Below, one piece after another: positions 1 through 64,000 of a DNA stretch of 64,000 nt (within the stretch, counting starts at the first letter, position 1; each line of letters begins with the position of its first letter). The stretch comes from Oribacterium sp. NK2B42. Its GTDB lineage: Bacteria; Bacillota; Clostridia; Lachnospirales; Lachnospiraceae. Below the pieces are notes generated by a model. That model saw only the letters and a list, made by a program, of their open reading frames with translations. It did no database searches and was not told the origin of the DNA. Made by a program: the position numbers and the translations under genes. The DNA is taken from positions 32,356-96,355 of the forward strand of contig NZ_KE384187.1 in NCBI RefSeq assembly GCF_000424445.1, given 5' to 3'.

Positions 1-112
1 TGAGTCAATGTAACCTGCCATTCAGGATGACTCAAATGCTGGTAACCGGAATATGGGTCAATGTAATGCCTTGTTTACTGCGAAAATAAGGCATACCGGC
101 TGAACTGTTATC
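1..112. repeat. dispersed ~110-bp repeat, copy A
   Basis: The first ~112 bases recur in inverted orientation at 54542-54651, about 90% identical over ~95 bases by eye and weaker beyond. Each copy can fold a stem of ATGCCTT (66-72) with AAGGCAT (88-94). The copy may extend left of the window. It is intergenic and no coding is evident. Confidence 0.8.
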
Positions 113-291
113 ATATGTAGCATAACGTGAGTGATATCCGATAAAACCCCTTGTGATAATCGGTGAAGTTTGGCATCATAGTTGTTGTAAATGCTTCCTG
201 CCCACGGCGGCGGGATAAAATATATATTTAAGTGAGAAGCGGGGGTTCTAAGCATTAGCCGGAAACGGCAGCCCGCGGAATGGGGAGTTAT

Positions 292-687
292 ATGAAAAAA
301 ACATTAATGATAATGTCTGGAGTTCTTTTACTTTCTCTTGCAGCCTGCAATGCAAATAAGGTTCCGGAGGCTACAAAGGAAGAAACAACCGAGGCTCAGG
401 AAAGAGAGCTGGTGGGAAGCGCGGAAGGTTTTGGCGGAACCATTACCGTGACACTCACCATGAAGGGAGACGACATCGTTAAGGCTTCCATAGAGGGTAA
501 TGATGAAACTCCGGAGGTTGGCGGCGCAGCCCTTCCCGAGCTTGAGAAGCAGCTGGTTGAAAAGGACGGCTATGAGATCGACGGAGTTTCCGGAGCTACC
601 TATACTTCGGAGGGTGTTATGAATGCCGCAAAGGATGCATTGGGACTTTTTGATACAGAGGCGCCAAAGGAAACCACTAAGGGCTGA
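292..687 (+). CDS. FMN-binding domain lipoprotein
   Basis: A 131-residue secreted lipoprotein. A signal peptide ends in the lipobox LSLAAC with the lipidated cysteine at residue 19, followed by an acidic linker and one FMN_bind domain (about 42-122). The motif DGVSGATYTS (97-106) matches the site where ApbE-type transferases attach FMN to the threonine of SGAT, as in NqrC and RnfG. The ATG at 292 is chosen over the in-frame ATG at 280 because GGGGAG lies at 282-287. Inference: it carries covalent flavin on the outer membrane face and takes part in extracytosolic electron transfer. No redox partner or apbE is nearby. Confidence 0.85.
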   Translation: MKKTLMIMSGVLLLSLAACNANKVPEATKEETTEAQERELVGSAEGFGGTITVTLTMKGDDIVKASIEGNDETPEVGGAALPELEKQLVEKDGYEIDGVSGATYTSEGVMNAAKDALGLFDTEAPKETTKG

Positions 688-855
688 TAAGTTAAGCTGT
701 CAGCTTTGCCGGTCAGGATTTTGAGTAGACGTTCGGCTGGATAATGCTTTTTATGAAGATAACCTTACATACTTTGAGAAGCTTTCAGCGCCGCACGATT
801 TTATAACGTTTTACAGAGTTATGACCGTAAGCGTCTGAATGGAGAGTCATTCCTC

Positions 856-2688
856 ATGGTTTTTAGTTCTATATTGTTTTTATTCGGTTTCCTGCCACTG
901 ACACTGGCAGGTTACTATTTGTGTCTGTTTTTAGATAAAAAGATATTTAAGGACCGTAAGATCTTCGGTAATTACTGGCTGCTTTTTATGAGCCTTATTT
1001 TCTTTGCGTGGTCGCAGATCGGCTACGTTTGGATCATAGCTGCAAGCATATTTATAAATTACACAGGTGCCTTGCTCATTCATTCAGGCAGGGAAAAGAA
1101 TTCGCTGCCTGATTCCGCAGTACAGGTACGAAATCCTAACGGCCTTACGGCAGAGGATTCCGCAGTACATGCACGAAATTCTAACGGCCTTACGGCAGAG
1201 GATTTCGCAGTATATGCACAAAATCATCCTAACGGCCTTACGGTGAACAAGAGGCCGGAGAAGCTGTTTCTTTTCCTTACGGTTGCGGCAAATCTTCTGC
1301 TGCTCTTTTATTTTAAATATTTCGATTTTACCATTGCCACTGTCAATCAGATCTTTAAGACAGGTTTTTCGCTCAGAAATATAGTTCTTCCTATAGGGAT
1401 AAGTTTTTTCACCTTTCAGGCAATGTCCTACACCATCGATGTGTATCGGAACAAGGCAGGAGTTCAGAAGAACCCTTTTAAGCTTGCTCTTTATGTAATG
1501 CTGTTCCCTCAGCTCATTGCGGGGCCCATCGTGCGCTACACGGATGTGGAGGCGGAGATCGATGAGCGAAGTGTCAGTATCGATGATTTTTCTGACGGCG
1601 CAAGAAGGTTCATCATAGGACTTTCAAAGAAAGCCCTGATAGCCAATACCATGGCAGTTACTGTGGACAGCATCTGGGGACAGGGAATAGAGAACAATAC
1701 TGTTGCCATTGCCTGGCTTGGTGCCATAGCCTATGGGCTGCAGATATATTTTGATTTTTCAGGTTATTCGGATATGGCCATAGGTCTCGGAAGGATGTTT
1801 GGATTCCGGTTTCTTGAGAACTTTGATCTTCCCTATATTTCAAGGTCCATAACCGAGTTCTGGAGGCGCTGGCATATCTCTCTGTCAAGCTGGTTCAGGG
1901 ACTATGTGTACATTCCTCTCGGCGGAAACCGTAAAGGCACATTTAAAACCTACAGAAATCTTTTTATCGTTTTTCTTCTTACCGGCATATGGCACGGTGC
2001 AGCCTGGAACTACATTTTCTGGGGACTCTGGCATGGCATGTTCATGCTTTTGGAGAGGGCATTCAGGAAACCGGGTGGGAGTAAAACCGGCAGGGTTTCA
2101 GGAGCAAATGCAGAAATCCGGAGAAGAGATGAACCGGAAGCTCAGCTGCCTAAAGAGGACACTATGTATGCAAATATCAAAGCATTGATCCGGCATGGCT
2201 ACACGCTTCTCGTGGTGCTTATCGGCTGGGTATTTTTCAGAGCCGGTTCACTATCCGAAGGTGTGTGGTATCTTAAAACAATGCTGGGTCGTGCCCTGGG
2301 GCAGACTCCGGGATACAGTGTGATGTGGTATCTGGATGGCTGGACGGCATTTATTCTGGTGGCAGGCATTGCTTTATCCCTGAATATTCCGGGATTTTTG
2401 CTTAGAAAGACAGGGTTTGAAACTGACCGCATACTGAATATAAAAGTGAAGAAATGTGAGGAAAGAGAAGTGCAGGGCAAGACAGAGGTTAAGTCCGAGG
2501 TTAAGTCTGTGGTTAAGTCCGAGGTTGAGTCCAAGGTTAAGTCCGAGGTTAAGTCTGAGGTTGAGTCTGCTGGCAATCCGGCTGTATGGACTTTTGTGAG
2601 AGACATTGCACTGCTTCTCCTGCTCCTGTTATCGGTTATGCGTATAGTATCCGGTACCTACAATCCGTTTATTTATTTTCAGTTCTGA
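856..2688 (+). CDS. MBOAT family membrane O-acyltransferase (AlgI/DltB-like)
   Basis: A 610-residue polytopic membrane protein of the MBOAT family, which moves acyl groups onto exported polymers. Signature segments are SFFTFQAMSYTIDVYR, FWRRWHISLSSWFRDYVYIP near residue 335, and LTGIWHGAAWN with the conserved catalytic histidine. The start is supported by GGAGAG at 840-845. The DHHW-type partner follows 83 bp later, the usual acylation pair, so the two probably O-acetylate a surface polysaccharide. Oddities are two in-frame tandem-repeat inserts, one after the first membrane segments (1111-1245) and one near the C-terminus (2485-2568). The polymer is not identifiable because no polymer-synthesis genes flank it. 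Confidence 0.88.
   Translation: MVFSSILFLFGFLPLTLAGYYLCLFLDKKIFKDRKIFGNYWLLFMSLIFFAWSQIGYVWIIAASIFINYTGALLIHSGREKNSLPDSAVQVRNPNGLTAEDSAVHARNSNGLTAEDFAVYAQNHPNGLTVNKRPEKLFLFLTVAANLLLLFYFKYFDFTIATVNQIFKTGFSLRNIVLPIGISFFTFQAMSYTIDVYRNKAGVQKNPFKLALYVMLFPQLIAGPIVRYTDVEAEIDERSVSIDDFSDGARRFIIGLSKKALIANTMAVTVDSIWGQGIENNTVAIAWLGAIAYGLQIYFDFSGYSDMAIGLGRMFGFRFLENFDLPYISRSITEFWRRWHISLSSWFRDYVYIPLGGNRKGTFKTYRNLFIVFLLTGIWHGAAWNYIFWGLWHGMFMLLERAFRKPGGSKTGRVSGANAEIRRRDEPEAQLPKEDTMYANIKALIRHGYTLLVVLIGWVFFRAGSLSEGVWYLKTMLGRALGQTPGYSVMWYLDGWTAFILVAGIALSLNIPGFLLRKTGFETDRILNIKVKKCEEREVQGKTEVKSEVKSVVKSEVESKVKSEVKSEVESAGNPAVWTFVRDIALLLLLLLSVMRIVSGTYNPFIYFQF
1111..1245 (+). repeat. 45-bp tandem repeat inside the MBOAT gene, 3 copies
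   Basis: Units at 1111-1155, 1156-1200 and 1201-1245 share GATTCCGCAGTACA and AACGGCCTTACGG. The unit length keeps the reading frame and encodes repeats around NGLTAED in a hydrophilic loop. The third copy has a 3-base insertion and a compensating loss. Confidence 0.9.
2485..2568 (+). repeat. 12-bp tandem repeat inside the MBOAT gene, 7 copies
   Basis: Seven near-identical units of GAGGTTAAGTCC encode a charged (E/V)VKS/VES repeat just before the last membrane segment. The unit is a multiple of three, so copy-number change would not shift the frame. Confidence 0.9.
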
Positions 2689-2771
2689 TTTTTCGGGATA
2701 CCGTTCAGAGATTACGGTATATCTGATTCATCTGTATCTTAAAGGTTTTATAGTTAAGGAAAGGTTTTCCG

Positions 2772-3980
2772 GTGGAGAATAGAAAACATCTGAAAAAACA
2801 GAATATACTATTTGCGGCAGCCTTTCTTCTGGTTCTCTTCATTCCGGTCATTACAACAAACAGGGAGAATGGCGGACTGTCAAAGGATGAGAACCGGTAT
2901 CTTGCGAGGAGAGCGACCCTTGTGAAGGATGACGGAAGCCTGAACGAAGCATTTGCCTCAGACTTTGAGAACTGGATCAATGACAACATCGGGCTCAGAT
3001 CCGTGCTGGTCAGGCTCAATGCAGGGCTCCAGTACAGGGTGTTCGGGAATCTTTCTTCTGCGGGAACCGGAAGCTCCGATTTTTATCTGGGACCCAAGGG
3101 TGAGTTCAACTATGCGGAAAAGGAAATGCTTGTCGACTATCAGCACAAGAACCTTTACTCTCAGGAGCAGCTGGATGAGACTGCGGCGGCGTACCAGAAG
3201 ATAAAGGATACTTTGGAGGCGAGGGGTATAAGGTATATTTACCTGCAGTGCCGCGACAAACACAGCATTTATCCCGAGCAGTTCATGACTTCAGTGAACC
3301 AGTATGGTGAGGAATCTCTGGTGGACCAGGTCATGAAGAACCTGAAGGCAAACACCACGGTGGAGGTTATCGACACTACCGGGGTTTTGAAAGAAGGAAA
3401 AACAGAGGGAGAGACCTTCGGGCGGTACACTGACCCTTCCCATTGGACAGAGTTTGGAGCATATCTAGCCTACAGGCAGCTTATGGAGGAACTGTTAAAT
3501 ACAGGTTCTGATCCTGATGGATCAAAGCAGATCACGGAGAATGCCGTAGAGCCGGCAACTAAGTACAGAGTGCTGGAACCCGAGGACTATGACATTGAGC
3601 CGGTGGATATGGGGACCACTCTTTACGGCGGTATACATGAGAGAGATGTACAGCCGTGCTACAGGATAAAGCATCCCGGAGCAGTGGAGGATGATCTTCA
3701 GATAACTCCTCTGGAGGGCACCGGGCACAGGGTATTCACCTGTGAAAGCGCCGGAAATGACGAGGTGGTTCTCATCATAGGAGACTCTTATGTTGAGAAC
3801 TATATCCTTGATGACATTGCCGAAAGCTTCGGAAAAACCATATTTGTCTGGGGAGATTACTCGGACAGATTCATGGATTTTGTTGAGCTGTACAAGCCCA
3901 CCATCGTGATAAATGAAAATGCCGAACGCTGCAGCTACCGTTTCCCCATGATGGTCAGGATGGCATCGGAGCTGACTTAG
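2772..3980 (+). CDS. DHHW/AlgJ-like surface polysaccharide acetylation protein
   Basis: A 402-residue protein with one N-terminal membrane anchor (about residues 10-28) and a large extracytoplasmic domain of the SGNH-like DHHW/AlgX/AlgJ type. IIGDSYVENY (about 335) supplies the serine block and DPSHWTEFGAY (about 221) the family's D-x-x-H-W motif, here DPSHW. These proteins complete acetyl transfer started by an MBOAT partner, and the MBOAT gene lies directly upstream. The start is GTG, with AAGGAAAGG at about 2757-2765 as ribosome binding site. Family is fairly certain, substrate unknown. Confidence 0.8.
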   Translation: MENRKHLKKQNILFAAAFLLVLFIPVITTNRENGGLSKDENRYLARRATLVKDDGSLNEAFASDFENWINDNIGLRSVLVRLNAGLQYRVFGNLSSAGTGSSDFYLGPKGEFNYAEKEMLVDYQHKNLYSQEQLDETAAAYQKIKDTLEARGIRYIYLQCRDKHSIYPEQFMTSVNQYGEESLVDQVMKNLKANTTVEVIDTTGVLKEGKTEGETFGRYTDPSHWTEFGAYLAYRQLMEELLNTGSDPDGSKQITENAVEPATKYRVLEPEDYDIEPVDMGTTLYGGIHERDVQPCYRIKHPGAVEDDLQITPLEGTGHRVFTCESAGNDEVVLIIGDSYVENYILDDIAESFGKTIFVWGDYSDRFMDFVELYKPTIVINENAERCSYRFPMMVRMASELT

Positions 3981-4068
3981 AAAGCTGCCGATTCCTTTTG
4001 CCGGTCAGGACGACCTCGGGGATTGTGCAGGATGGCCTCGGAGATTTCAAAGAAAGGAAAGAGATATA

Positions 4069-5349
4069 ATGGATCTTTTTGAATATATGGCGGAAAAGAA
4101 TAAAGAGGATGAAGCTCCTCTTGCTTCACGTATGAGACCCCGGACTCTTGATGAGGTGGTGGGGCAGGAACATATCATCGGCCCGGGAAAGCTGCTTTAT
4201 CGTGCCATAAAGGCAGATAAGCTTGGTTCCATTATATTTTACGGACCACCGGGAACCGGAAAGACAACATTGGCAAAGGTCATCGCTCATACCACAAGTG
4301 CTGATTTTGAGTCTGTCAATGCAACTGTAGCCGGTAAAAAGGACCTGGAGGAAGTGGTGACGAAGGCTAAGCAGAATCAGGGAGGATACGGCAGGAAAAC
4401 CATACTGTTTGTAGACGAGATACATCGTTTTAACAAAGCCCAGCAGGATTTTCTCCTTCCCTATGTTGAGGACGGCACAGTCACTCTCATAGGCGCCACA
4501 ACGGAAAATCCTTATTTTGAGGTAAACAGTGCGCTCATATCCCGCTCGAGGATATTTGAGCTTAAACCCCTGTCCCGGGACAATATTGCGACCCTTATAG
4601 ACAGGGCACTTTCCGATTCCGTAAAGGGCGTCGGATCGTTCCATGCCTACATCGACGATGATGCCAGAGAGTTTCTCGCGGATATCGCAAACGGGGATGC
4701 GAGAGCTGCTCTTAATGCCATCGAGCTTGCTGTCCTCACCACTGACAGGGAGCCTGACGGACGTATCCATATCACTCTTCCGGTTGCGGCGGAATGCATA
4801 CAGAAACGGGCTGTCAGATATGATAAGGACAGCGACAACCATTACGACACCATTTCGGCCTTTATCAAGTCCATGCGTGGCTCTGATCCTGATGCGGCAG
4901 TTTATTATCTTGCCCGCATGCTGAAGGCCGGCGAAGATATTAAATTCATTGCGAGACGTATCGTTATCTGCGCTTCCGAGGATGTGGGTAATGCTGACCC
5001 TGAGGCATTGGTGGTTGCTACCAATGCTTTTCTGGCTATTGAACGCGTGGGTATGCCGGAAGCACAGATCATTCTCTCCCAGGCCTGTACCTATGTGGCG
5101 TCGGCTCCCAAGAGCAATGCCTGCTGTGAGGCTGTATTTGAGGCAATGGAGGAGGTGGAAAGATCCGGAAATCTTCCCATTCCACCATATCTTCAGGATG
5201 CACATTATCATGCAAGCGCAGAACTTGGACGAGGGATCGGCTATAAATACCCCCATGATTTTCCCGGAAACTGGGTTGAGCAGCAGTATCTGCCGGATGC
5301 CATAAAGGATGCGGAATTTTATCATTATCCTCATAAACATAAAAGGTGA
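4069..5349 (+). CDS. rarA: replication-associated recombination protein A (RarA/MgsA) AAA+ ATPase
   Basis: A 426-residue cytoplasmic AAA+ ATPase related to clamp loaders, acting at stalled replication forks. Walker A is GPPGTGKTTLA (about 61-71), Walker B is LFVDEIHRF, sensor 1 is GATTENPYF, and the C-terminal tetramerisation part includes GSDPDAAVYYLARML. The family-typical C-terminus IGYKYPHDFPGNWVEQQYLP is complete. Length is normal. AAAGGAAAGAG precedes the ATG. Confidence 0.95.
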   Translation: MDLFEYMAEKNKEDEAPLASRMRPRTLDEVVGQEHIIGPGKLLYRAIKADKLGSIIFYGPPGTGKTTLAKVIAHTTSADFESVNATVAGKKDLEEVVTKAKQNQGGYGRKTILFVDEIHRFNKAQQDFLLPYVEDGTVTLIGATTENPYFEVNSALISRSRIFELKPLSRDNIATLIDRALSDSVKGVGSFHAYIDDDAREFLADIANGDARAALNAIELAVLTTDREPDGRIHITLPVAAECIQKRAVRYDKDSDNHYDTISAFIKSMRGSDPDAAVYYLARMLKAGEDIKFIARRIVICASEDVGNADPEALVVATNAFLAIERVGMPEAQIILSQACTYVASAPKSNACCEAVFEAMEEVERSGNLPIPPYLQDAHYHASAELGRGIGYKYPHDFPGNWVEQQYLPDAIKDAEFYHYPHKHKR

Positions 5350-5354
5350 TTTCA

Positions 5355-5412
5355 GATAAAAGTTCCCCCTGGTCCACATCGGCTGAACTTTTACGATTTT
5401 CACTTTTTTTAA
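5355..5412 (+). terminator. possible terminator after rarA
   Basis: AAAAGTTC and GAACTTTT pair across a loop of about 18 bases, and a run of T follows at about 5403-5410. The large loop makes this uncertain. Confidence 0.35.
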
Positions 5413-5582
5413 TAAAGAGTTAAGAGGTTTTGGGTAGAAGTGAAGCTTCTTTAGTGCTATTTTTATTATCACCTGGTCTGGGAGAGGGATTACTCTTTTT
5501 TGACCGGGAAACAAGAAAAAGAGGAGAATAACAGTGTGTTTATGGCCTTTTTTGGTCGGGAAACACGGAATGGAGAAACATT

Positions 5583-6479
5583 ATGAAAAAGTTTGTATAC
5601 ACAGCGATGACAGTTTTTGCGGTTCTTTCTCTTGCTGCTTGTCAGGGTGGAAAGAAAGAGGCGGCAGAGACTGCTGCTTCAGTGGCTTCCGGAGAGGCTT
5701 CCGGCATAGGAGTTGACGGGGATTCCAGTGTTGCAGGACCTGTTGACGTATCAAACATGAAGGATTTTCAGGCTACAGTACAGAAACTGGACGGCACAAA
5801 ACTTACAGTTGAGTATGAGGATGGCACAAGTTTAACATTGGACACATCCGATGCATTTATAAATCCTGCATGGCAGCTTATGCCGGGGGATGAAGTCGAT
5901 ATCTTCTATAACGGAGAGGATGGTGTAGATATCCCTGCCGATGGCACAAAGGTGGCAGAGGTTGTTATGTCGGTTCCTTATGAGTATGTTTCTGAGGACT
6001 TTTCATCAGAACCCCAGGTTTATGGAGAGATAACAAAGCTTTCTGATGATTCCATCACAATTAAAGAGGATGAGGGTATCAATTCTGACAACGGTCCTCA
6101 GGATGGAGTTGAGTATACATTTAAGATTCCTTCATATGCCACAACCATAGGAAAAGCAAAGGTTGGTGATTATGCTCAGGTTCTTTATCTCGGAAAGCTT
6201 TCATCTGATGATGCCAAGGCGTACCGCATTTGTACAGAGGACATGATGGAGAAAGAGGATTCTGAGGTTTATGAGATCAAGGGAACCATCGCTCAGTTTG
6301 CAGACGGTATCATCTACCTTAAGACGGATGAGGGTGAGGTTTTCAATTTCACTGTAGACGGTGATGAGAAGCTGGCAAAGGTTGCCGCTGATTCCATCGG
6401 CAAGAAGGCTAAGATAAGCTACACCGATTCTATCAGAATGAGGGTTTCAACCTGTAACGGAATAAAGTTTGTGAAGTGA
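5583..6479 (+). CDS. secreted lipoprotein with repeated beta domains, function unknown
   Basis: A 298-residue lipoprotein with signal peptide and lipobox LSLAAC (cysteine 20). After an Ala/Gly/Glu-rich linker come about three similar segments of 65-80 residues. Each starts like (F/V)xxxIxxLxxxxxTI(K/E) and ends in a MPGDEVDI- or KVGDYAQV-like strand, suggesting tandem small beta-barrels resembling DUF5666-type folds. I do not recognise a function. GGAG at about 5570 gives the start. The preceding bases contain two similar strings, TTTTTTGACCGGGAAACA and TTTTTTGGTCGGGAAACA, a short local duplication. Confidence 0.75.
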   Translation: MKKFVYTAMTVFAVLSLAACQGGKKEAAETAASVASGEASGIGVDGDSSVAGPVDVSNMKDFQATVQKLDGTKLTVEYEDGTSLTLDTSDAFINPAWQLMPGDEVDIFYNGEDGVDIPADGTKVAEVVMSVPYEYVSEDFSSEPQVYGEITKLSDDSITIKEDEGINSDNGPQDGVEYTFKIPSYATTIGKAKVGDYAQVLYLGKLSSDDAKAYRICTEDMMEKEDSEVYEIKGTIAQFADGIIYLKTDEGEVFNFTVDGDEKLAKVAADSIGKKAKISYTDSIRMRVSTCNGIKFVK

Positions 6480-6481
6480 TA

Positions 6482-6530
6482 AAAAAGCCGGAGGGCATCC
6501 ATTTAAAAATGGATGCCCTCCGGCTTTTCC
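6482..6530. terminator. bidirectional hairpin terminator (GCCGGAGGGCATC family)
   Basis: A perfect 18-bp stem begins AGCCGGAGGGCATCC. It is A-rich before and T-rich after, and sits between two convergent genes. Related stems occur at 24015, 27338 and 37676. Confidence 0.9.
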
Positions 6531-6554
6531 TGATTTATTCACGTAAAGCGGCAA

Positions 6555-7682
6555 TTAGTCGCTGAAGTCGGTATCCAGTGCGATGGTTAATGTATAGTCC
6601 GGATATACTTTCCGGATTCTGTCTGATACTTCTTTAAAAATTTCATCTTTATTGTTTGCCTTAAAGCTTAAAACCATATCGAAGGATATGTTTTTTGTTT
6701 CTTCGTCAACATAGAATCCATGCATCTGCAGCACATATTCATGTGACATTACGATGTTTCTGCAGGTTTCCATCATGGCGTGAGCATTATCATCCTTCGT
6801 GTTAATGGAATAAACGCTGACACCCTCAAGCATCACCTTATGTTTCTTATAAACCTCTCGACGGATATTTCTGGTGAGTCTGTCTATCTCTCCTGCAGTC
6901 ATGGTATCAGGTATTTCAATGTGTACTGAACCTACATAGGTATCGGGACCGTAGGCATGAAGCAACAGATCATAGGCTCCGTTTACTTCCGGGAAGCTTG
7001 CAATGGTGGCTTTGATGGCTTTTGTAAAAGAGGCATCTGCTCGTTCTCCGAGTATCTGGGAAACCGTATCCCTGAGCATCTCAATACCTGATTTTATGAT
7101 CACGATGGAAATAATGGCACCGAGCCAGGCTTCCAGGGAAATGCCTAAAGTCATATATATGGCTGCTGCCACCAGTGTCGATGCAGAAATAATGGAATCA
7201 AGGGTTGCATCCGTTCCTGATGCGATAAGGGCATCGGAGTTTACTTTCTCACCAACACTCTTTACATATCTTCCGAGAAGAATCTTAACCACCACTGCAG
7301 CCGCAACTATAACAAGTGTGACCGTACTGTAATCGGCTTTCTCAGGAGAAAGGATCTTCTTTACCGATTCCACAAAAGATGTTACGCCGGCATAGAGAAC
7401 GATGACAGAGATGATGGTTGCACTGAGATATTCAAGTCTTCCGTATCCCAAAGGATGTTTTCTGTCGGGTTTTCTTCCGGCAAGTTTTGTTCCTGCTATG
7501 GTTATGACCGATGACATGGCATCGGATAAGTTGTTGACCGCGTCAAGCACGATGGCGATGGAGTTTGACAGTACACCGACTATCGCTTTAAAGGTAGCGA
7601 GGAAAACATTGGCAACTATACCTAAGATGCTGGTTCTAACGATGACGCTGTCTCTGCTTTGCTCTGTATTTTCTTGTGACAT
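6555..7682 (-). CDS. cation diffusion facilitator (CDF) metal exporter
   Basis: A 375-residue membrane transporter exporting divalent metal by proton antiport. It has about six membrane segments (residues 15-205), then a cytoplasmic CDF dimerisation domain (VHIEIPDTMTAGEIDRLTRN) and a further C-terminal ferredoxin-like stretch. The metal site in TM2 reads DAVNNLSD and TM5 carries DATLD (DxxxD). HPLGYGRLEY follows TM2. The D..N TM2 pattern is closer to the Mn/Fe-type branch than to HxxxD zinc exporters, but substrate assignment is inference. GGGAGG precedes the ATG, and the 5' leader belongs to a repeat family. Confidence 0.9.
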   Translation of the reverse strand: MSQENTEQSRDSVIVRTSILGIVANVFLATFKAIVGVLSNSIAIVLDAVNNLSDAMSSVITIAGTKLAGRKPDRKHPLGYGRLEYLSATIISVIVLYAGVTSFVESVKKILSPEKADYSTVTLVIVAAAVVVKILLGRYVKSVGEKVNSDALIASGTDATLDSIISASTLVAAAIYMTLGISLEAWLGAIISIVIIKSGIEMLRDTVSQILGERADASFTKAIKATIASFPEVNGAYDLLLHAYGPDTYVGSVHIEIPDTMTAGEIDRLTRNIRREVYKKHKVMLEGVSVYSINTKDDNAHAMMETCRNIVMSHEYVLQMHGFYVDEETKNISFDMVLSFKANNKDEIFKEVSDRIRKVYPDYTLTIALDTDFSD

Positions 7683-7762
7683 AAATTCAATCCTCCCTAT
7701 AAAGGTATATTTTTCTCCGACTATGCCTTACATACCGATGCAGATATATTCGGATCCATATA
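7683..7762 (-). promoter_or_regulatory. repeated 5' leader element, copy 1 (upstream of CDF gene)
   Basis: Read on the minus strand, it contains ATCTGCATCGGTATGTAAGG, a CGG-GAAAA block and TTTATAGGGAGG before the start codon. Related leaders precede the genes at 20602 and 54325, with shorter matches before murG and mtnN. Confidence 0.5.
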
Positions 7763-7909
7763 GCTCTTTTTAATATATTATATCAAAGTATGTTAACCTA
7801 ATCGGAAATGTTTTGTAAATAGTTAAGCTGCAAGCGGGATTGTCAGCATGATACTCTGTGGTAACAGTTCTGTCGGTGAGCCATGGGGACGGGGTTAGTG
7901 GTCCATCAA

Positions 7910-7938
7910 TTGAGGGAAGTAATGAATTATGATAGTAT
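7910..7938 (+). promoter_or_regulatory. promoter of AAA-like/PD-(D/E)XK copy 1
   Basis: TTGAGG (7910-7915), a 17-bp spacer and TAGTAT (7933-7938). The same boxes and spacing recur upstream of copy 2 at 11345-11373. Confidence 0.6.
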
Positions 7939-7982
7939 AAGCACATAAGTATATATGTATGTAGTGAGAAGAGGTGCATCAC

Positions 7983-9653
7983 ATGTTAAAGACTGTCGGA
8001 CTTGGCATACAGGATTATGAAAAGGTCATAGAACAAAACAATTTCTATGTTGACAAAACAAAGTTTATTTCTGAGTGGTGGAGAAGCAACGATGATATCA
8101 CCCTGATCACCCGTCCGCGTCGTTTCGGAAAAACACTGATGCTGAGTACAGTAGAAAAGTTCTTCTCGGTGAGACAGGGAAACAATGAGGAACTCTTTAG
8201 GGGATTAAATATTTCCAAAGATACAGAAATGATGGAGGAGTGTGGTAAGTGGCCGGTACTCTTTGTTTCGTTTGCAGCAATAAAAGCAGAGAATTTTAAA
8301 GATGCTTTGATTCAGTTCGTTCAGACTTTTATGGATTTGAAAATAAATCTATCTTTTATAAAGGATAATCTGTCTGATGATGAACTTGAGTTATGGAATG
8401 AAATTAATTATAAAATGGATGCATCTGTAGCGATTAAGTGTCTGAACAATTTTTCATCGTGGCTCAATAGATATTATGGAAAAAAAGTCATAATCCTGAT
8501 TGATGAATACGACACTCCTATGCAGGAAGCATATGTCAATGGCTATTGGGATGAAATCTCCGGATTTATGCGGAATATGTTCAACTCTACACTTAAAACG
8601 AATCCTTATCTGGGAAAAGCACTTCTGACCGGTATTACAAGAGTCAGCCGAGAGTCATTGTTTTCAGATCTTAATAACCTAAAGATAGTGACTGTATCTT
8701 CTGACAAGTATGCGGACTGTTTTGGATTTACTGAAAAGGAAGTATTTGAAGCTCTGGATAGTTACGGATACAGTTTTGAAAAGGAAAAGGTAAAAGCTTG
8801 GTATGATGGGTTCAAGTTTGGAAACACTGAGGATATCTATAATCCATGGTCCATCATCTCTTTCCTTCAGGAAGGAAAATATGAGCCGTACTGGGCCAAT
8901 ACAAGTTCAAACTCACTTGTTTCAAAGCTTGTAAGAGAAGGTGATGTTGAGATAAAGAAGTCTTTTGAAGAACTCCTGAAGGGCGGTAGTGTGAAATCAG
9001 AGATAGATGAGCAGCTTGTTTTCGGAGAAATGGACGGAAATAAAAAAGCAGTCTGGAGTCTTCTGTATGCAAGCGGGTATCTCAAGGCAATAGCCAAAGA
9101 AGATGTCAGTGGAGTAACTGAATATGAGCTGAAACTGACAAATTATGAGGTTATGGTGAGCTTCAGCATACTTGTAAAGAGATGGTTTGAAAATGCCGGA
9201 TATAACTACAGCTATTTCGTTAAAGCACTTCTGGAAGGCAACATAGACGATATGATGGATACAATGTCGGAAATCTGTGAAGACATGATAAGTACCTTTG
9301 ACGGGAGCGGCAAGGCGGCTCCGGAAAACTTCTACCATGGTCTTGTGATTGGTCTTCTTGTAGAACTCCGGGACAGATATGAGATAAAGTCAAACCGTGA
9401 GAGTGGCCTCGGACGTTATGATGTGATGCTCCGCCCGAAGGACAAAAAGGATAATGCTGTGATCATCGAGTTTAAGTCAAAACGAAGAAGCGAAAAAGGA
9501 AAATCCCTTGACGAGCTTTGCGATATGGCTCTTAAACAGATCGAAGACAAGAAGTATGAAGCTGAACTTCTGGAAGCAGGATTCGACAAGGAAAAGATAA
9601 TAAAACTTGCTTTTGCCTTTGAGGGAAAGGAAGTTATGATTAAAAGGGATTAA
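7983..9653 (+). CDS. AAA-ATPase-like / PD-(D/E)XK nuclease family protein, copy 1
   Basis: A 556-residue cytoplasmic protein with an N-terminal AAA-ATPase-like domain (PF09820 type) and a C-terminal PD-(D/E)XK nuclease-like domain (PDDEXK_9 type). The Walker A-like motif is RPRRFGKTLML (about 44) and Walker B is VIILIDEYDTP (about 166). The nuclease core GRYDVMLRP...AVIIEFKSKRR shows the D and E-x-K residues. The ATG at 7983 is preferred over the GTG at 7974 because AGAGGTG (7970-7976) fits it. The family is abundant in gut Firmicutes and Bacteroidetes, and its role is unproven (a mobile or defence role has been suggested). It is nearly identical to copy 2 except for a divergent block at about residues 75-155. 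Confidence 0.9.
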   Translation: MLKTVGLGIQDYEKVIEQNNFYVDKTKFISEWWRSNDDITLITRPRRFGKTLMLSTVEKFFSVRQGNNEELFRGLNISKDTEMMEECGKWPVLFVSFAAIKAENFKDALIQFVQTFMDLKINLSFIKDNLSDDELELWNEINYKMDASVAIKCLNNFSSWLNRYYGKKVIILIDEYDTPMQEAYVNGYWDEISGFMRNMFNSTLKTNPYLGKALLTGITRVSRESLFSDLNNLKIVTVSSDKYADCFGFTEKEVFEALDSYGYSFEKEKVKAWYDGFKFGNTEDIYNPWSIISFLQEGKYEPYWANTSSNSLVSKLVREGDVEIKKSFEELLKGGSVKSEIDEQLVFGEMDGNKKAVWSLLYASGYLKAIAKEDVSGVTEYELKLTNYEVMVSFSILVKRWFENAGYNYSYFVKALLEGNIDDMMDTMSEICEDMISTFDGSGKAAPENFYHGLVIGLLVELRDRYEIKSNRESGLGRYDVMLRPKDKKDNAVIIEFKSKRRSEKGKSLDELCDMALKQIEDKKYEAELLEAGFDKEKIIKLAFAFEGKEVMIKRD

Positions 9654-9657
9654 AGAT

Positions 9658-9711
9658 AAAAAACGGTTATACCTAATCTGCAAAAATTGCAGTGGGTATA
9701 ACCGTTTTTTG
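9658..9711 (+). terminator. terminator after AAA-like copy 1
   Basis: AAAACGGTTATACC pairs with GGGTATAACCGTTTT, with an inner TGCAAAAATTGCA hairpin, followed by TTTTTT. Confidence 0.85.
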
Positions 9712-9891
9712 AAGTGATTAATTATGAAAATGAAACAACTCAGAATCTGTAAACAAAGACGTTTTCGGTGTCCATCGTCCCTGTCACCACTGTGTTTGCC
9801 CCTATAGCAGCATTACGAATATACAATTGAGAGTCACAACGAGAGGGAAATAATTATGTGAATTGTTTATCAATAAGTACAATCTTAAACA

Positions 9892-9920
9892 TTGTAACCC
9901 AATAGTAAAAGGGTTAAAAT
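9892..9920 (+). promoter_or_regulatory. promoter of gldA
   Basis: TTGTAA (9892-9897), a 17-bp spacer and TAAAAT (9915-9920). The expected transcription start near 9927 lies just before the Rex-like palindrome. The rest of the 9654-9973 gap holds only the upstream terminator and no gene. Confidence 0.55.
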
Positions 9921-9930
9921 TATATCAGCA

Positions 9931-9948
9931 TTGTTAATAAATTAACGT
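9931..9948 (+). promoter_or_regulatory. putative Rex (NADH-sensing repressor) operator
   Basis: TTGTTAATAAATTAACGT matches the Firmicute Rex box TTGTTAA-N4-TTAACAA at all but the last two bases. It overlaps the likely start of the gldA transcript, and gldA is an NAD-linked dehydrogenase, which fits redox control. Confidence 0.5.
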
Positions 9949-9973
9949 TTTCTGATAAGGAGGCACATTCATT

Positions 9974-11074
9974 ATGATGGGCAGGTTAAGAGCAATGCGC
10001 GAACCACTCAAGTATGTTCAGGGGCGAGACGCATTAAACAAGTTTTACGATGAGATGGGTTACATGGGCAAGCGTTGGCTGTTTGTATGTTCCAACAGCG
10101 GATACAAAGCTTGTCACGACAAGATTGAGAAGAGCTTTGAAGGTCATGATGATTACAGACGTTATGAGATCTTCGGCGGAATCTCCAGCAATGGTGAAAT
10201 AAAGAAAATGCAGGAGATAGTTAAAAATGACAACATTGACGTTGTTGTCGCTATAGGTGGAGGAAGTGCTGTTGATACAGCCAAGGCTACTGCATACTAT
10301 GAGGGCAAGCATATCGTCATAGTTCCTACAGTTGCTGCAACAGATGCTCCTTGTACAGGGCTTTCAGTTATTTATAACAATGACCACAGCTTTGACAAGT
10401 ATCTTTTCTATCCGACAAATCCTGATGCGGTAATTGTTGATTGTAATGTAATAGCAAACGCACCAGTACATTTCCTTGTTTCAGGAATGGGTGATGCTCT
10501 CGGAACATATTTCGAGGGAAGAGCTTCTATTCGTACAGAATCAGCAAGCCTTGAGGGAACCGGAATCACAAGAGCCGGTCAGGCACTTGCAAAGCTTTGC
10601 TATGAGACACTTCGTCAGTATGGAAAGCAGGCTATAGAGGCTTGCAAGCTTCATGTAGTAACTCCTGCACTTGAGAATATTATTGAGGCAAATGTTTACC
10701 TTTCAGGTGTAGGTGCTGATAATGTAAACTGCGCAGCTGCACACTCATTCTATAATGGTGTCACTGCTGTAGGTTGTAAACATGCGGATCATGGAGATTG
10801 TGTTGCTCTCGGGACACTGGTACAGTTGGTACTTGAAGGTGCAACGAAGGAAGAATTTGATGATGTCCAGAGTTTCTGTATGGAAGTTGGTCTTCCTGTA
10901 ACTCTTGAGCAGATAGGAATTACAACAGAAGATCAGGTAAGAATCATTGCTGAGAATGCCTGTGTACCTGGTGAAACGATTCATAACCTTGCAGGCGATG
11001 TTCAGCCATGTGAACTTTATGATGCGATCATGCAGGCAGATGCCATGGGAAAAATCGCATTAGGCAAGGTATAA
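9974..11074 (+). CDS. gldA: glycerol dehydrogenase (iron-containing ADH superfamily)
   Basis: A 366-residue cytoplasmic NAD-dependent polyol dehydrogenase converting glycerol to dihydroxyacetone. The nucleotide-binding motif is AIGGGSAVDTAK (about 94-105). Metal ligands are visible as the aspartate in SGMGDALGTYFE and the histidines in AAHSFYNG and KHADHGD. Length matches GldA. AAGGAGG lies upstream. It is monocistronic, enclosed by terminators, and stands between two copies of the AAA-like gene, so those paralogues are not one operon. Related 1,2-diol substrates are possible. Confidence 0.9.
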   Translation: MMGRLRAMREPLKYVQGRDALNKFYDEMGYMGKRWLFVCSNSGYKACHDKIEKSFEGHDDYRRYEIFGGISSNGEIKKMQEIVKNDNIDVVVAIGGGSAVDTAKATAYYEGKHIVIVPTVAATDAPCTGLSVIYNNDHSFDKYLFYPTNPDAVIVDCNVIANAPVHFLVSGMGDALGTYFEGRASIRTESASLEGTGITRAGQALAKLCYETLRQYGKQAIEACKLHVVTPALENIIEANVYLSGVGADNVNCAAAHSFYNGVTAVGCKHADHGDCVALGTLVQLVLEGATKEEFDDVQSFCMEVGLPVTLEQIGITTEDQVRIIAENACVPGETIHNLAGDVQPCELYDAIMQADAMGKIALGKV

Positions 11075-11128
11075 TATTTAAATGATATGAATGTAATCAA
11101 AATTGGCATATCACTTTAGATGTTTTTG

Positions 11129-11187
11129 TACCGACCCCCAAAAAGTCAGAACCAAAATCTGACTTTTGAGAGGTCGGTATTTTTATG
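11129..11187 (+). terminator. terminator after gldA
   Basis: ACCGACCCCCAAAAAGTCAGA pairs imperfectly with TCTGACTTTTGAGAGGTCGGT, followed by ATTTTTAT. Confidence 0.85.
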
Positions 11188-11222
11188 GCACATAATTAAC
11201 AAGCACAGCATAATGTATTTAG

Positions 11223-11281
11223 AAAAACAGCTATGTAATATCTGTTTGATGATAAGAACAGATATGCATAGCTGTTTTTTA
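11223..11281. terminator. second hairpin terminator in the gldA/copy 2 gap
   Basis: AAAACAGCTATG...ATATCTGTT pairs with AACAGATATGCATAGCTGTTTTTT. The gap 11075-11417 otherwise holds only the copy 2 promoter region. Confidence 0.75.
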
Positions 11282-11344
11282 TCATGAGCTGATTTTGTAA
11301 TAATAAACGTTTAACGGAGCCCACGCTGACAATGCTGCACTTAA

Positions 11345-11373
11345 TTGAGGGAAGTAATTAGTTATGGTAGTAT
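11345..11373 (+). promoter_or_regulatory. promoter of AAA-like/PD-(D/E)XK copy 2
   Basis: TTGAGG (11345-11350), a 17-bp spacer and TAGTAT (11368-11373), the same as copy 1. The duplication therefore included the promoter and leader down to GAGAAGAGGTGCA. Confidence 0.6.
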
Positions 11374-11417
11374 ATGCATATACAACTATACAGATGTAGC
11401 GAGAAGAGGTGCAGTGC

Positions 11418-13091
11418 ATGTTAAAGACAGTCGGACTTGGCATTCAGGATTTTGAAAAGGTCATAGAACAAAACAATTTCTATGTTGACAAAACAAAGTT
11501 TATTTCTGAGTGGTGGAGAAGCAATGATGATATCACCCTGATCACCCGTCCGCGCCGTTTCGGAAAAACACTGATGCTGAGTACAGTAGAAAAGTTCTTC
11601 TCGGTGAGACAGGGAAACAATGAGGAACTCTTCAAGGGTTTAAATGTTTACAATGATACGGAAATGATGGAGGAATGCGGCAAATGGCCGGTACTATTTA
11701 TTTCATTTGCCGTGGTTAAAGCAGAGACATATCAAGGTGCGTTACAACAGTTTAACTGGCTATTTACTGAATGGATTGCACGAAATAACTGGCTCAAGGA
11801 TAAAATGAGTGATAAAGACCTGGAATTTTACAAAAAAGTAAGTTACGACATGGATGAGAAAACAGCAGGTCAATGTCTTAATACTTTTTGCAGGTGGCTT
11901 TCAGATTACTATGGTAAAAAAGTCATAATCCTGATTGATGAATACGATACCCCTATGCAGGAAGCGTATGTAATCGGATACTGGGATGAGCTCGTTGGAT
12001 TTATGCGGAACATGTTCAACTCTACACTTAAAACAAATCCTTATCTCGGGAAAGCGCTTCTGACCGGTATCACGAGAGTAAGCAGAGAGTCTTTGTTTTC
12101 GGATTTAAATAATCTACAGATAGTAACTATTTCATCAAATATGTATGCAGACTGTTTTGGATTTACAGAAAAGGAAGTATTTGAATCTTTGGACAGTTAC
12201 GGATATAGTTCCGAAAAGGAAAAGGTAAAAGCATGGTATGACGGGTTTAAGTTTGGAAACACTGAGGATATCTATAATCCATGGTCCATCATCTCTTTCC
12301 TTCAGGAAGGAAAATATGAGCCGTACTGGGCCAATACAAGCTCAAACTCACTTGTTTCAAAGCTTGTAAGAGAAGGTGATGTTGAGATAAAGAAGTCTTT
12401 TGAAGAGCTCCTGAAGGGCGGTAGTGTGAGATCAGAGATAGATGAGCAGCTTGTTTTCGGAGAAATGGACGGGAACAAAAAGGCAGTCTGGAGTCTTCTG
12501 TATGCAAGCGGGTATCTCAAGGCAATAGCCAAAGAAGAAATCAGTGGAGTAACTGAATATGAGCTGAAACTGACAAATTATGAGGTTATGGTGAGCTTCA
12601 GCATACTTGTAAAGAGATGGTTTGAAAATGCCGGACATAACTACAGCTATTTCGTTAAAGCACTTCTGGAAGGCAACATAGACGATATGATGGATACCAT
12701 GTCGGAAATCTGTGAAGACATGATGAGCACTTTTGACGGAAGCGGCAAGGCAGCCCCGGAAAACTTCTACCATGGTCTTGTAATTGGTCTTCTTGTGGAA
12801 CTACGTGACAGATATGAGATAAAGTCAAACCGTGAAAGTGGTCTCGGACGTTATGATGTGATGCTCCGTCCGAAAGATAAAAAGGATAATGCTGTGATCA
12901 TCGAGTTTAAGTCAAAACGAAGAAGCGAAAAAGGTAAGACACTTGATGAGCTATGCGATATGGCATTAAAACAGATCGAAGATAAAAAGTATGAAGCAGA
13001 GCTGCTGTCAGCAGGATTTGACAAAGAAAAGATAATTAAGCTTGCCTTTGCATTTGAGGGAAAGGAAGTTCTGATAAAGAAGGCATTATAG
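11418..13091 (+). CDS. AAA-ATPase-like / PD-(D/E)XK nuclease family protein, copy 2
   Basis: A 557-residue paralogue of the gene at 7983 with the same RPRRFGKTLML nucleotide-binding motif, IILIDEYDTP Walker B and IIEFKSKRR nuclease motif. Residues 1-75 and about 160 to the end are almost identical to copy 1. Residues ~75-155 differ strongly (SFAVVKAETYQGALQQF against SFAAIKAENFKDALIQF, then unrelated sequence). The start again follows GAGAAGAGGTG. Its stop codon abuts an IS200/IS605-like end. Function unknown. Confidence 0.9.
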   Translation: MLKTVGLGIQDFEKVIEQNNFYVDKTKFISEWWRSNDDITLITRPRRFGKTLMLSTVEKFFSVRQGNNEELFKGLNVYNDTEMMEECGKWPVLFISFAVVKAETYQGALQQFNWLFTEWIARNNWLKDKMSDKDLEFYKKVSYDMDEKTAGQCLNTFCRWLSDYYGKKVIILIDEYDTPMQEAYVIGYWDELVGFMRNMFNSTLKTNPYLGKALLTGITRVSRESLFSDLNNLQIVTISSNMYADCFGFTEKEVFESLDSYGYSSEKEKVKAWYDGFKFGNTEDIYNPWSIISFLQEGKYEPYWANTSSNSLVSKLVREGDVEIKKSFEELLKGGSVRSEIDEQLVFGEMDGNKKAVWSLLYASGYLKAIAKEEISGVTEYELKLTNYEVMVSFSILVKRWFENAGHNYSYFVKALLEGNIDDMMDTMSEICEDMMSTFDGSGKAAPENFYHGLVIGLLVELRDRYEIKSNRESGLGRYDVMLRPKDKKDNAVIIEFKSKRRSEKGKTLDELCDMALKQIEDKKYEAELLSAGFDKEKIIKLAFAFEGKEVLIKKAL

Positions 13092-13250
13092 TCAATTACC
13101 CACGACCTAAAGGTCATGGGCTTGCAACTACCTAGTCGTGCTAACGGCTCTCGCCTCCGACCTTTAAACCCCGATAGGCATTAGCCTAAAGTGGTGTTGC
13201 ATCATGGTGTGATTGACGACACCCCTTACGGCAAAGTTTACTCTGTCGTA
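13092..13250 (+). mobile_element. apparent solo end of an IS200/IS605-group element (TnpB/reRNA-type)
   Basis: Immediately after the copy 2 stop codon is a hairpin CCCACGACCT/AGGTCATGGG (13099-13120), then a stretch including TAGTCGTGCTAACGGCTC, CGATAGGCATTAGCC and CCTTACGGCAAAGTTTAC. From memory these blocks resemble the right ends and guide-RNA scaffold of IS605/IS1341-type elements in Firmicutes. No tnpA or tnpB frame remains. Assignment rests on recall of such ends, not on a search. Confidence 0.45.
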
Positions 13251-13271
13251 ACTGTATATAATGCCATAAGG

Positions 13272-13307
13272 AAGTGGATGTTGCATAGTTTGCAGCATCC
13301 ACTTTAA
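13272..13307 (+). terminator. strong hairpin upstream of hipB
   Basis: AAGTGGATGTTGC pairs with GCAGCATCCACTT around a 7-base loop and is followed by TTAAAA. It could end transcription coming from copy 2 or be the last hairpin of the IS end. Confidence 0.5.
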
Positions 13308-13334
13308 AATATATACCCTGTAGGGTATATATTT
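13307..13334. promoter_or_regulatory. HipB operator 1
   Basis: A perfect palindrome with 12-base arms, AAATATATACCC and GGGTATATATTT, around TGTA. Its core TACCC-N4-GGGTA recurs at 13354 and 13395. Confidence 0.7.
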
Positions 13335-13353
13335 GTGAAGAAAATATAAAATG

Positions 13354-13367
13354 CACCCAAACGGGTA
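13354..13367. promoter_or_regulatory. HipB operator 2
   Basis: CACCCAAACGGGTA, one base off TACCC-N4-GGGTA. Its centre is about 40 bp from operator 1 and 41 bp from operator 3, roughly four helical turns. Confidence 0.6.
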
Positions 13368-13385
13368 TAAAACGATGAAGTCCGA

Positions 13386-13414
13386 TTGAAATAATACCCG
13401 ATTGGGTATATATT
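13386..13414 (+). promoter_or_regulatory. hipBST promoter with operator 3 in its spacer
   Basis: TTGAAA (13386-13391), exactly 17 bp, TATATT (13409-13414). The spacer contains operator 3, TACCCGATTGGGTA (13395-13408). The predicted start of transcription coincides with the hipB ATG at 13421, so the message may be leaderless; no Shine-Dalgarno is visible. Confidence 0.7.
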
Positions 13415-13420
13415 GTTGTT

Positions 13421-13636
13421 ATGAGTAATACTATTTCAGAATTTATCAAAACAGAGAGAAAGAAAGCCGGGCTTACCCAGGAAGAATTTGCACTTAGAGC
13501 CGGATTAGGACTAAGATTTGTCAGAGAACTGGAACAGGGTAAGGAGACTGTTCGCATGGACAAAGTAAATCAGGCGCTGGGGATGTTTGGCATGGAAGCT
13601 GTCCCGGGAAAGATAAACCGGGATGAATTTAAGTGA
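13421..13636 (+). CDS. hipB: HipB-like antitoxin / autorepressor
   Basis: A 71-residue XRE-type helix-turn-helix protein. The HTH covers about residues 8-60 (KKAGLTQEEFALRAGLGLRF then VRELEQGKETVRMDKVNQAL), the small HipB/y4mF type. It likely represses its own promoter through the three TACCC-N4-GGGTA palindromes upstream and neutralises the toxin together with HipS. hipS starts 17 bp after its stop. Confidence 0.88.
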   Translation: MSNTISEFIKTERKKAGLTQEEFALRAGLGLRFVRELEQGKETVRMDKVNQALGMFGMEAVPGKINRDEFK

Positions 13637-13653
13637 ATCTTTGAGAATATAGC

Positions 13654-13977
13654 ATGGGTAGATCAGGAAAAGTTTTTGTCCAAAACAAATACGCGGGGAT
13701 TATAAAAGAAACAGAGGAAGGGTATGAGTTTTTATACGATGATGAATATCTTAAATCAGAAGAAGCTTTGCCGATAAGCTTAACATTTCCTTTGTCAAAT
13801 GAAGTTTTTAAGTCCAATACATTGTTCCCTTTTTTTGATGGATTGATTCCGGAAGGGTGGCTTCTGGGAGTTGTCGAAAGAAACTGGAAGATAGATGGGA
13901 AAGACAGATTTGGTTTAATGCTTGTGACATGTGGTGATTGTATAGGAGATGTAAGAATAGAGGCCGGCGATGACTAG
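13654..13977 (+). CDS. hipS: HipS-like small subunit (HipA N-terminal subdomain)
   Basis: A 107-residue stand-alone version of the N-terminal subdomain of HipA kinases: GKVFVQNKYAGIIKE, LPISLTFPLSNEVF, FPFFDGLIPEGWLL and DRFGLMLVTCGDCIGDV. In HipBST systems this separate subunit acts as an antitoxin towards the kinase. It overlaps the next gene by 8 bp, indicating translational coupling. As a stand-alone ~107-residue piece followed by a short kinase, this is a split hipA and not a frameshifted one: both frames have proper ends and the kinase has its own N-terminal domain. Confidence 0.85.
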   Translation: MGRSGKVFVQNKYAGIIKETEEGYEFLYDDEYLKSEEALPISLTFPLSNEVFKSNTLFPFFDGLIPEGWLLGVVERNWKIDGKDRFGLMLVTCGDCIGDVRIEAGDD

Positions 13978-14920
13978 ATGTTTGTGCTGCAATAAGATCA
14001 TACAAAACCCTAATGACTATGAATCAAAAGTTTCATGGCATCAAAAATGTATAAAATCATTTTTTGGAACTGTGATGCTTCCTGAACTTGACTGCTCAGA
14101 TGAAGAGTTAGAAGCATTGGCCCAAAGTACTGTCAACAAGGGACTTACTGTGCCGGGAGTACAAAAGAAATTATCGCTTCATCTTGATAAGGATGCTAAT
14201 GTTTCGAGACTTACAGTAGTTGACTATCCGACAGGTTATATTCTGAAGCCACAATCAAATGATTTCGATCATTTACCGGAAGTGGAATATCTTACGATGA
14301 AAATGGCCGAAGCATGCAGGATAAAAACTGTACCCAATGCATTGATAAGCAGCAGGGGCAAACTCGCATATATAACGAAAAGAATTGACAGATCAAAAGG
14401 GAAAATGTATGCGATGGAAGATTTTTGCCAGTTATCAGGCAGGATGACCGAGGATAAATACAGAGGTTCCTATGAGCAGTGTGGGAAAATAATAAAGAAG
14501 TATTCACAAAACATCGGAATCGATCTGGCTGAATTATTCTATAGACTCGTTTTTTGTTATGTAACCGGGAATTCTGATATGCATCTCAAAAATTTTTCGT
14601 TGATAGAAAATAAACCCGGAAGCAGAGTGTTTGGTTTATCAGAGGCTTATGATCTTTTGCCTGTGAACATCATACTTCCTGCTGATAAAGAACAGGTAGC
14701 TTTAACTCTTAATGGAAAAAAGAGAAATCTTCGAAAAAAAGACTTTTTTGCATTGGCAGAGAGCTTTGAGCTGAGCGAAAAAACTGCCCAAGGTTTGATG
14801 AAACAGGTTCTTAAGTATAAGGATGTATTCATTGAACTTATAAATCAGGCATATATTCCTTTTGAGATGAAGGAAGACTATATAAATCTGATAAGTCAGA
14901 GAGCAGAATCTTTTAAGTGA
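13970..14920 (+). CDS. hipT: HipT-like serine/threonine kinase toxin
   Basis: A 316-residue HipA-like kinase. The N-terminus has a CxxC...HxxC cluster (C4, C7, H24, C27), probably zinc-binding. The ejectable loop before GVQKKLSL reads LTVP (59-62) where characterised HipT proteins have an SxS motif. The catalytic loop is TGNSDMHLKNFSL and the metal-binding motif AYDLLP, so the kinase looks active. Known HipT phosphorylates tryptophanyl-tRNA synthetase; the target here is unknown. Base composition and the flanking IS-like scar suggest acquisition by transfer. Confidence 0.87.
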   Translation: MTRCLCCNKIIQNPNDYESKVSWHQKCIKSFFGTVMLPELDCSDEELEALAQSTVNKGLTVPGVQKKLSLHLDKDANVSRLTVVDYPTGYILKPQSNDFDHLPEVEYLTMKMAEACRIKTVPNALISSRGKLAYITKRIDRSKGKMYAMEDFCQLSGRMTEDKYRGSYEQCGKIIKKYSQNIGIDLAELFYRLVFCYVTGNSDMHLKNFSLIENKPGSRVFGLSEAYDLLPVNIILPADKEQVALTLNGKKRNLRKKDFFALAESFELSEKTAQGLMKQVLKYKDVFIELINQAYIPFEMKEDYINLISQRAESFK

Positions 14921-15499
14921 TCAAGGAAATTGGCAATAGCCAAATAAGATATCAGTGGAGTAACTGAATATGAGCTGAAACTGACAAATTATGAGGTTAT
15001 GGTCAGTTTCAGCATACTTGTAAAGAGGTGGTTTGAAAATGCAGGACATATCTATAGCTACTTCGTGAAAGCACTACTTGAAGGCAACATAGACGATATG
15101 ATGGATACAATGTCAGAAATCTGTGAAGACATGATAAGCACCTTTGACGGGAGCGGCAAGGCAGCCCCTGAAAATTTCTATCATGGCCTTGTGATTGGGC
15201 TTCTTGTGGAACTCCGTGACAGATATGAGATAAAGTCAAACCGTGAAAGTGGTCTCGGACGTTATGATGTGATGCTCCGTCCAAAAGATAAAAAGGATAA
15301 TGCTGTGATCATCGAGTTTAAGTCAAAACGAAGAAGCGAAAAGGGTAAGACACTTGATGAGCTATGCGATATGGCATTAAAACAGATTGAAGATAAAAAG
15401 TATGAAGCAGAGCTGCTGTCAGCAGGATTTGACAAAGAAAAGATAATAAAACTTGCCTTTGCCTTTGAAGGAAAGGAAGTTCTGATAAAAAGACATTAA
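14921..15499 (+). pseudogene. 3' fragment of a third AAA-like/PD-(D/E)XK gene
   Basis: From about 14932 the sequence follows the 3' third of copies 1 and 2 in the same frame. The AAA GAA GAT codons of the intact genes read AAA TAA GAT here (stop at 14945-14947), and everything 5' is missing. The ATG at 14999 leaves an open frame of 166 codons carrying only the PD-(D/E)XK domain (IIEFKSKRR). It resembles copy 2 more than copy 1 at the C-terminus (LLSAGFDKEK). Whether the nuclease part is still translated cannot be told. Confidence 0.88.
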
Positions 15500-15574
15500 A
15501 TTAAACACATAAACATATAAAAATCGATGTTATTATAGTAACAATTAAAGACATTATATTGAGGAAAGAGATTA

Positions 15575-16423
15575 GTGAGAGATACGGTTATAAAGAACGA
15601 AGTATTTGATGAAGAGAGAGCTCTTTATGGAAGCAGGGATATCGTAGTTGAGGGCTGTAGGTTTGACGGACCCGCAGATGGGGAGAGTGCTTTTAAAGAG
15701 AGCAGAAATGTTGTGGTGAAGGATAGTTATTTCAATCTTAGATATCCGTTTTGGCATGATGATAAATTAGAGCTTGATAATATTGAAATGACTGAGAACT
15801 GTAGAGCAGCTCTTTGGTATACAAATGATGCAGCAATCAGAAATTCAAAGATGCACGGAATAAAGGCACTGAGGGAATGTTCTGATATAAGGATAGAAAA
15901 CAGTGACATCATTTCTCCTGAATTTGGCTGGTCTGTAAAGAATATCAAAATGAAGGATACTGATGTTCAGAGTGAATATTTCATGATGAGATCCGAGCAG
16001 CTTGATTTTTCGAATGTGACACTCAAGGGCAAATATTCTTTCCAGTACATTGCGGATTCTGTTTTTGAGAACTGTAATTTAGACACAAAAGATGCCTTCT
16101 GGCATGCGAAAAATGTAGTGGTGAGAAATAGTGTGGTAAAGGGTGAATATCTCGCATGGTACTGTGAAAATGTCATCTTTGAAAATTGCATGATCATAGG
16201 GACTCAGCCTCTTTGCTACTGCAAGGGATTAAAGCTTATCAACTGCAGGATGATCGATACAGATCTTGCCTTTGAAAAGTCAGATGTCGAAGCAACCATA
16301 ACCACTCCGATGATCAGTATAAAGAATCCTCTTTCGGGTTCCATATCGGTTCCTGAAGTATCAGAGATCATCAGGGATGACGTGAATGCAAAGGGAAAGA
16401 TCGTAATAGGTGGAAAGGAATAG
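15575..16423 (+). CDS. DUF3737 family right-handed beta-helix protein
   Basis: A 282-residue cytoplasmic protein made of short repeats of the form xxVxNCxxxxxxxxFxxxxN (for example VVVKDSYFNLRYPFWHDDK, then VIFENCMIIGTQPLCYCK), predicted to form a parallel beta-helix. DUF3737 members are widespread in gut Firmicutes and have no known activity. The GTG start at 15575 is preceded by GAGGAAAGAG. Length is complete. Confidence 0.85.
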   Translation: MRDTVIKNEVFDEERALYGSRDIVVEGCRFDGPADGESAFKESRNVVVKDSYFNLRYPFWHDDKLELDNIEMTENCRAALWYTNDAAIRNSKMHGIKALRECSDIRIENSDIISPEFGWSVKNIKMKDTDVQSEYFMMRSEQLDFSNVTLKGKYSFQYIADSVFENCNLDTKDAFWHAKNVVVRNSVVKGEYLAWYCENVIFENCMIIGTQPLCYCKGLKLINCRMIDTDLAFEKSDVEATITTPMISIKNPLSGSISVPEVSEIIRDDVNAKGKIVIGGKE

Positions 16424-16657
16424 TACACCTGATCAGAATATACCTGTTCTGGCATTGGCAGATAGCTTTGATTTGCAAAACCTTACCCATGTGGAAAAAA
16501 TATGATTCGAGGGTTCACGACTTCTTTTATCACATCACCATTGAAGATCTTGTAAATGGAAATATATAGGCATTGTAACGACTGCTCATTTGGTATAATA
16601 GCTCTTAAAAAGAATGGATTCTGACTAAAAACATTGTAGTAGAGAAGAGGATAAAGA
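16424..16657. other. intergenic, possible hipT-like relic
   Basis: No intact gene. Bases 16431-16505 read in one frame include VLALADSFDLQ, resembling FFALAESFELS near the HipT C-terminus. A second stretch reads YHITIEDLVNGNI before a stop at about 16567. Both are short and may be chance. Confidence 0.25.
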
Positions 16658-17110
16658 ATGAGATGTGTAGTTCAGGTTGTGCAGCATGCAGCTGTCACAG
16701 TAGATAATGAAACAATAGGCAGGATCGGACGGGGATTTCTGATATTTCTGGGTGTTTCAGACACCGATAATGAAGAAATGGCGGATAAAATGGTGAAAAA
16801 AATCTGCAGTCTTCGTATATTTCCGGATGAAAACGGAAAGACAAACTGCTCTCTTTCGGATGTAGGAGGTTCCGTACTTGTGGTCAGCCAGTTTACACTG
16901 TATGCCAACTGCAAAAAAGGTAACCGCCCAAGCTTTATCGAGGCCGGAGCCCCGGACAAAGCCGATGCCCTTTATCGGTACTTCACAGAACGCTGCAAGG
17001 ATTACGTTCAAAAGGTAGAGCACGGAGAGTTCGGTGCCGACATGAAGGTCGAACTCCTGAACGACGGTCCCTTCACTCTGATGCTGGATTCAGACCAACT
17101 GTTCAAATAG
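16658..17110 (+). CDS. dtd: D-aminoacyl-tRNA deacylase (D-Tyr-tRNA deacylase)
   Basis: A 150-residue cytoplasmic homodimeric enzyme that removes D-amino acids from t[20 protein letters not shown] at the start, the [17 protein letters not shown] motif (about 77-93) and the C-terminal [11 protein letters not shown] with its Gly-cisPro element are all present. Length is standard. AGAGAAGAGG precedes the ATG. Confidence 0.96.
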
Positions 17111-17199
17111 CCGATCAGGTATTAAGGCTAAAAAAACAACGTTTACAGTTGAGAAGATGAATGATAAATCAACCCTCCGGCCCGGTTCTTTACTGTTTT

Positions 17200-17376
17200 T
17201 TACTTAAACTGGTTTATCTCGCTGTTATAGTGATAATCAATCACCGAAAGAGACTTCACTATGCTGTCCTGATCGACATCAAAAGCTTTGCAAAGACTCT
17301 CGAGCGAATCATAATTATCACGGAGCTGAGTATTGATAAAGCTCAAAAGCATAACAGGATCTTTTGGAAGTGACAT
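17200..17376 (-). CDS. DUF4250 small protein
   Basis: A 58-residue protein beginning MSLPKDPVMLLSFINTQLRD, the characteristic start of the DUF4250 family of Firmicutes, function unknown. The ATG at 17376 is chosen because AAGAAGG sits just upstream; a longer frame to 17409 adds residues without homology. It is divergent from the HIT gene. Confidence 0.85.
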   Translation of the reverse strand: MSLPKDPVMLLSFINTQLRDNYDSLESLCKAFDVDQDSIVKSLSVIDYHYNSEINQFK

Positions 17377-17456
17377 ATAAAACCTTCTTTCTTTTTTTGT
17401 TATCAGCAACTTCAGGTTATATCGGTTACTGTTCAGTTAACCATTAGAACGTGTAA

Positions 17457-17609
17457 GAAAATGCAAGGGATGTGTGCCTAGGCTTGCGAGTTGAAAGAAC
17501 AGACGACTTTACATGTACGGCACAGATGCACGTTAGTGCAGCTGGGACGAACATGTAAAGTTGGCTGTACTTTCAATCTCGTGGGCCGGCGCGCATCCCT
17601 TGCATTTTC
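17457..17609. repeat. ~153-bp near-continuous inverted repeat (giant hairpin)
   Basis: GAAAATGCAAGGGATG (from 17457) pairs with CATCCCTTGCATTTTC (to 17609). Further paired blocks are TTGAAAG/CTTTCAA and ACTTTACATGT/ACATGTAAAGT, and the tip has TGCACGTTAGTGCA. Arms are about 60 bases. It lies between the DUF4250 and HIT genes and has no long ORF. A MITE-like element or structured RNA are both possible. Confidence 0.75.
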
Positions 17610-17677
17610 TGGCCGGTATAGAACACCTAAAACTTTTCGCCCAATTATATAACCTGAAGTTTGCTCCGTCAATTTCC

Positions 17678-17706
17678 TTGTATAAGCCTCGCCAAAATTA
17701 TATAAT
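17678..17706 (+). promoter_or_regulatory. promoter of HIT gene
   Basis: TTGTAT (17678-17683), a 17-bp spacer and TATAAT (17701-17706). Confidence 0.6.
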
Positions 17707-17741
17707 ATTTCTAGTTTTTAACGAAGAATCGGAGGTTCGAC

Positions 17742-18158
17742 ATGAAAGACGATAATTGCATTTTTTGTAAACTTGCCAATGGAGATATACCTACAACAAC
17801 ATTGTATGAGGACGATACATTCAGAGTGATCTTTGATGCAAATCCGGCATCAGACGGACATGTGCTCATTATACCAAAGGAGCACTACACAGACCTTACA
17901 GAGCTTCCCGAAAGCATTGCTTCAGGAGTGATGCCCCTTGCAGGAAAGATTGGAACAGCCATGAAAAAGGCATTAGGAGCAAAGGGCTTTAATGTTGTTC
18001 AGAACAATGGAGAGGCTGCAGGACAGACCGTAAACCATTTCCATACCCACATCATCCCGCGCTACGGCGATGCCGACGAGATGGTACTCTGGAAGCCCGG
18101 AAAGACAGCCCCCGAAAAGATGGGCGAAATCTGCGATAAACTTATAAAGGCACTTTGA
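17742..18158 (+). CDS. HIT family nucleotide-binding protein
   Basis: A 138-residue histidine triad hydrolase/transferase of the Hint type. CIFCKLANGDIPTTTLYEDD opens the protein, HVLIIPKEHYTDLTEL follows, and the catalytic triad is NHFHTHIIPRY (about 99-109). Hint proteins hydrolyse AMP-lysine-type phosphoramidates; the physiological substrate is unknown. GGAGG at 17731 sets the start. Confidence 0.93.
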   Translation: MKDDNCIFCKLANGDIPTTTLYEDDTFRVIFDANPASDGHVLIIPKEHYTDLTELPESIASGVMPLAGKIGTAMKKALGAKGFNVVQNNGEAAGQTVNHFHTHIIPRYGDADEMVLWKPGKTAPEKMGEICDKLIKAL

Positions 18159-18185
18159 TCAAAGGACTGTTAAATCAAAATCGGT

Positions 18186-18270
18186 AAGCCGGAAATAAAC
18201 GGCAGGAAAATCGCTTACAAAGGAACCAATTAAATCTGCAGCTGTATGTCGGTTATTAAGGCTCTCGTAA
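18186..18270 (+). promoter_or_regulatory. repeated leader element, copy before murG
   Basis: CCGGAAATAAACGGC and AATCTGCAGCTGTATGTC match the leader of the MATE gene (reverse strand near 54350-54400), though spacing and downstream parts differ. Confidence 0.4.
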
Positions 18271-18297
18271 GCAGCATTAATAGATGAGGAGAAAAGA

Positions 18298-19392
18298 ATG
18301 ATCGGTAAAGTAGTACTGACCGGTGGAGGAACAGCCGGTCACGTCACTGCCAATATAGCCCTTATCCCCCGGATGAAGAAGGACGGTTACGAGGTCTACT
18401 ACATTGGCTCCTATGATGGTATAGAAAAGAAAATGGTAGAGGCCGAAGGCATTCCCTACACCGGTATATCTACGGGAAAGCTTCGAAGATACTTTGATGT
18501 TAAGAATTTTTCCGATCCCATAAGGGTACTTAAAGGCTACAATGAAGCCAGAAAAGCGTTGGAGGAGATCAAGCCTGATATAGTATTCAGTAAGGGTGGT
18601 TTTGTTGCGGTTCCGGTAGTGTGGGCGGCCCGCAGTCTCCATATCCCGGTTGTTTCTCATGAATCGGATATGACTCCCGGACTTGCAAACCGTCTGAGTG
18701 TCAGGGCCTGCGACAAAATCTGCTGCAATTTCCCTGAAACACTTGCGAATCTCCCTAAGGGAAAGGCGGTTCTCACCGGTTCTCCCATCAGAGAGAAGCT
18801 TCTCCAGGGTACCCGTGAAGAGGGTCTTGAAATGACCGGCTTTGACGGAAAGAAGCCCGTTCTTATGATCATCGGAGGTTCCCTTGGTTCCGTTGCCATC
18901 AACAATGCGGTACGTGAACTGCTTCCCAGATTCCTGGAGGACTTTGACATTGTCCATGTCTGCGGCAAGAACAATCTGGATGAAAGTCTCAAGGATACAA
19001 AGGGCTATAAGCAGTATGAGTTCCTTACAAATGGACTGAGAAATCTGTATGCCCTTGCAGACGTGGTTATTTCACGTGCAGGTGCCAATGTTATCTGCGA
19101 GCTTGTGGCGCTGAAGAAGCCAAACATTCTTATCCCGCTGCCTCTTGATGCAAGCAGAGGCGACCAGATACTGAACGCTGAATCCTTCGAAAAGCAGGGC
19201 TTCAGTTACGTGCTTGACCAGCATAAGATGGAGGAAGACATTGAACTCCTTTATAAGGCAGTTCATGAGGTGTATCTCAAGAAGTCCGGATACATCATAG
19301 CCATGCAGAATTCGGATCAGGCTAATGGCGTTGATCGTGTACTTCAGGTGCTCAGGGATGTGGTCAGGGAGAATCAGGAAAAGAATTCCTGA
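18298..19392 (+). CDS. murG: MurG, lipid II synthase (UDP-GlcNAc transferase)
   Basis: A 364-residue peripheral membrane GT28 glycosyltransferase adding GlcNAc to lipid I. The N-terminal loop is LTGGGTAGHVTANIALIP (7-24). FSKGGFVAVPVVWAA and HESDMTPGLANRL form the acceptor domain. IIGGSLGS, SRAGANVICELVALKKPNIL and PLPLDASRGDQ form the UDP-GlcNAc site. It stands alone outside a dcw cluster. GAGGAG precedes the ATG. Confidence 0.95.
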   Translation: MIGKVVLTGGGTAGHVTANIALIPRMKKDGYEVYYIGSYDGIEKKMVEAEGIPYTGISTGKLRRYFDVKNFSDPIRVLKGYNEARKALEEIKPDIVFSKGGFVAVPVVWAARSLHIPVVSHESDMTPGLANRLSVRACDKICCNFPETLANLPKGKAVLTGSPIREKLLQGTREEGLEMTGFDGKKPVLMIIGGSLGSVAINNAVRELLPRFLEDFDIVHVCGKNNLDESLKDTKGYKQYEFLTNGLRNLYALADVVISRAGANVICELVALKKPNILIPLPLDASRGDQILNAESFEKQGFSYVLDQHKMEEDIELLYKAVHEVYLKKSGYIIAMQNSDQANGVDRVLQVLRDVVRENQEKNS

Positions 19393-19406
19393 TGAGAGAC
19401 AATTTC

Positions 19407-19448
19407 AGATCTGCAGCAACATCTCAGTTATTTAAGGCGAAAAGATGA
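19407..19448 (+). promoter_or_regulatory. repeated leader element, copy between murG and mtnN
   Basis: AGATCTGCAGCAACATCTCAG followed by AAGGCGAAAAGATGA aligns with the element before the MATE gene (AGATCTGCATCTGTATGTCAG, then CGGCGGAAAACATGA). Confidence 0.45.
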
Positions 19449-19533
19449 ATTAAAGAGTCGGTCATATGGCGTCTGTGAGTCAGATATAAACAAAAAAACA
19501 TACATGTAGAGACGAGGAAGGTGAATTGCTATC

Positions 19534-20226
19534 ATGATTGGAATAATTGGCGCAATGGATGAGGAAGTTGAGAAGCTGAAGGCGGATATAACAGACGCTG
19601 TCACGGAAGTACATAACGGCCTCACCTTTGTAACGGGAAAGCTTAAGGGAAAGTATGTTACTGTTGTCCGTTCAGGTATAGGCAAGGTTAATGCCGGCGC
19701 CTGCACAGCTGTGCTCATAGACCGCTACAAGGTGGAGCAGGTTATAAACACGGGTATCGCCGGATCCCTGGACGCCCACATTGACATCGGTGACATCGTG
19801 GTTTCAGAGGACGCTGTCCAGTATGATATGGATGCGGTTAGCTTCGGATATCAGCTCGGTGAGATTCCGAGAGTGGGAACACTTTCTTTCAAGGCAGATG
19901 ACAGGCTTATAGCATTTGCGGAGGAGGAGAACCGGAAGGTAAATCCGGATATCCACACCTTCATAGGGCGCGTGTGCAGCGGCGATAAGTTTGTTTCCGA
20001 TAAGGACACAAAAGAGTGGATAGTAAAGCATTTTCAGGGGAAATGCTGCGAGATGGAGGGCGCTGCCATAGCTCAGGTTGCATGGCAGAACAAGGTGCCG
20101 TTCCTTATCATAAGAGCTATTTCGGATAAGGCAGACAATTCAGCACAGATGGACTATCCTACCTTTGAGAAAAAGGCAATTGAGCATTGCGTGAGACTTA
20201 CAGAGGCTCTGGTGGAAAGACTCTGA
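19534..20226 (+). CDS. mtnN: 5'-methylthioadenosine/S-adenosylhomocysteine nucleosidase
   Basis: A 230-residue cytoplasmic enzyme cleaving MTA and SAH to adenine and thioribose/ribosyl-homocysteine. MIGIIGAMDEEVEKL at the start carries the conserved catalytic glutamate. INTGIAGSLD, CEMEGAAIAQVAW (substrate glutamates) and RAISDKAD with the catalytic aspartate are present. Length is normal. GAGGAAGGTG lies about 12 bases before the ATG. Confidence 0.95.
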   Translation: MIGIIGAMDEEVEKLKADITDAVTEVHNGLTFVTGKLKGKYVTVVRSGIGKVNAGACTAVLIDRYKVEQVINTGIAGSLDAHIDIGDIVVSEDAVQYDMDAVSFGYQLGEIPRVGTLSFKADDRLIAFAEEENRKVNPDIHTFIGRVCSGDKFVSDKDTKEWIVKHFQGKCCEMEGAAIAQVAWQNKVPFLIIRAISDKADNSAQMDYPTFEKKAIEHCVRLTEALVERL

Positions 20227-20259
20227 TGAAATGACAGGTGGTTTTGATGCCTGAATTAA

Positions 20260-20308
20260 AAGTCAGCCTGTCGCTTCCGCAATGTCATGGCAGAAACGGC
20301 AGGCTGAA
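20260..20308. terminator. possible bidirectional terminator hairpin
   Basis: CAGCCTGTCG pairs with CGGCAGGCTG across a long loop between two convergent genes. No clear T-run is present. Confidence 0.35.
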
Positions 20309-20335
20309 GCATCGACAGAAAAGAGGGAGAAAGCA

Positions 20336-20602
20336 TTACTCCTCTATGACTTCAATCCTCAAATAGTCAAAGCCGATGGGTTCAACAAAGGAATCGGATC
20401 TGAAGGCAGTGATGGATTTTCGTCTGAACTCATTTATGTTTGACTGAAGCCAGATGGGGACGGCAAGATCCATATACTCACATATTTCTTTAAGTGCTGT
20501 AAGGACACGGTCTGTTCTGGACATGGAGTTGTCCTCCTGCCGGGATACGCATTCTTTTACGATCTGACCGTTTCTGTAAATTGAGCCGCTCATTCGGAAC
20601 AT
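20336..20602 (-). CDS. conserved hypothetical small protein
   Basis: An 88-residue protein, no signal or membrane segment. It has a beta start (MFRMSGSIYRNGQIVKECV), a central helix with LTALKEICEYMDLAVPIWL, and an acidic end FDYLRIEVIEE. From memory proteins of this length and pattern are common in Lachnospiraceae without assigned function. AAAGGAG lies just upstream, inside a leader nearly identical to that of the MATE gene. Confidence 0.7.
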   Translation of the reverse strand: MFRMSGSIYRNGQIVKECVSRQEDNSMSRTDRVLTALKEICEYMDLAVPIWLQSNINEFRRKSITAFRSDSFVEPIGFDYLRIEVIEE

Positions 20603-20682
20603 GGGATTCTCCTTTATAAAGTCAAGTTTTTCGCCGTTTGTTTCTTATATACAGATTCAGATCGGATGAGCTCTGTGAGACA
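20603..20682 (-). promoter_or_regulatory. repeated 5' leader element, copy 2
   Basis: On the minus strand: GATCTGAATCTGTATATAAG, AAACGGCGAAAAAC, then CTTTATAAAGGAG before the ATG. About 80-85% identical by eye to the leader at 54326-54400, including the Shine-Dalgarno. Confidence 0.6.
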
Positions 20683-20868
20683 ACCGAACGGATATCTGTT
20701 CTTAGGATAACAAGGCATGAAAAAACGGATTTTGGCTTACACTATATTCCAAAGGAGCAATCTTTGCAATGCTGTAAAATAGAAAAAAATTCAATTGTTA
20801 ATAATTAATTCACAAAAATATCCTATGATAATACCAGTTCATAACGTGACGATCGGGAGGCATACATA

Positions 20869-21963
20869 ATGGGAATGGAAATTGAAAATCCCCAGGCATT
20901 TTTGGAGGATGCGAAAAATGCAATAGCTGAGTATCAGAATATCTGTAATCAGATTTCAACTCAGATAGAGACGGAAAGGCAGGCTTCTGTCGCTCTTGAT
21001 GAGTTCAGAAAGAGCATTCAGGATAAGATCGACAAGACTTTGAAGCAGAGAAGTGAGGAGCTTACCGAGACTCATGACAAGCAGATAAGTCAGGTGGAGG
21101 TCAGTCTCAGAAAGAAACAGGCTGAGAGGGAAAGAGCCAGAGAGGAAGGCGTTAAGGGCCGTATAAAGAATGAGACCGAGCCCAGACGCATTGAGATCAC
21201 CGAACTTAAGCGTCAGCTTGCAGCTATAGTCAAGAAGGATAATGCTCCCTTCTTCTTCAAGTGGCCGATTTTTTATACATTATTCCACCCGTCAGGAATA
21301 GCGGAGTTTATCTGCTTTCTGGCAGTGTTCATCATCCTTTTTGCTCTGTTGCCCTTTGGTGCATACTTCCTGATACCGGAAAGAAAGATACTTTATCTCG
21401 TGGGAATCTACCTCGTAGACATTATCCTTTTTGGAGGTATCTACGTAGCCATCATGAATCTTTCCGGCAGGCATGCTGACACAGTCCGCCAGGGCAGAGA
21501 CATTATAAACCGCATCAAGACCAACAAGAAGATCATAAAGAAGCTTGAGCACAGTATCAGAAAGGATTCTGACGAGGCTGTATACAATCTTGTCTCCTAT
21601 GATGATGAGATCGCTAAGCTGCAGCAGCAGAGAAGTGACATCATAAGCCAGAAGCAGAGTGCCCAGAACAATTTTGATACCGTGACAAGGAACATCATCA
21701 TAGATGAAATAGAGACTGCCAATAAGCCGAAGATGGATGAACTCCAGCAGGCCTTTACGGTGGCCACGAACCTTAAAACAAGTCTTGAGTCACAGGAACG
21801 GGAGCTTGCCCTCAGGCTTTCCCAGAACTATGAGCAGTATCTCGGAAAGAATCATATGAATGCTGAGGATATCGATAAGATCAGAGAGATTCTGGAAACA
21901 GGTGGAACAACCTCGATAATTGATGCCGTAACAAAGCTTGATCATCCTGAAAAAGAACAGTGA
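20869..21963 (+). CDS. coiled-coil membrane protein of unknown function
   Basis: A 364-residue protein with long charged coiled coil at residues 1-125, two adjacent membrane segments (about 143-170 and 177-200: FICFLAVFIILFALL and VGIYLVDIILFGGIYVAIM), and a second coiled coil to the C-terminus. No enzymatic motif is visible. The topology suggests both coiled-coil halves face the same side. GGGAGG precedes the ATG. The last codons are duplicated just downstream. Confidence 0.75.
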   Translation: MGMEIENPQAFLEDAKNAIAEYQNICNQISTQIETERQASVALDEFRKSIQDKIDKTLKQRSEELTETHDKQISQVEVSLRKKQAERERAREEGVKGRIKNETEPRRIEITELKRQLAAIVKKDNAPFFFKWPIFYTLFHPSGIAEFICFLAVFIILFALLPFGAYFLIPERKILYLVGIYLVDIILFGGIYVAIMNLSGRHADTVRQGRDIINRIKTNKKIIKKLEHSIRKDSDEAVYNLVSYDDEIAKLQQQRSDIISQKQSAQNNFDTVTRNIIIDEIETANKPKMDELQQAFTVATNLKTSLESQERELALRLSQNYEQYLGKNHMNAEDIDKIREILETGGTTSIIDAVTKLDHPEKEQ

Positions 21964-22034
21964 CCCTGATTTAATATGGCAAGGGTAATAAACAGCTTGT
22001 AACAAAGCTTGATCAATCAGAAAAGGAACAGTGA
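21928..22034 (+). repeat. duplicated 3' end of the coiled-coil gene
   Basis: GTAACAAAGCTTGATCATCC through the stop at 21963 is repeated at 21999-22034 (GTAACAAAGCTTGATCAATC through TGA) with four substitutions, 35 bp after the first stop. Confidence 0.9.
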
Positions 22035-22038
22035 TCAT

Positions 22039-22086
22039 TAAAGTCTGATATGACTACTCAAAAGAGCAGCATATCAGGCTTTTTAA
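22039..22086 (+). terminator. terminator after the coiled-coil gene
   Basis: AAGTCTGATATG pairs imperfectly with CATATCAGGCTT, followed by TTTTTAATTTT. Confidence 0.8.
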
Positions 22087-22109
22087 TTTTGGGAGTATTT
22101 TGGAAGTTG

Positions 22110-22153
22110 TCTACGGGGGACGGTTTTCGCCGAAGGGAACCGTCATCGGTGGA
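22110..22153. repeat. GGGACGGTTCTC palindrome family, diverged copy
   Basis: CTACGGGGGACGGTTTTCGC...GGGAACCGTC...GGTGGA is a decayed version of the palindromes at 47749, 50802 and 52840. Confidence 0.65.
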
Positions 22154-22271
22154 TGTCGTCCCTTGCGGATGTCCGGCAAAAAGATTTTTTGCGAAAAACT
22201 TAATTTTTTTTATTTTTTTGCCGAAATACAACTAAAGGCATGTCGGGATTGAAAGAGCAGGAGTCCCGATT

Positions 22272-24002
22272 TTGAAAGAAAGGAACGGATGTCAGGTACG
22301 TACGTTTGCCGGTGAATATATGGAAAGCAATCTGAAAGTAAAATACTTCGACGAATTATTTAAGGTCTTTACCAACAAAAAAGAGGGTTGGTATGCTTTT
22401 TATGCGGATTACACCATAGGAAAGGTCTGGTGGTGCGAGGAAATCGTAGATTATCTTGGTCTTTCCGGTCAGGTGATGGATGAAGCCGAGGCTCTGAGTG
22501 AATATATCAGCTTGATCCATCCTGATGACAGAGAGCAGTTTATCCGGGAATCTGTGAGGATGAAGGCCGGTGAGATAGAAGAACTTAATATTCCCTACAG
22601 GATCATGAATAAGGAGGGCAAATTTGTTACAGTATCCACTTATTCAAAGATGCTTAGAGAGGACAGTGAGCCTGTGTTTTATGCAGGTCTCGTTGTCAAT
22701 TATGAAAAGAGTAATCTTATTGATGCCACCACGGGGCTTCATACAACAAGCATGATGATGGAGAAGATGAATGAGTACAATGCTGATGGTAAGCCTTACT
22801 TCATTATGCTTCTGGGTATCAGGGATTTTGCGTCCATCAACAATAATTACGGCTACATGGAGGGAAACAGGGCACTTCGTGTGATAGCCGATATCATGAT
22901 GCTTAACAGAAACGGTGCGGAGGTCTATAAGCTTGAAGGGACTAAGTTTGCCATGCTGAAGGCCTTTGAGGAGGGGGATGAGGAGCTGAAGATTTTTGGC
23001 TCAAAGGAATTTGAGAATATCCGTAACCGTCTTCTTGATGGAATAGGGATCAAAGGCAGAAATGTAGTCATTGATGTTTACGGAGGAGGGGTTTATACAG
23101 ATGATATCTCCATCATGCCGGATACGGTATACACCAGTGTTCTCTTCGCTCTCGCCAAGGCAAAGGATAATACCAGTGCAACAACTCTTAATGTTTTTAA
23201 CCAGAGTTTGCTGGTGAGGGATTCTCAGAAGCTTTCTCTTTACAATGCCATAAGAGAATCCATCATGGATGAGTGCCAGGGCTTCTTTATGGTTTATCAG
23301 CCGATCATCAGCAGAGGCTCGGGAAAGCTTGTTGCCATGGAGGCTCTCCTCAGATGGTACGGCGATGAATACGGGCAGATATTCCCGGGAACCTTCATAG
23401 AGTGGCTGGAAAAGGATCCTATATTCTTTGATCTCGGATCCTGGATCATCAGAAAGTCTTTGGAGGATGTAAAGAAAATCATAAAGGTAATACCTGATTT
23501 CAAGGTCAATATCAACCTTGCATATCCACAGCTTGGAAGGGATGATTTTGAACAGGAGCTTAAGAGGATAGTTGAAGAATCAGGAGTTTCTCCCAGGAAT
23601 ATAAGACTGGAGCTTACGGAGAGATGTAAGCTGCTGGATGTAAATCTTCTCAGGCAGAAGCTGGAGTTTATTCAGGATATGGGAATGCAGACTTCCCTGG
23701 ATGATTTCGGTACAGGTTATTCTTCCATAAATCTTCTTTTTGATCTTCCTGTTAATCAGATAAAGATTGACAGAAGCTTCATTCAGGATATCGATAAGGA
23801 AGAGCCAAAGAAGGTAATGCTTAAGGCTATTGTTGACTGTGCAAGGATCCTTGGAGCCCATGTGTGTGTTGAGGGGCTCGAAACCAGGGAAATGGTAGAC
23901 TATGTATGTGATAATTTTGACATCACCAGTATGCAGGGCTACTACTACTCGAAGCCTATAATGCTGGAAGATTTTCTGGACAATATGCATAAGTGGATGT
24001 AA
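22272..24002 (+). CDS. PAS - degenerate GGDEF - EAL protein, likely c-di-GMP phosphodiesterase
   Basis: A 576-residue soluble signalling protein. A PAS-like sensor (about 30-145) is followed by a GGDEF fold (about 150-305) whose signature has become KLEGTKF, so cyclase activity is unlikely. The EAL domain (about 315-570) keeps EALLRW, NINLAYPQ, ELTERC, DDFGTGYSS, KIDRSF, CVEGLE and QGYYYSKP, so hydrolysis of c-di-GMP is expected. The TTG start is supported by AGGAG at 22259-22263; the ATG at 22320 is an alternative with a weaker site. No membrane segment. Confidence 0.9.
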   Translation: MKERNGCQVRTFAGEYMESNLKVKYFDELFKVFTNKKEGWYAFYADYTIGKVWWCEEIVDYLGLSGQVMDEAEALSEYISLIHPDDREQFIRESVRMKAGEIEELNIPYRIMNKEGKFVTVSTYSKMLREDSEPVFYAGLVVNYEKSNLIDATTGLHTTSMMMEKMNEYNADGKPYFIMLLGIRDFASINNNYGYMEGNRALRVIADIMMLNRNGAEVYKLEGTKFAMLKAFEEGDEELKIFGSKEFENIRNRLLDGIGIKGRNVVIDVYGGGVYTDDISIMPDTVYTSVLFALAKAKDNTSATTLNVFNQSLLVRDSQKLSLYNAIRESIMDECQGFFMVYQPIISRGSGKLVAMEALLRWYGDEYGQIFPGTFIEWLEKDPIFFDLGSWIIRKSLEDVKKIIKVIPDFKVNINLAYPQLGRDDFEQELKRIVEESGVSPRNIRLELTERCKLLDVNLLRQKLEFIQDMGMQTSLDDFGTGYSSINLLFDLPVNQIKIDRSFIQDIDKEEPKKVMLKAIVDCARILGAHVCVEGLETREMVDYVCDNFDITSMQGYYYSKPIMLEDFLDNMHKWM

Positions 24003-24014
24003 ATAAACACGCCC

Positions 24015-24080
24015 ATAGACAGAGGGCATCTATTTAAACACGTTGAGTTGAGTCGTGTTTAAATAGATGCCTTCTATCTT
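24015..24080. terminator. bidirectional hairpin terminator (GGGCATC family)
   Basis: ATAGACAGAGGGCATCTATT with further AAACACG pairs to its complement, ending AAATAGATGCCTTCTATCT, between convergent genes. Confidence 0.85.
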
Positions 24081-24109
24081 TGGACTTTTTATACCCGATG
24101 GCTATTACA

Positions 24110-26134
24110 TCAAAGTTCTACAACATTGAAGGTGTCCTTCGCCTGCTTCAGCATCCTGCGCTCCCGGGTGTGGCAGGTGAAGAGGAGGATCTGGCCTTTA
24201 TGGATGTCCATGATGAAATGGAGGGCGGAGTTCAGGCGCTTCTCATCATACATTGCAAAGGAATCGTCAAAGATGAGAGGAAGTCTGCTTTTATCTGACT
24301 CAGTCTGATGACCTGATGCAGCGGAATGGCTTTCAGTGGCGGAAGCTTCGGCAGTCTGTGATGCGGAAAAGCCGGCCGGTATGCTGCTTAAATGTTCGTC
24401 TTTGATGTCCCGGACTTCGTTTTTCTGCATGAGACGGGATGCCGCAAGTCTCAGTGCCAGATAGATCTGATCCATGGTTCCGCTGGAAACATCCTCTATG
24501 GGAACAAGCTTTGTCGGAGTGTTCATATAGATATCCAGATTCTGATCTATCCACATGGAGTCATAAACTCCGCCGGTGATACCTGAGATAAGGTCTCCTG
24601 CTTCCTTGTTCAGATGATGTCCGAAGCTGGATCTGATGGAGCCTTCGAGCTCTGTCATGGTCTCGTAAGCGAGATTCACGGCATCGATTTCTTCTGTTAT
24701 GGCATCATTTTCGCTAATGGTGCGCTTCAGCATCTCAACGCGGTTTTTAACATTAACAAGATGCTGTAATTTTCCTTCCAGCTCCGTCTGCTTTTCGTTC
24801 TGCCTCTGGAGCTCAACATCATATTTACGTTCATTGTCATTCAGTCCCTTGATTTCCTGCGTGAGAGCTTCAAGGGATGCTCTGTCTTCGTTCAGTTTAT
24901 CGCTTATCTTTAAAAGCTCATCCATGTGTTTTTCAAAGCTGTCCATGGCTCTGTCACTTATTTCAGGACTTCCGAGAAACTTTGAAAGTATCCTTGCCAG
25001 TTCCAGATTGGAATTTTGGAGATTTTTTTTGCCGTTCCGGTTATTATTCACAAATACTATTCCAAGTATCAAAGTCAGAACATAGAGGAAGGTGAATATG
25101 GCTACCGGGACTGTTGCTCCGAGCAAAGCATTGTCAACAAAAGCCTTGAAGGCCGGAATCTTATCCGGAGTGAGCCTGAAGAAGGCGGCAACATTATCCG
25201 AGCCTGCGGAGGCAAACAGTATGTCCAGTACAAGGCTGAGTATTGCGACCGCAAAGCAACCCCCGGGAAGAATATACTTTTTCGGGTCCTCGTCCCTTTC
25301 CTGCTCTGCTACATAGGTGTTGTACAGGGTTATTCCCCGGTTCAGGGTATATTGTATCTCGTCTTCGTTTTTAAGACCTGACTGCTGGAGGACGGCTTCC
25401 TGGGCGGCTACCTTCTGAAGCATCACTTCTTTCTTGGTCTGGAGGTCTACCTGCTCTGTACGGGCCTCCGAGCGGAGGTTCTGGTATTTTCTGAGCTGGT
25501 TTTCGTATTCCGGCTGCTGGATGTCCCGCTCGATGTTCCTGACTTCACCTATGAGTTGTGCATAGGTTTTTGCAGCGTCCGGAACAAGCTTGGATTCAAG
25601 CCTGGTTCTTTGTTCTTCAAGGATAGACAGAGCACCTTCGCTGTCCAGTGAAATATCGCCTGTGGCATTCAGGTTCCTGATACAGGATTTCAGCTCATTT
25701 ATCATGCCGCGGCTTGTGGCGCTCCGGAGCTGACCTATGGAAACCGTATTTTCAAAGGCGGTTTCCGAAATGCCTTCCAGCATGGTGTTCAGCCAAAGCT
25801 CGGGGTATTCTATCCCGGCACTGTCCGTTTCGTTATAGATAGACAGGAGGTCCCGGTTAAAGTCTCTGGATATGAGATAATTCTTTCCCTTGTACTCGAT
25901 CCGAAGCTGTCCGCTGTAATCTTCAGGATAATCCCAGGACTGGTATTTCCTGGACAGCGGCTTTCCCGAACGCCTTCCGAGACCGTAAAGCATGGCCTGG
26001 AGGAAGGAGTGCAGGGTTGACTTTCCGGCCTCATTATGACCGTAAATAATGTTCATGCCATCTTCAAGATGCATGTCAAAGTTATGGAATTTACCAAATC
26101 CATCGATGTGGATGTCAACAAAACGCATGATCAC
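24110..26134 (-). CDS. YhaN/SbcC-like AAA ATPase with membrane segments
   Basis: A 674-residue SMC-like ATPase. Walker A is GHNEAGKSTL (about 33). A coiled-coil middle is interrupted by two predicted membrane segments (about 290-310 and 350-375). The signature DVSSGTMDQIYLALRLAAS, Walker B LPLIFDDS and H-loop FTCHTRE close the C-terminus. A low-complexity Ser/Ala insert of about 35 residues (about 580-615) sits just before Walker B. Its GTG start overlaps the stop of the upstream SbcD-like gene (26131-26134), so the pair is coupled. YhaN/SbcC partners act in DNA end processing; membrane anchoring is typical of the YhaN branch. Confidence 0.87.
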   Translation of the reverse strand: MIMRFVDIHIDGFGKFHNFDMHLEDGMNIIYGHNEAGKSTLHSFLQAMLYGLGRRSGKPLSRKYQSWDYPEDYSGQLRIEYKGKNYLISRDFNRDLLSIYNETDSAGIEYPELWLNTMLEGISETAFENTVSIGQLRSATSRGMINELKSCIRNLNATGDISLDSEGALSILEEQRTRLESKLVPDAAKTYAQLIGEVRNIERDIQQPEYENQLRKYQNLRSEARTEQVDLQTKKEVMLQKVAAQEAVLQQSGLKNEDEIQYTLNRGITLYNTYVAEQERDEDPKKYILPGGCFAVAILSLVLDILFASAGSDNVAAFFRLTPDKIPAFKAFVDNALLGATVPVAIFTFLYVLTLILGIVFVNNNRNGKKNLQNSNLELARILSKFLGSPEISDRAMDSFEKHMDELLKISDKLNEDRASLEALTQEIKGLNDNERKYDVELQRQNEKQTELEGKLQHLVNVKNRVEMLKRTISENDAITEEIDAVNLAYETMTELEGSIRSSFGHHLNKEAGDLISGITGGVYDSMWIDQNLDIYMNTPTKLVPIEDVSSGTMDQIYLALRLAASRLMQKNEVRDIKDEHLSSIPAGFSASQTAEASATESHSAASGHQTESDKSRLPLIFDDSFAMYDEKRLNSALHFIMDIHKGQILLFTCHTRERRMLKQAKDTFNVVEL

Positions 26135-27210
26135 TTACCACCCTTCTGAGATTTGAGTAAAGCATCTATACCGTAGTACAATGCTTTCTTTTCCACGTAG
26201 CTCATGTCGTCGGGATCTTCCCGAAGAAGCTTTCGTATATAAAAACCGATCAGATCGGAGGGATGTTCTTTGTAAAGAGCGGCAAAATCATACTGTGGTT
26301 CCGAGTCATCCTGGACGCTTACGATCCTGTGATCATGTGTAAGGGAAGACAGGTCGAAGCGGACTTCCGGATCATGCTTTCCGGTGATGCGGAGCATGTA
26401 AATATTGTGTTCTCCGGAGGCTTTTATCGTGTTGGTAATGCTTCGCACAAGTGCATCATTGGTGGTCTTGTCATTAACCGTAAAATCAATCGGAATGTAA
26501 GATACCTGCGCGGTTTCGATAAATTCCAGCTTCTGAACCTTGTGGGTTATGGGGTTAATGTCTCCGAAATAAAAACCGTGAGGACCCGATTCCGTCATAT
26601 CCAGAGGTTCCGGAGAACCAGAGTAGACAACTCTTCTTTCGATAACCTCAACAGGCTTGTGAAGGAATCCGAGAGCAATGTAATCAAAGGGAAGCTTATC
26701 GAGAGTTTCCACATCCACCGGCATATGATCCGGATCGCCTCCGTGAGCAAGAAGTATATGGATGTGGCCGTCATTTTCCGGTTCGATGGTATCTATGACA
26801 GTTTCCTTCAGTTCTCTTGAGTGATAGGAAAAACCATAGACCCTTGTGTTGATGTCATCAAAGTAGACCGAATCCGGTTTGTCGCTCAGGATCCAGTGTA
26901 CATTAGCGCTCCAGTTGAAGCTTAACAAAGCAGAGTTTGGGCTTATGCGGTCATTTTCGCCTGAAATGATCACGACATGTGTGGATGGTATGGAACCAAA
27001 AAGATAGTTGAGTTCCTGAAGATCCTTGTTCATGGGCTGGCGATGAAACAGATTGCCTGAGATAAAAAGGCAGTCAACGCTGAAATCACGACATTTTTCG
27101 ATTATTCCCCTGAAAGTGGATTTAATGTCATTGGCACGATCCTTGCCCCAGGAACGATCCGAGTCAGGCGTCATACCCCAATTGATATCCGATGTGTGAA
27201 TAAAACGCAT
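26131..27210 (-). CDS. SbcD/YhaO-like metallophosphoesterase with degraded active site
   Basis: A 359-residue member of the Mre11/SbcD fold: FIHTSDINWG, LFISGNLFHR, VIISGENDR, ILLAHGG and YIALGFLHKP in the right order and spacing. Active relatives read D-x-H, GDxxH/D, GNHD, GHGG and GHIH. Here the first histidine is Asn, the GD aspartate is Asn, GNHD is GEND and the first histidine of GHxH is Phe. The frame is intact and full length, so loss of nuclease activity with retained structure is likely. It is translationally coupled to the YhaN-like ATPase. Confidence 0.85.
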   Translation of the reverse strand: MRFIHTSDINWGMTPDSDRSWGKDRANDIKSTFRGIIEKCRDFSVDCLFISGNLFHRQPMNKDLQELNYLFGSIPSTHVVIISGENDRISPNSALLSFNWSANVHWILSDKPDSVYFDDINTRVYGFSYHSRELKETVIDTIEPENDGHIHILLAHGGDPDHMPVDVETLDKLPFDYIALGFLHKPVEVIERRVVYSGSPEPLDMTESGPHGFYFGDINPITHKVQKLEFIETAQVSYIPIDFTVNDKTTNDALVRSITNTIKASGEHNIYMLRITGKHDPEVRFDLSSLTHDHRIVSVQDDSEPQYDFAALYKEHPSDLIGFYIRKLLREDPDDMSYVEKKALYYGIDALLKSQKGGK

Positions 27211-27337
27211 TTGATGCTCCTACCTATTGGTGCCTGCCCCGGGCAAACATCAATATTCCCTAAAATCGATATATAACATTATTTTAACTTAAAAATATTA
27301 AATAAAAAAGAGTTTTAAATAAAATGAAAAACTATAG

Positions 27338-27563
27338 AAAGAGCCGGAAGGCATCTGTTTTGATGCGTTAAGCTTCGGTGTGAAAAATCAAAATCGGACC
27401 CCTTAGAAACCACTTGGTTCTTTATTCCTTAGTTCCCTCGCCGAGCAGGAGTTTTCGTCAGGGAAATCTCCTGCATTGGCGGGGGCCCGGTGGTTCTCAG
27501 GGGTCCGATTTTATATTTTTCCGCTGAAGCGGCCCGTATTTAAACAGATGCCCTCCGGCTCTT
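27338..27563. repeat. ~226-bp nested inverted repeat between sbcD-like and asnS
   Basis: The outer arms AGAGCCGGAAGGCATCTGTTT (27340-27360) pair with AAACAGATGCCCTCCGGCTCT (27542-27562). Middle arms ATCGGACCCCTTAGAAACCAC and GTGGTTCTCAGGGGTCCGAT lie within, and CAGGAG/CTCCTG with CGCC/GGCG at the tip. The outer stem starts 3 bases after the asnS stop and belongs to the GCCGGAGGGCATC terminator family. No gene is present in 27211-27565. Confidence 0.85.
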
Positions 27564-27565
27564 TA

Positions 27566-28954
27566 TCAGATGTCACAGTTTCCGACTGTTCTTGGGAACG
27601 GAAGCACGTCACGGATGTTCTGGACACCGGTGATGTACATAACTGCTCTCTCGAAGCCAAGACCGAATCCGCCGTGGCGTGTTGTGCCGTACTTGCGGAG
27701 GTCAAGATAGAACTTGTACTGATCCATATCCATGCCCAGTTCTTCCATACGCTTAACCAGCTTGTCGTAGTCTTCCTCACGCTGTGAACCGCCCATGATC
27801 TCGCCGATTCCAGGTACGAGACAGTCAACGGCTGCAACAGTCTTTCCGTCAGGATTCTGCTTCATGTAGAAAGCCTTGATATCCTTAGGATAATCTGTAA
27901 CGAATACCGGCTTCTTGAAGTGCTTCTCGGTAAGGAAACGCTCATGCTCGGTCTGGAGATCAACGCCCCATGAAACCTTGTACTCGAACTCGTCATTGTG
28001 CTCTTCAAGGAGCTTTACTGCATCTGTGTAAGTGATGCGGGCAAAATCCGAATTCATAACATGTGTAAGACGCTCGATGAGTCCCTTGTCCATGAACTGA
28101 TTGAAGAATGCCATCTCTTCGGGAGCATTCTCAAGAACATACCTGATGATGAACTTGATCATGTCTTCCTCGCAGGCTATGACGTCATCGAGATCTGCGA
28201 ATGCCATCTCCGGCTCGATCATCCAGAACTCTGCGGCATGGCGCTGAGTGTTGGAGTTCTCTGCACGGAAGGTTGGTCCGAAGGTATAGATATTTCTGAA
28301 GGCCTGTGCGTAGGTCTCGCCGTTCAGCTGTCCCGAAACGGTAAGAGATGTTTTCTTGCCGAAGAAATCCTGTGAGTAGTCGATCTGACCGTCAACCATA
28401 GGAGCTTCGTTGATGGGAAGTGTGGTTACCTGGAACATCTCACCTGCGCCCTCGGCGTCAGAAGATGTAATGAGAGGTGTGTGAACATATACGAAGCCTC
28501 TCTCCTGGAAAAATACGTGAATGGCATAAGCGATAAGTGAACGTACACGGAACACTGCCTGGAAGGTGTTGGTTCTCGGACGGAGATGTGTCATGGTACG
28601 AAGGTACTCAAGTGTATGTCTCTTCTTCTGAAGAGGGTAGTCGGGAGTTGTGGTGCCCTCCACCATTACCTCTGTTGCCTGAAGCTCGAAAGGCTGCTTA
28701 GCCTCCGGAGTTGCAACGATCTTTCCCTTTACGATGGCTGCGGCGCCAACACCGAGCTTTGCGATCTTCTGGAAATTGTCCATGTCATCGTGATAAACCA
28801 CCTGAAGCGGTGAGAAGAAGGTTCCGTCTGAGATAACAAGGAAACCGAACTGTTTTGAGTCACGGTTTGATCTGACCCAGCCGCCTACGGTAACTTCCTT
28901 GTCATAGAAGGACTCTTTGTTTTTGAATATTTCTCTTAAAGTAGTAACTTCCAT
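27566..28954 (-). CDS. asnS: asparaginyl-tRNA synthetase
   Basis: A 462-residue class IIb aminoacyl-tRNA synthetase. The N-terminal OB-fold anticodon-binding domain runs to about residue 110 ([16 protein letters not shown]). Motif 2 is [21 protein letters not shown], quoted in part ([17 protein letters not shown]), and motif 3 is [13 protein letters not shown]. The end [11 protein letters not shown] is typical. Length is normal. No T-box leader is seen upstream. Confidence 0.96.
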
Positions 28955-28996
28955 ATCGAATGATCCTCTGTTCTTTCTTTGGTAAAATGATTAAAC

Positions 28997-29025
28997 ATTA
29001 TACTTTAAAGGTTTTTGGTTTTCAA
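28997..29025 (-). promoter_or_regulatory. promoter of asnS
   Basis: On the minus strand, TTGAAA (29025-29020), a 17-bp spacer and TATAAT (29002-28997). Confidence 0.7.
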
Positions 29026-29218
29026 TGGTTCACACAGTGGATTTTGGGAATTCCGGCGGGGGAACCCGGAGGACGGAACCCTCTTAAAATTGCACAACAA
29101 TAAAAACAATTTCCTCCAAAAGACAAATAAAAAAGCAAAATATCAAAATCATTATCATTATTTGACAAAACCACGAAAGAATATAATTAAACTATGGTAA
29201 AAATCACCATTTTTGGTG
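29026..29218. other. intergenic between asnS and glgC
   Basis: No gene. It holds a G-rich stretch (GGCGGGGGAACCCGGAGGAC) that could be a decayed GGGACGGTTC repeat, then A-rich DNA. TTGACA at 29162 with TATAAT at 29182 is only 14 bp spaced and is probably not the main promoter. Confidence 0.4.
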
Positions 29219-29247
29219 TTAACAGAGTAACAATCCGGTGCTATAAT
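29219..29247 (+). promoter_or_regulatory. promoter of glgCD
   Basis: TTAACA (29219-29224), a 17-bp spacer and a perfect TATAAT (29242-29247). Confidence 0.7.
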
Positions 29248-29298
29248 AAAGTAAGCTTGAATACAATTAACACTTAACTAACACTATGAGGTGATGAC

Positions 29299-30573
29299 GT
29301 GATTAAAAAAGAAATGATCGCCATGCTGCTTGCTGGCGGCCAGGGTTCACGCCTTGGCGTACTTACAAAGAATGTCGCAAAGCCTGCAGTTTCTTTCGGT
29401 GGTAAGTATTCTATTATTGACTTCCCGCTTTCTAACTGCATTAATTCCGGCGTTGACACTGTTGGTGTACTGACACAGTACAAACCATTACGTCTTAATG
29501 CCCACATCGGAATCGGTATTCCATGGGATCTTGACCGTAACAGAGGTGGTGTAACCATTCTCCAGCCTTACGAGTCCCAGACCGGAGCAGACTGGTTCTC
29601 AGGTACAGCTAACGCTATCTATCAGAATATCGAATATATCGATAATTATTCACCGGATTATGTTCTGATCCTGTCCGGAGATCACATCTACAAGATGGAT
29701 TATGAAGTTATGCTGGAGTACCACAAAGCGATGAATGCTGACTGTACCATCGCTTCCATGCCGGTTCCTATGGAGGAGGCAAGCCGTTTCGGTATCACAG
29801 TAACAGATGAAAATAACAGGATCATAGATTTCCAGGAGAAGCCAAAGGAGCCTAAGTCAAACCTTGCTTCCATGGGTATCTATATTTTCTCATGGCCTAT
29901 CCTTAGAGAAGCTCTTATCACAAACAAGGACGTACCGGGTGAGGATTTCGGAAAGCATATCATTCCTTATCTTTTCCAGGGCGGAAAGCGTATATTCGCT
30001 TATGAATTCAATGGTTACTGGAAGGATGTAGGAACACTTCAGTCCTACTGGCAGTCCAACATGGAGCTGGTTGCCATCATTCCTGAGTTCAACCTTTACG
30101 AGGAGTACTGGAAGATCTATACAGATACCAAGAATCCTGCACCTCAGTTCATTTCTCAGAATTCACAGATAGAGAGATGCCTCATTGCCGAGGGCTGCGA
30201 GATCCACGGAGAGGTTCACAATTCGGTTATCGGTGAAGGTGTTATCATCGAATCCGGTGCTGTTGTTACCGATTCTGTTATTATGTCCAATGCTGTTATC
30301 GAGGCAGGCACAAAGATCGACAAGGCCATCATTGCCCAGGAAGTAAAGATCGGAAAGAACTGCGAGCTTGGTGTCGGTGAGTATGCACCAAGTGTTTATG
30401 ACAGTAGAGTATATGATGCTGAACTTGTGACTGTAGGAGAAGGTTCTGTAATTCCTGACAATGTCAAGGTCGGCAGAAACACCGCTATCTATGGCGTGAC
30501 AACAGCGGAGGATTATCCTGACGGATTACTCGCAAGCGGCGGAGCAATCATTAAGGAGGACGGCGAGATATGA
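29299..30573 (+). CDS. glgC: glucose-1-phosphate adenylyltransferase, catalytic subunit
   Basis: A 424-residue ADP-glucose pyrophosphorylase, first step of glycogen synthesis. [32 protein letters not shown] and [11 protein letters not shown] form the nucleotidyltransferase domain with intact catalytic residues. The C-terminal part is a left-handed beta-helix. The start is GTG with GAGGTG at 29288. The next gene overlaps by 4 bp. Confidence 0.95.
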
Positions 30574-31691
30574 GAGCGATAGGTATTATTTTAGCAGGTG
30601 GAAACAATAAGCGTATGAGAGAGCTTTCCAACAAGAGAGCCATCTCAGCCATGCCTGTGGCAGGCTCATTCAGAGCCATCGATTTTGCACTTTCCAATAT
30701 GTCCAACTCACATGTTCAGAAGGTTGCAGTATTAACACAGTACAATTCAAGATCACTCAATCAGCATCTGTCATCCTCAAAATGGTGGGATTTCGGACGT
30801 AAGCAGGGCGGTCTTTACGTATACACACCGACCATTACGGCAGAGCACAGTGACTGGTTCAGAGGAACTGCCGATGCACTTTATCAGAATCTTGAGTTCC
30901 TTAAGTCATCACATGAACCATATGTTATCATTGCAGCCGATGACGGTGTTTACAAGCTTGATTATAACAAGGTTCTTGAGTACCACATCGAGAAGAAGGC
31001 TGATATCACAGTGGTTGTTAAGACCATGGAGCCCAATACTGATGTATCAAGATTCGGATGCGTTAAGCTTAATGATGACGGCCGTGTAGTTGATTTCGAA
31101 GAGAAGCCCATCGCTACAGACGCCAATACCATTTCCTGCGGTATCTATGTAGTGCGCAGACGCCAGCTCATAGATTTCCTTGAGAAGGCTCATGAAGAGG
31201 ATCGTACCGATTTCGTTAATGACATCCTTGTTCGTTATAAGAATGTAAAGAGAATCTACGGATATAAGATAGAGACTTACTGGTCCAGTATTTCTTCTGT
31301 AGAGTCCTACTATCAGACAAACATGGATTTCCTTAAGAGAGATGTACGTGATTATTTCTTCCGCACATTACCGGGAGTTTATACAAAGCTTGAGGATAAC
31401 CCTCCTGCAAAGTACAATCCGGATTGTAATGTAAGACATTCTATCCTTGCAAGCGGATGTATCGTAAACGGTACAGTTGAGAACTCTGTTCTTTTCCGTA
31501 AGGTATACGTAGGAAACAACTGTGTAATCAAGAACTCAATCATTCTTAATGATGTTTATATCGGAGACAATACTGTTATCGAAAACTGTATCGTTGAGAG
31601 CAGAGATACTATCCGTGCCAACACCACTTATATCGGAAGCCCTGATGACATAAAGATCGTTGTTGAGAAGAATGTAAGATATCAGATGTGA
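30570..31691 (+). CDS. glgD: GlgD, regulatory subunit of ADP-glucose pyrophosphorylase
   Basis: A 373-residue GlgC paralogue. The loop reads [17 protein letters not shown] in place of the catalytic GGxGxRL...K, and SGDHIYK has become ADDGVYK, so it is the non-catalytic partner that activates GlgC in Firmicutes. The same beta-helix C-terminus is present. The ATGA overlap with glgC keeps subunits in balance. No glgA, glgB or glgP is nearby. Confidence 0.94.
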
Positions 31692-31750
31692 TTAATCCGG
31701 GTTTCGAAAAATCCGGATGCTAACCTGATTTAATTCAGAAGGGAGCAGAT

Positions 31751-32026
31751 ATGCAGGTAACAGACGTGCGGATCCGAAAAGTGGATAAAGAAGGCAAGAT
31801 GAAGGCTATTGTATCTATAACCTTTGATAACGAGTTCGTGATTCATGACATTAAGGTGATAGAGGGTGAAAAGGGGCTCTTCATTGCGATGCCGTCAAGA
31901 AAGACTGCTGATGGAGAGTATAGAGATATCGCTCATCCTATCAAGTCATCCACCAGAGATGCCGTTCAGAGTATCATCTTAGACAAGTATCAGGCGGAGA
32001 TGATCAGCGAGGCAGAAGGTTTTTGA
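31751..32026 (+). CDS. spoVG: septation protein SpoVG
   Basis: A 91-residue nucleic-acid-binding regulator. [36 protein letters not shown] and FRDI-like [13 protein letters not shown] are typical. SpoVG is kept in many non-sporulating Firmicutes, so it does not indicate sporulation. GAAGGGAG precedes the ATG. Confidence 0.95.
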
Positions 32027-32102
32027 TCTTAACTGACACGGTTAAAGAGAGAAGGTAAATCGGAGTCGTTGCCTTAGGGCGGCGGCTCCTTTTTCTTGAT
32101 TT

Positions 32103-32202
32103 GCAGCAGTTCAGTCGGTGGACCGGGGGCGGTGCTGTGTGGACCAGGGGGGCGGTGGTTCACACACTCCGTCCCCCCCCGGTTCACCGACTGAACTGCT
32201 GC
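32103..32202. repeat. ~100-bp GC-rich inverted repeat upstream of pth
   Basis: GCAGCAGTTCAGTCGGTG (32103-32120) pairs with CACCGACTGAACTGCTGC near 32185-32202. Pairing continues through GGACCGGGGGCGG/CCGTCCCCCCCCGG and TGTGTG/CACACA. It ends 26 bp before the pth ATG. Its G/C runs differ sharply from the neighbouring DNA. Confidence 0.85.
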
Positions 32203-32228
32203 GTAAAAACAGCATTGGAGGAAAACAA

Positions 32229-32813
32229 ATGTATCTAATTGCCGGTCTCGGGAATCCTGAGAGAAAATATGAGGGAACCAGACATAATGTTGGCTTCGAG
32301 GCAGTGGACGCGTTGCTTGATAAGCTTGGCGGAGAGAAGCTGAACGAAACAAAATTCAGTGGTGCATATACAAAGGTAAGATATAACAGCGCAAAAGGAA
32401 TGGAGCAGATCATCATCGTGAAGCCTCTTACCTATATGAATCTTTCGGGAAACTGTATAGCGCCACTCGCTAATTTTTATAAGATAGAGCCTGAACACAT
32501 AATTGTGTTTTCCGATGATATCAACCTTGATGTAGGCCGTATGCGCATAAGACCGTCAGGCTCAGCCGGAGGTCATAACGGATTGAAATCCATCATTTCG
32601 TCCCTTGGCTCCGAAAAATTCGCAAGAGTCCGTGTGGGAGTGGGAATGAAGCCGGACAATATGGATCTTGCGGCCCATGTTCTTTCAAGATTCAGTCAGA
32701 CTGATGAGAAGATCATGAAGGAGATGTATGAAGAGGCTGCAAATGCGGCTCTCGACATAATCGATAACGGAACAGAGCATGCAATGAATAAATATAACCC
32801 CATGAAGCTATAA
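32229..32813 (+). CDS. pth: peptidyl-tRNA hydrolase
   Basis: A 194-residue cytoplasmic enzyme recycling peptidyl-tRNA. MYLIAGLGNPERKYEGTRHN carries the conserved Asn10 and catalytic His20, and FSDDINLDVGRMRIR has the aspartate. GSAGGHNGLKSII is typical. The ATG at 32229 is chosen over upstream in-frame codons because GGAGG lies at 32217-32221 and the upstream part is the inverted repeat. mfd follows 12 bp later. Confidence 0.96.
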   Translation: MYLIAGLGNPERKYEGTRHNVGFEAVDALLDKLGGEKLNETKFSGAYTKVRYNSAKGMEQIIIVKPLTYMNLSGNCIAPLANFYKIEPEHIIVFSDDINLDVGRMRIRPSGSAGGHNGLKSIISSLGSEKFARVRVGVGMKPDNMDLAAHVLSRFSQTDEKIMKEMYEEAANAALDIIDNGTEHAMNKYNPMKL

Positions 32814-32825
32814 AAAGGTAGATGT

Positions 32826-35800
32826 ATGGCAAACCCATTTTTAAGAACAAAAACTTATAGTGAACTGGAGCTGGCGCTAAAGAGTGGAAGAGGACCGCTG
32901 GCGGTAACCGGAACCGTGGATCCTGTCAAGGCGCAGCTTCTGGTTTCTTTGAATGTGAAGACGGGCAGTGCTGAAAAAAGTGAAGATGGAAAATCCTGCA
33001 AAAGGTGGAAGCTTCTGGTTGTTAAGGATGAGCAGAAGGGTAAGCAGTTTGTAAAGGATATACATGCTTTTTCCGAGGATGCCTGGTACTATCCCGCAAA
33101 GGATTTTTTGTTTTATCAGGCGGATACCCAGGGAAACCTTATCACGAGACAGCGTGTAGAGGTGCTTAAACATCTTATGGAGGACGAATCCGGCGTTGTG
33201 GTTTCGTCCATTGATGCGCTGATGGATAAGGTGCTGAAGAGAGAGGAATTCACAGAATCGGTTCTCAACATCCGGCCAGGTATGATCGTGGAGATGGAAG
33301 CATTATCCCAAAGGCTCACTGAGCTTGGCTATGAAAGAATGGCTGAAGTTGATTCCATGGGAGAGTTTTCCGTGAGGGGAGGCATCGTAGACATCTATCC
33401 TTTTACCGCGGAAAATCCTGTTCGTATCGAGTTCTGGGATACCGAGGTCGACAATATTCGTTCCTTTGATGCGGAAAGTCAAAGGTCCATAGAGAATCTT
33501 TCAGAGGTGGAGATATATCCGGCTTCAGACAGGGCTTCGGTAGGAAAGAATAAAAAGGGGAAGGAAGTCAGCCTTCTTGATTACTTTGACAAGGATACCC
33601 TGATTTTCGTGGATGAACCTGACCGTCTTATGGAACGGGGACAGATGGTGGAAACTGAGTTCAGGGAAAGCTTTGAAGCGAGACTCAGGGAAATCGAGAA
33701 CCATGCGAAGCTTGCGGCAGTCCTTGAGGAAAACGGCATGGGACTTCAGGATGAGAGGGATCCCGATAAGCTGATATACGGAATAAACGAGATCATGGGG
33801 AGACTATCCGGATCCGGCACAGTGGCCTTCAGTACCCTGGGAAATAATCTTACGGAGTTTAAGACAGTAGAGGAATTCCGGTTTGAAACCAGTGAAGTCA
33901 CACCGTATAAATCCGGCTTTGATCTTCTGATAAATGATCTTAAGCGCTGGCAGAAGGAAAAGTATGAGATAGTTCTTCTCAGTCCGTCGAGAACCAGAGC
34001 GTCAAGACTTGCCCAGGACTTAAGGGACTATGATCTCAGGGCTTACTGTCCGGATGTTTCTGTGGACAGCGTTTCCGGAGCGGGCTCTTCTTCCGTAAAG
34101 GGATCCGGAAATAAAAATCCTGAAGAGGTGAATTCCGGAGGCGCAGTGAAAAATGGCAGAAAGCATAATCCTGAAGGTACAACGGGCTCTCTTGAAACTG
34201 CGAGAAATGAGGAAACCCGTGGAGCCATACAGGTAAAGTTCGGAGTTCTCAACAGTGGCTATCAGTTCCCCGAGGAGAAGTTTGTACTGCTTACGGAAGG
34301 CGACATGTTCGGTAATGCCGAGATGGCGCGCAAAAAACGTAAACAGAAAAAGTTTGACGGTCAGAAGATCTCAAAACTCAGCGAACTGTCCGTGGGGGAC
34401 TATGTGGTTCATGAGTCTCACGGAATAGGTATCTACCGGGGCATCGAACGCATTAAATCCGAAGGCATTACCAAGGACTATATAAAGGTTGAGTACGGGG
34501 ACGGGGGAAATCTTTATCTTCCGGCAACAAAGCTTGAGGGCATACAGAAGTATGCGAGTCAGGATGTGGGGAAGGCTCCGAAGCTCAATAAGCTGAACAG
34601 CACCGACTGGCAGAAAACCAGGAAGAGAGTTCAGCATGCCGTAAAGGAGATCGCAAAGGATCTTGTGAAGCTTTATGCTGCAAGGCAGAATACGGCAGGT
34701 TACAAGTTTGGAAGTGATACGGTCTGGCAGAAGGAATTTGAAGAAATGTTTCCCTATGTTGAGACTGTGGATCAGGAGCTTGCCATCGATGCTACAAAGC
34801 AGGATATGGAAAGCAATAAGATCATGGACAGACTCATCTGCGGCGATGTGGGTTACGGAAAGACAGAGATAGCCCTGAGGGCAGCTTTTAAGGCAGTGCA
34901 GGATTCAAAGCAGGTGGCGTATCTTGTCCCCACCACTATCCTTGCACAGCAGATTTACAACACCTTTGTGGAGAGGATGAAGGGGTTCCCGGTGAACATT
35001 GCCCTGCTGTGCAGATTCAGGACACCCCAGCAGATCAAAAAATCCATAGAGGATCTGAAGGCCGGACGGGTGGACATCGTTGTGGGAACCCACAGACTTC
35101 TCAGCAAGGATATCAGGTTTAAGGATCTGGGTCTCCTTATCATCGATGAGGAACAGAGATTCGGGGTTACTCATAAGGAGCGGATCAAGAATCTGAAGCA
35201 GGAGGTGGATGTGCTGACACTTACAGCCACCCCTATACCCAGAACTCTCCATATGTCTCTTGCAGGTATCAGGGATATGTCGGTCCTGGAGGAACCGCCC
35301 ATGGATCGCCGTCCCATCCAGACCTATGTTATGGAGTACAATGATGAGCTGATCCGTGAGGCTATCAACCGTGAGCTTGCGAGAAACGGACAGGTTTACT
35401 ATGTTTACAACAGGGTGAACAATATCGCTGACATAGCAGCCCATGTTCAGAAGCTTTGTCCCGACGCAAAGGTGGCATATGCCCACGGCAAGATGACTGA
35501 AAACCAGCTGGAAGACATTATGCTGCAGTTTATAAACGGGGAAGTGGATGTCCTGGTTTCCACCACCATTATCGAAACGGGCCTCGATATCCCCAATGCC
35601 AATACCCTGATAATTCAGGATGCGGAGCGCATGGGCCTTTCGCAGCTTTACCAGCTGAGGGGCCGTGTGGGAAGGTCCAGCCGTACGGCGTATGCATTCC
35701 TTATGTACAGACGTGGCAGGATGCTTACGGAGGAGTCGGAGAAGAGACTCAAGGCCATTAAGGAGTTCACCCAGCTCGGCTCAGGCATACGTATAGCCAT

Positions 35801-36431
35801 GAGAGATCTGGAGATACGAGGCGCAGGTAATGTTTTGGGCGCGGAGCAGCACGGCCATATGGAGGCTGTGGGTTACGATCTTTACTGTAAGCTTTTGAAC
35901 ATTGCGGTAAAGGCGGAAAAGGGAGAAGTCAGTGAGACTGTAGAGTTTGATACTCAGATAAACTGTGATATCGATGCCTTTATCCCGGATTCCTACATTT
36001 CCAATGAATCTCAGAAGCTGGATGCCTATAAGCGGATTTCTTCAATAATGGATGAAGAGGATCACAGCGATATACAGGACGAGCTTATGGACCGTTTCGG
36101 AGAGCTTCCGAAGGAGTGTGAGAATCTTCTGGAGATCGCAAAGCTGAGAGCTCTCGGACACCAGTGCTATGCCACCGAGATCGACATCAGGAAGGGAATG
36201 TTTAAGATCCTTCTGGATGCGAAGGCAGATATCAATGTTGACGCCATACCTGAGGTGATCCGGGAGAATCACGGACAGCTCAGATTTTCCGGAGGAGCGG
36301 CGCCCGGATTTGTATTCCGGCAGAGTACGAGAGAGAAAACCTGGACCATTAACGAGACCATGGAGCACTTGGAAAAAACGCTCATTCGTTTAAAAAGAAG
36401 CCCCGGTGACAAAAATATCAAAAATGCCTAA
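32826..36431 (+). CDS. mfd: transcription-repair coupling factor Mfd
   Basis: A 1201-residue DNA translocase that removes stalled RNA polymerase and recruits UvrA. It has a UvrB-homology N-terminus, an RNAP-interacting domain (SVGDYVVHESHGIGIYRGIE), RecG-like motor with Walker A CGDVGYGKTE (about 675), IIDEEQRFGV (about 773), TATPIPRTLHMSL and the TRG region QLGSGIRIAMRDLEIRGAGN. Between the UvrB-like part and the RID is a Ser/Gly/Asn-rich insert of about 60 residues (about 408-467) not usual in Mfd. Confidence 0.96.
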   Translation: MANPFLRTKTYSELELALKSGRGPLAVTGTVDPVKAQLLVSLNVKTGSAEKSEDGKSCKRWKLLVVKDEQKGKQFVKDIHAFSEDAWYYPAKDFLFYQADTQGNLITRQRVEVLKHLMEDESGVVVSSIDALMDKVLKREEFTESVLNIRPGMIVEMEALSQRLTELGYERMAEVDSMGEFSVRGGIVDIYPFTAENPVRIEFWDTEVDNIRSFDAESQRSIENLSEVEIYPASDRASVGKNKKGKEVSLLDYFDKDTLIFVDEPDRLMERGQMVETEFRESFEARLREIENHAKLAAVLEENGMGLQDERDPDKLIYGINEIMGRLSGSGTVAFSTLGNNLTEFKTVEEFRFETSEVTPYKSGFDLLINDLKRWQKEKYEIVLLSPSRTRASRLAQDLRDYDLRAYCPDVSVDSVSGAGSSSVKGSGNKNPEEVNSGGAVKNGRKHNPEGTTGSLETARNEETRGAIQVKFGVLNSGYQFPEEKFVLLTEGDMFGNAEMARKKRKQKKFDGQKISKLSELSVGDYVVHESHGIGIYRGIERIKSEGITKDYIKVEYGDGGNLYLPATKLEGIQKYASQDVGKAPKLNKLNSTDWQKTRKRVQHAVKEIAKDLVKLYAARQNTAGYKFGSDTVWQKEFEEMFPYVETVDQELAIDATKQDMESNKIMDRLICGDVGYGKTEIALRAAFKAVQDSKQVAYLVPTTILAQQIYNTFVERMKGFPVNIALLCRFRTPQQIKKSIEDLKAGRVDIVVGTHRLLSKDIRFKDLGLLIIDEEQRFGVTHKERIKNLKQEVDVLTLTATPIPRTLHMSLAGIRDMSVLEEPPMDRRPIQTYVMEYNDELIREAINRELARNGQVYYVYNRVNNIADIAAHVQKLCPDAKVAYAHGKMTENQLEDIMLQFINGEVDVLVSTTIIETGLDIPNANTLIIQDAERMGLSQLYQLRGRVGRSSRTAYAFLMYRRGRMLTEESEKRLKAIKEFTQLGSGIRIAMRDLEIRGAGNVLGAEQHGHMEAVGYDLYCKLLNIAVKAEKGEVSETVEFDTQINCDIDAFIPDSYISNESQKLDAYKRISSIMDEEDHSDIQDELMDRFGELPKECENLLEIAKLRALGHQCYATEIDIRKGMFKILLDAKADINVDAIPEVIRENHGQLRFSGGAAPGFVFRQSTREKTWTINETMEHLEKTLIRLKRSPGDKNIKNA

Positions 36432-36455
36432 AAACCGCGTAATAATGCGGTTCTT
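36429..36455 (+). terminator. weak hairpin after mfd
   Basis: AAACCGC pairs with GCGGTT, with only TTCTT after it. It immediately precedes the hup promoter. Confidence 0.4.
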
Positions 36456-36457
36456 GG

Positions 36458-36486
36458 TTGACACGGGTGTTATATAAAAGTATAAT
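36458..36486 (+). promoter_or_regulatory. perfect-consensus promoter of hup
   Basis: TTGACA (36458-36463), exactly 17 bp, TATAAT (36481-36486). A full consensus sigma-A promoter suits an abundant DNA-binding protein. Confidence 0.9.
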
Positions 36487-36570
36487 TTCTAAGGTAAAAC
36501 AAAGTATATGATCCATTTTGGCCTGTTTAAACAGGAAAACAAACCTTATGGGATTATGGAGGAAAAGAAC

Positions 36571-36843
36571 ATGAATAGAGTTGAATTGGTAGCAGAGGTT
36601 GCTAAGAAGGCTGATCTTTCAAAGAAGGATGCAGAGGCTGCTGTAAAGAGTGTATTCGATGCCATCGCAGATGCACTTGCTGATGGTGACAAGGTACAGC
36701 TTATCGGCTTCGGTACATTCGATGTTGCTGAGAGAGCTGCCCGTGAGGGAAGAAACCCAAGAACAGGTGAGACAATGAAGATTGAGGCTTCAAAGGCACC
36801 TAGATTCAAGGCTGGTAAGGCTCTTAAGGACAGAATCAACTAA
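36571..36843 (+). CDS. hup: HU family DNA-binding protein
   Basis: A 91-residue nucleoid protein. [40 protein letters not shown] and [15 protein letters not shown] match HU, with the beta-arm proline. The ATG at 36571 follows GGAGG. In-frame codons from 36508 add a non-homologous extension and are rejected. The transcript is probably monocistronic, ending at 36938. Confidence 0.95.
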
Positions 36844-36901
36844 TTGCTCAAAGCGTGTTGAATCCTTTGGGATGAAGATTTAAAAAGAAACTCAGGTAGT
36901 A

Positions 36902-36938
36902 GAAAAGAGGATGGCTGTCTTGCAGCCATCCTCTTACT
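36902..36938 (+). terminator. terminator after hup
   Basis: AAGAGGATGGCTG pairs with CAGCCATCCTCTT around TCTTG. Confidence 0.75.
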
Positions 36939-36968
36939 GAATTTAACACATTAAAAAACAGGAAAGTT

Positions 36969-37208
36969 ATGAGATTAGACAAGTATCTTAAGGTTTCGAG
37001 ACTTATTAAGAGACGTACGGTTGCCAATGAGGCCTGTGACGCCGGACGTGTAAGCATTAACGATAAGGTGGCGAAGGCCGGCACAGAGGTGAAGGCGGGG
37101 GATGTAATCGAGATCTCCTTCGGAACAAAGTCTGTAAAGGTCAGGGTTACTACAATTCAGGAAACTGTTCACAAAGAAGATTCGAAGGACATGTACGAGT
37201 ATCTTTAA
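36969..37208 (+). CDS. rqcP: S4-domain RNA-binding protein RqcP
   Basis: A 79-residue Hsp15/YabO-like S4 domain protein: MRLDKYLKVSRLIKRRTVAN, AGRVSINDKVAKAG and GDVIEISFG. RqcP works with RqcH in alanine tailing of stalled nascent chains on 50S subunits. It holds the usual position between hup and divIC, but yabP and yabQ are absent. Confidence 0.93.
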   Translation: MRLDKYLKVSRLIKRRTVANEACDAGRVSINDKVAKAGTEVKAGDVIEISFGTKSVKVRVTTIQETVHKEDSKDMYEYL

Positions 37209-37347
37209 GGCGTTGTGTTTTTATGACAAATCAGACTTTGACGGGACTTTTTTGCATCGATGTAAATCTGCGGAAATTTCCGGCACGGAGCCCCGGATTG
37301 ATATTTAGAAGGTTTATGATTATAATGATGGCAGAGGGATATGCTAT

Positions 37348-37656
37348 ATGAAAAACAGATATAAGAGTAAGAATACAGTTTCAAACCGTTTGGCCATCGT
37401 AGGTATCACGATAGTCGTGATGTTTATTGCGTTTGCCATGCATGTGCGAAGTGTCACCCTGAAGGAACAGGATAGAGAATATCAGCTTCAGGAGGAAAGC
37501 CTTCAGGCTGATATCGATGCCCAGAAACAGCTTTCTGAGGAGCTTGAACAGAAAAAAATATACGTGAAGACAAAAGAGTTTACCATGGAAAAGGCCAGGG
37601 AGATTTTTGGGCTGAAAATGCCGGACGAAATAATCATTAAGCCGGATTCGAACTAA
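37348..37656 (+). CDS. divIC: septum formation initiator (DivIC/FtsB-like)
   Basis: A 102-residue bitopic membrane protein. The short cytoplasmic start is followed by a membrane helix (about 14-32), a coiled coil (QEESLQADIDAQKQLSEELE) and the C-terminal FTMEKAREIFGLKMPDEIII typical of DivIC. It acts in the FtsL/DivIC/FtsQ divisome complex. A separate FtsL-like protein is encoded at 51314. Confidence 0.9.
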   Translation: MKNRYKSKNTVSNRLAIVGITIVVMFIAFAMHVRSVTLKEQDREYQLQEESLQADIDAQKQLSEELEQKKIYVKTKEFTMEKAREIFGLKMPDEIIIKPDSN

Positions 37657-37675
37657 AGCTTTATATTATGATGTC

Positions 37676-37722
37676 GTAGCCGGAAGGCATCCATTAAAAA
37701 AGGATGCTTTCCGGCTGTTTCG
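37676..37722 (+). terminator. hairpin terminator (GCCGGAGGGCATC family)
   Basis: AGCCGGAAGGCATCC pairs with GGATGCTTTCCGGCT around TTAAAAAA, followed by GTTTCG. It closes divIC. Confidence 0.85.
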
Positions 37723-37767
37723 TTGCAGAAAAACGAAAAAAAATTTAATCAATGGGCGGTTTCTTGT

Positions 37768-37773
37768 TATAAT
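37768..37773 (+). promoter_or_regulatory. -10 box of tilS-hpt
   Basis: TATAAT with a poor -35 (TTTAAT at 37744). It would start transcription about 37780, leaving only about 11 bases before the ATG at 37791. Confidence 0.4.
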
Positions 37774-37790
37774 AAATGGTGTATATGGTA

Positions 37791-38858
37791 ATGAAAAATG
37801 ATAAAATTACTTTGGAGATTAAGAATTATATACTTAGGAACCGGCTGATAGAAAAAGGCGACTGTGTTCTCATGGGGATTTCGGGAGGACCGGATTCGGT
37901 CTTTCTTCTGGAGGTTCTGAACGGCTTCCGTGAGTCTATGGATTTCAGGCTTTTTGCAGTGCATGTGCATCATGGTATAAGAGGAGAGGAAGCCGACAGG
38001 GATGAGAAATTCTCACAGGAGCTTTGTGGGGAAAGAGATATTCCCTTTAAGGCGGTTCATGTGGATGCACCGGAGTATGCAAAGGAAAAGGGACTGAGTC
38101 TTGAAGAGGCTGCCCGTATTCTCAGATATGAGGTATTTGAGACCGAAAGAAAGGGACTTGAGGAGAGACTTGGCAGTGAGGCTCCCAATTGCAGGATCGC
38201 GGTGGCACATCACATGGACGATCAGGCGGAGACGGTTCTTCACAATCTGGTAAGGGGGTCAGGGATAAAGGGACTTTCCGGTATGGAAGCAAAAAGAGGC
38301 TTTATCATTCGCCCGTTGCTCTCCGTGAAACGAGAAACCATACTGAGGAAGCTTCAGGATGAGGGGATTCACTATGTGATCGATTCCACAAATCTTGAAA
38401 CTCAGTATACCAGAAATCGCATAAGGTCTTCCGTTCTCCCGGAGCTGAAGAAAATAAATACGGAAGCGGCTTCTCACATTGCAAAAACTGCCGATATACT
38501 GAGGGAGGCTGATGATTTCTTCCGGAAGCTGGCTTCAGATTATGTGGACAGATTTTTGAAAACCACATCAGATTCCGGCGATGGTGCCCGGGAGATTTCC
38601 ATTCCGGTGGAGGAGCTTAAAAGCTATCCTGAGCTTGTGAGACAGTATGTTATGATGGAGCTTGTGAGACATGTCGGTACACCCCTTAAGGACTGGAGCA
38701 CGGTTCATTTCAGGGATATGGATAAGCTGATTCACGGAAAGGGCAATGCCCATCTGGATCTGCCATACAGGATGAGCGCCGATTATAGAAAAAAGCACCT
38801 GATCCTGAAGATCAATCAGGAGATTTTGAGTATAAAAAGGAGAAAGAATAATGGCTGA
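37791..38858 (+). CDS. tilS: tRNA(Ile)-lysidine synthase
   Basis: A protein of about 355 residues modifying C34 of tRNA-Ile(CAU) to lysidine. The PP-loop is GISGGPDSVFLLE (about 29-41), with HVHHGIRGEEADRDE, HHMDDQAETVLHNLVRGSG and the C-terminal RNA-binding part. In-frame starts at GTG 37776 and ATG 37785 are possible; 37791 is preferred because the -10 box leaves no room for the GTG. No good Shine-Dalgarno is present. It overlaps hpt by 8 bp. spoIIE, often just upstream in spore-formers, is absent. Confidence 0.92.
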   Translation: MKNDKITLEIKNYILRNRLIEKGDCVLMGISGGPDSVFLLEVLNGFRESMDFRLFAVHVHHGIRGEEADRDEKFSQELCGERDIPFKAVHVDAPEYAKEKGLSLEEAARILRYEVFETERKGLEERLGSEAPNCRIAVAHHMDDQAETVLHNLVRGSGIKGLSGMEAKRGFIIRPLLSVKRETILRKLQDEGIHYVIDSTNLETQYTRNRIRSSVLPELKKINTEAASHIAKTADILREADDFFRKLASDYVDRFLKTTSDSGDGAREISIPVEELKSYPELVRQYVMMELVRHVGTPLKDWSTVHFRDMDKLIHGKGNAHLDLPYRMSADYRKKHLILKINQEILSIKRRKNNG

Positions 38859-39378
38859 ACATGTAAGAGTTCTTATCCCGGAGGATGAGATCCGGGATAA
38901 GATCATTGAGGTGGCAGATAAGATCTCAGAGGCTTATAAGGGAGAATCACTGCACCTTATCTGCATACTTAAGGGCGGCGCAATGTTTATGTGTGAGCTT
39001 GCAAAGAGGATACATGATGTAAATATTTCTTTTGATTTCATGTCTGTATCAAGCTACGGGGCAGGAACCACTACGAGCGGTATCGTAAAGATCGTCAAAG
39101 ATCTGGATGAGCCCCTGGAGGGCAAGAATGTTCTTATCGTGGAGGACATCATCGATACAGGACATACCCTTAATCATCTCAGCAAGCTTCTTATGAGCAG
39201 GGGTCCCAAGTCTATTGAGATATGTACTCTCTTGAACAAGCCTTCACGTCGTGAGAAGGAGGTTCCGGTTAAGTATTCCTGCTTTGAGATCCCGGATGAA
39301 TTTGTTGTGGGATACGGGCTTGACTATGATCAGAAATACCGTAACCTTCCATATATCGGTGTAGTAGAGTTTGATTGA
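38851..39378 (+). CDS. hpt: hypoxanthine phosphoribosyltransferase
   Basis: A 175-residue purine salvage enzyme. ICILKGGAMFMCELAKRI, SYGAGTTTSG and the PRPP loop VLIVEDIIDTGHTL (about 97-110) are present, ending with VGYGLDYDQKYRNLPYIG. Coupled to tilS, the conserved pair in Firmicutes. ftsH, its usual downstream neighbour, does not follow. Confidence 0.96.
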   Translation: MAEHVRVLIPEDEIRDKIIEVADKISEAYKGESLHLICILKGGAMFMCELAKRIHDVNISFDFMSVSSYGAGTTTSGIVKIVKDLDEPLEGKNVLIVEDIIDTGHTLNHLSKLLMSRGPKSIEICTLLNKPSRREKEVPVKYSCFEIPDEFVVGYGLDYDQKYRNLPYIGVVEFD

Positions 39379-39453
39379 CAAAACCGGTATGGTGGGCTGA
39401 AGTATTGAACTCCACTTATTTTTTTAATATGAAGGGAAGAGTATAGAAACTTA

Positions 39454-41538
39454 ATGGGGATGAGCAAGATCAACTGGGATGCGCTCTATACAGCGGGATC
39501 GGAGGATTACCGGTCCCCGGCAGAGCAGCAGCCCGGTGACACCGTAAAGATACGGTTTAGAACTAAACATAGTGATGTGGATGCGGTATATATATATTTC
39601 CACGAAATCGATACCGAGTATAAGATGCATGTTATATTCAGTGATGAGTATTTCGATTTTTATGAGTATCAGATCGTTTTGGGAAATATCACCATGAGTT
39701 ACAGCTTCTTCATTCATAAGGAAGAGGAAAGACTGCATTACAACCGGATGGGGGTATCTGAGGATATGAATCCACAGATGGCCTTTCATCTCATGCCCGG
39801 ATTTAAGGTTCCGGACTGGGTGAAGGGTGCCGTCATGTACCAGATATTCATTGACAGGTTCTATGACGGAGACAAATCCAACAATGTGGTGGATAATGAG
39901 TATCTCTATCTGGGAAGAGCCGTAAAAGGCATCAAGAACTGGGAAACTCCCGTGGAACCCTTTGATGTACACAGGTTTTACGGAGGCGATATTCAGGGGG
40001 TTCTGGAAAAGCTTGATTATATCCAGTATCTGGGAGTTCAGGTTATTTATTTTAATCCTTTGTTTGTATCACCGTCCAATCATAAATATGATATACAGGA
40101 TTATGATCACATTGATCCTCATATCGGAAAGATCGTAAGAGACGGAGGATCGGTGATCGAGGACTGGGAGACGGATAATGCACGTGCCACAAAGTATTCT
40201 GTACGTACCACCAACCTTGAAAATCTGAGAGCCAGCGATGCGCTGTTCCTTAAATTTGTCAATGCATGTCACGAGAGGGGCATGCGTGTGATCATTGACG
40301 GTGTTTTCAATCATTGCGGCTCTTATAATAAGTGGATGAATAAGTCCAACTTTTATAATTACAAGGATAAGTCCAATGATTACCAGGCGGGGGCATATCA
40401 GCTGAAGGACAGCCCGTTCCACAACTATTTTGCATTTGATGACAACAGTGATGAGGCATGGCCCAAGAACAATACTTACGAGAAGTGGTGGGGCAATGAT
40501 ACATTGCCGAAGCTTAATTATGAGGGTTCTCAGGAGCTTGAAGAGAAGATACTTCAGGTTGGCAGAAAGTGGGTCAGCGCTCCTTATAAGGTGGATGGCT
40601 GGAGACTGGATGTTGCAGCCGACCTTGGACATACCGGTGATTACAACCATCTGTTCTGGAAGAAATTCAGGATGGTGGTCAAGAAAGCAAATCCGGAGGC
40701 TGTCATCCTTGCGGAGCACTACGGAGATCCTTTCTGGTGGCTTCAGGGTGATGAGTGGGATACCATCATGAATTATGATGCTTTTATGGAGCCCATAACC
40801 TGGTTCCTGACCGGAATGGAGAAGCATTCAGACTCAAGAGAGGACAGGCTAAGAGGTGACGGAAAGCAGTTTTTTGCAGCTATGACTTACCATATGTCGA
40901 GAATGCCTGAGTCTTCGATCCTTTGTTCCATGAATCAGCTTTCAAATCATGATCACAGCCGGTTCATGACAAGGACAAAAATGGAGGTGGGCCGTATAGG
41001 CACCAGAGGTTCCGCCGAAGCCGATCAGGGTGTAAATGTTGCATTATACAGACTTGCGGCTATGATGCAAATGACCTGGCCCGGTGCGCCCACCTTGTAT
41101 TATGGTGATGAAGCCGGCATGACGGGATGGACAGAGCCGGATTCCAGACGTCCCTATCCATGGGGGCATGAGGACTTTGAGCTTATTGAATTTCATCATT
41201 ACCTGGCGGATATCCATAAAAGATACCAGGTGTTCAAGTATGGAGCGCTGATGAAGCTCATGGCCGGACATAATTATGTGGTATATGCAAGGGTTTATAA
41301 GCACGAGGTCGTTATCGTGGTCATCTACTGCGGTGTAGATAAATTTACCATACAGATACCTGCATGGCGCACCGGGATCAAGGACTACAACCGGATCGAC
41401 AGAGTGCTTCTGACTCAGGAAGACAGGTATAATGCCGGTAGGATCAGCAGTTCCCCTCTGGATGGCATGTTTGAGTGCGAGTGCAGTCCCTACACCGGGA
41501 AAATATACTATTGTGATCTTTCTTCACGGAAGAAATAA
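39454..41538 (+). CDS. GH13 alpha-glucan hydrolase (neopullulanase/maltodextrinase-like)
   Basis: A 694-residue cytoplasmic enzyme without signal peptide. An N-terminal CBM34-like beta domain (about 1-115) is followed by the GH13 barrel: MYQIFIDRFYDGD, VIIDGVFNHCG, the nucleophile in DGWRLDVAADLG, the acid/base in VILAEHYGDP and the third carboxylate in LSNHDHSR. It likely degrades imported maltodextrins or glycogen branches. Exact subfamily (GH13_20 or GH13_39) is not decidable by eye. ATG 39454 or 39460 are possible starts. Confidence 0.9.
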   Translation: MGMSKINWDALYTAGSEDYRSPAEQQPGDTVKIRFRTKHSDVDAVYIYFHEIDTEYKMHVIFSDEYFDFYEYQIVLGNITMSYSFFIHKEEERLHYNRMGVSEDMNPQMAFHLMPGFKVPDWVKGAVMYQIFIDRFYDGDKSNNVVDNEYLYLGRAVKGIKNWETPVEPFDVHRFYGGDIQGVLEKLDYIQYLGVQVIYFNPLFVSPSNHKYDIQDYDHIDPHIGKIVRDGGSVIEDWETDNARATKYSVRTTNLENLRASDALFLKFVNACHERGMRVIIDGVFNHCGSYNKWMNKSNFYNYKDKSNDYQAGAYQLKDSPFHNYFAFDDNSDEAWPKNNTYEKWWGNDTLPKLNYEGSQELEEKILQVGRKWVSAPYKVDGWRLDVAADLGHTGDYNHLFWKKFRMVVKKANPEAVILAEHYGDPFWWLQGDEWDTIMNYDAFMEPITWFLTGMEKHSDSREDRLRGDGKQFFAAMTYHMSRMPESSILCSMNQLSNHDHSRFMTRTKMEVGRIGTRGSAEADQGVNVALYRLAAMMQMTWPGAPTLYYGDEAGMTGWTEPDSRRPYPWGHEDFELIEFHHYLADIHKRYQVFKYGALMKLMAGHNYVVYARVYKHEVVIVVIYCGVDKFTIQIPAWRTGIKDYNRIDRVLLTQEDRYNAGRISSSPLDGMFECECSPYTGKIYYCDLSSRKK

Positions 41539-41625
41539 GGCCGGAGCCGGTGCTCCGGTCTGCTCATGTCCCGGCTGAACTATTACGGCAAATCCGGCAG
41601 TGATTGAATTTATTTCAGAAAGTGC

Positions 41626-41654
41626 TTGACTTTGATTCGTTTAATGGGTATATT
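41626..41654 (+). promoter_or_regulatory. promoter of the tRNA cluster
   Basis: TTGACT (41626-41631), a 17-bp spacer and TATATT (41649-41654), 34 bp before the first tRNA. Confidence 0.8.
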
Positions 41655-41687
41655 AAACAAGTCGCTTGAAACGAGTGAGCGACTTTT

Positions 41688-41758
41688 GCGGGTGTAGTTC
41701 AATGGTAGAATGTCAGCCTTCCAAGCTGAATATGTGGGTTCGATTCCCATCACCCGCT
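41688..41758 (+). tRNA. tRNA-Gly (anticodon TCC)
   Basis: The acceptor stem GCGGGTG/CACCCGC, anticodon loop CTTCCAA and T-loop GGTTCGATTCC fold correctly over 71 nt. No CCA is encoded. Confidence 0.97.
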
Positions 41759-41763
41759 TCCCT

Positions 41764-41836
<73 letters not shown>

Positions 41837-41852
41837 TTTGGAAACAAAATAT

Positions 41853-41924
41853 GCGCGAGTAGTAGAGTGGTACTACGTCGCCTTGCCAAGGCGAAGATCG
41901 CGGGTTCGATCCCCGTCTCGCGCT
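41853..41924 (+). tRNA. tRNA-Gly (anticodon GCC)
   Basis: The acceptor stem GCGCGAG/CTCGCGC, anticodon stem TCGCC/GGCGA with loop TTGCCAA, and T-loop GGTTCGATCCC fold over 72 nt. Confidence 0.97.
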
Positions 41925-41928
41925 TCTC

Positions 41929-41964
41929 AACACCCCAAAGGAATAATCCTTTGGGGTGTTTTCG
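41929..41964 (+). terminator. terminator of the tRNA operon
   Basis: ACACCCCAAAGGA pairs with TCCTTTGGGGTGT around ATAA, then TTTCG. Confidence 0.9.
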
Positions 41965-42026
41965 CGTCCAATAGTCTCGTGGTAAAATATAAGAAAGTGT
42001 GAATGTTTGAAATATGGAGATAACGT

Positions 42027-44813
42027 ATGAAAAAATCCGATACTTCAAGAGGACATATCAGGAGACATATGGGTGTAGAAGATAAAACCGTTACGGATTC
42101 TTTTGGATCGTTTAAAGCCTCACGGCTTTCGCGGCTTTTAATAGTGGGCAGTATAGTATGTCTGGTATTAATGTTATGCCTACTGTCGGCCTGCAATAAA
42201 AATACCCCCGGTAATGAAAAGAATGGTAATGCAGCAAGTACAGAAGCTGTTGTGTTTGAAACTGATCAGGAAGATAGATCTACCTTTACCCTGATGGTCT
42301 ACATGATCGGCTCCGATCTTGAATCCATGGGAGGGTCCGCTACAGCTGACATTAAGGAGATGCTTGCAGCACAGAAATCCGGGAACCTAAATATTGTCTT
42401 ACAGACAGGTGGTGCTTCTGCCTGGGAGAGTGAACTGACGGGCAAGGACAATACCTGCAGACGTTTTGTTCTTAATGGAGAGGAGCCGGAGCTTCTGGAG
42501 GATCTCGGGATCGTAAATATGTCCGAGCCCGCTTCGCTCACGGACTTTATCAACTTTGCTGCAGAGAAGTATCCTGCGGACCGCTGTGGTCTGATCTTGT
42601 GGGATCATGGCGCAGGCACCCTGATGGGCTACGGTATGGATGAAAACTTTGAGGATGTTATGCTTGAGATCGGAGAACTGAAGCAGGCGCTTTCCGACAG
42701 CGGTAAGCATTTTTACTTCATAGGCTTTGATGCCTGTCTCATGAGTACCGTGGAGGTCGCCTCAGCTCTGGAGGAGTATACTGATTATCTGGTGGCTTCC
42801 GAGGAAACGGAGCCTTCCGGAGGGTGGGCTTATACTCCATTTCTGTCACAGCTGGCTGCCCGTCCCGGTATAGATATGCATGAGCTGGCTCCCCGTATCG
42901 TGGATGACTTCGTGAATGACCCGACATCAACAAAGTATGACAACAATACTCTTGCTGTCCTGGAGCTCTCCAAGTTATCTGCTGTGCGCGGTGCAGTGCA
43001 GGATTTTTTGAAAACGGTTCGGGATTACCTTCCGGAAAGCTATGATCTTTTGTCTCTTTGCAGAAGCCGGGTTCGCAGCTTCGGCGGTGGTATGTATGAG
43101 CAGGTGGATCTCCTGGATCTTCTTGAAGAGCTTCCCAGGTGTCTCACCGACCCGGAGCTGGGCGGTGATAAGTCCCGGGACCTTTCCGGAATCCTGACTG
43201 CTGCTGATACACTGAAGGCAGCGCTTTCCGATACGATCGTTTATACCCGAAGCGTGGACAGCCGTTCCGGTGGTCTGGCTCTGTATTTCCCGTATTTGCT
43301 GCTGGACCGCTATGAGTCGGTGTCCGGGATCATGCAGGAAGTGGGATACGATAAAAGCTACTTTGATTTCTTTGACGGTTTTTTAAGTTATGTGGTCGCA
43401 GAGCAGGAAAGAGCGGATATACAGCCCGTGGCTTCCGGTGTAAAAGCTGCTCCCTGGTATCATCCTGAGGAGACAAAGCTTAAAGAGGACACTTATATCG
43501 ATCCGTCCACACTGGTAGTGAAGGAACTGGAATCAATGACTATCCAGAATCCTGACGGTAGTAACAACTATATCGACAGAACTATAGGCATTGACTTAAG
43601 GGATGACCAGTGGATGCTGATAGATCAGGTGGAAAATGTGATCTATGTGGATACTGAAGAATACGGCAGGCTGGAGCTTGGGTGCCGCAACCTGCAGAAT
43701 ATGATAAACGGCGATCCCTACTATGACTTTGACGGAACCTGGATGGCGCTGGAGGATCGGATAGTTCCGTACTATGAGGCGTTTTATACATTGAACGCGG
43801 GTGATGAATCCTATAGTTATGGATTCATTCCGGCAGAGCTTGAGGGCAGAGACATAAGCATAGTTGTGTGGTACAGCGTCAACGGTTTAAATAATGGAGT
43901 ATATGTCCCTAAAGTGCTCGGGTACCGACGGGAGCCGGTTATGTCTTTTGCACACCGCAGGTCGGTGATCGACATTTCGGCAGGTCTAACGCTCCCGGAC
44001 AAGGGCGTGCATTCTTTTAAGGAAGGGGATAAGATCCGCCTCTACGCCTATGACGAAAATGGCGGTAAAGTTTATCCTTATGATCTTCCAATCATTTACC
44101 ATGAAATAGAAGGATTATCTGTGAAGGATGAAAGTCCTGTGGAGAGCTTCGCGGGTGGACGTTTTAACTCCATGTTCCAGCAGATCGCTCTCAGGGATAT
44201 TTTTAATAACACTTATCTTTGTGAAGGAGTGGATATCGACTATAACTGGCAGGAGGAGCTGCCAAAGATGGAAGTAAACAGCCCGGGCTACGGAGCGGGA
44301 CCTTATAGCTGGGAGGGCGCGACGGAGCGCTTTAAGCTTGTGTGGGATTATGATGTGACCCTAAGCTTCCCTTCGGATCTGTTTAAGCAAAATGAAGGGG
44401 AGTTTGGTGAGCCTGATATCGTGAGCCGTGATGGCAAGGTAAAGATATATCTTGAGACATTTGGAGAACCGGATGATTACACGACTAAGGAAAAGGAGTT
44501 TGTGTATTGGGCTTCACAACAGGATGATGTGGTGGTTTATACTGTTACAGACGAAAACGGACAGCACGGATTATTGGCACCCCGTGATTTCAGTCTGGAA
44601 AGCTACAGCCTGGCAAACGGCATGTCGGGTCAGCGTTTCCTCTATCATGACAGCGATGGCCGTTGGCGCTGCGGACAGCTTGCCGGAAGCACCCGCATGA
44701 GGGGCGGCATCTATGGCTTCTCCATGGAGGTTTTTGCAGACGAGGATCCGGATGAAGAGCTTATGAATGCGATATTTTATATCGGGAACTCACTGGAGAT
44801 TTCCTACGAATAG
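42027..44813 (+). CDS. clostripain-family (C11) cysteine peptidase lipoprotein
   Basis: A 928-residue lipoprotein with an extended N-terminus (about 35 residues), membrane segment and lipobox LLSAC (cysteine 56). The C11 domain starts at FTLMVYMIGSDLESMGG; catalytic His194 is in LILWDHGAG and Cys237 in FIGFDACLMS. The C-terminal ~450 residues are beta-rich with no domain I can name. Clostripain-like enzymes cut after Arg/Lys and often self-process. A shorter start at residue 15 (ATG 42069) is possible, but GGAG favours 42027. Confidence 0.9.
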   Translation: MKKSDTSRGHIRRHMGVEDKTVTDSFGSFKASRLSRLLIVGSIVCLVLMLCLLSACNKNTPGNEKNGNAASTEAVVFETDQEDRSTFTLMVYMIGSDLESMGGSATADIKEMLAAQKSGNLNIVLQTGGASAWESELTGKDNTCRRFVLNGEEPELLEDLGIVNMSEPASLTDFINFAAEKYPADRCGLILWDHGAGTLMGYGMDENFEDVMLEIGELKQALSDSGKHFYFIGFDACLMSTVEVASALEEYTDYLVASEETEPSGGWAYTPFLSQLAARPGIDMHELAPRIVDDFVNDPTSTKYDNNTLAVLELSKLSAVRGAVQDFLKTVRDYLPESYDLLSLCRSRVRSFGGGMYEQVDLLDLLEELPRCLTDPELGGDKSRDLSGILTAADTLKAALSDTIVYTRSVDSRSGGLALYFPYLLLDRYESVSGIMQEVGYDKSYFDFFDGFLSYVVAEQERADIQPVASGVKAAPWYHPEETKLKEDTYIDPSTLVVKELESMTIQNPDGSNNYIDRTIGIDLRDDQWMLIDQVENVIYVDTEEYGRLELGCRNLQNMINGDPYYDFDGTWMALEDRIVPYYEAFYTLNAGDESYSYGFIPAELEGRDISIVVWYSVNGLNNGVYVPKVLGYRREPVMSFAHRRSVIDISAGLTLPDKGVHSFKEGDKIRLYAYDENGGKVYPYDLPIIYHEIEGLSVKDESPVESFAGGRFNSMFQQIALRDIFNNTYLCEGVDIDYNWQEELPKMEVNSPGYGAGPYSWEGATERFKLVWDYDVTLSFPSDLFKQNEGEFGEPDIVSRDGKVKIYLETFGEPDDYTTKEKEFVYWASQQDDVVVYTVTDENGQHGLLAPRDFSLESYSLANGMSGQRFLYHDSDGRWRCGQLAGSTRMRGGIYGFSMEVFADEDPDEELMNAIFYIGNSLEISYE

Positions 44814-44849
44814 GATGTAGATTGATTTCTGATATTATTTGACCAAGCA

Positions 44850-44882
44850 CAGAATCCCGGAGGTTCCTCCGGGATTTTTTCG
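44850..44882 (+). terminator. terminator after the C11 peptidase
   Basis: AATCCCGGAGG pairs with CCTCCGGGATT around TT, then TTTTT. Confidence 0.92.
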
Positions 44883-44960
44883 TGTACTCGAAACATTATA
44901 AAAAAACTGAAGAAAGTCGAAATAATTAATAGTTGATAATGATTTAAGGAGGGCGTAGTT

Positions 44961-45476
44961 ATGAAAAAAGGAATGAAAGTTCTATCCACGCTTCTTTTTC
45001 TGTTAATGCTGGCGTTTATGACCGGCTGTGGGGAGAAGGCGGAGCCCTTTGTGGACAAGAATATGCCCTATGAGCCGGACACACCTGCACCGGATCCACA
45101 TGAGGGGGTGTTTGCCTCCGAGCACGGAACCATGACTTTCCCCGGTGATGGGGAAAATGTAGTCATTGACTTTGATAAGGAGCTTTCGGAGTATCTGGAA
45201 CTGCCGGAGGGAAAGCAGGAGGCGAGATACTTTTTTATGACAGGAATACTTCCTCCTCATGGGAAGATGCCTATAAGGTATGATGTGGCACATGAATTTC
45301 AGATCATTGTAGGGGAAGGTGAAAACCGTAAAGCTGTAGATATTGAAATCGGAGTATATAAGGATGGCAGCTTCAGCACTGGAACAAACTGCACTACAGC
45401 GGATCGTATCACTTTCTTCGTGGACCTGGATAAAAACGGGGATTGGGAAGCATTGGATTTCCTGAAGCAGGATTGA
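44961..45476 (+). CDS. small lipoprotein of unknown function
   Basis: A 171-residue lipoprotein with lipobox FMTGC (cysteine 23) and a proline/aspartate-rich linker. A compact acidic domain ends with DLDKNGDWEALDF, which looks like a dockerin/EF-hand-type calcium loop (D-x-D-x-N-G-D). No family recognised. AAGGAGG precedes the ATG, and 22 bp separate it from the next lipoprotein gene, so the two are probably co-transcribed. Confidence 0.75.
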   Translation: MKKGMKVLSTLLFLLMLAFMTGCGEKAEPFVDKNMPYEPDTPAPDPHEGVFASEHGTMTFPGDGENVVIDFDKELSEYLELPEGKQEARYFFMTGILPPHGKMPIRYDVAHEFQIIVGEGENRKAVDIEIGVYKDGSFSTGTNCTTADRITFFVDLDKNGDWEALDFLKQD

Positions 45477-45498
45477 TCATGGAAAGGAGGAAACTATC

Positions 45499-47655
45499 AT
45501 GAGACGATTTATTGCGGTTCTTATTTCTGTATCAATGTTTATGTCGGTGCTTTCGGGGTGTAAGGGTAAAACAGATACTACGGACACGAAGGGTACCGAA
45601 GCGGAAAGTAAAGTTGATACAGGTGTAAAAAAGAACGAAGGAGCCGGCACAACCGAAGCCACAAAACTGGCGGAGGCGATGCAGACAGTCGAGACGGCAA
45701 CATTATCACCGGAAAATACCAGTGCAACCCTGGGGGACGGAATTACGGTGGATGTGGGTGATTTTGTTCTGGACGGAGAAGAGAATCTGACTGTTGAGAA
45801 GCAGGAAGTTGAGGAGAATCAGGATGAGGGATATAAAATTGAGTCCTATGATTTCTCTATAGGTGATATGAAGGAGCTTGATGATTTCATCACCATCCGA
45901 ATCCCCTATGATACAAGCTTTTGTGAGGCGGGACAGGATCCTGCCAGGTGCGTCGGTGCAAAATATAAAAATGAAGAGACCGGGGAATGGGAGGATGTGC
46001 TGTTCGAGGTTGATTCCGATGCAAAGGAGCTTGTGATATACACGGACCACCTGTCTGTTTACGGTGCCTTTTATGTTGAAAATGAAGGTCGTCGCAATGC
46101 CTATATAGCGGATGTACTAGGTTATTATTCATACATGGATAAGTCACAGACCATTGACTTTGCAAAGCGGATAGCCGGAGATGATCCTTCTGTGATGAGG
46201 GAGATAATGAGACAGGGAGCAGAGGCAACCGGACTCTTTTTTGACTATGCGGACCAGCTTGATAATGCAATAAATATTGTCTGCTCTGATGATATTCCCA
46301 ATTGGCTGGATACAAGTATTCCGGAAACCAACCAGACCTTGTTTTCCGCCCTGGGATATATCAACACCTGCACAAATCTTCTGAAGATAAGCCTGAAGGA
46401 TACAGTGGGCGGCGGCGCGGATAAGAGAGAGGTTCTTAATCTCATAAGAGATGTTGGAAGCAAGGTGACTACCTACTGGGCGAATGCATTAACAAAGGTA
46501 GGAACAGGCGCTTTATCCATCAGCATGGGTGGAGTTCTCGTTCTGGATAAAATGCTTACGGCTTTTGCGGAAGAGGCACAGGCAACAAAGCTTGAGGATA
46601 TCGCTTATGTTTATCATCACTATAATGAAGGGTACTATGGTAAAAATCATAAGCCCATGACGCCGAAGGACTGGCGTGCCAAGGTTATTCAGGTTCTGGA
46701 AAGACATCCGGATGATCCTGAGATAGCGATGGCAGCCCTGGAGGCTGGGTTTAATGAATATGCCAGTCAGTTCTTCAAATTAAGCGGTGATGATATGTAT
46801 GATGTGGCAGCGGATACTCCCAATGTTACGGTCAGGAGGATTCCGAACTTCACCGAGGCGGAAAAACAGCAGTTGATGGATGAGTATATAGTACACCTGA
46901 AAAACACGACCATGCCGGCGGTGCTCACCAGTGTAAGAAACTACATGATCAAAAAGATGGAACAGCAGCAGCTGGAGGCGGTTGAGAAGGTAAGAGAATA
47001 CTATAATACAAAGATAACCATTAATATGACTGAAGAGATCAAGGAGGGGGAAGGTTCACAGTATAAAGGCTATAAGCTGAGAATGGCTCCTTTAAGCAAT
47101 AAAGCTATCGAAAAAGACTGGGCCGGAATCTGGCCGGAGGGTGGCAAGCTTCGTTCCTCGGCAACTCTTCTTGGATTTACTATCGCGGGTTATCCTCATA
47201 CACTTGAGTTTTTTAAACCTGATGCCGATATGAACACGGATCAGCCGGAACTTACGGTTCCGTTTGTTATAAGTATGCCGGAGATAAACATTACCTTCGG
47301 AGGCAAGGAAGCTTTGTCTGTTGAGTCCTTTATGGGTGAATGGATCAATCAGGATGGTGAGCGTATGATACTTATTCTGAACGGAGGCAATGTTATCGAA
47401 AAAGATCCGGATCTTTCCTGGTATGCGGGAGATGTTTGTGTGACAGAATATTCTGCAGAGGTTGATGACCAGACTCTCGTGTTTAAGGGAATCACCACCT
47501 GGGTTACCGGTCCTGATAATCTCTATACTACTGATGAGGCACACCGCCTTGAGCTGGATGCTTCAAGCCTCAGTGATGAGTTAACTGCATTGGCGGTGCA
47601 GGATGGAATGGTTACGGAGATGACGAACGGAACGAACCACTATACGAGATATTAA
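45499..47655 (+). CDS. large lipoprotein of unknown function
   Basis: A 718-residue lipoprotein (lipobox VLSGC, cysteine 21). After a Thr/Lys/Glu-rich linker a beta-sandwich-like segment (about 75-200) includes FITIRIPYDTSF and ELVIYTDHLSVYGAFYV, resembling a ZU5-type domain. A helical region with a hydrophobic stretch near 340-350 and a lipocalin-like beta end (SFMGEWINQDGERMILIL) follow. Function unknown; it pairs with the upstream lipoprotein. Confidence 0.75.
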   Translation: MRRFIAVLISVSMFMSVLSGCKGKTDTTDTKGTEAESKVDTGVKKNEGAGTTEATKLAEAMQTVETATLSPENTSATLGDGITVDVGDFVLDGEENLTVEKQEVEENQDEGYKIESYDFSIGDMKELDDFITIRIPYDTSFCEAGQDPARCVGAKYKNEETGEWEDVLFEVDSDAKELVIYTDHLSVYGAFYVENEGRRNAYIADVLGYYSYMDKSQTIDFAKRIAGDDPSVMREIMRQGAEATGLFFDYADQLDNAINIVCSDDIPNWLDTSIPETNQTLFSALGYINTCTNLLKISLKDTVGGGADKREVLNLIRDVGSKVTTYWANALTKVGTGALSISMGGVLVLDKMLTAFAEEAQATKLEDIAYVYHHYNEGYYGKNHKPMTPKDWRAKVIQVLERHPDDPEIAMAALEAGFNEYASQFFKLSGDDMYDVAADTPNVTVRRIPNFTEAEKQQLMDEYIVHLKNTTMPAVLTSVRNYMIKKMEQQQLEAVEKVREYYNTKITINMTEEIKEGEGSQYKGYKLRMAPLSNKAIEKDWAGIWPEGGKLRSSATLLGFTIAGYPHTLEFFKPDADMNTDQPELTVPFVISMPEINITFGGKEALSVESFMGEWINQDGERMILILNGGNVIEKDPDLSWYAGDVCVTEYSAEVDDQTLVFKGITTWVTGPDNLYTTDEAHRLELDASSLSDELTALAVQDGMVTEMTNGTNHYTRY

Positions 47656-47681
47656 TAATATAAAATGAAATAGGAGTTTTA

Positions 47682-47743
47682 ATGAAAATTCCCCTTAAGT
47701 AGACAGGTTATATGACCAAACTACTTAAGGGGGATTTTCAGGC
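47682..47743. terminator. long hairpin terminator
   Basis: GAAAATTCCCCTTAAGTAG pairs with CTACTTAAGGGGGATTTTC across about 22 bases, between convergent genes. Confidence 0.85.
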
Positions 47744-47748
47744 TTTTC

Positions 47749-47796
47749 TATCTATCGTGGACGGTTCTCGCCGGCGAGAACCGTCCACGGTGGATA
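47749..47796. repeat. GGGACGGTTCTC palindrome family copy
   Basis: TATCGTGGACGGTTCTCGCC mirrors GGCGAGAACCGTCCACGGTG, a near-perfect palindrome directly after the PFK gene end. Confidence 0.85.
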
Positions 47797-47799
47797 TAG

Positions 47800-49035
47800 T
47801 TATGCCTCTTCGCCGATGTAGATATGCTGAGGAAGTCCTCCAACATAAATCGGAGTAAGCTCAGCCTGGATGAGAGGAAGAGCATAGTCGATGAATTCCT
47901 GCTTCATCTGGGTGTGGTCATCATTGACCCACTCAAGAGGAACCTTCTTTTCGAGGTTTGCGACCTCGGAGATAGGATGAAGCTCTGTTGTGCACTGGTA
48001 AGGAGCGTTGGAGATTCTCTTAAGGGCAACCATCTCTCCGGTATGTCCCTCAAAGGCTGCCTTAACCGCAGCACCACCAACCTGGTAAGCCTCTGTGATA
48101 TCGGTGCGGCTGGTAAGATGTCCTGCGCAGCGCTGGAGTGTTGAAAGCTCGATACAGCGAGTCTTGGTGTCCATGGCTCTGGCAACGGTATTGGCAAGGA
48201 ATCTGGCTGTTCCGGTTAATGCCTTGTGGCCGAAAGCATCTACTGCATGCACATCGTCTGAAAGCTCGCAGACATAGCGGCCGTCCTCAAGCTTAACGCC
48301 CTCAGAAACTGCGATGACAATGCTGCTCTTCTTTTCCTGCATTTTGCGAACCTTCTCAACGAAACGGTCAACATTGAAAGGAACCTCAGGGAGACATATC
48401 ATGTCAACGCCTTCACAGTCATTGTCCTTTGCGAGAGCTGCAGCAGCAGTGAGCCAGCCTGCATTTCTGCCCATGATCTCTACGATAGTCACATATTTTG
48501 TGCCGTAAACAGTGGCGTCACGGATGATCTCCTTCATTACAACGCCGATGTACTTGGCGGCGGAACCGTAGCCGGGGGTGTGGTCTGTCACGGTGAGGTC
48601 ATTGTCAATTGTCTTAGGCACTCCCACAAATCTGATATCGCTTCCGATCTTTTCGCCGTAGGCCGCCAGCTTGTTGATGGTGTCCATGGAATCATTTCCG
48701 CCGATGTAGAAGAAGTATCCGATATTCATATCATCGAGTTTTTTGAATATATCTTCATACACGGCCTTTGCGCCTTCTGCATCCAGCTCCGGCAGCTTGT
48801 AACGGCAGCTTCCCAGATAGCTTGAGGGTGTGCGCTTCAAAAGCTCTATATCCATTTTCTTTTTGAAAACTGCAGTCATGTCAATGTATCTGCCCTCCAG
48901 GAATCCTTGGATACCATTGCACATGCCATACACATGATCTGCGCCGCGATTCTTTGCAGCCTCAAAAACACCTGCCAGTGATGAATTGATTACTGAGGTA
49001 GGACCTCCGGATTGTCCGACAATTGCGTTCTTCAT
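47800..49035 (-). CDS. 6-phosphofructokinase, probably pyrophosphate-dependent
   Basis: A 411-residue glycolytic enzyme. AIVGQSGGPTSVINSSLAG binds the phosphate donor. YIGGNDSMDT carries Asp where ATP-PFKs have Gly (GGDGS), which goes with PPi use. PKTIDNDL, IMGRNAGWLTAAAALA and the C-terminal substrate residues are intact. ATG 49035 is preferred over 49059 because AAAGGAG lies just before it. A cre-like site overlaps the promoter region. Confidence 0.9.
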   Translation of the reverse strand: MKNAIVGQSGGPTSVINSSLAGVFEAAKNRGADHVYGMCNGIQGFLEGRYIDMTAVFKKKMDIELLKRTPSSYLGSCRYKLPELDAEGAKAVYEDIFKKLDDMNIGYFFYIGGNDSMDTINKLAAYGEKIGSDIRFVGVPKTIDNDLTVTDHTPGYGSAAKYIGVVMKEIIRDATVYGTKYVTIVEIMGRNAGWLTAAAALAKDNDCEGVDMICLPEVPFNVDRFVEKVRKMQEKKSSIVIAVSEGVKLEDGRYVCELSDDVHAVDAFGHKALTGTARFLANTVARAMDTKTRCIELSTLQRCAGHLTSRTDITEAYQVGGAAVKAAFEGHTGEMVALKRISNAPYQCTTELHPISEVANLEKKVPLEWVNDDHTQMKQEFIDYALPLIQAELTPIYVGGLPQHIYIGEEA

Positions 49036-49083
49036 ACTTCTCCTTTGATAAAAATGCAAAAATTGTATTACGTTCTATTATTA

Positions 49084-49097
49084 TGATAGCGCTTACA
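49084..49097 (-). promoter_or_regulatory. cre site (CcpA operator) upstream of the PFK gene
   Basis: The minus strand reads TGTAAGCGCTATCA, matching the cre consensus TGWAANCGNTNWCA at every defined position. It lies 49 bp upstream of the PFK start, near a CATAAT -10-like box. Confidence 0.65.
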
Positions 49098-49281
49098 TTT
49101 TATTTGTCCACAGTTATTTTTTATATATTTATATTAAATTTCTAGTGTATAATGATGAGAGAAATCAGTTCCGGGAACCTTTTTCACGGCGCAACAGGCA
49201 TGGTTTCAGGCGCATATAAGGTTTACATATATATGTAAGAAAGCTTTGGGAATCAGGAGTTTACAAAGAGGGGATTATCTA

Positions 49282-50733
49282 ATGAAGAAAGCATTGGCAC
49301 TTGAATATAAAAATCCTATCACAACCGGGCGGAGGTATGCTCTGACCGTGGCGGCAGCAATCTGTCTGTTCATGGCGGCAAATGTGTCGGGAATAAAATC
49401 CTACGCCGGTGTAAGCTACATGCCGGATGTCACAAAGGAGATGAATACTCCGGAATTCTGGCTTTCTTTCTCCCCGTATGATGCGGATACGGTGCAGGCG
49501 GACAGAGGAAAGATAGAACAGATCAACCTGGACAACCTCATGAACGAGAAAACAAATATGAACGATCTTCAGCATTATACCGAAAGTATCAATGGAGTGA
49601 AGTTCAATGAACAGGTTCTGGCAGGTGCCAGAGAGGATCTGAAGTCCTATCAAAACAAGGGCTATTTCGATCAGTACGGAAACAAGTTAAGCGACATTCT
49701 GATCGAGAACATTGCCCAGAATACTCAGAACAGATCTGCGTCACAGCTACAGGGACCCACCTATGCCATCGTAGTAAAGAGAACCACGCTTAATGCATTT
49801 CCCACGGATACCATCATCACCGATGAGCTTGGAGATGTGAATTTCGATTACAATGTGCTTTCAAGTGTGAGGGTGAATGAGCCGCTGGTGATCAAATCTG
49901 TGTCCGCCGACGGCCTCTGGTATTATGCGGACGCACTGAACTGCAGCGGCTGGGTTAATGCTTATGACGTGGCCATCTGCAGCTCCAGGGCTCAGTGGGA
50001 AAGCGCCTGGGTGATCCCGGAGGACAGGGTTCTGGTGGTGACCGGCAGTAAGATAATACTTGCTGAGTCCAATACCAATCCCGAAAGCTCAAATCTCCTT
50101 CTTACGGTGGGAACGGTTCTGGAGGAGGCGCCGGCCGGATCCTACGGCGCGAGGGTTACAAACCGTTCACCCATTGGCAACTATGTTGTTTATATTCCGG
50201 TGAGAAACGGTGACGGAAGCTACAGAAAAGAGCTTGCCCTTATAAACGGCAACGCGGAGGTCAGCGAGGGGTATCTTCCGCTCACAAAGAGGAATATCCT
50301 GACAGTTGCTTTCCGGATGCTGGGTGACGCCTATGGATGGGGAGGAATGCTTTCCTCCAACGACTGCTCCGGTTATGTAGGTGATGTTTACCGCTGCTTT
50401 GGACTGAAGCTTCCCAGAAACACCACCTGGCAGGCGGCTTCCCATAGTTTCAGCTATGATGTTTCGGAATGCACAGACAAGCAGAAGATGGCGTTGCTGA
50501 ATACCATGCCTATCGGAAGTGTGCTGTTCTTTAAGGGGCATGAGATGATGTATCTCGGAACGGTTAACGGAAAGTACTATGTAGTAAGCTCTGTCAGCTC
50601 TATTGCCTACTATGCAGGTCCGGGAGTTATGAGAACAAGATCTGTTATGATAAATACTTTGGATATCAGAAGAGCTAACGGAACTACCTGGCTCAGTAAT
50701 CTTTACAAGCTTCAGGTGCCGTATATGATGTAA
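49282..50733 (+). CDS. secreted NlpC/P60 cell-wall hydrolase with SH3-like domains
   Basis: A 483-residue exported protein. The signal segment is YALTVAAAICLFMAAN (about 19-34). A family-specific N-terminal part with ATPEFW-like TPEFWLSFSPYDAD, then SH3-like domains (about 165-330) and C-terminal NlpC/P60 with Cys362 in SNDCSGYVGD and His420 in FKGHEMMYLG. It probably cleaves peptide cross-bridges (gamma-D-Glu-diamino acid). ATG 49282 follows GAGGGGA; the frame from 49246 adds 12 unlikely residues. Confidence 0.88.
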   Translation: MKKALALEYKNPITTGRRYALTVAAAICLFMAANVSGIKSYAGVSYMPDVTKEMNTPEFWLSFSPYDADTVQADRGKIEQINLDNLMNEKTNMNDLQHYTESINGVKFNEQVLAGAREDLKSYQNKGYFDQYGNKLSDILIENIAQNTQNRSASQLQGPTYAIVVKRTTLNAFPTDTIITDELGDVNFDYNVLSSVRVNEPLVIKSVSADGLWYYADALNCSGWVNAYDVAICSSRAQWESAWVIPEDRVLVVTGSKIILAESNTNPESSNLLLTVGTVLEEAPAGSYGARVTNRSPIGNYVVYIPVRNGDGSYRKELALINGNAEVSEGYLPLTKRNILTVAFRMLGDAYGWGGMLSSNDCSGYVGDVYRCFGLKLPRNTTWQAASHSFSYDVSECTDKQKMALLNTMPIGSVLFFKGHEMMYLGTVNGKYYVVSSVSSIAYYAGPGVMRTRSVMINTLDIRRANGTTWLSNLYKLQVPYMM

Positions 50734-50743
50734 AAGAATCAAC

Positions 50744-50798
50744 CTTGGAAGGTTCTGTGGCTGCACTGTAAGGTGTTGCTGCAGGACCTTCTTTTTTG
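50744..50798 (+). terminator. terminator after the NlpC/P60 gene
   Basis: AAGGTTCTGTGGCTGCA pairs with TGCTGCAGGACCTT, then CTTTTTT. Confidence 0.85.
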
Positions 50799-50801
50799 CT
50801 C

Positions 50802-50865
50802 AGCCGTGTTATCCACCGGGGACGGTTCTTGCCGGCGAGAACCGTCCCCGGTGGATAACACGGCT
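50802..50865. repeat. GGGACGGTTCTC palindrome family, longest copy
   Basis: AGCCGTGTTATCCACCGGGG pairs base for base with CCCCGGTGGATAACACGGCT, with GACGGTTCTTGCCGGCGAG between. About 64 bp, almost perfect. Confidence 0.92.
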
Positions 50866-51252
50866 TAATTCTTTGGCTTGTTGCGGGTAATGCTTGAAAT
50901 AGCCAAAAGTAATAATTTTGAAATTTATAATGCAAGTGGGCAGGATAAAGACGGTAAAATACAGGTGAAAAAAACATTTTTTGGAATGATTTTATTAAAT
51001 TTTTATACTTTAAGCATATAAATACGTATAAAAACCCTTAAAAAACGAAGAATTTTAGAAAAATTTTTCGCATTTTGCAGAATTACGTAATTTCAAGGGG
51101 TTTTATTATTTAATTTATTGTGAAGAACGCTAAATAAAAATTATTACACTTTTCTGCAAAATAAGATGATATATGATGGATAATTGTGTATAATTACTAC
51201 TAAATAATTACATTGTAATTAATTCGAGGGATGAAAAAAGAAATGGGAATCG
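50866..51252. other. AT-rich intergenic region before the FtsL-like gene
   Basis: No gene. AAAACCCTT (51033) and AAGGGGTTTT (51097) could pair around CGAAGAATTTTAGAAAAATT. TATAAT at 51189-51194 is the best -10 for the FtsL-like gene. Confidence 0.45.
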
Positions 51253-51297
51253 CATAATTCTGATATATAAAAAATATTTCCGGAAGTCAGAATTATG
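51253..51297 (+). promoter_or_regulatory. perfect inverted repeat in the FtsL-like 5' leader
   Basis: CATAATTCTGA (51253-51263) pairs with TCAGAATTATG (51287-51297) around 23 bases. The right arm ends 2 bases before the Shine-Dalgarno AAGGGGAG, so the stem could affect translation. Confidence 0.55.
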
Positions 51298-51313
51298 TAA
51301 GGGGAGCAGAAAA

Positions 51314-51904
51314 GTGAAACAATATGAGGTTAAGGGCAACACAGTACGCTCTTTTGAAGTAGAAGATCGTGAAGCTTCAAAGAGTACTGTAGTTATCCAG
51401 CAGAGGGGAAGAAGAAACCAGCTTCATCTGTATCGTACGGAAAACGGTCAGATAAAGATGGAATATGACATTGATAAGAGCATAATCAAACCCGCATTGA
51501 GATGCATTCCGGATGCTATCATTGACAGGATTTGTTACGCAGCGCTCATCATTTCACTTTTGTTTATTTTTGGCAGCTGCTATCAATGCGTAGAGGTGGA
51601 TACATCAGTTGCAACCAGACTGGAGAGCATTGATCGTAAGCGCAGTGAATTAAACGAACTGAAATTGGCGAATGAAGCAGTTAAGTCAGCGATTGACAGT
51701 GCTGTTAATCCTGATCTTATCTATCGTGAGGCAACAGAGGTTTACGGAATGGTTCTTCCGACGGATTCCGAGATTATTACTTTTGAAAAGGAAAGCAGTA
51801 ATAAGGGATATGTTAGAACCTATGATACTATTCCCGCAGGTTACGAGAAGATCGAAAGCCCGGTAATTGTTCTGGCTAATGAATTGGCAAAGCTGATTGG
51901 ATGA
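51314..51904 (+). CDS. FtsL-like bitopic cell-division protein
   Basis: A 196-residue protein. A charged cytoplasmic part of about 70 residues is followed by one membrane segment (AALIISLLFIFGSCY, about 76-90), a heptad coiled coil (LESIDRKRSELNELKLANEA) and YREATEVYGMVLPTDSEII, the segment typical of FtsL/DivIC proteins. The GTG start follows AAGGGGAG. FtsL usually sits in the dcw cluster; here it is isolated. FtsL assignment is inference from architecture. Confidence 0.65.
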   Translation: MKQYEVKGNTVRSFEVEDREASKSTVVIQQRGRRNQLHLYRTENGQIKMEYDIDKSIIKPALRCIPDAIIDRICYAALIISLLFIFGSCYQCVEVDTSVATRLESIDRKRSELNELKLANEAVKSAIDSAVNPDLIYREATEVYGMVLPTDSEIITFEKESSNKGYVRTYDTIPAGYEKIESPVIVLANELAKLIG

Positions 51905-51925
51905 TAAAAGGATTTGTGTAAACCA

Positions 51926-51972
51926 TAAGCACATTGGGAGGATGGAACTATCCGAACTGATGTGCTTTTTGG
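51926..51972 (+). terminator. terminator after the FtsL-like gene
   Basis: AAGCACAT pairs with ATGTGCTT around a G/A-rich loop with GGA/TCC, followed by TTTTGG. A second AAAATCC/GGATTTTTT hairpin lies at 52022-52043. Confidence 0.75.
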
Positions 51973-52091
51973 TTGCCTCAGAAAGTGTATCGCAGGAGCC
52001 GCCCGGCTTTGAGCAGTTCAGCAAAAATCCGCAAGGATTTTTTCCTTGGTTGACAGCGGACAAAATAAAAAGAATTTCCGTAAAATAAAAC

Positions 52092-52120
52092 TTTACAAAA
52101 TGCGTTTTCGGTGTTAAAGT
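52092..52120 (+). promoter_or_regulatory. promoter of the candidate large ncRNA
   Basis: TTTACA (52092-52097), a 17-bp spacer and TAAAGT (52115-52120). The predicted start is about 52127. Confidence 0.5.
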
Positions 52121-52126
52121 AAGGAC

Positions 52127-52820
52127 AACAGAAAAAGAAAAGTCAACAGAAAAGTTCACCTGACGAGAAAGGGTGAAGGGCCGGTTGGCAAAAGTGCAGG
52201 AGATGGACCTGCGAAACTAAATTAAAGAAAGCAAGAGGTACAAAGACATGACACCAGATCAGTTAGTCACTAGTATCCTCTGGACCGCTTAAAAAGAAGA
52301 AGAACGTGAGAAGATCTCCGGACCGTACATCCGGGAGATGGTTCAAACCAATAGAGAAATGAATTTTCGGATTATTTCTTAATTAAAGTCCAGACGATAT
52401 TATTGCAAAGGGAGATCGACATAAGAATATACAGGAAGCTGTAAAGAAAGATTCTTGTAGAGAAAAAAGTTGAGTGGTTAATTTGAGGTCTTAAAAGGGA
52501 GACCGGATAAATAAAGATCCGGAAAATCTGATAAGAAGAATACTTAGAAGGATTCGAAGGATAAATTCAAGTAATAAAAACAGTCGATCTGATAATTGAA
52601 TATAGAGTCAAAACTGAATATTGAAATAATCTATTTATAGATGATATCCATAAGATATAATAATTATTATCGAAAAGATATTTATAGAATTTAAATAGAA
52701 ATCTAAGAAACGAGGTACAAACCGAAGTACAATTAAGTAAGGGGACGTAATACCGAGTCCCAGGGTCAAGTAAATAATATAGAATATAAAAGCTGTCGCG
52801 ACGCGGCAGCTTTTTTAGTG
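52127..52820 (+). ncRNA. candidate ~690-nt structured non-coding RNA (ROOL/GOLLD-like size class)
   Basis: No plausible protein gene on either strand for about 1 kb, but the sequence folds locally throughout. Helices I can pair: GTCAAC 52142/GTTGGC 52184 enclosing TTCACC 52155/GGTGAA 52172; GCAGG 52196/CCTGC 52208; TGGACC 52281/GGTTCA 52340 enclosing ATCTCCGGA 52314/TCCGGGAGAT 52330; GGTCT 52487/AGACC 52500; GGAT 52505/ATCC 52517; GGGAC 52742/GTCCC 52757; and a strong terminator. Loops are A-rich, as in large ornate RNAs. A 14-codon frame at 52249-52293 with AGAGGT upstream is the only candidate peptide. I cannot match it to a named Rfam family by eye. Confidence 0.6.
52788..52816 (+). terminator. 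terminator of the candidate ncRNA
   Basis: AAAGCTGTCGCG pairs with CGCGGCAGCTTT, followed by TTT. Confidence 0.9.
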
Positions 52821-52839
52821 CATAAGTCCGGTATCTGTC

Positions 52840-52892
52840 GGAAGACCACCGGGGACGGTTCTCGCTGGCGAGAACCGTCCCTGATGGTTTTC
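52840..52892. repeat. GGGACGGTTCTC palindrome family copy
   Basis: ACCACCGGGGACGGTTCTCG mirrors CGAGAACCGTCCCTGATGGT with two mismatches. It lies just after the ncRNA terminator and before the MATE gene end. Confidence 0.85.
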
Positions 52893-52927
52893 GAGAAGTA
52901 GTGCTTTGTCAGAGCAATTAGTAGGAC

Positions 52928-54325
52928 TCATAGGTTTTTATTATTCAATTCTCTCCTGACTTTCTTTATGACACTGAGATATGCTATGGCGGTGAATGCT
53001 CCGGCGGTGATCCAGGCTGCGGGATCGCAGAATACCGCAAGAGGAAAGCTCATGGTATGCATAGCTATAACAGCCACCACAAGTCGTGCAAAAAATTCAA
53101 CCACGCCACCCATCATAGGGAGGAAACCATGTCCGCAGCCCTGCATCGCGTTTCTGAAAATAAAGATGAAGCTGAGAGGGATGTAGAAAATGGTTACTAT
53201 GCGGATATAGGTGGTTGCCCAGGGCATCATAAGGGTTATGGTGTCAAGTGCAGCGGCTGTGCCCTGAGCCGCATCGGAAGCTGACCCTGAGCTTGCAAAG
53301 AACAATGTCATAACGGGTCTCAGCAGCAGGTTGCATCCGATGGCGCCTATGATGGAATAAATTATCTCAATGATCACAGAAGCACGGATTCCCTTGTTGA
53401 TTCTGTCGCTGTCTCCGTGACCGTAGTTCTGACCGCTGTAGGTTGCCATGGCCTGACCCATGGCTATCATCTCCTGAGTCATTACGCTGTGGAGCTTGTT
53501 GGCTGCGGTATAAGCTGCAACTGCAGTGGAGCCGAAAAGGTTGATGGCCGACTGCATTATCATGGTTCCGGAAGCGGTGATGGCAAACTGGAGGGCCATG
53601 GGGATGCCCACTGACATCTGGTGCTGGGTGTCAACTCTGTTTATTCGCCAGTCTCTTAATTCCGGCCAGAGAACATTAGCCTTAAAGCGAATGTAAAAAA
53701 GGCAAAGCAGAGCGGACAGTCCCTGGGAGATGTTTGTGGCCCAGGCAGCTCCGGCAACGCCCATCTTTCCTACTATAATAAAGAGGAGATCCAGGACAAC
53801 ATTGATACATGCGCTGAAAACAAGGAAATAAAGGGGCACACGGCTGTTTCCTATGGCTCTCAAAAATGCAGAAAAGAGATTGTAAAACACGCTTGCCACG
53901 GTTCCGAGACAAATGATGGTTATATAGGTCAGAGAATCATGGAAAATGTTTGAGGGCGTGTTCATCAGGTGCAGGAGTGGATTCATAAGTGAAACCGAAA
54001 GCAGGGTCACTGTAAGAATAACTATCATAGCAAGCAAGATTCCGTTGGCCACGCTTCGTTTTACCTTCCTGTAATTCTGGGCACCGAAGGCCTGGGCCGT
54101 AAGAACGGTGAAGCCGGTGCACAGTCCCTGGGAAAAGCCAAGGACCAGAAACATGATATTTCCGGTGGCACCCACGGCTGCCAGGGCATCCGAGCCTACG
54201 AAACGGCCTACTATGATGGTGTCTGCCATATTGTAAAGCTGCTGGAAGACATTTCCTATAAAAAGCGGGATCATAAATTTAAGTATAATAGGAAATGGAT
54301 TTCCTTTTGTCATATCTACTTCCAT
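52928..54325 (-). CDS. MATE family multidrug/metabolite efflux transporter
   Basis: A 465-residue 12-helix membrane antiporter. MTKGNPFPIILKFMIPLFIG, QQLYNMADTIIVGRFVGSDA and SQGLCTGFTVLTAQAFGAQN are typical of the DinF/NorM-like MATE fold in Firmicutes. Length is complete. The substrate cannot be told. AAAGGAGC precedes the ATG within the repeated leader. Confidence 0.93.
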   Translation of the reverse strand: MEVDMTKGNPFPIILKFMIPLFIGNVFQQLYNMADTIIVGRFVGSDALAAVGATGNIMFLVLGFSQGLCTGFTVLTAQAFGAQNYRKVKRSVANGILLAMIVILTVTLLSVSLMNPLLHLMNTPSNIFHDSLTYITIICLGTVASVFYNLFSAFLRAIGNSRVPLYFLVFSACINVVLDLLFIIVGKMGVAGAAWATNISQGLSALLCLFYIRFKANVLWPELRDWRINRVDTQHQMSVGIPMALQFAITASGTMIMQSAINLFGSTAVAAYTAANKLHSVMTQEMIAMGQAMATYSGQNYGHGDSDRINKGIRASVIIEIIYSIIGAIGCNLLLRPVMTLFFASSGSASDAAQGTAAALDTITLMMPWATTYIRIVTIFYIPLSFIFIFRNAMQGCGHGFLPMMGGVVEFFARLVVAVIAMHTMSFPLAVFCDPAAWITAGAFTAIAYLSVIKKVRRELNNKNL

Positions 54326-54450
54326 AAAAGCTCCTTTATAAACTCATGTTTTCCGCCGTTTATCTCTGACATACAGATGCAGATCTAATCGGCTCCTTTA
54401 ATGATTTATTTCCGGCTGTTATGTCTGATGTACAAATTGAGACATAAGCG
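54326..54450 (-). promoter_or_regulatory. repeated 5' leader element, copy 3 (tandem units)
   Basis: On the minus strand AGATCTGCATCTGTATGTCAG, then AAACGGCGGAAAAC, then GTTTATAAAGGAG before the ATG, nearly the same as at 20603-20682. A looser second unit lies upstream (TTTGTACATCAGACATAAC, CAGCCGGAAATAAA), so the element looks tandem here. Confidence 0.6.
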
Positions 54451-54541
54451 GCATCTTTTTCAATAATGAATGAGCATTATAATATTTCTTTGTCCAATTT
54501 CCAATAGTAATTTTGTATTTTTTGGAATCCCGCCGGAGAAG

Positions 54542-54651
54542 GGTAACAGTTTGGTCGGGATGCCTTATTTTCGCAGTGAACAAGGCATTACATTGACCCA
54601 TATTCCGGTTACCAGCATTTGGCTCAACTTGAATGGCAGGTTACAATGACT
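54542..54651. repeat. dispersed ~110-bp repeat, copy B (inverted)
   Basis: The reverse complement matches bases 1-112, including GGTAACCGGAATATGGGTCA and ATGTAATGCCTTGTT. No gene occurs in 54326-54813. The DNA after the repeat (54652-54700) has AACGGTTGGGAACCGTCC, possibly a decayed GGGACGGTTC palindrome. Confidence 0.8.
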
Positions 54652-54813
54652 CCTCCAACGGTTGGGAACCGTCCTCCGGGGGTGATCTTCTGCGGTGCGT
54701 GCGTAGTGTTATGAAATTGTAAAAATAGAAATTATATTCTTAAATTCTTGAATTCGCGAATATTTAACTAATGATGTATAATTAAATTGAATTTTTAGTA
54801 ACGGAGTAATGCT

Positions 54814-55233
54814 TTGAGGAATTGGAAGTCGGACATTGAAGCTTTCTGCATCATTGCGGGATTTTATCTTTTTTTGCAAATGGTGCTGGGAATCGGCTGC
54901 CCTGTTAAATTTCTTACGGGGGTTTCCGATGCGGGCTGCGGTATGAGCAGAGCCTGGTTAAGCGTGCTGCATCTGGATTTCGCCGGGGCGTTTTACTATC
55001 ATCCCCTGTGGATGCTTCCGGCGCCTGCGGCGTTTGTGATCCTTTTCAAAAAAAGGATTCCGGACAAGACATACAGGCTTCTGGTGATCTGTTTCGTGGC
55101 GGCATTTCTCATGGTTTACGGTTACAGGATGTTCTTCATGCCGGATCAGGATATAGTCGTTTTCAGACCCTGGGAAGGCTTTATATGGAGGAGCATCGAA
55201 ACAATAGCTATAGTCATAAAAAGTTTTTTATGA
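54814..55233 (+). CDS. DUF2752 small membrane protein
   Basis: A 139-residue protein with three hydrophobic segments. GCPVKFLTGVSDAGCGMSRA is the DUF2752 signature (CPxKxLTG..CxGCGxxRA), followed by FYYHPLWMLPAPAAFVIL. Function unknown. The TTG start follows GGAG at 54803. It precedes the zinc-ribbon/DUF4234 gene by 18 bp; these two families often occur together. Confidence 0.85.
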   Translation: MRNWKSDIEAFCIIAGFYLFLQMVLGIGCPVKFLTGVSDAGCGMSRAWLSVLHLDFAGAFYYHPLWMLPAPAAFVILFKKRIPDKTYRLLVICFVAAFLMVYGYRMFFMPDQDIVVFRPWEGFIWRSIETIAIVIKSFL

Positions 55234-55251
55234 TGCATTGGGGGGGTAAAT

Positions 55252-56829
55252 ATGATTTGTAAAAAATGTGGATCACAGATAGAGGATGGTTTTAAATTCT
55301 GTCCGAATTGCGGAAATCCTATGGAGGAGTTTGCTGCGGCAGCTGGTGCGGAGGTTAATGCTTCTGCCGAAACAACAGCCGCGGAGACTTCGTCAGTCAT
55401 TTCGGATGATGCTAATGTTTCTGCTGAAACAGCAGGCACAGTAACTGAGGAAGGTGCTGCGGAAAATCATAATGTCAATACCGCACAGCAGGCTCAGGAA
55501 AATGTAAATCAGACTCAGGGAACAGTTAATGCTTCTTCTGACCAGGGCGGTTTTACTCAGGGAGCCTTCAATGGTACACAGGATCAGGGAAGCTTTAGCG
55601 CCCATCCAAACCAGACCGGCTTCACCGGTGCTCCGAACCAGGGAAGCTTTAACGCAAATTCCAACCAGGCCGGCTTCACCGGTGCGCCTTATATGAACGC
55701 ACCGGCGCCTAAGTCAGGAATAAGCACAATCGGTCAGGTTTTCACCATTGTTGCACTTGTGCTCATGTTCTTCCAGTGCTTCCGTGTTATCGGCAGTTTC
55801 TTTGGGATTCTTGCCTGCATTGTGGATGAAGGTTTAATCGGACTTATATATGGACTGATGAGCTTCCTTGTTAATGTCATCAAGCTCGGTGGTCTTGCGC
55901 TTTCCGCAGTAACTACCTATCTCATCTGGAAAAAGTGGGATGACAGTAAGGCTGAGCCTCTTATGGCAGGTGTTTTGACCGGCGGTGTACTTATCCTTGC
56001 AACAGTTGTGCTTAGAGCGATCTTTACTTCACTTATCAACTTTGCCGTTGGTTATGATTTTGGAAGCCTCTTCTCAGGAGCATTCCTCAGTGTGATTTTC
56101 TCCGCTGCCATGATGGCTCTCGTTTACATGAAGATCACTGAAAAGCAGATCGATCCCATGGCCGGTCTCAAGAGTAATTTCGGAAATGGCATCAAGGAAG
56201 ATCTGAAGACCGTAGGCGAGATGGCTGTTCAGGCAAAAAATGAGTTCCAGGCCGGAAAGAACACCGCTCAGTACACCGGTGCAAATGCTCCCACCGGAAA
56301 CAACATGAACCAGCAGTACGCCGGTGCGAATGCTCCTGCCGGAAACAGCGTGAATCAGCAGTACACCGGTGCAAACGGAAACATTAATCCGAATGGTCAG
56401 CCTTACGGTGGTCCGGTAGGTCCTCTTTCAACGGACAGAAGCATCGTGGCTTACATTCTTCTCGGACTCATTACCTGCGGAATTTATGATCTTTACATGA
56501 TTCACCTTATGATTCAGGATGTGAATGTTACCTGCGCGGGTGACGGAAAGGTGACAAAGGGTATCCTTGAGTATATTCTTTTTGGTATCCTTACCTGCGG
56601 AATCTATGATTATGTATGGCTGTATAACTTTGCCAACCGTATCCAGAGCAATGCTCCGCGTTACGGCATGAGGTTTGAGGAGGGCGGTACTACAATCCTT
56701 CTCTGGTGGATTCTTGGAGCATGGCTTTGCGGCGTTGGTCCGTTCTATGCGATGTACCTTATCATCAAGAATACCAATGCGCTTAATGCAGCTTACAACA
56801 ACATGATTGCTCAGCAGAACCAGGGCTGA
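55252..56829 (+). CDS. zinc-ribbon, low-complexity, DUF4234 membrane protein
   Basis: A 525-residue membrane protein. The N-terminal zinc ribbon is CKKCG...FCPNCG (residues 3-21). An Ala/Thr then Asn/Gln/Gly-rich linker with repeats such as NQTGFTGAPNQGSF (to about 155) is followed by membrane segments (about 165-305) and a second repeat region with ANAPTGNNMNQQYAG (about 340-385). DUF4234 follows, with the paired motif LLGLITCGIYDLYMI and LFGILTCGIYDYVWL. Function unknown. Unusually glutamine/asparagine-rich for its surroundings. Confidence 0.85.
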   Translation: MICKKCGSQIEDGFKFCPNCGNPMEEFAAAAGAEVNASAETTAAETSSVISDDANVSAETAGTVTEEGAAENHNVNTAQQAQENVNQTQGTVNASSDQGGFTQGAFNGTQDQGSFSAHPNQTGFTGAPNQGSFNANSNQAGFTGAPYMNAPAPKSGISTIGQVFTIVALVLMFFQCFRVIGSFFGILACIVDEGLIGLIYGLMSFLVNVIKLGGLALSAVTTYLIWKKWDDSKAEPLMAGVLTGGVLILATVVLRAIFTSLINFAVGYDFGSLFSGAFLSVIFSAAMMALVYMKITEKQIDPMAGLKSNFGNGIKEDLKTVGEMAVQAKNEFQAGKNTAQYTGANAPTGNNMNQQYAGANAPAGNSVNQQYTGANGNINPNGQPYGGPVGPLSTDRSIVAYILLGLITCGIYDLYMIHLMIQDVNVTCAGDGKVTKGILEYILFGILTCGIYDYVWLYNFANRIQSNAPRYGMRFEEGGTTILLWWILGAWLCGVGPFYAMYLIIKNTNALNAAYNNMIAQQNQG

Positions 56830-56849
56830 TCTTCTTAATGATTTAAATT

Positions 56850-56897
56850 CGCTTCCCCTCCCATTTGGACTAAACGTTTGGATGGGAGGGGTTTGTG
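56850..56897 (+). terminator. terminator after the DUF4234 gene
   Basis: CCCCTCCCAT pairs with ATGGGAGGGG across 19 bases, then TTTGTG. Confidence 0.8.
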
Positions 56898-56944
56898 CTA
56901 CAATGCGAAGAGATGACAGATGGAATGTTTTACGGGTGGTTTGA

Positions 56945-58123
56945 ATGGTATTTGTTTTTATGGCGTTGTATCCGGAGGCTAAGCCGGTGATCAAGAGGCT
57001 GGGGCTCAGGAAGAGGACTGACAGGACGAGGTTTCAGGAGTTTGTTTCGGAGGATCCGGAAATTGTTCTTGCGATTACCGGTGTGGGGCCGGTTGCGGCT
57101 GCGGCTGCGGTGGCGGCGGTTCTGACGGAATATGGTGCGGGACAGGGCGATCAGCTTCTGTCCGTTGGTACGGCAGCTGCGCTTCGTGGAGAACATGGAT
57201 CAGTTGGTACGGTGGCACTTCGTGGAGAACACGGAGCGGTTGGTACGGCGGCGCTTTATGGAGAACATGGATCAGTTGAAACGATGGAATCGTTATGTGG
57301 TGAAAAATCTTCATCGATAATTCTGACAGAATCGGGTCATGATTTCGGAATTTTTCTTTTGAACAAGCTTTTGGATCAGAATTCGGACAGGACTTTTTAT
57401 CCGGATATGTTGATCAAATCTGACCTGATGGAGGCTTCGTGCATCACCGGAAGCATGGTGTTATCTCAGAGGGCGGCGGCTTTTATGGCTGTGGCCGCAG
57501 AGGGGTATGACCTCTATGATATGGAGTCTGCAGCGGTTTATCAGGCGGGGAATTTATTTCTCGGACCTCATCAGATGAGTTTTATAAGGGTTGTATCTGA
57601 CAGAGGAACTGAGGCTGAAGACAGGAAGAAAGTTGTTTCTGATGAAGGAATAGAGACTGAGGACCGGGGGCAAGTTGTGTCTAATGGCGGTATTAAGACC
57701 GGAAATCAAGTACGGGTTGTGTCAGATGTGGACACTGAAACTGAGGTTAAGATGGTTATGCCGAAAGCTGAAGTTTCTTATGTATCTGAAATGGCTGCAA
57801 GGGTTAATGCTGTTATCAACAGTCATGTGGAGGAGATTTCGGGTTATGTGGAAAAACTGTTGGCCTTGTCTGAAAAAGAAAAGAGCCGGGACGGAATTTC
57901 CGACAAAAGCAGCGAAGCACTTGTGGATAAGATCATTGAGGACGGACATTTTTCCAAGGTGATGCAGGATCAGCTGAAGCAATATGTGAAGTATGCGGTT
58001 CTCAGCGGCATTGATTGGGAAAATGCTGTGCGAGAACTATATAGTGATGGAGTGCTTCCTACGATAGATAAGCGTGGTGGTAAGAAGGTACTAGATAGGA
58101 TAAAACAATGCATTATGAACTGA
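56945..58123 (+). CDS. nucleoside phosphorylase/nucleosidase-like protein with repeat inserts
   Basis: A 392-residue protein with the purine/MTA nucleosidase fold: FVFMALYPEAKPVIKRLGL, VLAITGVGPVAAAAAVAAVL, and DLYDMESAAVYQAGNLFLG with the substrate-binding ME motif, then FIRVVSD. A C-terminal helical domain of about 100 residues (SDKSSEALVDKIIEDGHFSK) is extra. Two tandem-repeat inserts break the core (57164-57310, 57590-57751); the first replaces the usual ..NxGxAG.. loop region. It overlaps the SPL-like gene by 16 bp. Substrate unknown; activity uncertain because of the inserts. Confidence 0.75.
   Translation: MVFVFMALYPEAKPVIKRLGLRKRTDRTRFQEFVSEDPEIVLAITGVGPVAAAAAVAAVLTEYGAGQGDQLLSVGTAAALRGEHGSVGTVALRGEHGAVGTAALYGEHGSVETMESLCGEKSSSIILTESGHDFGIFLLNKLLDQNSDRTFYPDMLIKSDLMEASCITGSMVLSQRAAAFMAVAAEGYDLYDMESAAVYQAGNLFLGPHQMSFIRVVSDRGTEAEDRKKVVSDEGIETEDRGQVVSNGGIKTGNQVRVVSDVDTETEVKMVMPKAEVSYVSEMAARVNAVINSHVEEISGYVEKLLALSEKEKSRDGISDKSSEALVDKIIEDGHFSKVMQDQLKQYVKYAVLSGIDWENAVRELYSDGVLPTIDKRGGKKVLDRIKQCIMN
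57164..57310 (+). repeat. 36-39-bp tandem repeat inside the nucleosidase-like gene, ~4 copies
   Basis: Units start GTTGGTACGG and contain GGAGAACATGGATCA; copies at 57164, 57203, 57239 and a diverged one at 57275. They encode repeats around SVGTVALRGEHG, in frame. Confidence 0.9.
57590..57751 (+). repeat. 42-bp tandem repeat inside the nucleosidase-like gene, ~4 copies
   Basis: Units begin GTTGTATCTGA or GTTGTGTCTAATGG at 57590, 57632, 57674 and 57716, encoding VVSDxGxETEDRxx. The first unit includes the native FIRVVSD of the enzyme, so the core sequence itself was duplicated. Confidence 0.88.
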
Positions 58124-59286
58124 ACAGACCTTTTTCACATATTTATGTGGAGGAAAAGGTATTTCTGGATAAGGAGTATCGGAAAAAAGCGGAGGAGATA
58201 ATCTCGCATTTTCCGGAGACGGTTGTGGTCCGGATAGGGCATTATAAGGATGTGTTTAACAGGCACAGGCAGAATTATGTCAGGCAGCATGAGGCGCAGG
58301 CGCTGATCCTTGCGGTGAAGCAGGGGACGCTGGTGTATCCTGGGGCTAAGGTTTGCCAGAGCATGGGGAATGAGCATTTTTACTATACTTCCTGTATGAT
58401 GAACTGCCTTTTTGACTGCGAATACTGTTATCTTAAGGGCATGTATCCTTCCGGAAATATGGTGATCTTTCTGAATATCCGGGACATTTTTTCGGAGGTG
58501 GAAGCACTTCTTAAGGAGCATCCGGTTTATCTCTGCGTGTCCTATGATTCGGACCTGATGGCTATTGAAAGGCTTACTGGTTATGTGAGTGAGTGGATAA
58601 ATTTTACGAACCGGCATCCGGGGCTTACCATCGAAATCAGGACGAAAGCGGGAAATATTGACTTTGACAGCTTGGTCAAGTCTAATGATGCGGAGGCTAT
58701 AAACGGTAGCAAAATGGATGATAAAGCTGATGCGGATGTCGGGCATACTGCTGGAACGATGTCTTTCTCTGATGCGGTATTGATGGGGGATTGTGGAGAG
58801 TGTGACAAGGCGATTCACGGGGCGGCAATTGTGAGCCCCCGGAATATATTTGCATTTACTCTTTCGCCTGACTATGTGGTGAGGCATTATGAGCATAAAA
58901 CAGGGAGTCCGGAGGGGCGGATCAGGAGTGTGAAAAAGGCGCTGGAGCTTGGTTTCACGGTACGGCTTTGCTTTGACCCCATGATCTTCTGTCCGGACTG
59001 GCGAAATGAATACGGAAGTATGATGGATAAGGTATTTGCTGAAATTCCTGTGGAAAAGATATTTGATTTCAGTGTGGGAAGCTTCAGACTTTCGGAAGAG
59101 TATCTCAAGAATATGCGGCGCAATATGCCGGACAGTGCCGTGGTGCAATACCCTTATGAGAACGATCATGGAGTGTACCACTATAGTCAGAAGCTTACGG
59201 ATGAAATGGAAACCTGGATGGTGGATAGGCTCAGGAAGAAGCTTCCTGAGGGAAAGATCTTCAGATGGAGTTCGGTCAATGAATAG
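58108..59286 (+). CDS. spore photoproduct lyase-like radical SAM protein
   Basis: A 392-residue radical SAM enzyme of the SPL family. The cluster motif is C100-x3-C104-x2-C107 (NCLFDCEYCYLKG), with a further Cys96. LCVSYDSDLMAIER, LTIEIRTKAGN and NIFAFTLSPDYVV follow, then IRSVKKALELGFTVRLCFDPMI quoted in part (LGFTVRLCFDPMI). An in-frame insert of about 50 residues (about 190-240) breaks the region between strands. SPL repairs the thymine spore photoproduct with SAM, but this organism seems asporogenous, so another lesion or nucleoside is likely. It overlaps the nucleosidase-like gene. Confidence 0.85.
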   Translation: MHYELNRPFSHIYVEEKVFLDKEYRKKAEEIISHFPETVVVRIGHYKDVFNRHRQNYVRQHEAQALILAVKQGTLVYPGAKVCQSMGNEHFYYTSCMMNCLFDCEYCYLKGMYPSGNMVIFLNIRDIFSEVEALLKEHPVYLCVSYDSDLMAIERLTGYVSEWINFTNRHPGLTIEIRTKAGNIDFDSLVKSNDAEAINGSKMDDKADADVGHTAGTMSFSDAVLMGDCGECDKAIHGAAIVSPRNIFAFTLSPDYVVRHYEHKTGSPEGRIRSVKKALELGFTVRLCFDPMIFCPDWRNEYGSMMDKVFAEIPVEKIFDFSVGSFRLSEEYLKNMRRNMPDSAVVQYPYENDHGVYHYSQKLTDEMETWMVDRLRKKLPEGKIFRWSSVNE

Positions 59287-59384
59287 GGATTCTGTGCTTT
59301 TGGGCTTTGATATGAAATTATATACGGAATTGATTTTGACCGGTGATTTGGTTTGGAGAAAAATGACGGTGAAAGGTATACACT

Positions 59385-60203
59385 ATGAGCTGTGATGTTA
59401 TGGAAAAGAAAATTGCAATAGTGACCGGAGCGTCCTCCGGGATAGGAAAGGCGATATCTGAACGCCTTGTCAGGATGGGTTATGAGGTGTATGGCATTGG
59501 ACGGAATTTCGGATTGTTTCCCAAGGAAAATGCGGCAGGTGGCGTTTCGGACGATTCTAAAGTGAATTCGGTTGACGGGAGATGCCGCGGAGAAGACATT
59601 GGCTCCGAATTATGTGGTTACGGGTGTTTTCATCCTATAGTGTGTGATCTCAGAGATACGGGGAGGCTGCTGGATATCCTTAGGAATATCATGAAGGAGG
59701 CGGACGGGAAGCTTTCGCTTTTGGTGAACAATGCCGGAGCTGCTTATTACGGACTTCATGAGGAACTGAATCCCGATAAGATCAGTGAAATGGTCAGGGT
59801 CAATCTGGAGGTTCCAATGATCCTGACGCAGCAGCTGCTCCGCACTCTTAAGGAGAATAAGGGTAATGTCATCAATATTTCCTCTGTCACTGCCATTTCA
59901 AGCAATCCCCACGGAGTTGCCTACGGTGCCACAAAGGCGGGACTCATGAATTTCAGCAGAAGCCTTTTTGATGAAGCGAGAAAATACGGCATCGGGGTGA
60001 CTGCCATACTTCCGGATATGACGGATACGGCGCTTTACAGGAATGCGGACTTTGAAGCAGATGAACATCCTGAGGCACATCTTGAGCCGGAGGATGTGGC
60101 GGACGCGGTGGAATATGCACTTTCGGTCCGGGAGGGGACATGCGTCCCGGAGATAGTATTGAGACCTCAGCTTCACAGGATAAAGAAGAAAAAGGAGACG
60201 TGA
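59385..60203 (+). CDS. SDR family NAD(P)-dependent oxidoreductase
   Basis: A 272-residue classical short-chain dehydrogenase. VTGASSGIGKAISERL binds the nucleotide, NNAGAAYYG is the NNAG motif, and the catalytic set is Ser in NISSVTAIS and YGATK. A non-homologous insert of about 40 residues (about 41-82) lies after GRNFG. It follows the SPL-like gene and is followed 2 bp later by a PanE-like gene. ATG 59400 is an alternative start. Substrate unknown. Confidence 0.88.
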   Translation: MSCDVMEKKIAIVTGASSGIGKAISERLVRMGYEVYGIGRNFGLFPKENAAGGVSDDSKVNSVDGRCRGEDIGSELCGYGCFHPIVCDLRDTGRLLDILRNIMKEADGKLSLLVNNAGAAYYGLHEELNPDKISEMVRVNLEVPMILTQQLLRTLKENKGNVINISSVTAISSNPHGVAYGATKAGLMNFSRSLFDEARKYGIGVTAILPDMTDTALYRNADFEADEHPEAHLEPEDVADAVEYALSVREGTCVPEIVLRPQLHRIKKKKET

Positions 60204-60205
60204 AA

Positions 60206-61159
60206 ATGGAAAATTGCAGGATCATAGTAGCAGGCATCGGAGCTGTGGGCGGACAGATCGCAGCCATGCTGGGAAGAAAATATGAAGATAGCATCACATT
60301 GATCGCAAGAGGGAAGCATGCTGAGGCCCTCAGGGAAAAAGGCCTGATATTTAAGAGCGAGTTTTACGGCGACAGCATTATGCATCCTGCGGCAGTGGTG
60401 GAACGTGGAGATGAGCTACCGGTGCAGGATTTTGTTTTTATATGCTGCAAGAACTATTCCATAGATCAGATCTGTGAGCAGGTACGTCCCTGCATCGGAC
60501 CGAACACCATTGTTATGCCGGTGATGAACGGAGTTGAGCCCGGGGACAGGATCAGAGAGAAATTCCCGGACGCCATATGCATTGACTCCCTTATCTATAC
60601 CATAACTTCAAAGGAGCCGGACTATTCCGTGAAGCAGTCCGGAAAGTATACTCATATCTTTATCGGTTCAAAACCCAGGGATGAGCGCCACATTGAGGCC
60701 TCCAAAAAGGTTTATGAGCTTTTCAAAAGTGTGGGCTTTGATGCGAGATATACTGACGATATCATGTCAGAGGTATGGCAGAAGTTTATCCTTAATTGCG
60801 GTTTTAATGTCATGACCTCCAGGTATCAGACCACCTCGGGGAAAATCCGTGAAAATGAGGTGTGGTGCAACGATCTTGCGGAACTCATGAAAGAAGCCGA
60901 AGCGGTTGGCCGTGCTGAAGGTGTAAACATCCCCGAAGGCACAGCAAAGGTGAAGTATGACTACTGTATGGAGAAACAGCCCTACGATGCTACCTCTTCA
61001 ATGAGAAGAGACGTAGACGCCAAAAGACCCACAGAGCTCGATGCCTTTCTGGGCGCTGTTATCCGAAAAGCCGACAAACTTGGCATCGATGTGCCCTACG
61101 CAAGAAAATACCACAGAGAGCTTTCGGAAATCATAAATTCATACGGCGGAAACATTTGA
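60206..61159 (+). CDS. ketopantoate reductase family protein (PanE/ApbA-like)
   Basis: A 317-residue NADPH-dependent reductase. AGIGAVGGQIAAMLGRK is the Rossmann loop, CCKNYSIDQI and PVMNGVEPGD follow, and the C-terminal domain has WQKFILNCGFNVMTSRYQTT with the conserved K/N pair. It could make pantoate or reduce another 2-oxo acid; no pan genes are nearby. ATG 60206 follows AAAGGAG and is preferred over 60140, which overlaps the SDR gene. Confidence 0.87.
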   Translation: MENCRIIVAGIGAVGGQIAAMLGRKYEDSITLIARGKHAEALREKGLIFKSEFYGDSIMHPAAVVERGDELPVQDFVFICCKNYSIDQICEQVRPCIGPNTIVMPVMNGVEPGDRIREKFPDAICIDSLIYTITSKEPDYSVKQSGKYTHIFIGSKPRDERHIEASKKVYELFKSVGFDARYTDDIMSEVWQKFILNCGFNVMTSRYQTTSGKIRENEVWCNDLAELMKEAEAVGRAEGVNIPEGTAKVKYDYCMEKQPYDATSSMRRDVDAKRPTELDAFLGAVIRKADKLGIDVPYARKYHRELSEIINSYGGNI

Positions 61160-61170
61160 GATTAAAAGGT

Positions 61171-61210
61171 TCCGGTCTGTGATGGTTCGTCACAGACCGG
61201 ATATTTTTTT
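61171..61210 (+). terminator. terminator after the PanE-like gene
   Basis: CCGGTCTGTGA pairs with TCACAGACCGG around TGGTTCG, then ATATTTTTTT. Confidence 0.93.
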
Positions 61211-61341
61211 GATAAAAAATAGGAAAAACCTATGCTGCGCATAGCCAAAACATTATGAATATATCAGACACATTTAGATATGTCTTATATTCCCACGGTT
61301 TATGAAAATAAAATATTTCTTAAAATAATCTGCGAAAACCC

Positions 61342-61395
61342 TTGATTTTATGTTTGGATGCCATTATCATATAACCATAATTTAAAGCGTTTTGC
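61342..61395 (+). promoter_or_regulatory. promoter and cre-like site of the NRAMP-pxp operon
   Basis: TTGATT (61342-61347), a 17-bp spacer and TATCAT (61365-61370). TTAAAGCGTTTTGC at 61382-61395 matches the cre consensus less well (two mismatches). The rest of 61211-61570 holds no gene, only a long leader. Confidence 0.45.
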
Positions 61396-61570
61396 AGATA
61401 CATAACTTTTTAAGACCAAAAACAGTCTCAAAAATCTAACACTGTGTCCCTAATCATGTCTTTAAATGCTAACTGAAGCAGTGCCGGATGACCCGGGATG
61501 CAGGGGGCAGAAGCTTAAAGGTTATAGAATCTACAGAACCAATCATAAAAATGACGGAGGGGGACTTAAT

Positions 61571-62848
61571 ATGAACGACAACAAAAACGTTTCCATGGCT
61601 GCAGCTGCTGAGCTCGACGCAGATTCAAAGGCATTTGCAGGCGCAGATGGTAAGGTAAAGAAGAGCAGCGGAGCACTTTTCGGTGCAGCATTCCTGATGG
61701 CCACCAGTGCTATCGGACCGGGATTCCTGACACAGACTTCATCCTTTACAGGACAGCATCAGGCAAGCTTCGGATTCGTTATCCTGGCATCGGTTGTACT
61801 TGCGGCTATCGCACAGCTCAACATCTGGCGCGTGCTTTGCGCAACCGGCTTAAGAGGACAGGATATCGCCAATAAGGTTCTTCCGGGTCTCGGATATTTC
61901 TTGTCAGGACTTATCGTTCTGGGCGGTCTGGTTTTCAACATCGGTAATGTCGGCGGCGGAGCACTTGGATTCAACACACTTCTCGGAATTCCCACAACAG
62001 TGGGCTACGTACTGACAGGTGCCATCGCCATCGGAGTATTCCTTTCCAAGAATGCCAAGGGTGTTATGGATACACTGGTTAAGATCCTGGGCGGCGTTAT
62101 GATCGCAGTTATCTTCATCGTCATCCTGATCGTAAAGCCACCTGTAGGTGATGCGGTTGTCAATACTTTCGCACCTTCAACAGGCTACGCACCGCTTTTC
62201 ACTGCGATCCTTACACTTCTCGGCGGAACAGTAGGCGGATATATCACCTTCTCAGGTGCACACAGACTTATCGATGCAGGCATGACAGGTAAGGACAAGC
62301 TTTCAGAGGTTACAAAGAGCTCAGTTACAGGTATCCTTATCGCAGCACTTGTAAGAGTATTACTTTTCCTTGCAGTACTTGGTGTAGTAGTAAACGGAGC
62401 AACTCTTGACAGCGGTAACCCTGCGGCAGATGCATTCCGCCAGGGAGCAGGTCAGTTAGGATATCGTTTCGCGGGACTGGTTCTTCTCTGTGCAGCGGTT
62501 ACATCGGTTATCGGTGCAGCTTATACATCAGTATCTTTCCTTAAGACCTTCAACAAGGGAATTTCAGATCACGAGAATTTATGGGTTATCGGATTCATCA
62601 CAGTTTCAACACTGGTAATGCTCATCTCCGGTTCACCGGCGGCTCTCCTTATCATAGCAGGTGCCGTTAACGGACTTATTCTTCCTATATCTCTCGGAAT
62701 CTCACTTGTAGCTTCACAGAAGAAGTCCATCATGGGCGCTGATTACAAGCATCCTAAGGTTCTCCTGGTTCTCGGAGTACTGGTAGTTATCATTTCGGCT
62801 TATGTAGGTATCACAGCACTCGGAAACTTCAGCAAGCTGTTTGCATGA
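61571..62848 (+). CDS. NRAMP-related membrane transporter (YcsG-like)
   Basis: A 425-residue polytopic protein with about 11 hydrophobic segments. TSAIGPGFLTQTSSFTGQH resembles the NRAMP helix 1 motif but lacks its metal-binding DPGN, so divalent metal transport is doubtful. In Bacillus the related ycsG lies beside the 5-oxoprolinase genes, and here pxpB and pxpC follow, which suggests uptake of 5-oxoproline or a related compound (inference). ATG 61571 follows GGAGGGGG; the longer frame from 61466 is rejected. Confidence 0.85.
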   Translation: MNDNKNVSMAAAAELDADSKAFAGADGKVKKSSGALFGAAFLMATSAIGPGFLTQTSSFTGQHQASFGFVILASVVLAAIAQLNIWRVLCATGLRGQDIANKVLPGLGYFLSGLIVLGGLVFNIGNVGGGALGFNTLLGIPTTVGYVLTGAIAIGVFLSKNAKGVMDTLVKILGGVMIAVIFIVILIVKPPVGDAVVNTFAPSTGYAPLFTAILTLLGGTVGGYITFSGAHRLIDAGMTGKDKLSEVTKSSVTGILIAALVRVLLFLAVLGVVVNGATLDSGNPAADAFRQGAGQLGYRFAGLVLLCAAVTSVIGAAYTSVSFLKTFNKGISDHENLWVIGFITVSTLVMLISGSPAALLIIAGAVNGLILPISLGISLVASQKKSIMGADYKHPKVLLVLGVLVVIISAYVGITALGNFSKLFA

Positions 62849-62878
62849 TCATTTAATTATTAAAAGTGTTTAAGAGTA

Positions 62879-62910
62879 AACGCTCATGTGGCTTACCCAC
62901 ATGAGCATTA
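62879..62910 (+). terminator. hairpin between transporter gene and pxpB
   Basis: GCTCATGTGG pairs with CCACATGAGC around CTTACC... no long T-run follows, so it may be an attenuator or mRNA-processing hairpin and not a full stop. Confidence 0.55.
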
Positions 62911-62937
62911 CTTATATTATTAGGTATAGGAGCATTT

Positions 62938-63666
62938 ATGCAGAACATCAAAATAGTGCCGGAGGGAGATGCCTCGCTGCTTATACAGTTCGAGCAGGTC
63001 ATAAGTCCGGAGGTCAATCAGAAAATCGCTGCGGCTGCAAAGCTCATCAGGGCACAGCAGATTTCCGGTATCATTGACATGATACCCACCTACTGTTCTC
63101 TTCTTATCAATTACAATCCTCTGGTAATAAGCTATGAGGCTCTCTTTAAGAGAGTGGAGTCCATAGTTCGTATGGAATCCCGCTCGGAGGCAGGGAAAAA
63201 GAAGGTCTGGGAAATCCCGGTGGTTTACGGCGGGACCTATGGCCCTGACCTAGGTGCCATTGCGGAGCATGCGGGAATAAGTGAGGAGGAAGTCATTAAG
63301 ATCCACAGCAGTAAGGATTACCTTATATATATGTTGGGATTTTTGCCAGGTTTTACCTATCTGGGAGGTCTGGATGAAAAGATACATACACCGAGACTTG
63401 CGTCACCGAGAGTCAGGATACCGGCCGGCTCTGTAGGCATCGGCGGATCCCAGACGGGAATTTATCCTATGGACTCTCCCGGAGGATGGCGGCTCATGGG
63501 TATGACACCTGTGAAGACCTACGATCCGGACAGAGAAACACCGATTCTGGTGGAAGCCGGCGATTACATAAGATTTGTGCCTGTAACGGAAGAAAAGTAC
63601 CTTGAGATCAAAGCGGCCGTGGAGGCAGGTACCTACGAAGTCACAGTGCATGAAGGGGAGGACTAA
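62938..63666 (+). CDS. pxpB: 5-oxoprolinase subunit PxpB (KipI-like)
   Basis: A 242-residue cytoplasmic subunit of the ATP-dependent 5-oxoprolinase PxpABC. IPVVYGGTYGPDL, YLIYMLGFLPGFTYLGGLDE and GSVGIGGSQTGIYPMDSPGG are diagnostic. TATAGGAGC precedes the ATG. pxpC starts at the adjacent base. pxpA is presumably outside the window. Confidence 0.94.
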   Translation: MQNIKIVPEGDASLLIQFEQVISPEVNQKIAAAAKLIRAQQISGIIDMIPTYCSLLINYNPLVISYEALFKRVESIVRMESRSEAGKKKVWEIPVVYGGTYGPDLGAIAEHAGISEEEVIKIHSSKDYLIYMLGFLPGFTYLGGLDEKIHTPRLASPRVRIPAGSVGIGGSQTGIYPMDSPGGWRLMGMTPVKTYDPDRETPILVEAGDYIRFVPVTEEKYLEIKAAVEAGTYEVTVHEGED

Positions 63667-64000
63667 ATGGGATTCAGAGTTTTAAAGGGAGGACTGCTTA
63701 CCACGGTTCAGGACTTCGGAAGATATGGATACCAGAGCCAGGGCTTCAATGTAAGCGGCGTTATGGATCCGCGTTCCTTTAGGATCGCAAATCTTCTTTT
63801 GGACAATCCTGAAAATGAGGCAGTTCTCGAATGTACACTTATCGGTCCGACCCTGGAGTTTACGTCAGACCAGATCATAGCAATCACAGGCGGAGATTTC
63901 CGTCCTGAGCTTAATGATGACCCCGTGCCCATGTACACCGCCATCTATGTTAAGAAGGGCGATGTGCTGAAGGTGGGTTCCGCAAGAACCGGAAGAACCT
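63667..64000 (+). CDS. pxpC: 5-oxoprolinase subunit PxpC (KipA-like), cut by window end
   Basis: The first 111 codons are visible: FRVLKGGLLTTVQDFGRYGY, SGVMDPRSFRIANLLLDN and IGPTLEFTSDQIIAITGGDF match PxpC/biotin-dependent carboxylase-like proteins. GGAGGACTAA lies before the ATG and overlaps the pxpB end, so the two are translationally linked. The frame is open to the window edge. Confidence 0.93.
   Translation, partial: MGFRVLKGGLLTTVQDFGRYGYQSQGFNVSGVMDPRSFRIANLLLDNPENEAVLECTLIGPTLEFTSDQIIAITGGDFRPELNDDPVPMYTAIYVKKGDVLKVGSARTGRT

Follow-up and report, generated by a model that had tools for sequence, protein, structure and literature searches.

RNAIII of Staphylococcus aureus combines a tiny ORF and long-range structure in one stand-alone molecule; this staphylococcal RNA is a base-pairing regulator that also encodes a tiny functional peptide. 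Bacteria have few large structured RNAs, and the functions of ROOL, GOLLD and OLE are presented as poorly understood in PMC12286853. The same paper characterizes GOLLD and OLE as large and elaborately structured, and ROOL as an RNA with a variable linker between conserved domains, known from phages and prophages and often encoded close to tRNA islands (PMC12286853). In the odc1 motif, the structure surrounds a ribosome-binding site and a short ORF (PMC8632094).

Here we report an RNA of about 690 bases from Oribacterium sp. NK2B42; "the window" below is the whole stretch of 64,000 nt that was analysed. In layout, RNAIII is the closest to it; the Oribacterium RNA differs in having no Rfam match and no clear peptide selection. 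It is like ROOL (a model of 574 positions, one member of 659 nt) in being a large stand-alone bacterial RNA, rich in helices, whose conserved parts are separated by a variable linker; however, the Oribacterium RNA has no covariance match, a fixed chromosomal place, and a conserved ribosome-binding site and ORF. With GOLLD and OLE it shares the large size and elaborate structure, but neither gives an Rfam match in 51900-52930. As to odc1 and short-uORF leaders, odc1 precedes the gene that it controls, whereas the Oribacterium RNA ends at its own terminator.

A description of the Oribacterium RNA was not found in the PMC literature, as judged by titles and abstract openings. Fragments of the family could be present in the tables of PMC8040213, because the candidate RNAs of that paper are 27-219 bp long. 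To all appearances, the structured RNA gene is real and previously uncatalogued.

Results

A conserved RNA gene that stands alone occupies 52092-52816 and consists of a promoter, about 690 nt of RNA and a terminator; it contains two covarying hairpins and a conserved start and reading frame (Table 1). The promoter-like boxes TTTACA-17-TAAAGT are located exactly where the initial annotation had placed them, and the promoter at 52092-52120 is sigma-70-like, with TG ahead of the -10 box. TTTACA is kept in all eight full-length copies of the alignment, while the -10 box reads TAAAGT in three of them and TATTAT, TATGAT or TATCAT in five. In seven homologues, the promoter stretch 52086-52126 is 61-100% identical vs 48-70% for the upstream spacer. 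A match to the promoter consensus alone proves little, because a pattern scan of 51900-52950 gives seven promoter-like sites, along with four terminator-like ones (2.2 and 0.8 in shuffles, respectively). The intrinsic terminator noted earlier is present as well.

Within the RNA there is a single complete ORF of at least 30 codons, which has 44 codons and is on the opposite strand (52635-52769). The MatE gene lies beyond the terminator on the opposite strand; a riboswitch or leader of the downstream gene was rejected on this ground, since the terminator precedes MatE. The fold of 52125-52816 as one strand has an energy of -155 kcal/mol vs -124 in shuffles (z -3.97; 0/20 shuffles as good). We infer from the sequence that the RNA is transcribed and its mini-ORF translated.

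Table 1. Features of the RNA gene in window coordinates
Feature	Position	Strand	Basis
Promoter: -35 TTTACA 52092-52097, 17 nt, -10 TAAAGT 52115-52120, TG before -10	52092-52120	+	
RNA, ~690 nt, inferred start to terminator	52127-52816	+	homologues; start inferred from -10 box
Outer helix P1: GTCAAC 52142-52147 / GTTGGC 52184-52189	52142-52189	+	consensus fold
Hairpin P2, near-invariant GACGAGAAA loop: 52155-52161 / 52171-52177	52155-52177	+	covariation
Hairpin P3: TGCAGG / CCTGCG	52195-52213	+	one compensatory pair among 8 copies
Ribosome-binding site AGAGGT	52234-52239	+	
Mini-ORF, 14 codons, MTPDQLVTSILWTA	52248-52292	+	
Long-range helix P4: ORF 52271-52277 and 52279-52285 with 52388-52394 and 52396-52402	52271-52402	+	
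Hairpin, conserved loop CCGTACA	52314-52339	+	covariation, six distinct sequences
Hairpin GAGAAATGAAT / GGATTATTTCTT	52354-52380	+	consensus fold
Variable middle linker	52411-52529	+	largely absent from G003 copy
3' domain: TCTATTTA 52630-52637 / TAAATAGA 52692-52699, inner hairpins	52630-52699	+	consensus fold
Hairpin GGGAC / GTCCC	52742-52761	+	two compensatory pairs among 8 copies
Intrinsic terminator	52791-52816	+	stem letters differ, still pairs in several homologues (by eye)

BLASTN over 98 relatives, with the 17 genus genomes searched again, found the RNA in nine Oribacterium genomes including that of the window, and in eight it is full length between the same two genes. The other 16 genomes of the genus thus contribute eight copies: seven full-length homologues (77-97% identity), each with the same FtsL-like and MatE neighbours, and one partial copy (G003). 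The FtsL-like gene has no Pfam match and owes its name to the initial annotation; in G011, about 2.3 kb is added between the RNA and MatE. The RNA is better conserved than the adjoining FtsL-like gene: compared with the five distant full-length copies, each of the two RNA domains shows 82-87% identity vs 62-67% for that gene at the DNA level, with 48-59% for the spacer before the promoter and 54-57% for the middle linker. The G003 copy has a different genomic setting, lacks most of the linker (44 nt between two anchors vs 209-245 elsewhere) and matches part of the 3' end twice. Outside the genus, BLASTN matches of 24-64 nt in seven genomes looked like chance and were not counted, although one of these genomes, G051, has a copy elsewhere.

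Two hairpins covary strongly. The P2 loop is near-invariant, with GAAGAGAAA in three rows, while the stem letters change freely. Among 17 distinct sequences, 96.6% of its cells are paired vs 72.8% in shuffles that preserve column make-up but not relatedness; six of the seven pairs are changed on both sides (15/500 shuffles reach this), no shuffle of 500 is as good on the other four of five measures, and slid registers are all far lower. For the hairpin with the CCGTACA loop, under the same kind of shuffling, the six distinct sequences give 97.2% paired cells vs 74.6% and five of six pairs changed on both sides; 0/500 shuffles are as good on three measures and 3/500 on a fourth, while the number of pair types does not exceed that in shuffles (253/500).

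The initial annotation had also drawn two nested pairs of helices. The first one, GTCAAC/GTTGGC around TTCACC/GGTGAA, is recovered in the consensus fold, and P1 seems, by eye, to be retained with other letters in the paralogues described below. In the second one, the inner hairpin ATCTCCGGA/TCCGGGAGAT was drawn correctly and covaries, but the outer helix TGGACC/GGTTCA is unsupported; in its place TCTGGAC 52279-52285 pairs with GTCCAGA 52388-52394. The 3' domain helix TCTATTTA/TAAATAGA is invariant in 8 copies, hence it yields no covariation signal. The remaining helices of the consensus fold have fewer compensatory pairs, some none, and several have breaking cells or low probability. The homologues in 8/16 other genomes of the genus, the covariation of two hairpins and the conserved synteny of the full-length copies support the original reading of the region as a large structured RNA.

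A diverged paralogue was found with R1, a covariance model of the 5' domain built from nine sequences; its E-values are rough. In the genome of the window, this second copy lies on contig C1 at 314884-315051, minus strand (E 9e-15); the second type is present in 17/17 Oribacterium genomes (weakest E 1.4e-4). The model gave 28 matches in the genus, of which 26 were kept, nine of the window type and 17 of the second type; the two matches that look coding, L059 (E 0.016) and L060 (E 0.011), were dropped before this count. Family matches in G037, G274, G295 and G375 were also dropped as coding or repeat sequence by eye. The sole match kept outside the genus, in G051, is the hairpin of a locus of the QYVSG type (see below) that was later used in building the model R2.

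Downstream of 14 of the 17 second-type loci, on the opposite strand, there is a homologue of one and the same protein, in L035 an M20 peptidase, presumably pepT; one of the three loci without the homologue is cut by a contig end. Rfam applied to the Oribacterium loci detects only a neighbouring SAM riboswitch, at 17 loci (16/17 second-type loci and the G003 copy). Near the 3' end of several second-type copies, a second RBS-like motif is visible by eye together with a start and a frame of only 2-4 codons (CCAATGTACTGA in L047, for example).

The 14-codon frame of the initial annotation exists and is conserved, although its coordinates are 52248-52292, one base off the 52249-52293 given there. 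A candidate ribosome-binding motif (GAGG, GGAG or AGGT) 5-12 nt upstream of the start and an ATG with an open frame of 12-19 codons are present in 26/26 Oribacterium copies; these are raw counts over related, not independent, copies that were found with a model spanning the RBS/ORF stretch itself. The variability of codons 2-5 by codon position is 0.099/0.099/0.148 in the window type and 0.217/0.308/0.328 in the pooled 26 copies, the third position being the highest in both; in the second type it is 0.261/0.282/0.261 with no third-position excess, and in codons 6-11 the excess is absent from either type. The codon positions thus carry no consistent peptide signal, and the peptide does not appear to be clearly selected. 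The dual function earlier suggested for this frame has support in the conserved start, RBS and frame, and in the related type described below in an in-frame spacing; no clear peptide selection was found.

The same ORF is a candidate strand of long-range helices. In P4, its second half pairs about 30-140 nt after the stop in 25/26 copies (241 nt in L048). The mean duplex energy over the 26 copies is -26.0 vs -20.5 with swapped partners and -19.4 with letter-shuffled partners, where the shuffles, as in all the duplex tests, preserve letters only, not dinucleotides. Whole-duplex energies were used because a simpler measure, the best 9-nt complement of the ORF without gaps, gave nearly the same value for own and swapped partners (8.08 vs 7.71). 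Among 20 representatives, z <= -2 in 17; the failures are the window copy (z -0.21; 36/100 shuffles as good), L008 and L048. Only in 8/20 representatives does the own partner beat all partners from other subgroups. Pairing of the ORF with the ribosome-binding site is matched by at most 10/200 shuffles in 14/26 copies, in some via a different stretch, and is borderline in the window copy (12/200). In most RBS-pairing copies, both helices share ORF bases and would therefore exclude each other. Both ORF-pairing energies are weak in the window copy, and few other copies have ORF helices as poor.

The assignment to the ROOL/GOLLD group was not borne out. In the whole window, Rfam finds three tRNAs only, the nearest about 10 kb from the RNA; in 51900-52930, a search with 4227 models at E up to 10 yields no believable match, no family reaches its cut-off, and GOLLD, OLE and RNAIII are not among the matches for the region. 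ROOL (RF03087) was rejected likewise, having no model match there at E up to 10; neither ROOL nor GOLLD is among the ten sub-threshold matches. Under strict filters, the ROOL model matches 0/17 genomes of the genus and 1/98 relatives, G041. The latter match (L027, G041:C66:53446-54012) is strong, 358 bits, and belongs to another genus of the same family.

Nor is the phage or prophage setting of ROOL encountered, the same two chromosomal neighbours being present in 7/7 full-length homologues; of the neighbouring genes, seven ORFs were covered by Pfam. BLASTN gave no match of the window copy to 50,697 phage records, and none of the L168 copy to the phage and plasmid collections; viral pattern scans returned 0, or five stretches without a stem or an R1 match. 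A phage or plasmid origin was rejected on these negative results.

Relatives beyond the genus were sought with a pattern of the hairpin loop, RBS and start codon in a collection of genomes described as covering 84,980 species. The pattern occurs in 93 stretches; among the 80 examined there are 12 loci of the Oribacterium type and three other clear ones, in Catenibacillus scindens DSM 106146, an uncultured Eubacteriales bin and Candidatus Scybalocola faecavium. Each of these three, termed here the Catenibacillus type, has two tandem copies, with the hairpin and a seven-codon ORF (MIEPVQQ) just before the terminator. By eye, the tandem copies of L134, L103 and L109 are followed by an apparent HlyC/CorC-type gene on the opposite strand.

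The bare hairpin 13-mer CTGACGAGAAAGG has 67 matches in 59 of 397 family genomes, with no visible excess over the reversed 13-mer used as a control, whose matches are untotalled; true copies are separated from bare matches only by the stem and co-location. The stem-bearing matches led to a third layout, the QYVSG type: a promoter, often the hairpin, GGAGGCTTAATCCATTGGAC or its variant with an ORF of 26-36 codons, and a terminator. R2, a sequence-only model of the QYVSG ORF module from 12 sequences, matches 68/397 family genomes and 58/334 genera at E <= 0.001; the 68 include the 12 that supplied the model, and the weakest matches are taken on E alone. It also matches 3/196 genomes of an order sample (one from the same family; the two others with E 3.6e-4 and 5.0e-4) and 1/199 of a phylum sample (E 6e-4). 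The order sample is no pure control, because it held same-family genomes without a match. R2 gives no match in Oribacterium. The hairpin and an R2 match are at most 1 kb apart in 17 cases, 12 of them in the model's own set and five independent; in one of the five the hairpin is downstream. R2 matches were considered only where they have a locus; the 29 QYVSG copies do not include L246, which was discarded because it lies at the end of its contig. Rfam on the Catenibacillus- and QYVSG-type loci finds nothing beyond spurious microRNA scores.

In the QYVSG type, 9 copies have 24 nt between the start and the QY core, 17 have 27 nt and 3 have 30 nt, so that the core is in frame in 29/29 copies, which are likewise related, not independent. 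Peptide selection is not seen: 15.5% of single-base differences are synonymous vs 20.1% at random, with three of 28 rows mis-anchored. Local partners were tested here, because pairing of the ORF with everything downstream does not exceed that in shuffles (11 copies: -23.9 vs -23.7, swapped -24.2). The RBS and the ORF end pair with a mean of -11.9 kcal/mol vs -6.5 in shuffles (29 copies), with at most 10/200 shuffles as good in 26/29; swapped partners pair almost equally (-10.6), because many copies share sequence. The pairing is kept through differing sequences, e.g., AGGCTTA/TAAGCCT and AGAGGTC/GACCTTT. A CCTCCGA-like element lies near the 3' end; it was located in 20 of the 28 copies examined, and all 20 (a raw count) have the long-range helix CGGAG/CTCCG or its variants CGAAG/CTTCG and TTCGGAG/CTCCGAA.

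The Oribacterium, Catenibacillus and QYVSG types are linked by the hairpin, the RBS with the mini-ORF, the layout and co-location, and not by an end-to-end alignment. Downstream of the QYVSG RNA, an MDKYEYRV-like gene start is found in 9/17 pattern-checked loci (L162, L172, L176, L177, L181, L192, L237, L238 and L239), and the protein of L181 matches TPR families. At L164 there is a relative that is shorter (by eye, about 300 nt) and has the hairpin, an GAGAGGTAGAGTCCAATGGACAAT start and a terminator.

Discussion

We believe, with a probability of roughly 0.6, that this is a stand-alone large structured RNA of Lachnospiraceae whose fold is coupled to the translation of its mini-ORF. Its two domains and the variable linker between them would be transcribed from the RNA's own promoter and closed by the intrinsic terminator. 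The theme that seems constant across the types is a mini-ORF serving at once as a reading frame and as a helix strand. Free of ribosomes, the ORF would pair with the downstream strand (P4) or with its own ribosome-binding site; a ribosome initiating and moving over it would have to open both helices, and therefore the fold would depend on translation. At least two folds of the RNA, set by translation, may thus exist. Since nothing lies downstream on the transcript, any effect would be in trans. Our guess at the output is that the ribosome-free fold is active, as a regulatory or scaffold RNA acting in trans. This two-fold model with its effect in trans is a reading of the anatomy of the RNA; the competition of helices in the cell and the translation-dependent switch are what we infer.

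It is tempting to extend the proposal to a family-wide class of translation-sensing Lachnospiraceae RNAs, in which the passage of a ribosome over 7-36 codons would pick one of two large folds and act in trans with no downstream gene; we hold this extension tentatively and would sooner expect it to fail than to stand.

Among other explanations, a dual-function regulator resembling RNAIII has the most to offer, and we nevertheless consider it unlikely. It would pair with target mRNAs and encode a tiny functional peptide, the structure only delaying the synthesis. A stand-alone RNA with a tiny ORF, its RBS and a large structured body agrees with it, and so does the third-position variability of codons 2-5 in the window type and the pooled copies; but the absence of that excess from codons 2-5 of the second type and from codons 6-11 of either type, together with a QYVSG synonymous share below random (0.155 vs 0.201, the mis-anchored rows included), speaks against a clearly selected peptide. 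The CCTCCGA-like 3' element of the QYVSG type could meet the ribosome-binding sites of other mRNAs; however, the CCTCC element sits paired in a helix wherever it was located.

An RNA-only scaffold or cage, self-assembling like ROOL, GOLLD and OLE, seems to us improbable. Its size would suit this, as would the A-rich joints, the conserved loops and the linker, which varies between two conserved domains as it does in ROOL (PMC12286853); the ROOL model and the phage and plasmid collections give no match, and conserved translation signals would be unexpected in a pure scaffold.

A plain mRNA that encodes a very small protein and has long, structured UTRs would explain the conserved start and frame, but most of the conserved sequence is outside the 45-nt ORF, a consistent protein-level signature was not found, and the Catenibacillus-type ORF stops after 7 codons just before the terminator; we give this explanation very little credence. 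Unselected intergenic DNA with chance hairpins, for which nothing speaks except that AT-rich sequence yields chance helices, has practically no chance against conservation above that of the FtsL-like gene, the covariation and a family member in 17/17 Oribacterium genomes.

If the fold is indeed coupled to translation of the mini-ORF, the RNA would be a stand-alone sensor of protein synthesis. The family is chromosomal and present throughout the sampled genus, with a related type in 58/334 sampled genera of one family; because it is chromosomal and widespread, deletion and probing in culturable strains should be possible.

A separate observation concerns a palindromic repeat on GGGACGGTTCTC, located at 47758-47787, 50819-50848 and 52852-52881 (and 22117-22128), with seven matches at no more than one mismatch in the window vs 0.25 expected. 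Its appearance is that of a small repeat dispersed among intergenic regions; one copy follows the terminator of the RNA, and a similar palindrome adjoins, by eye, the paralogue in L035.
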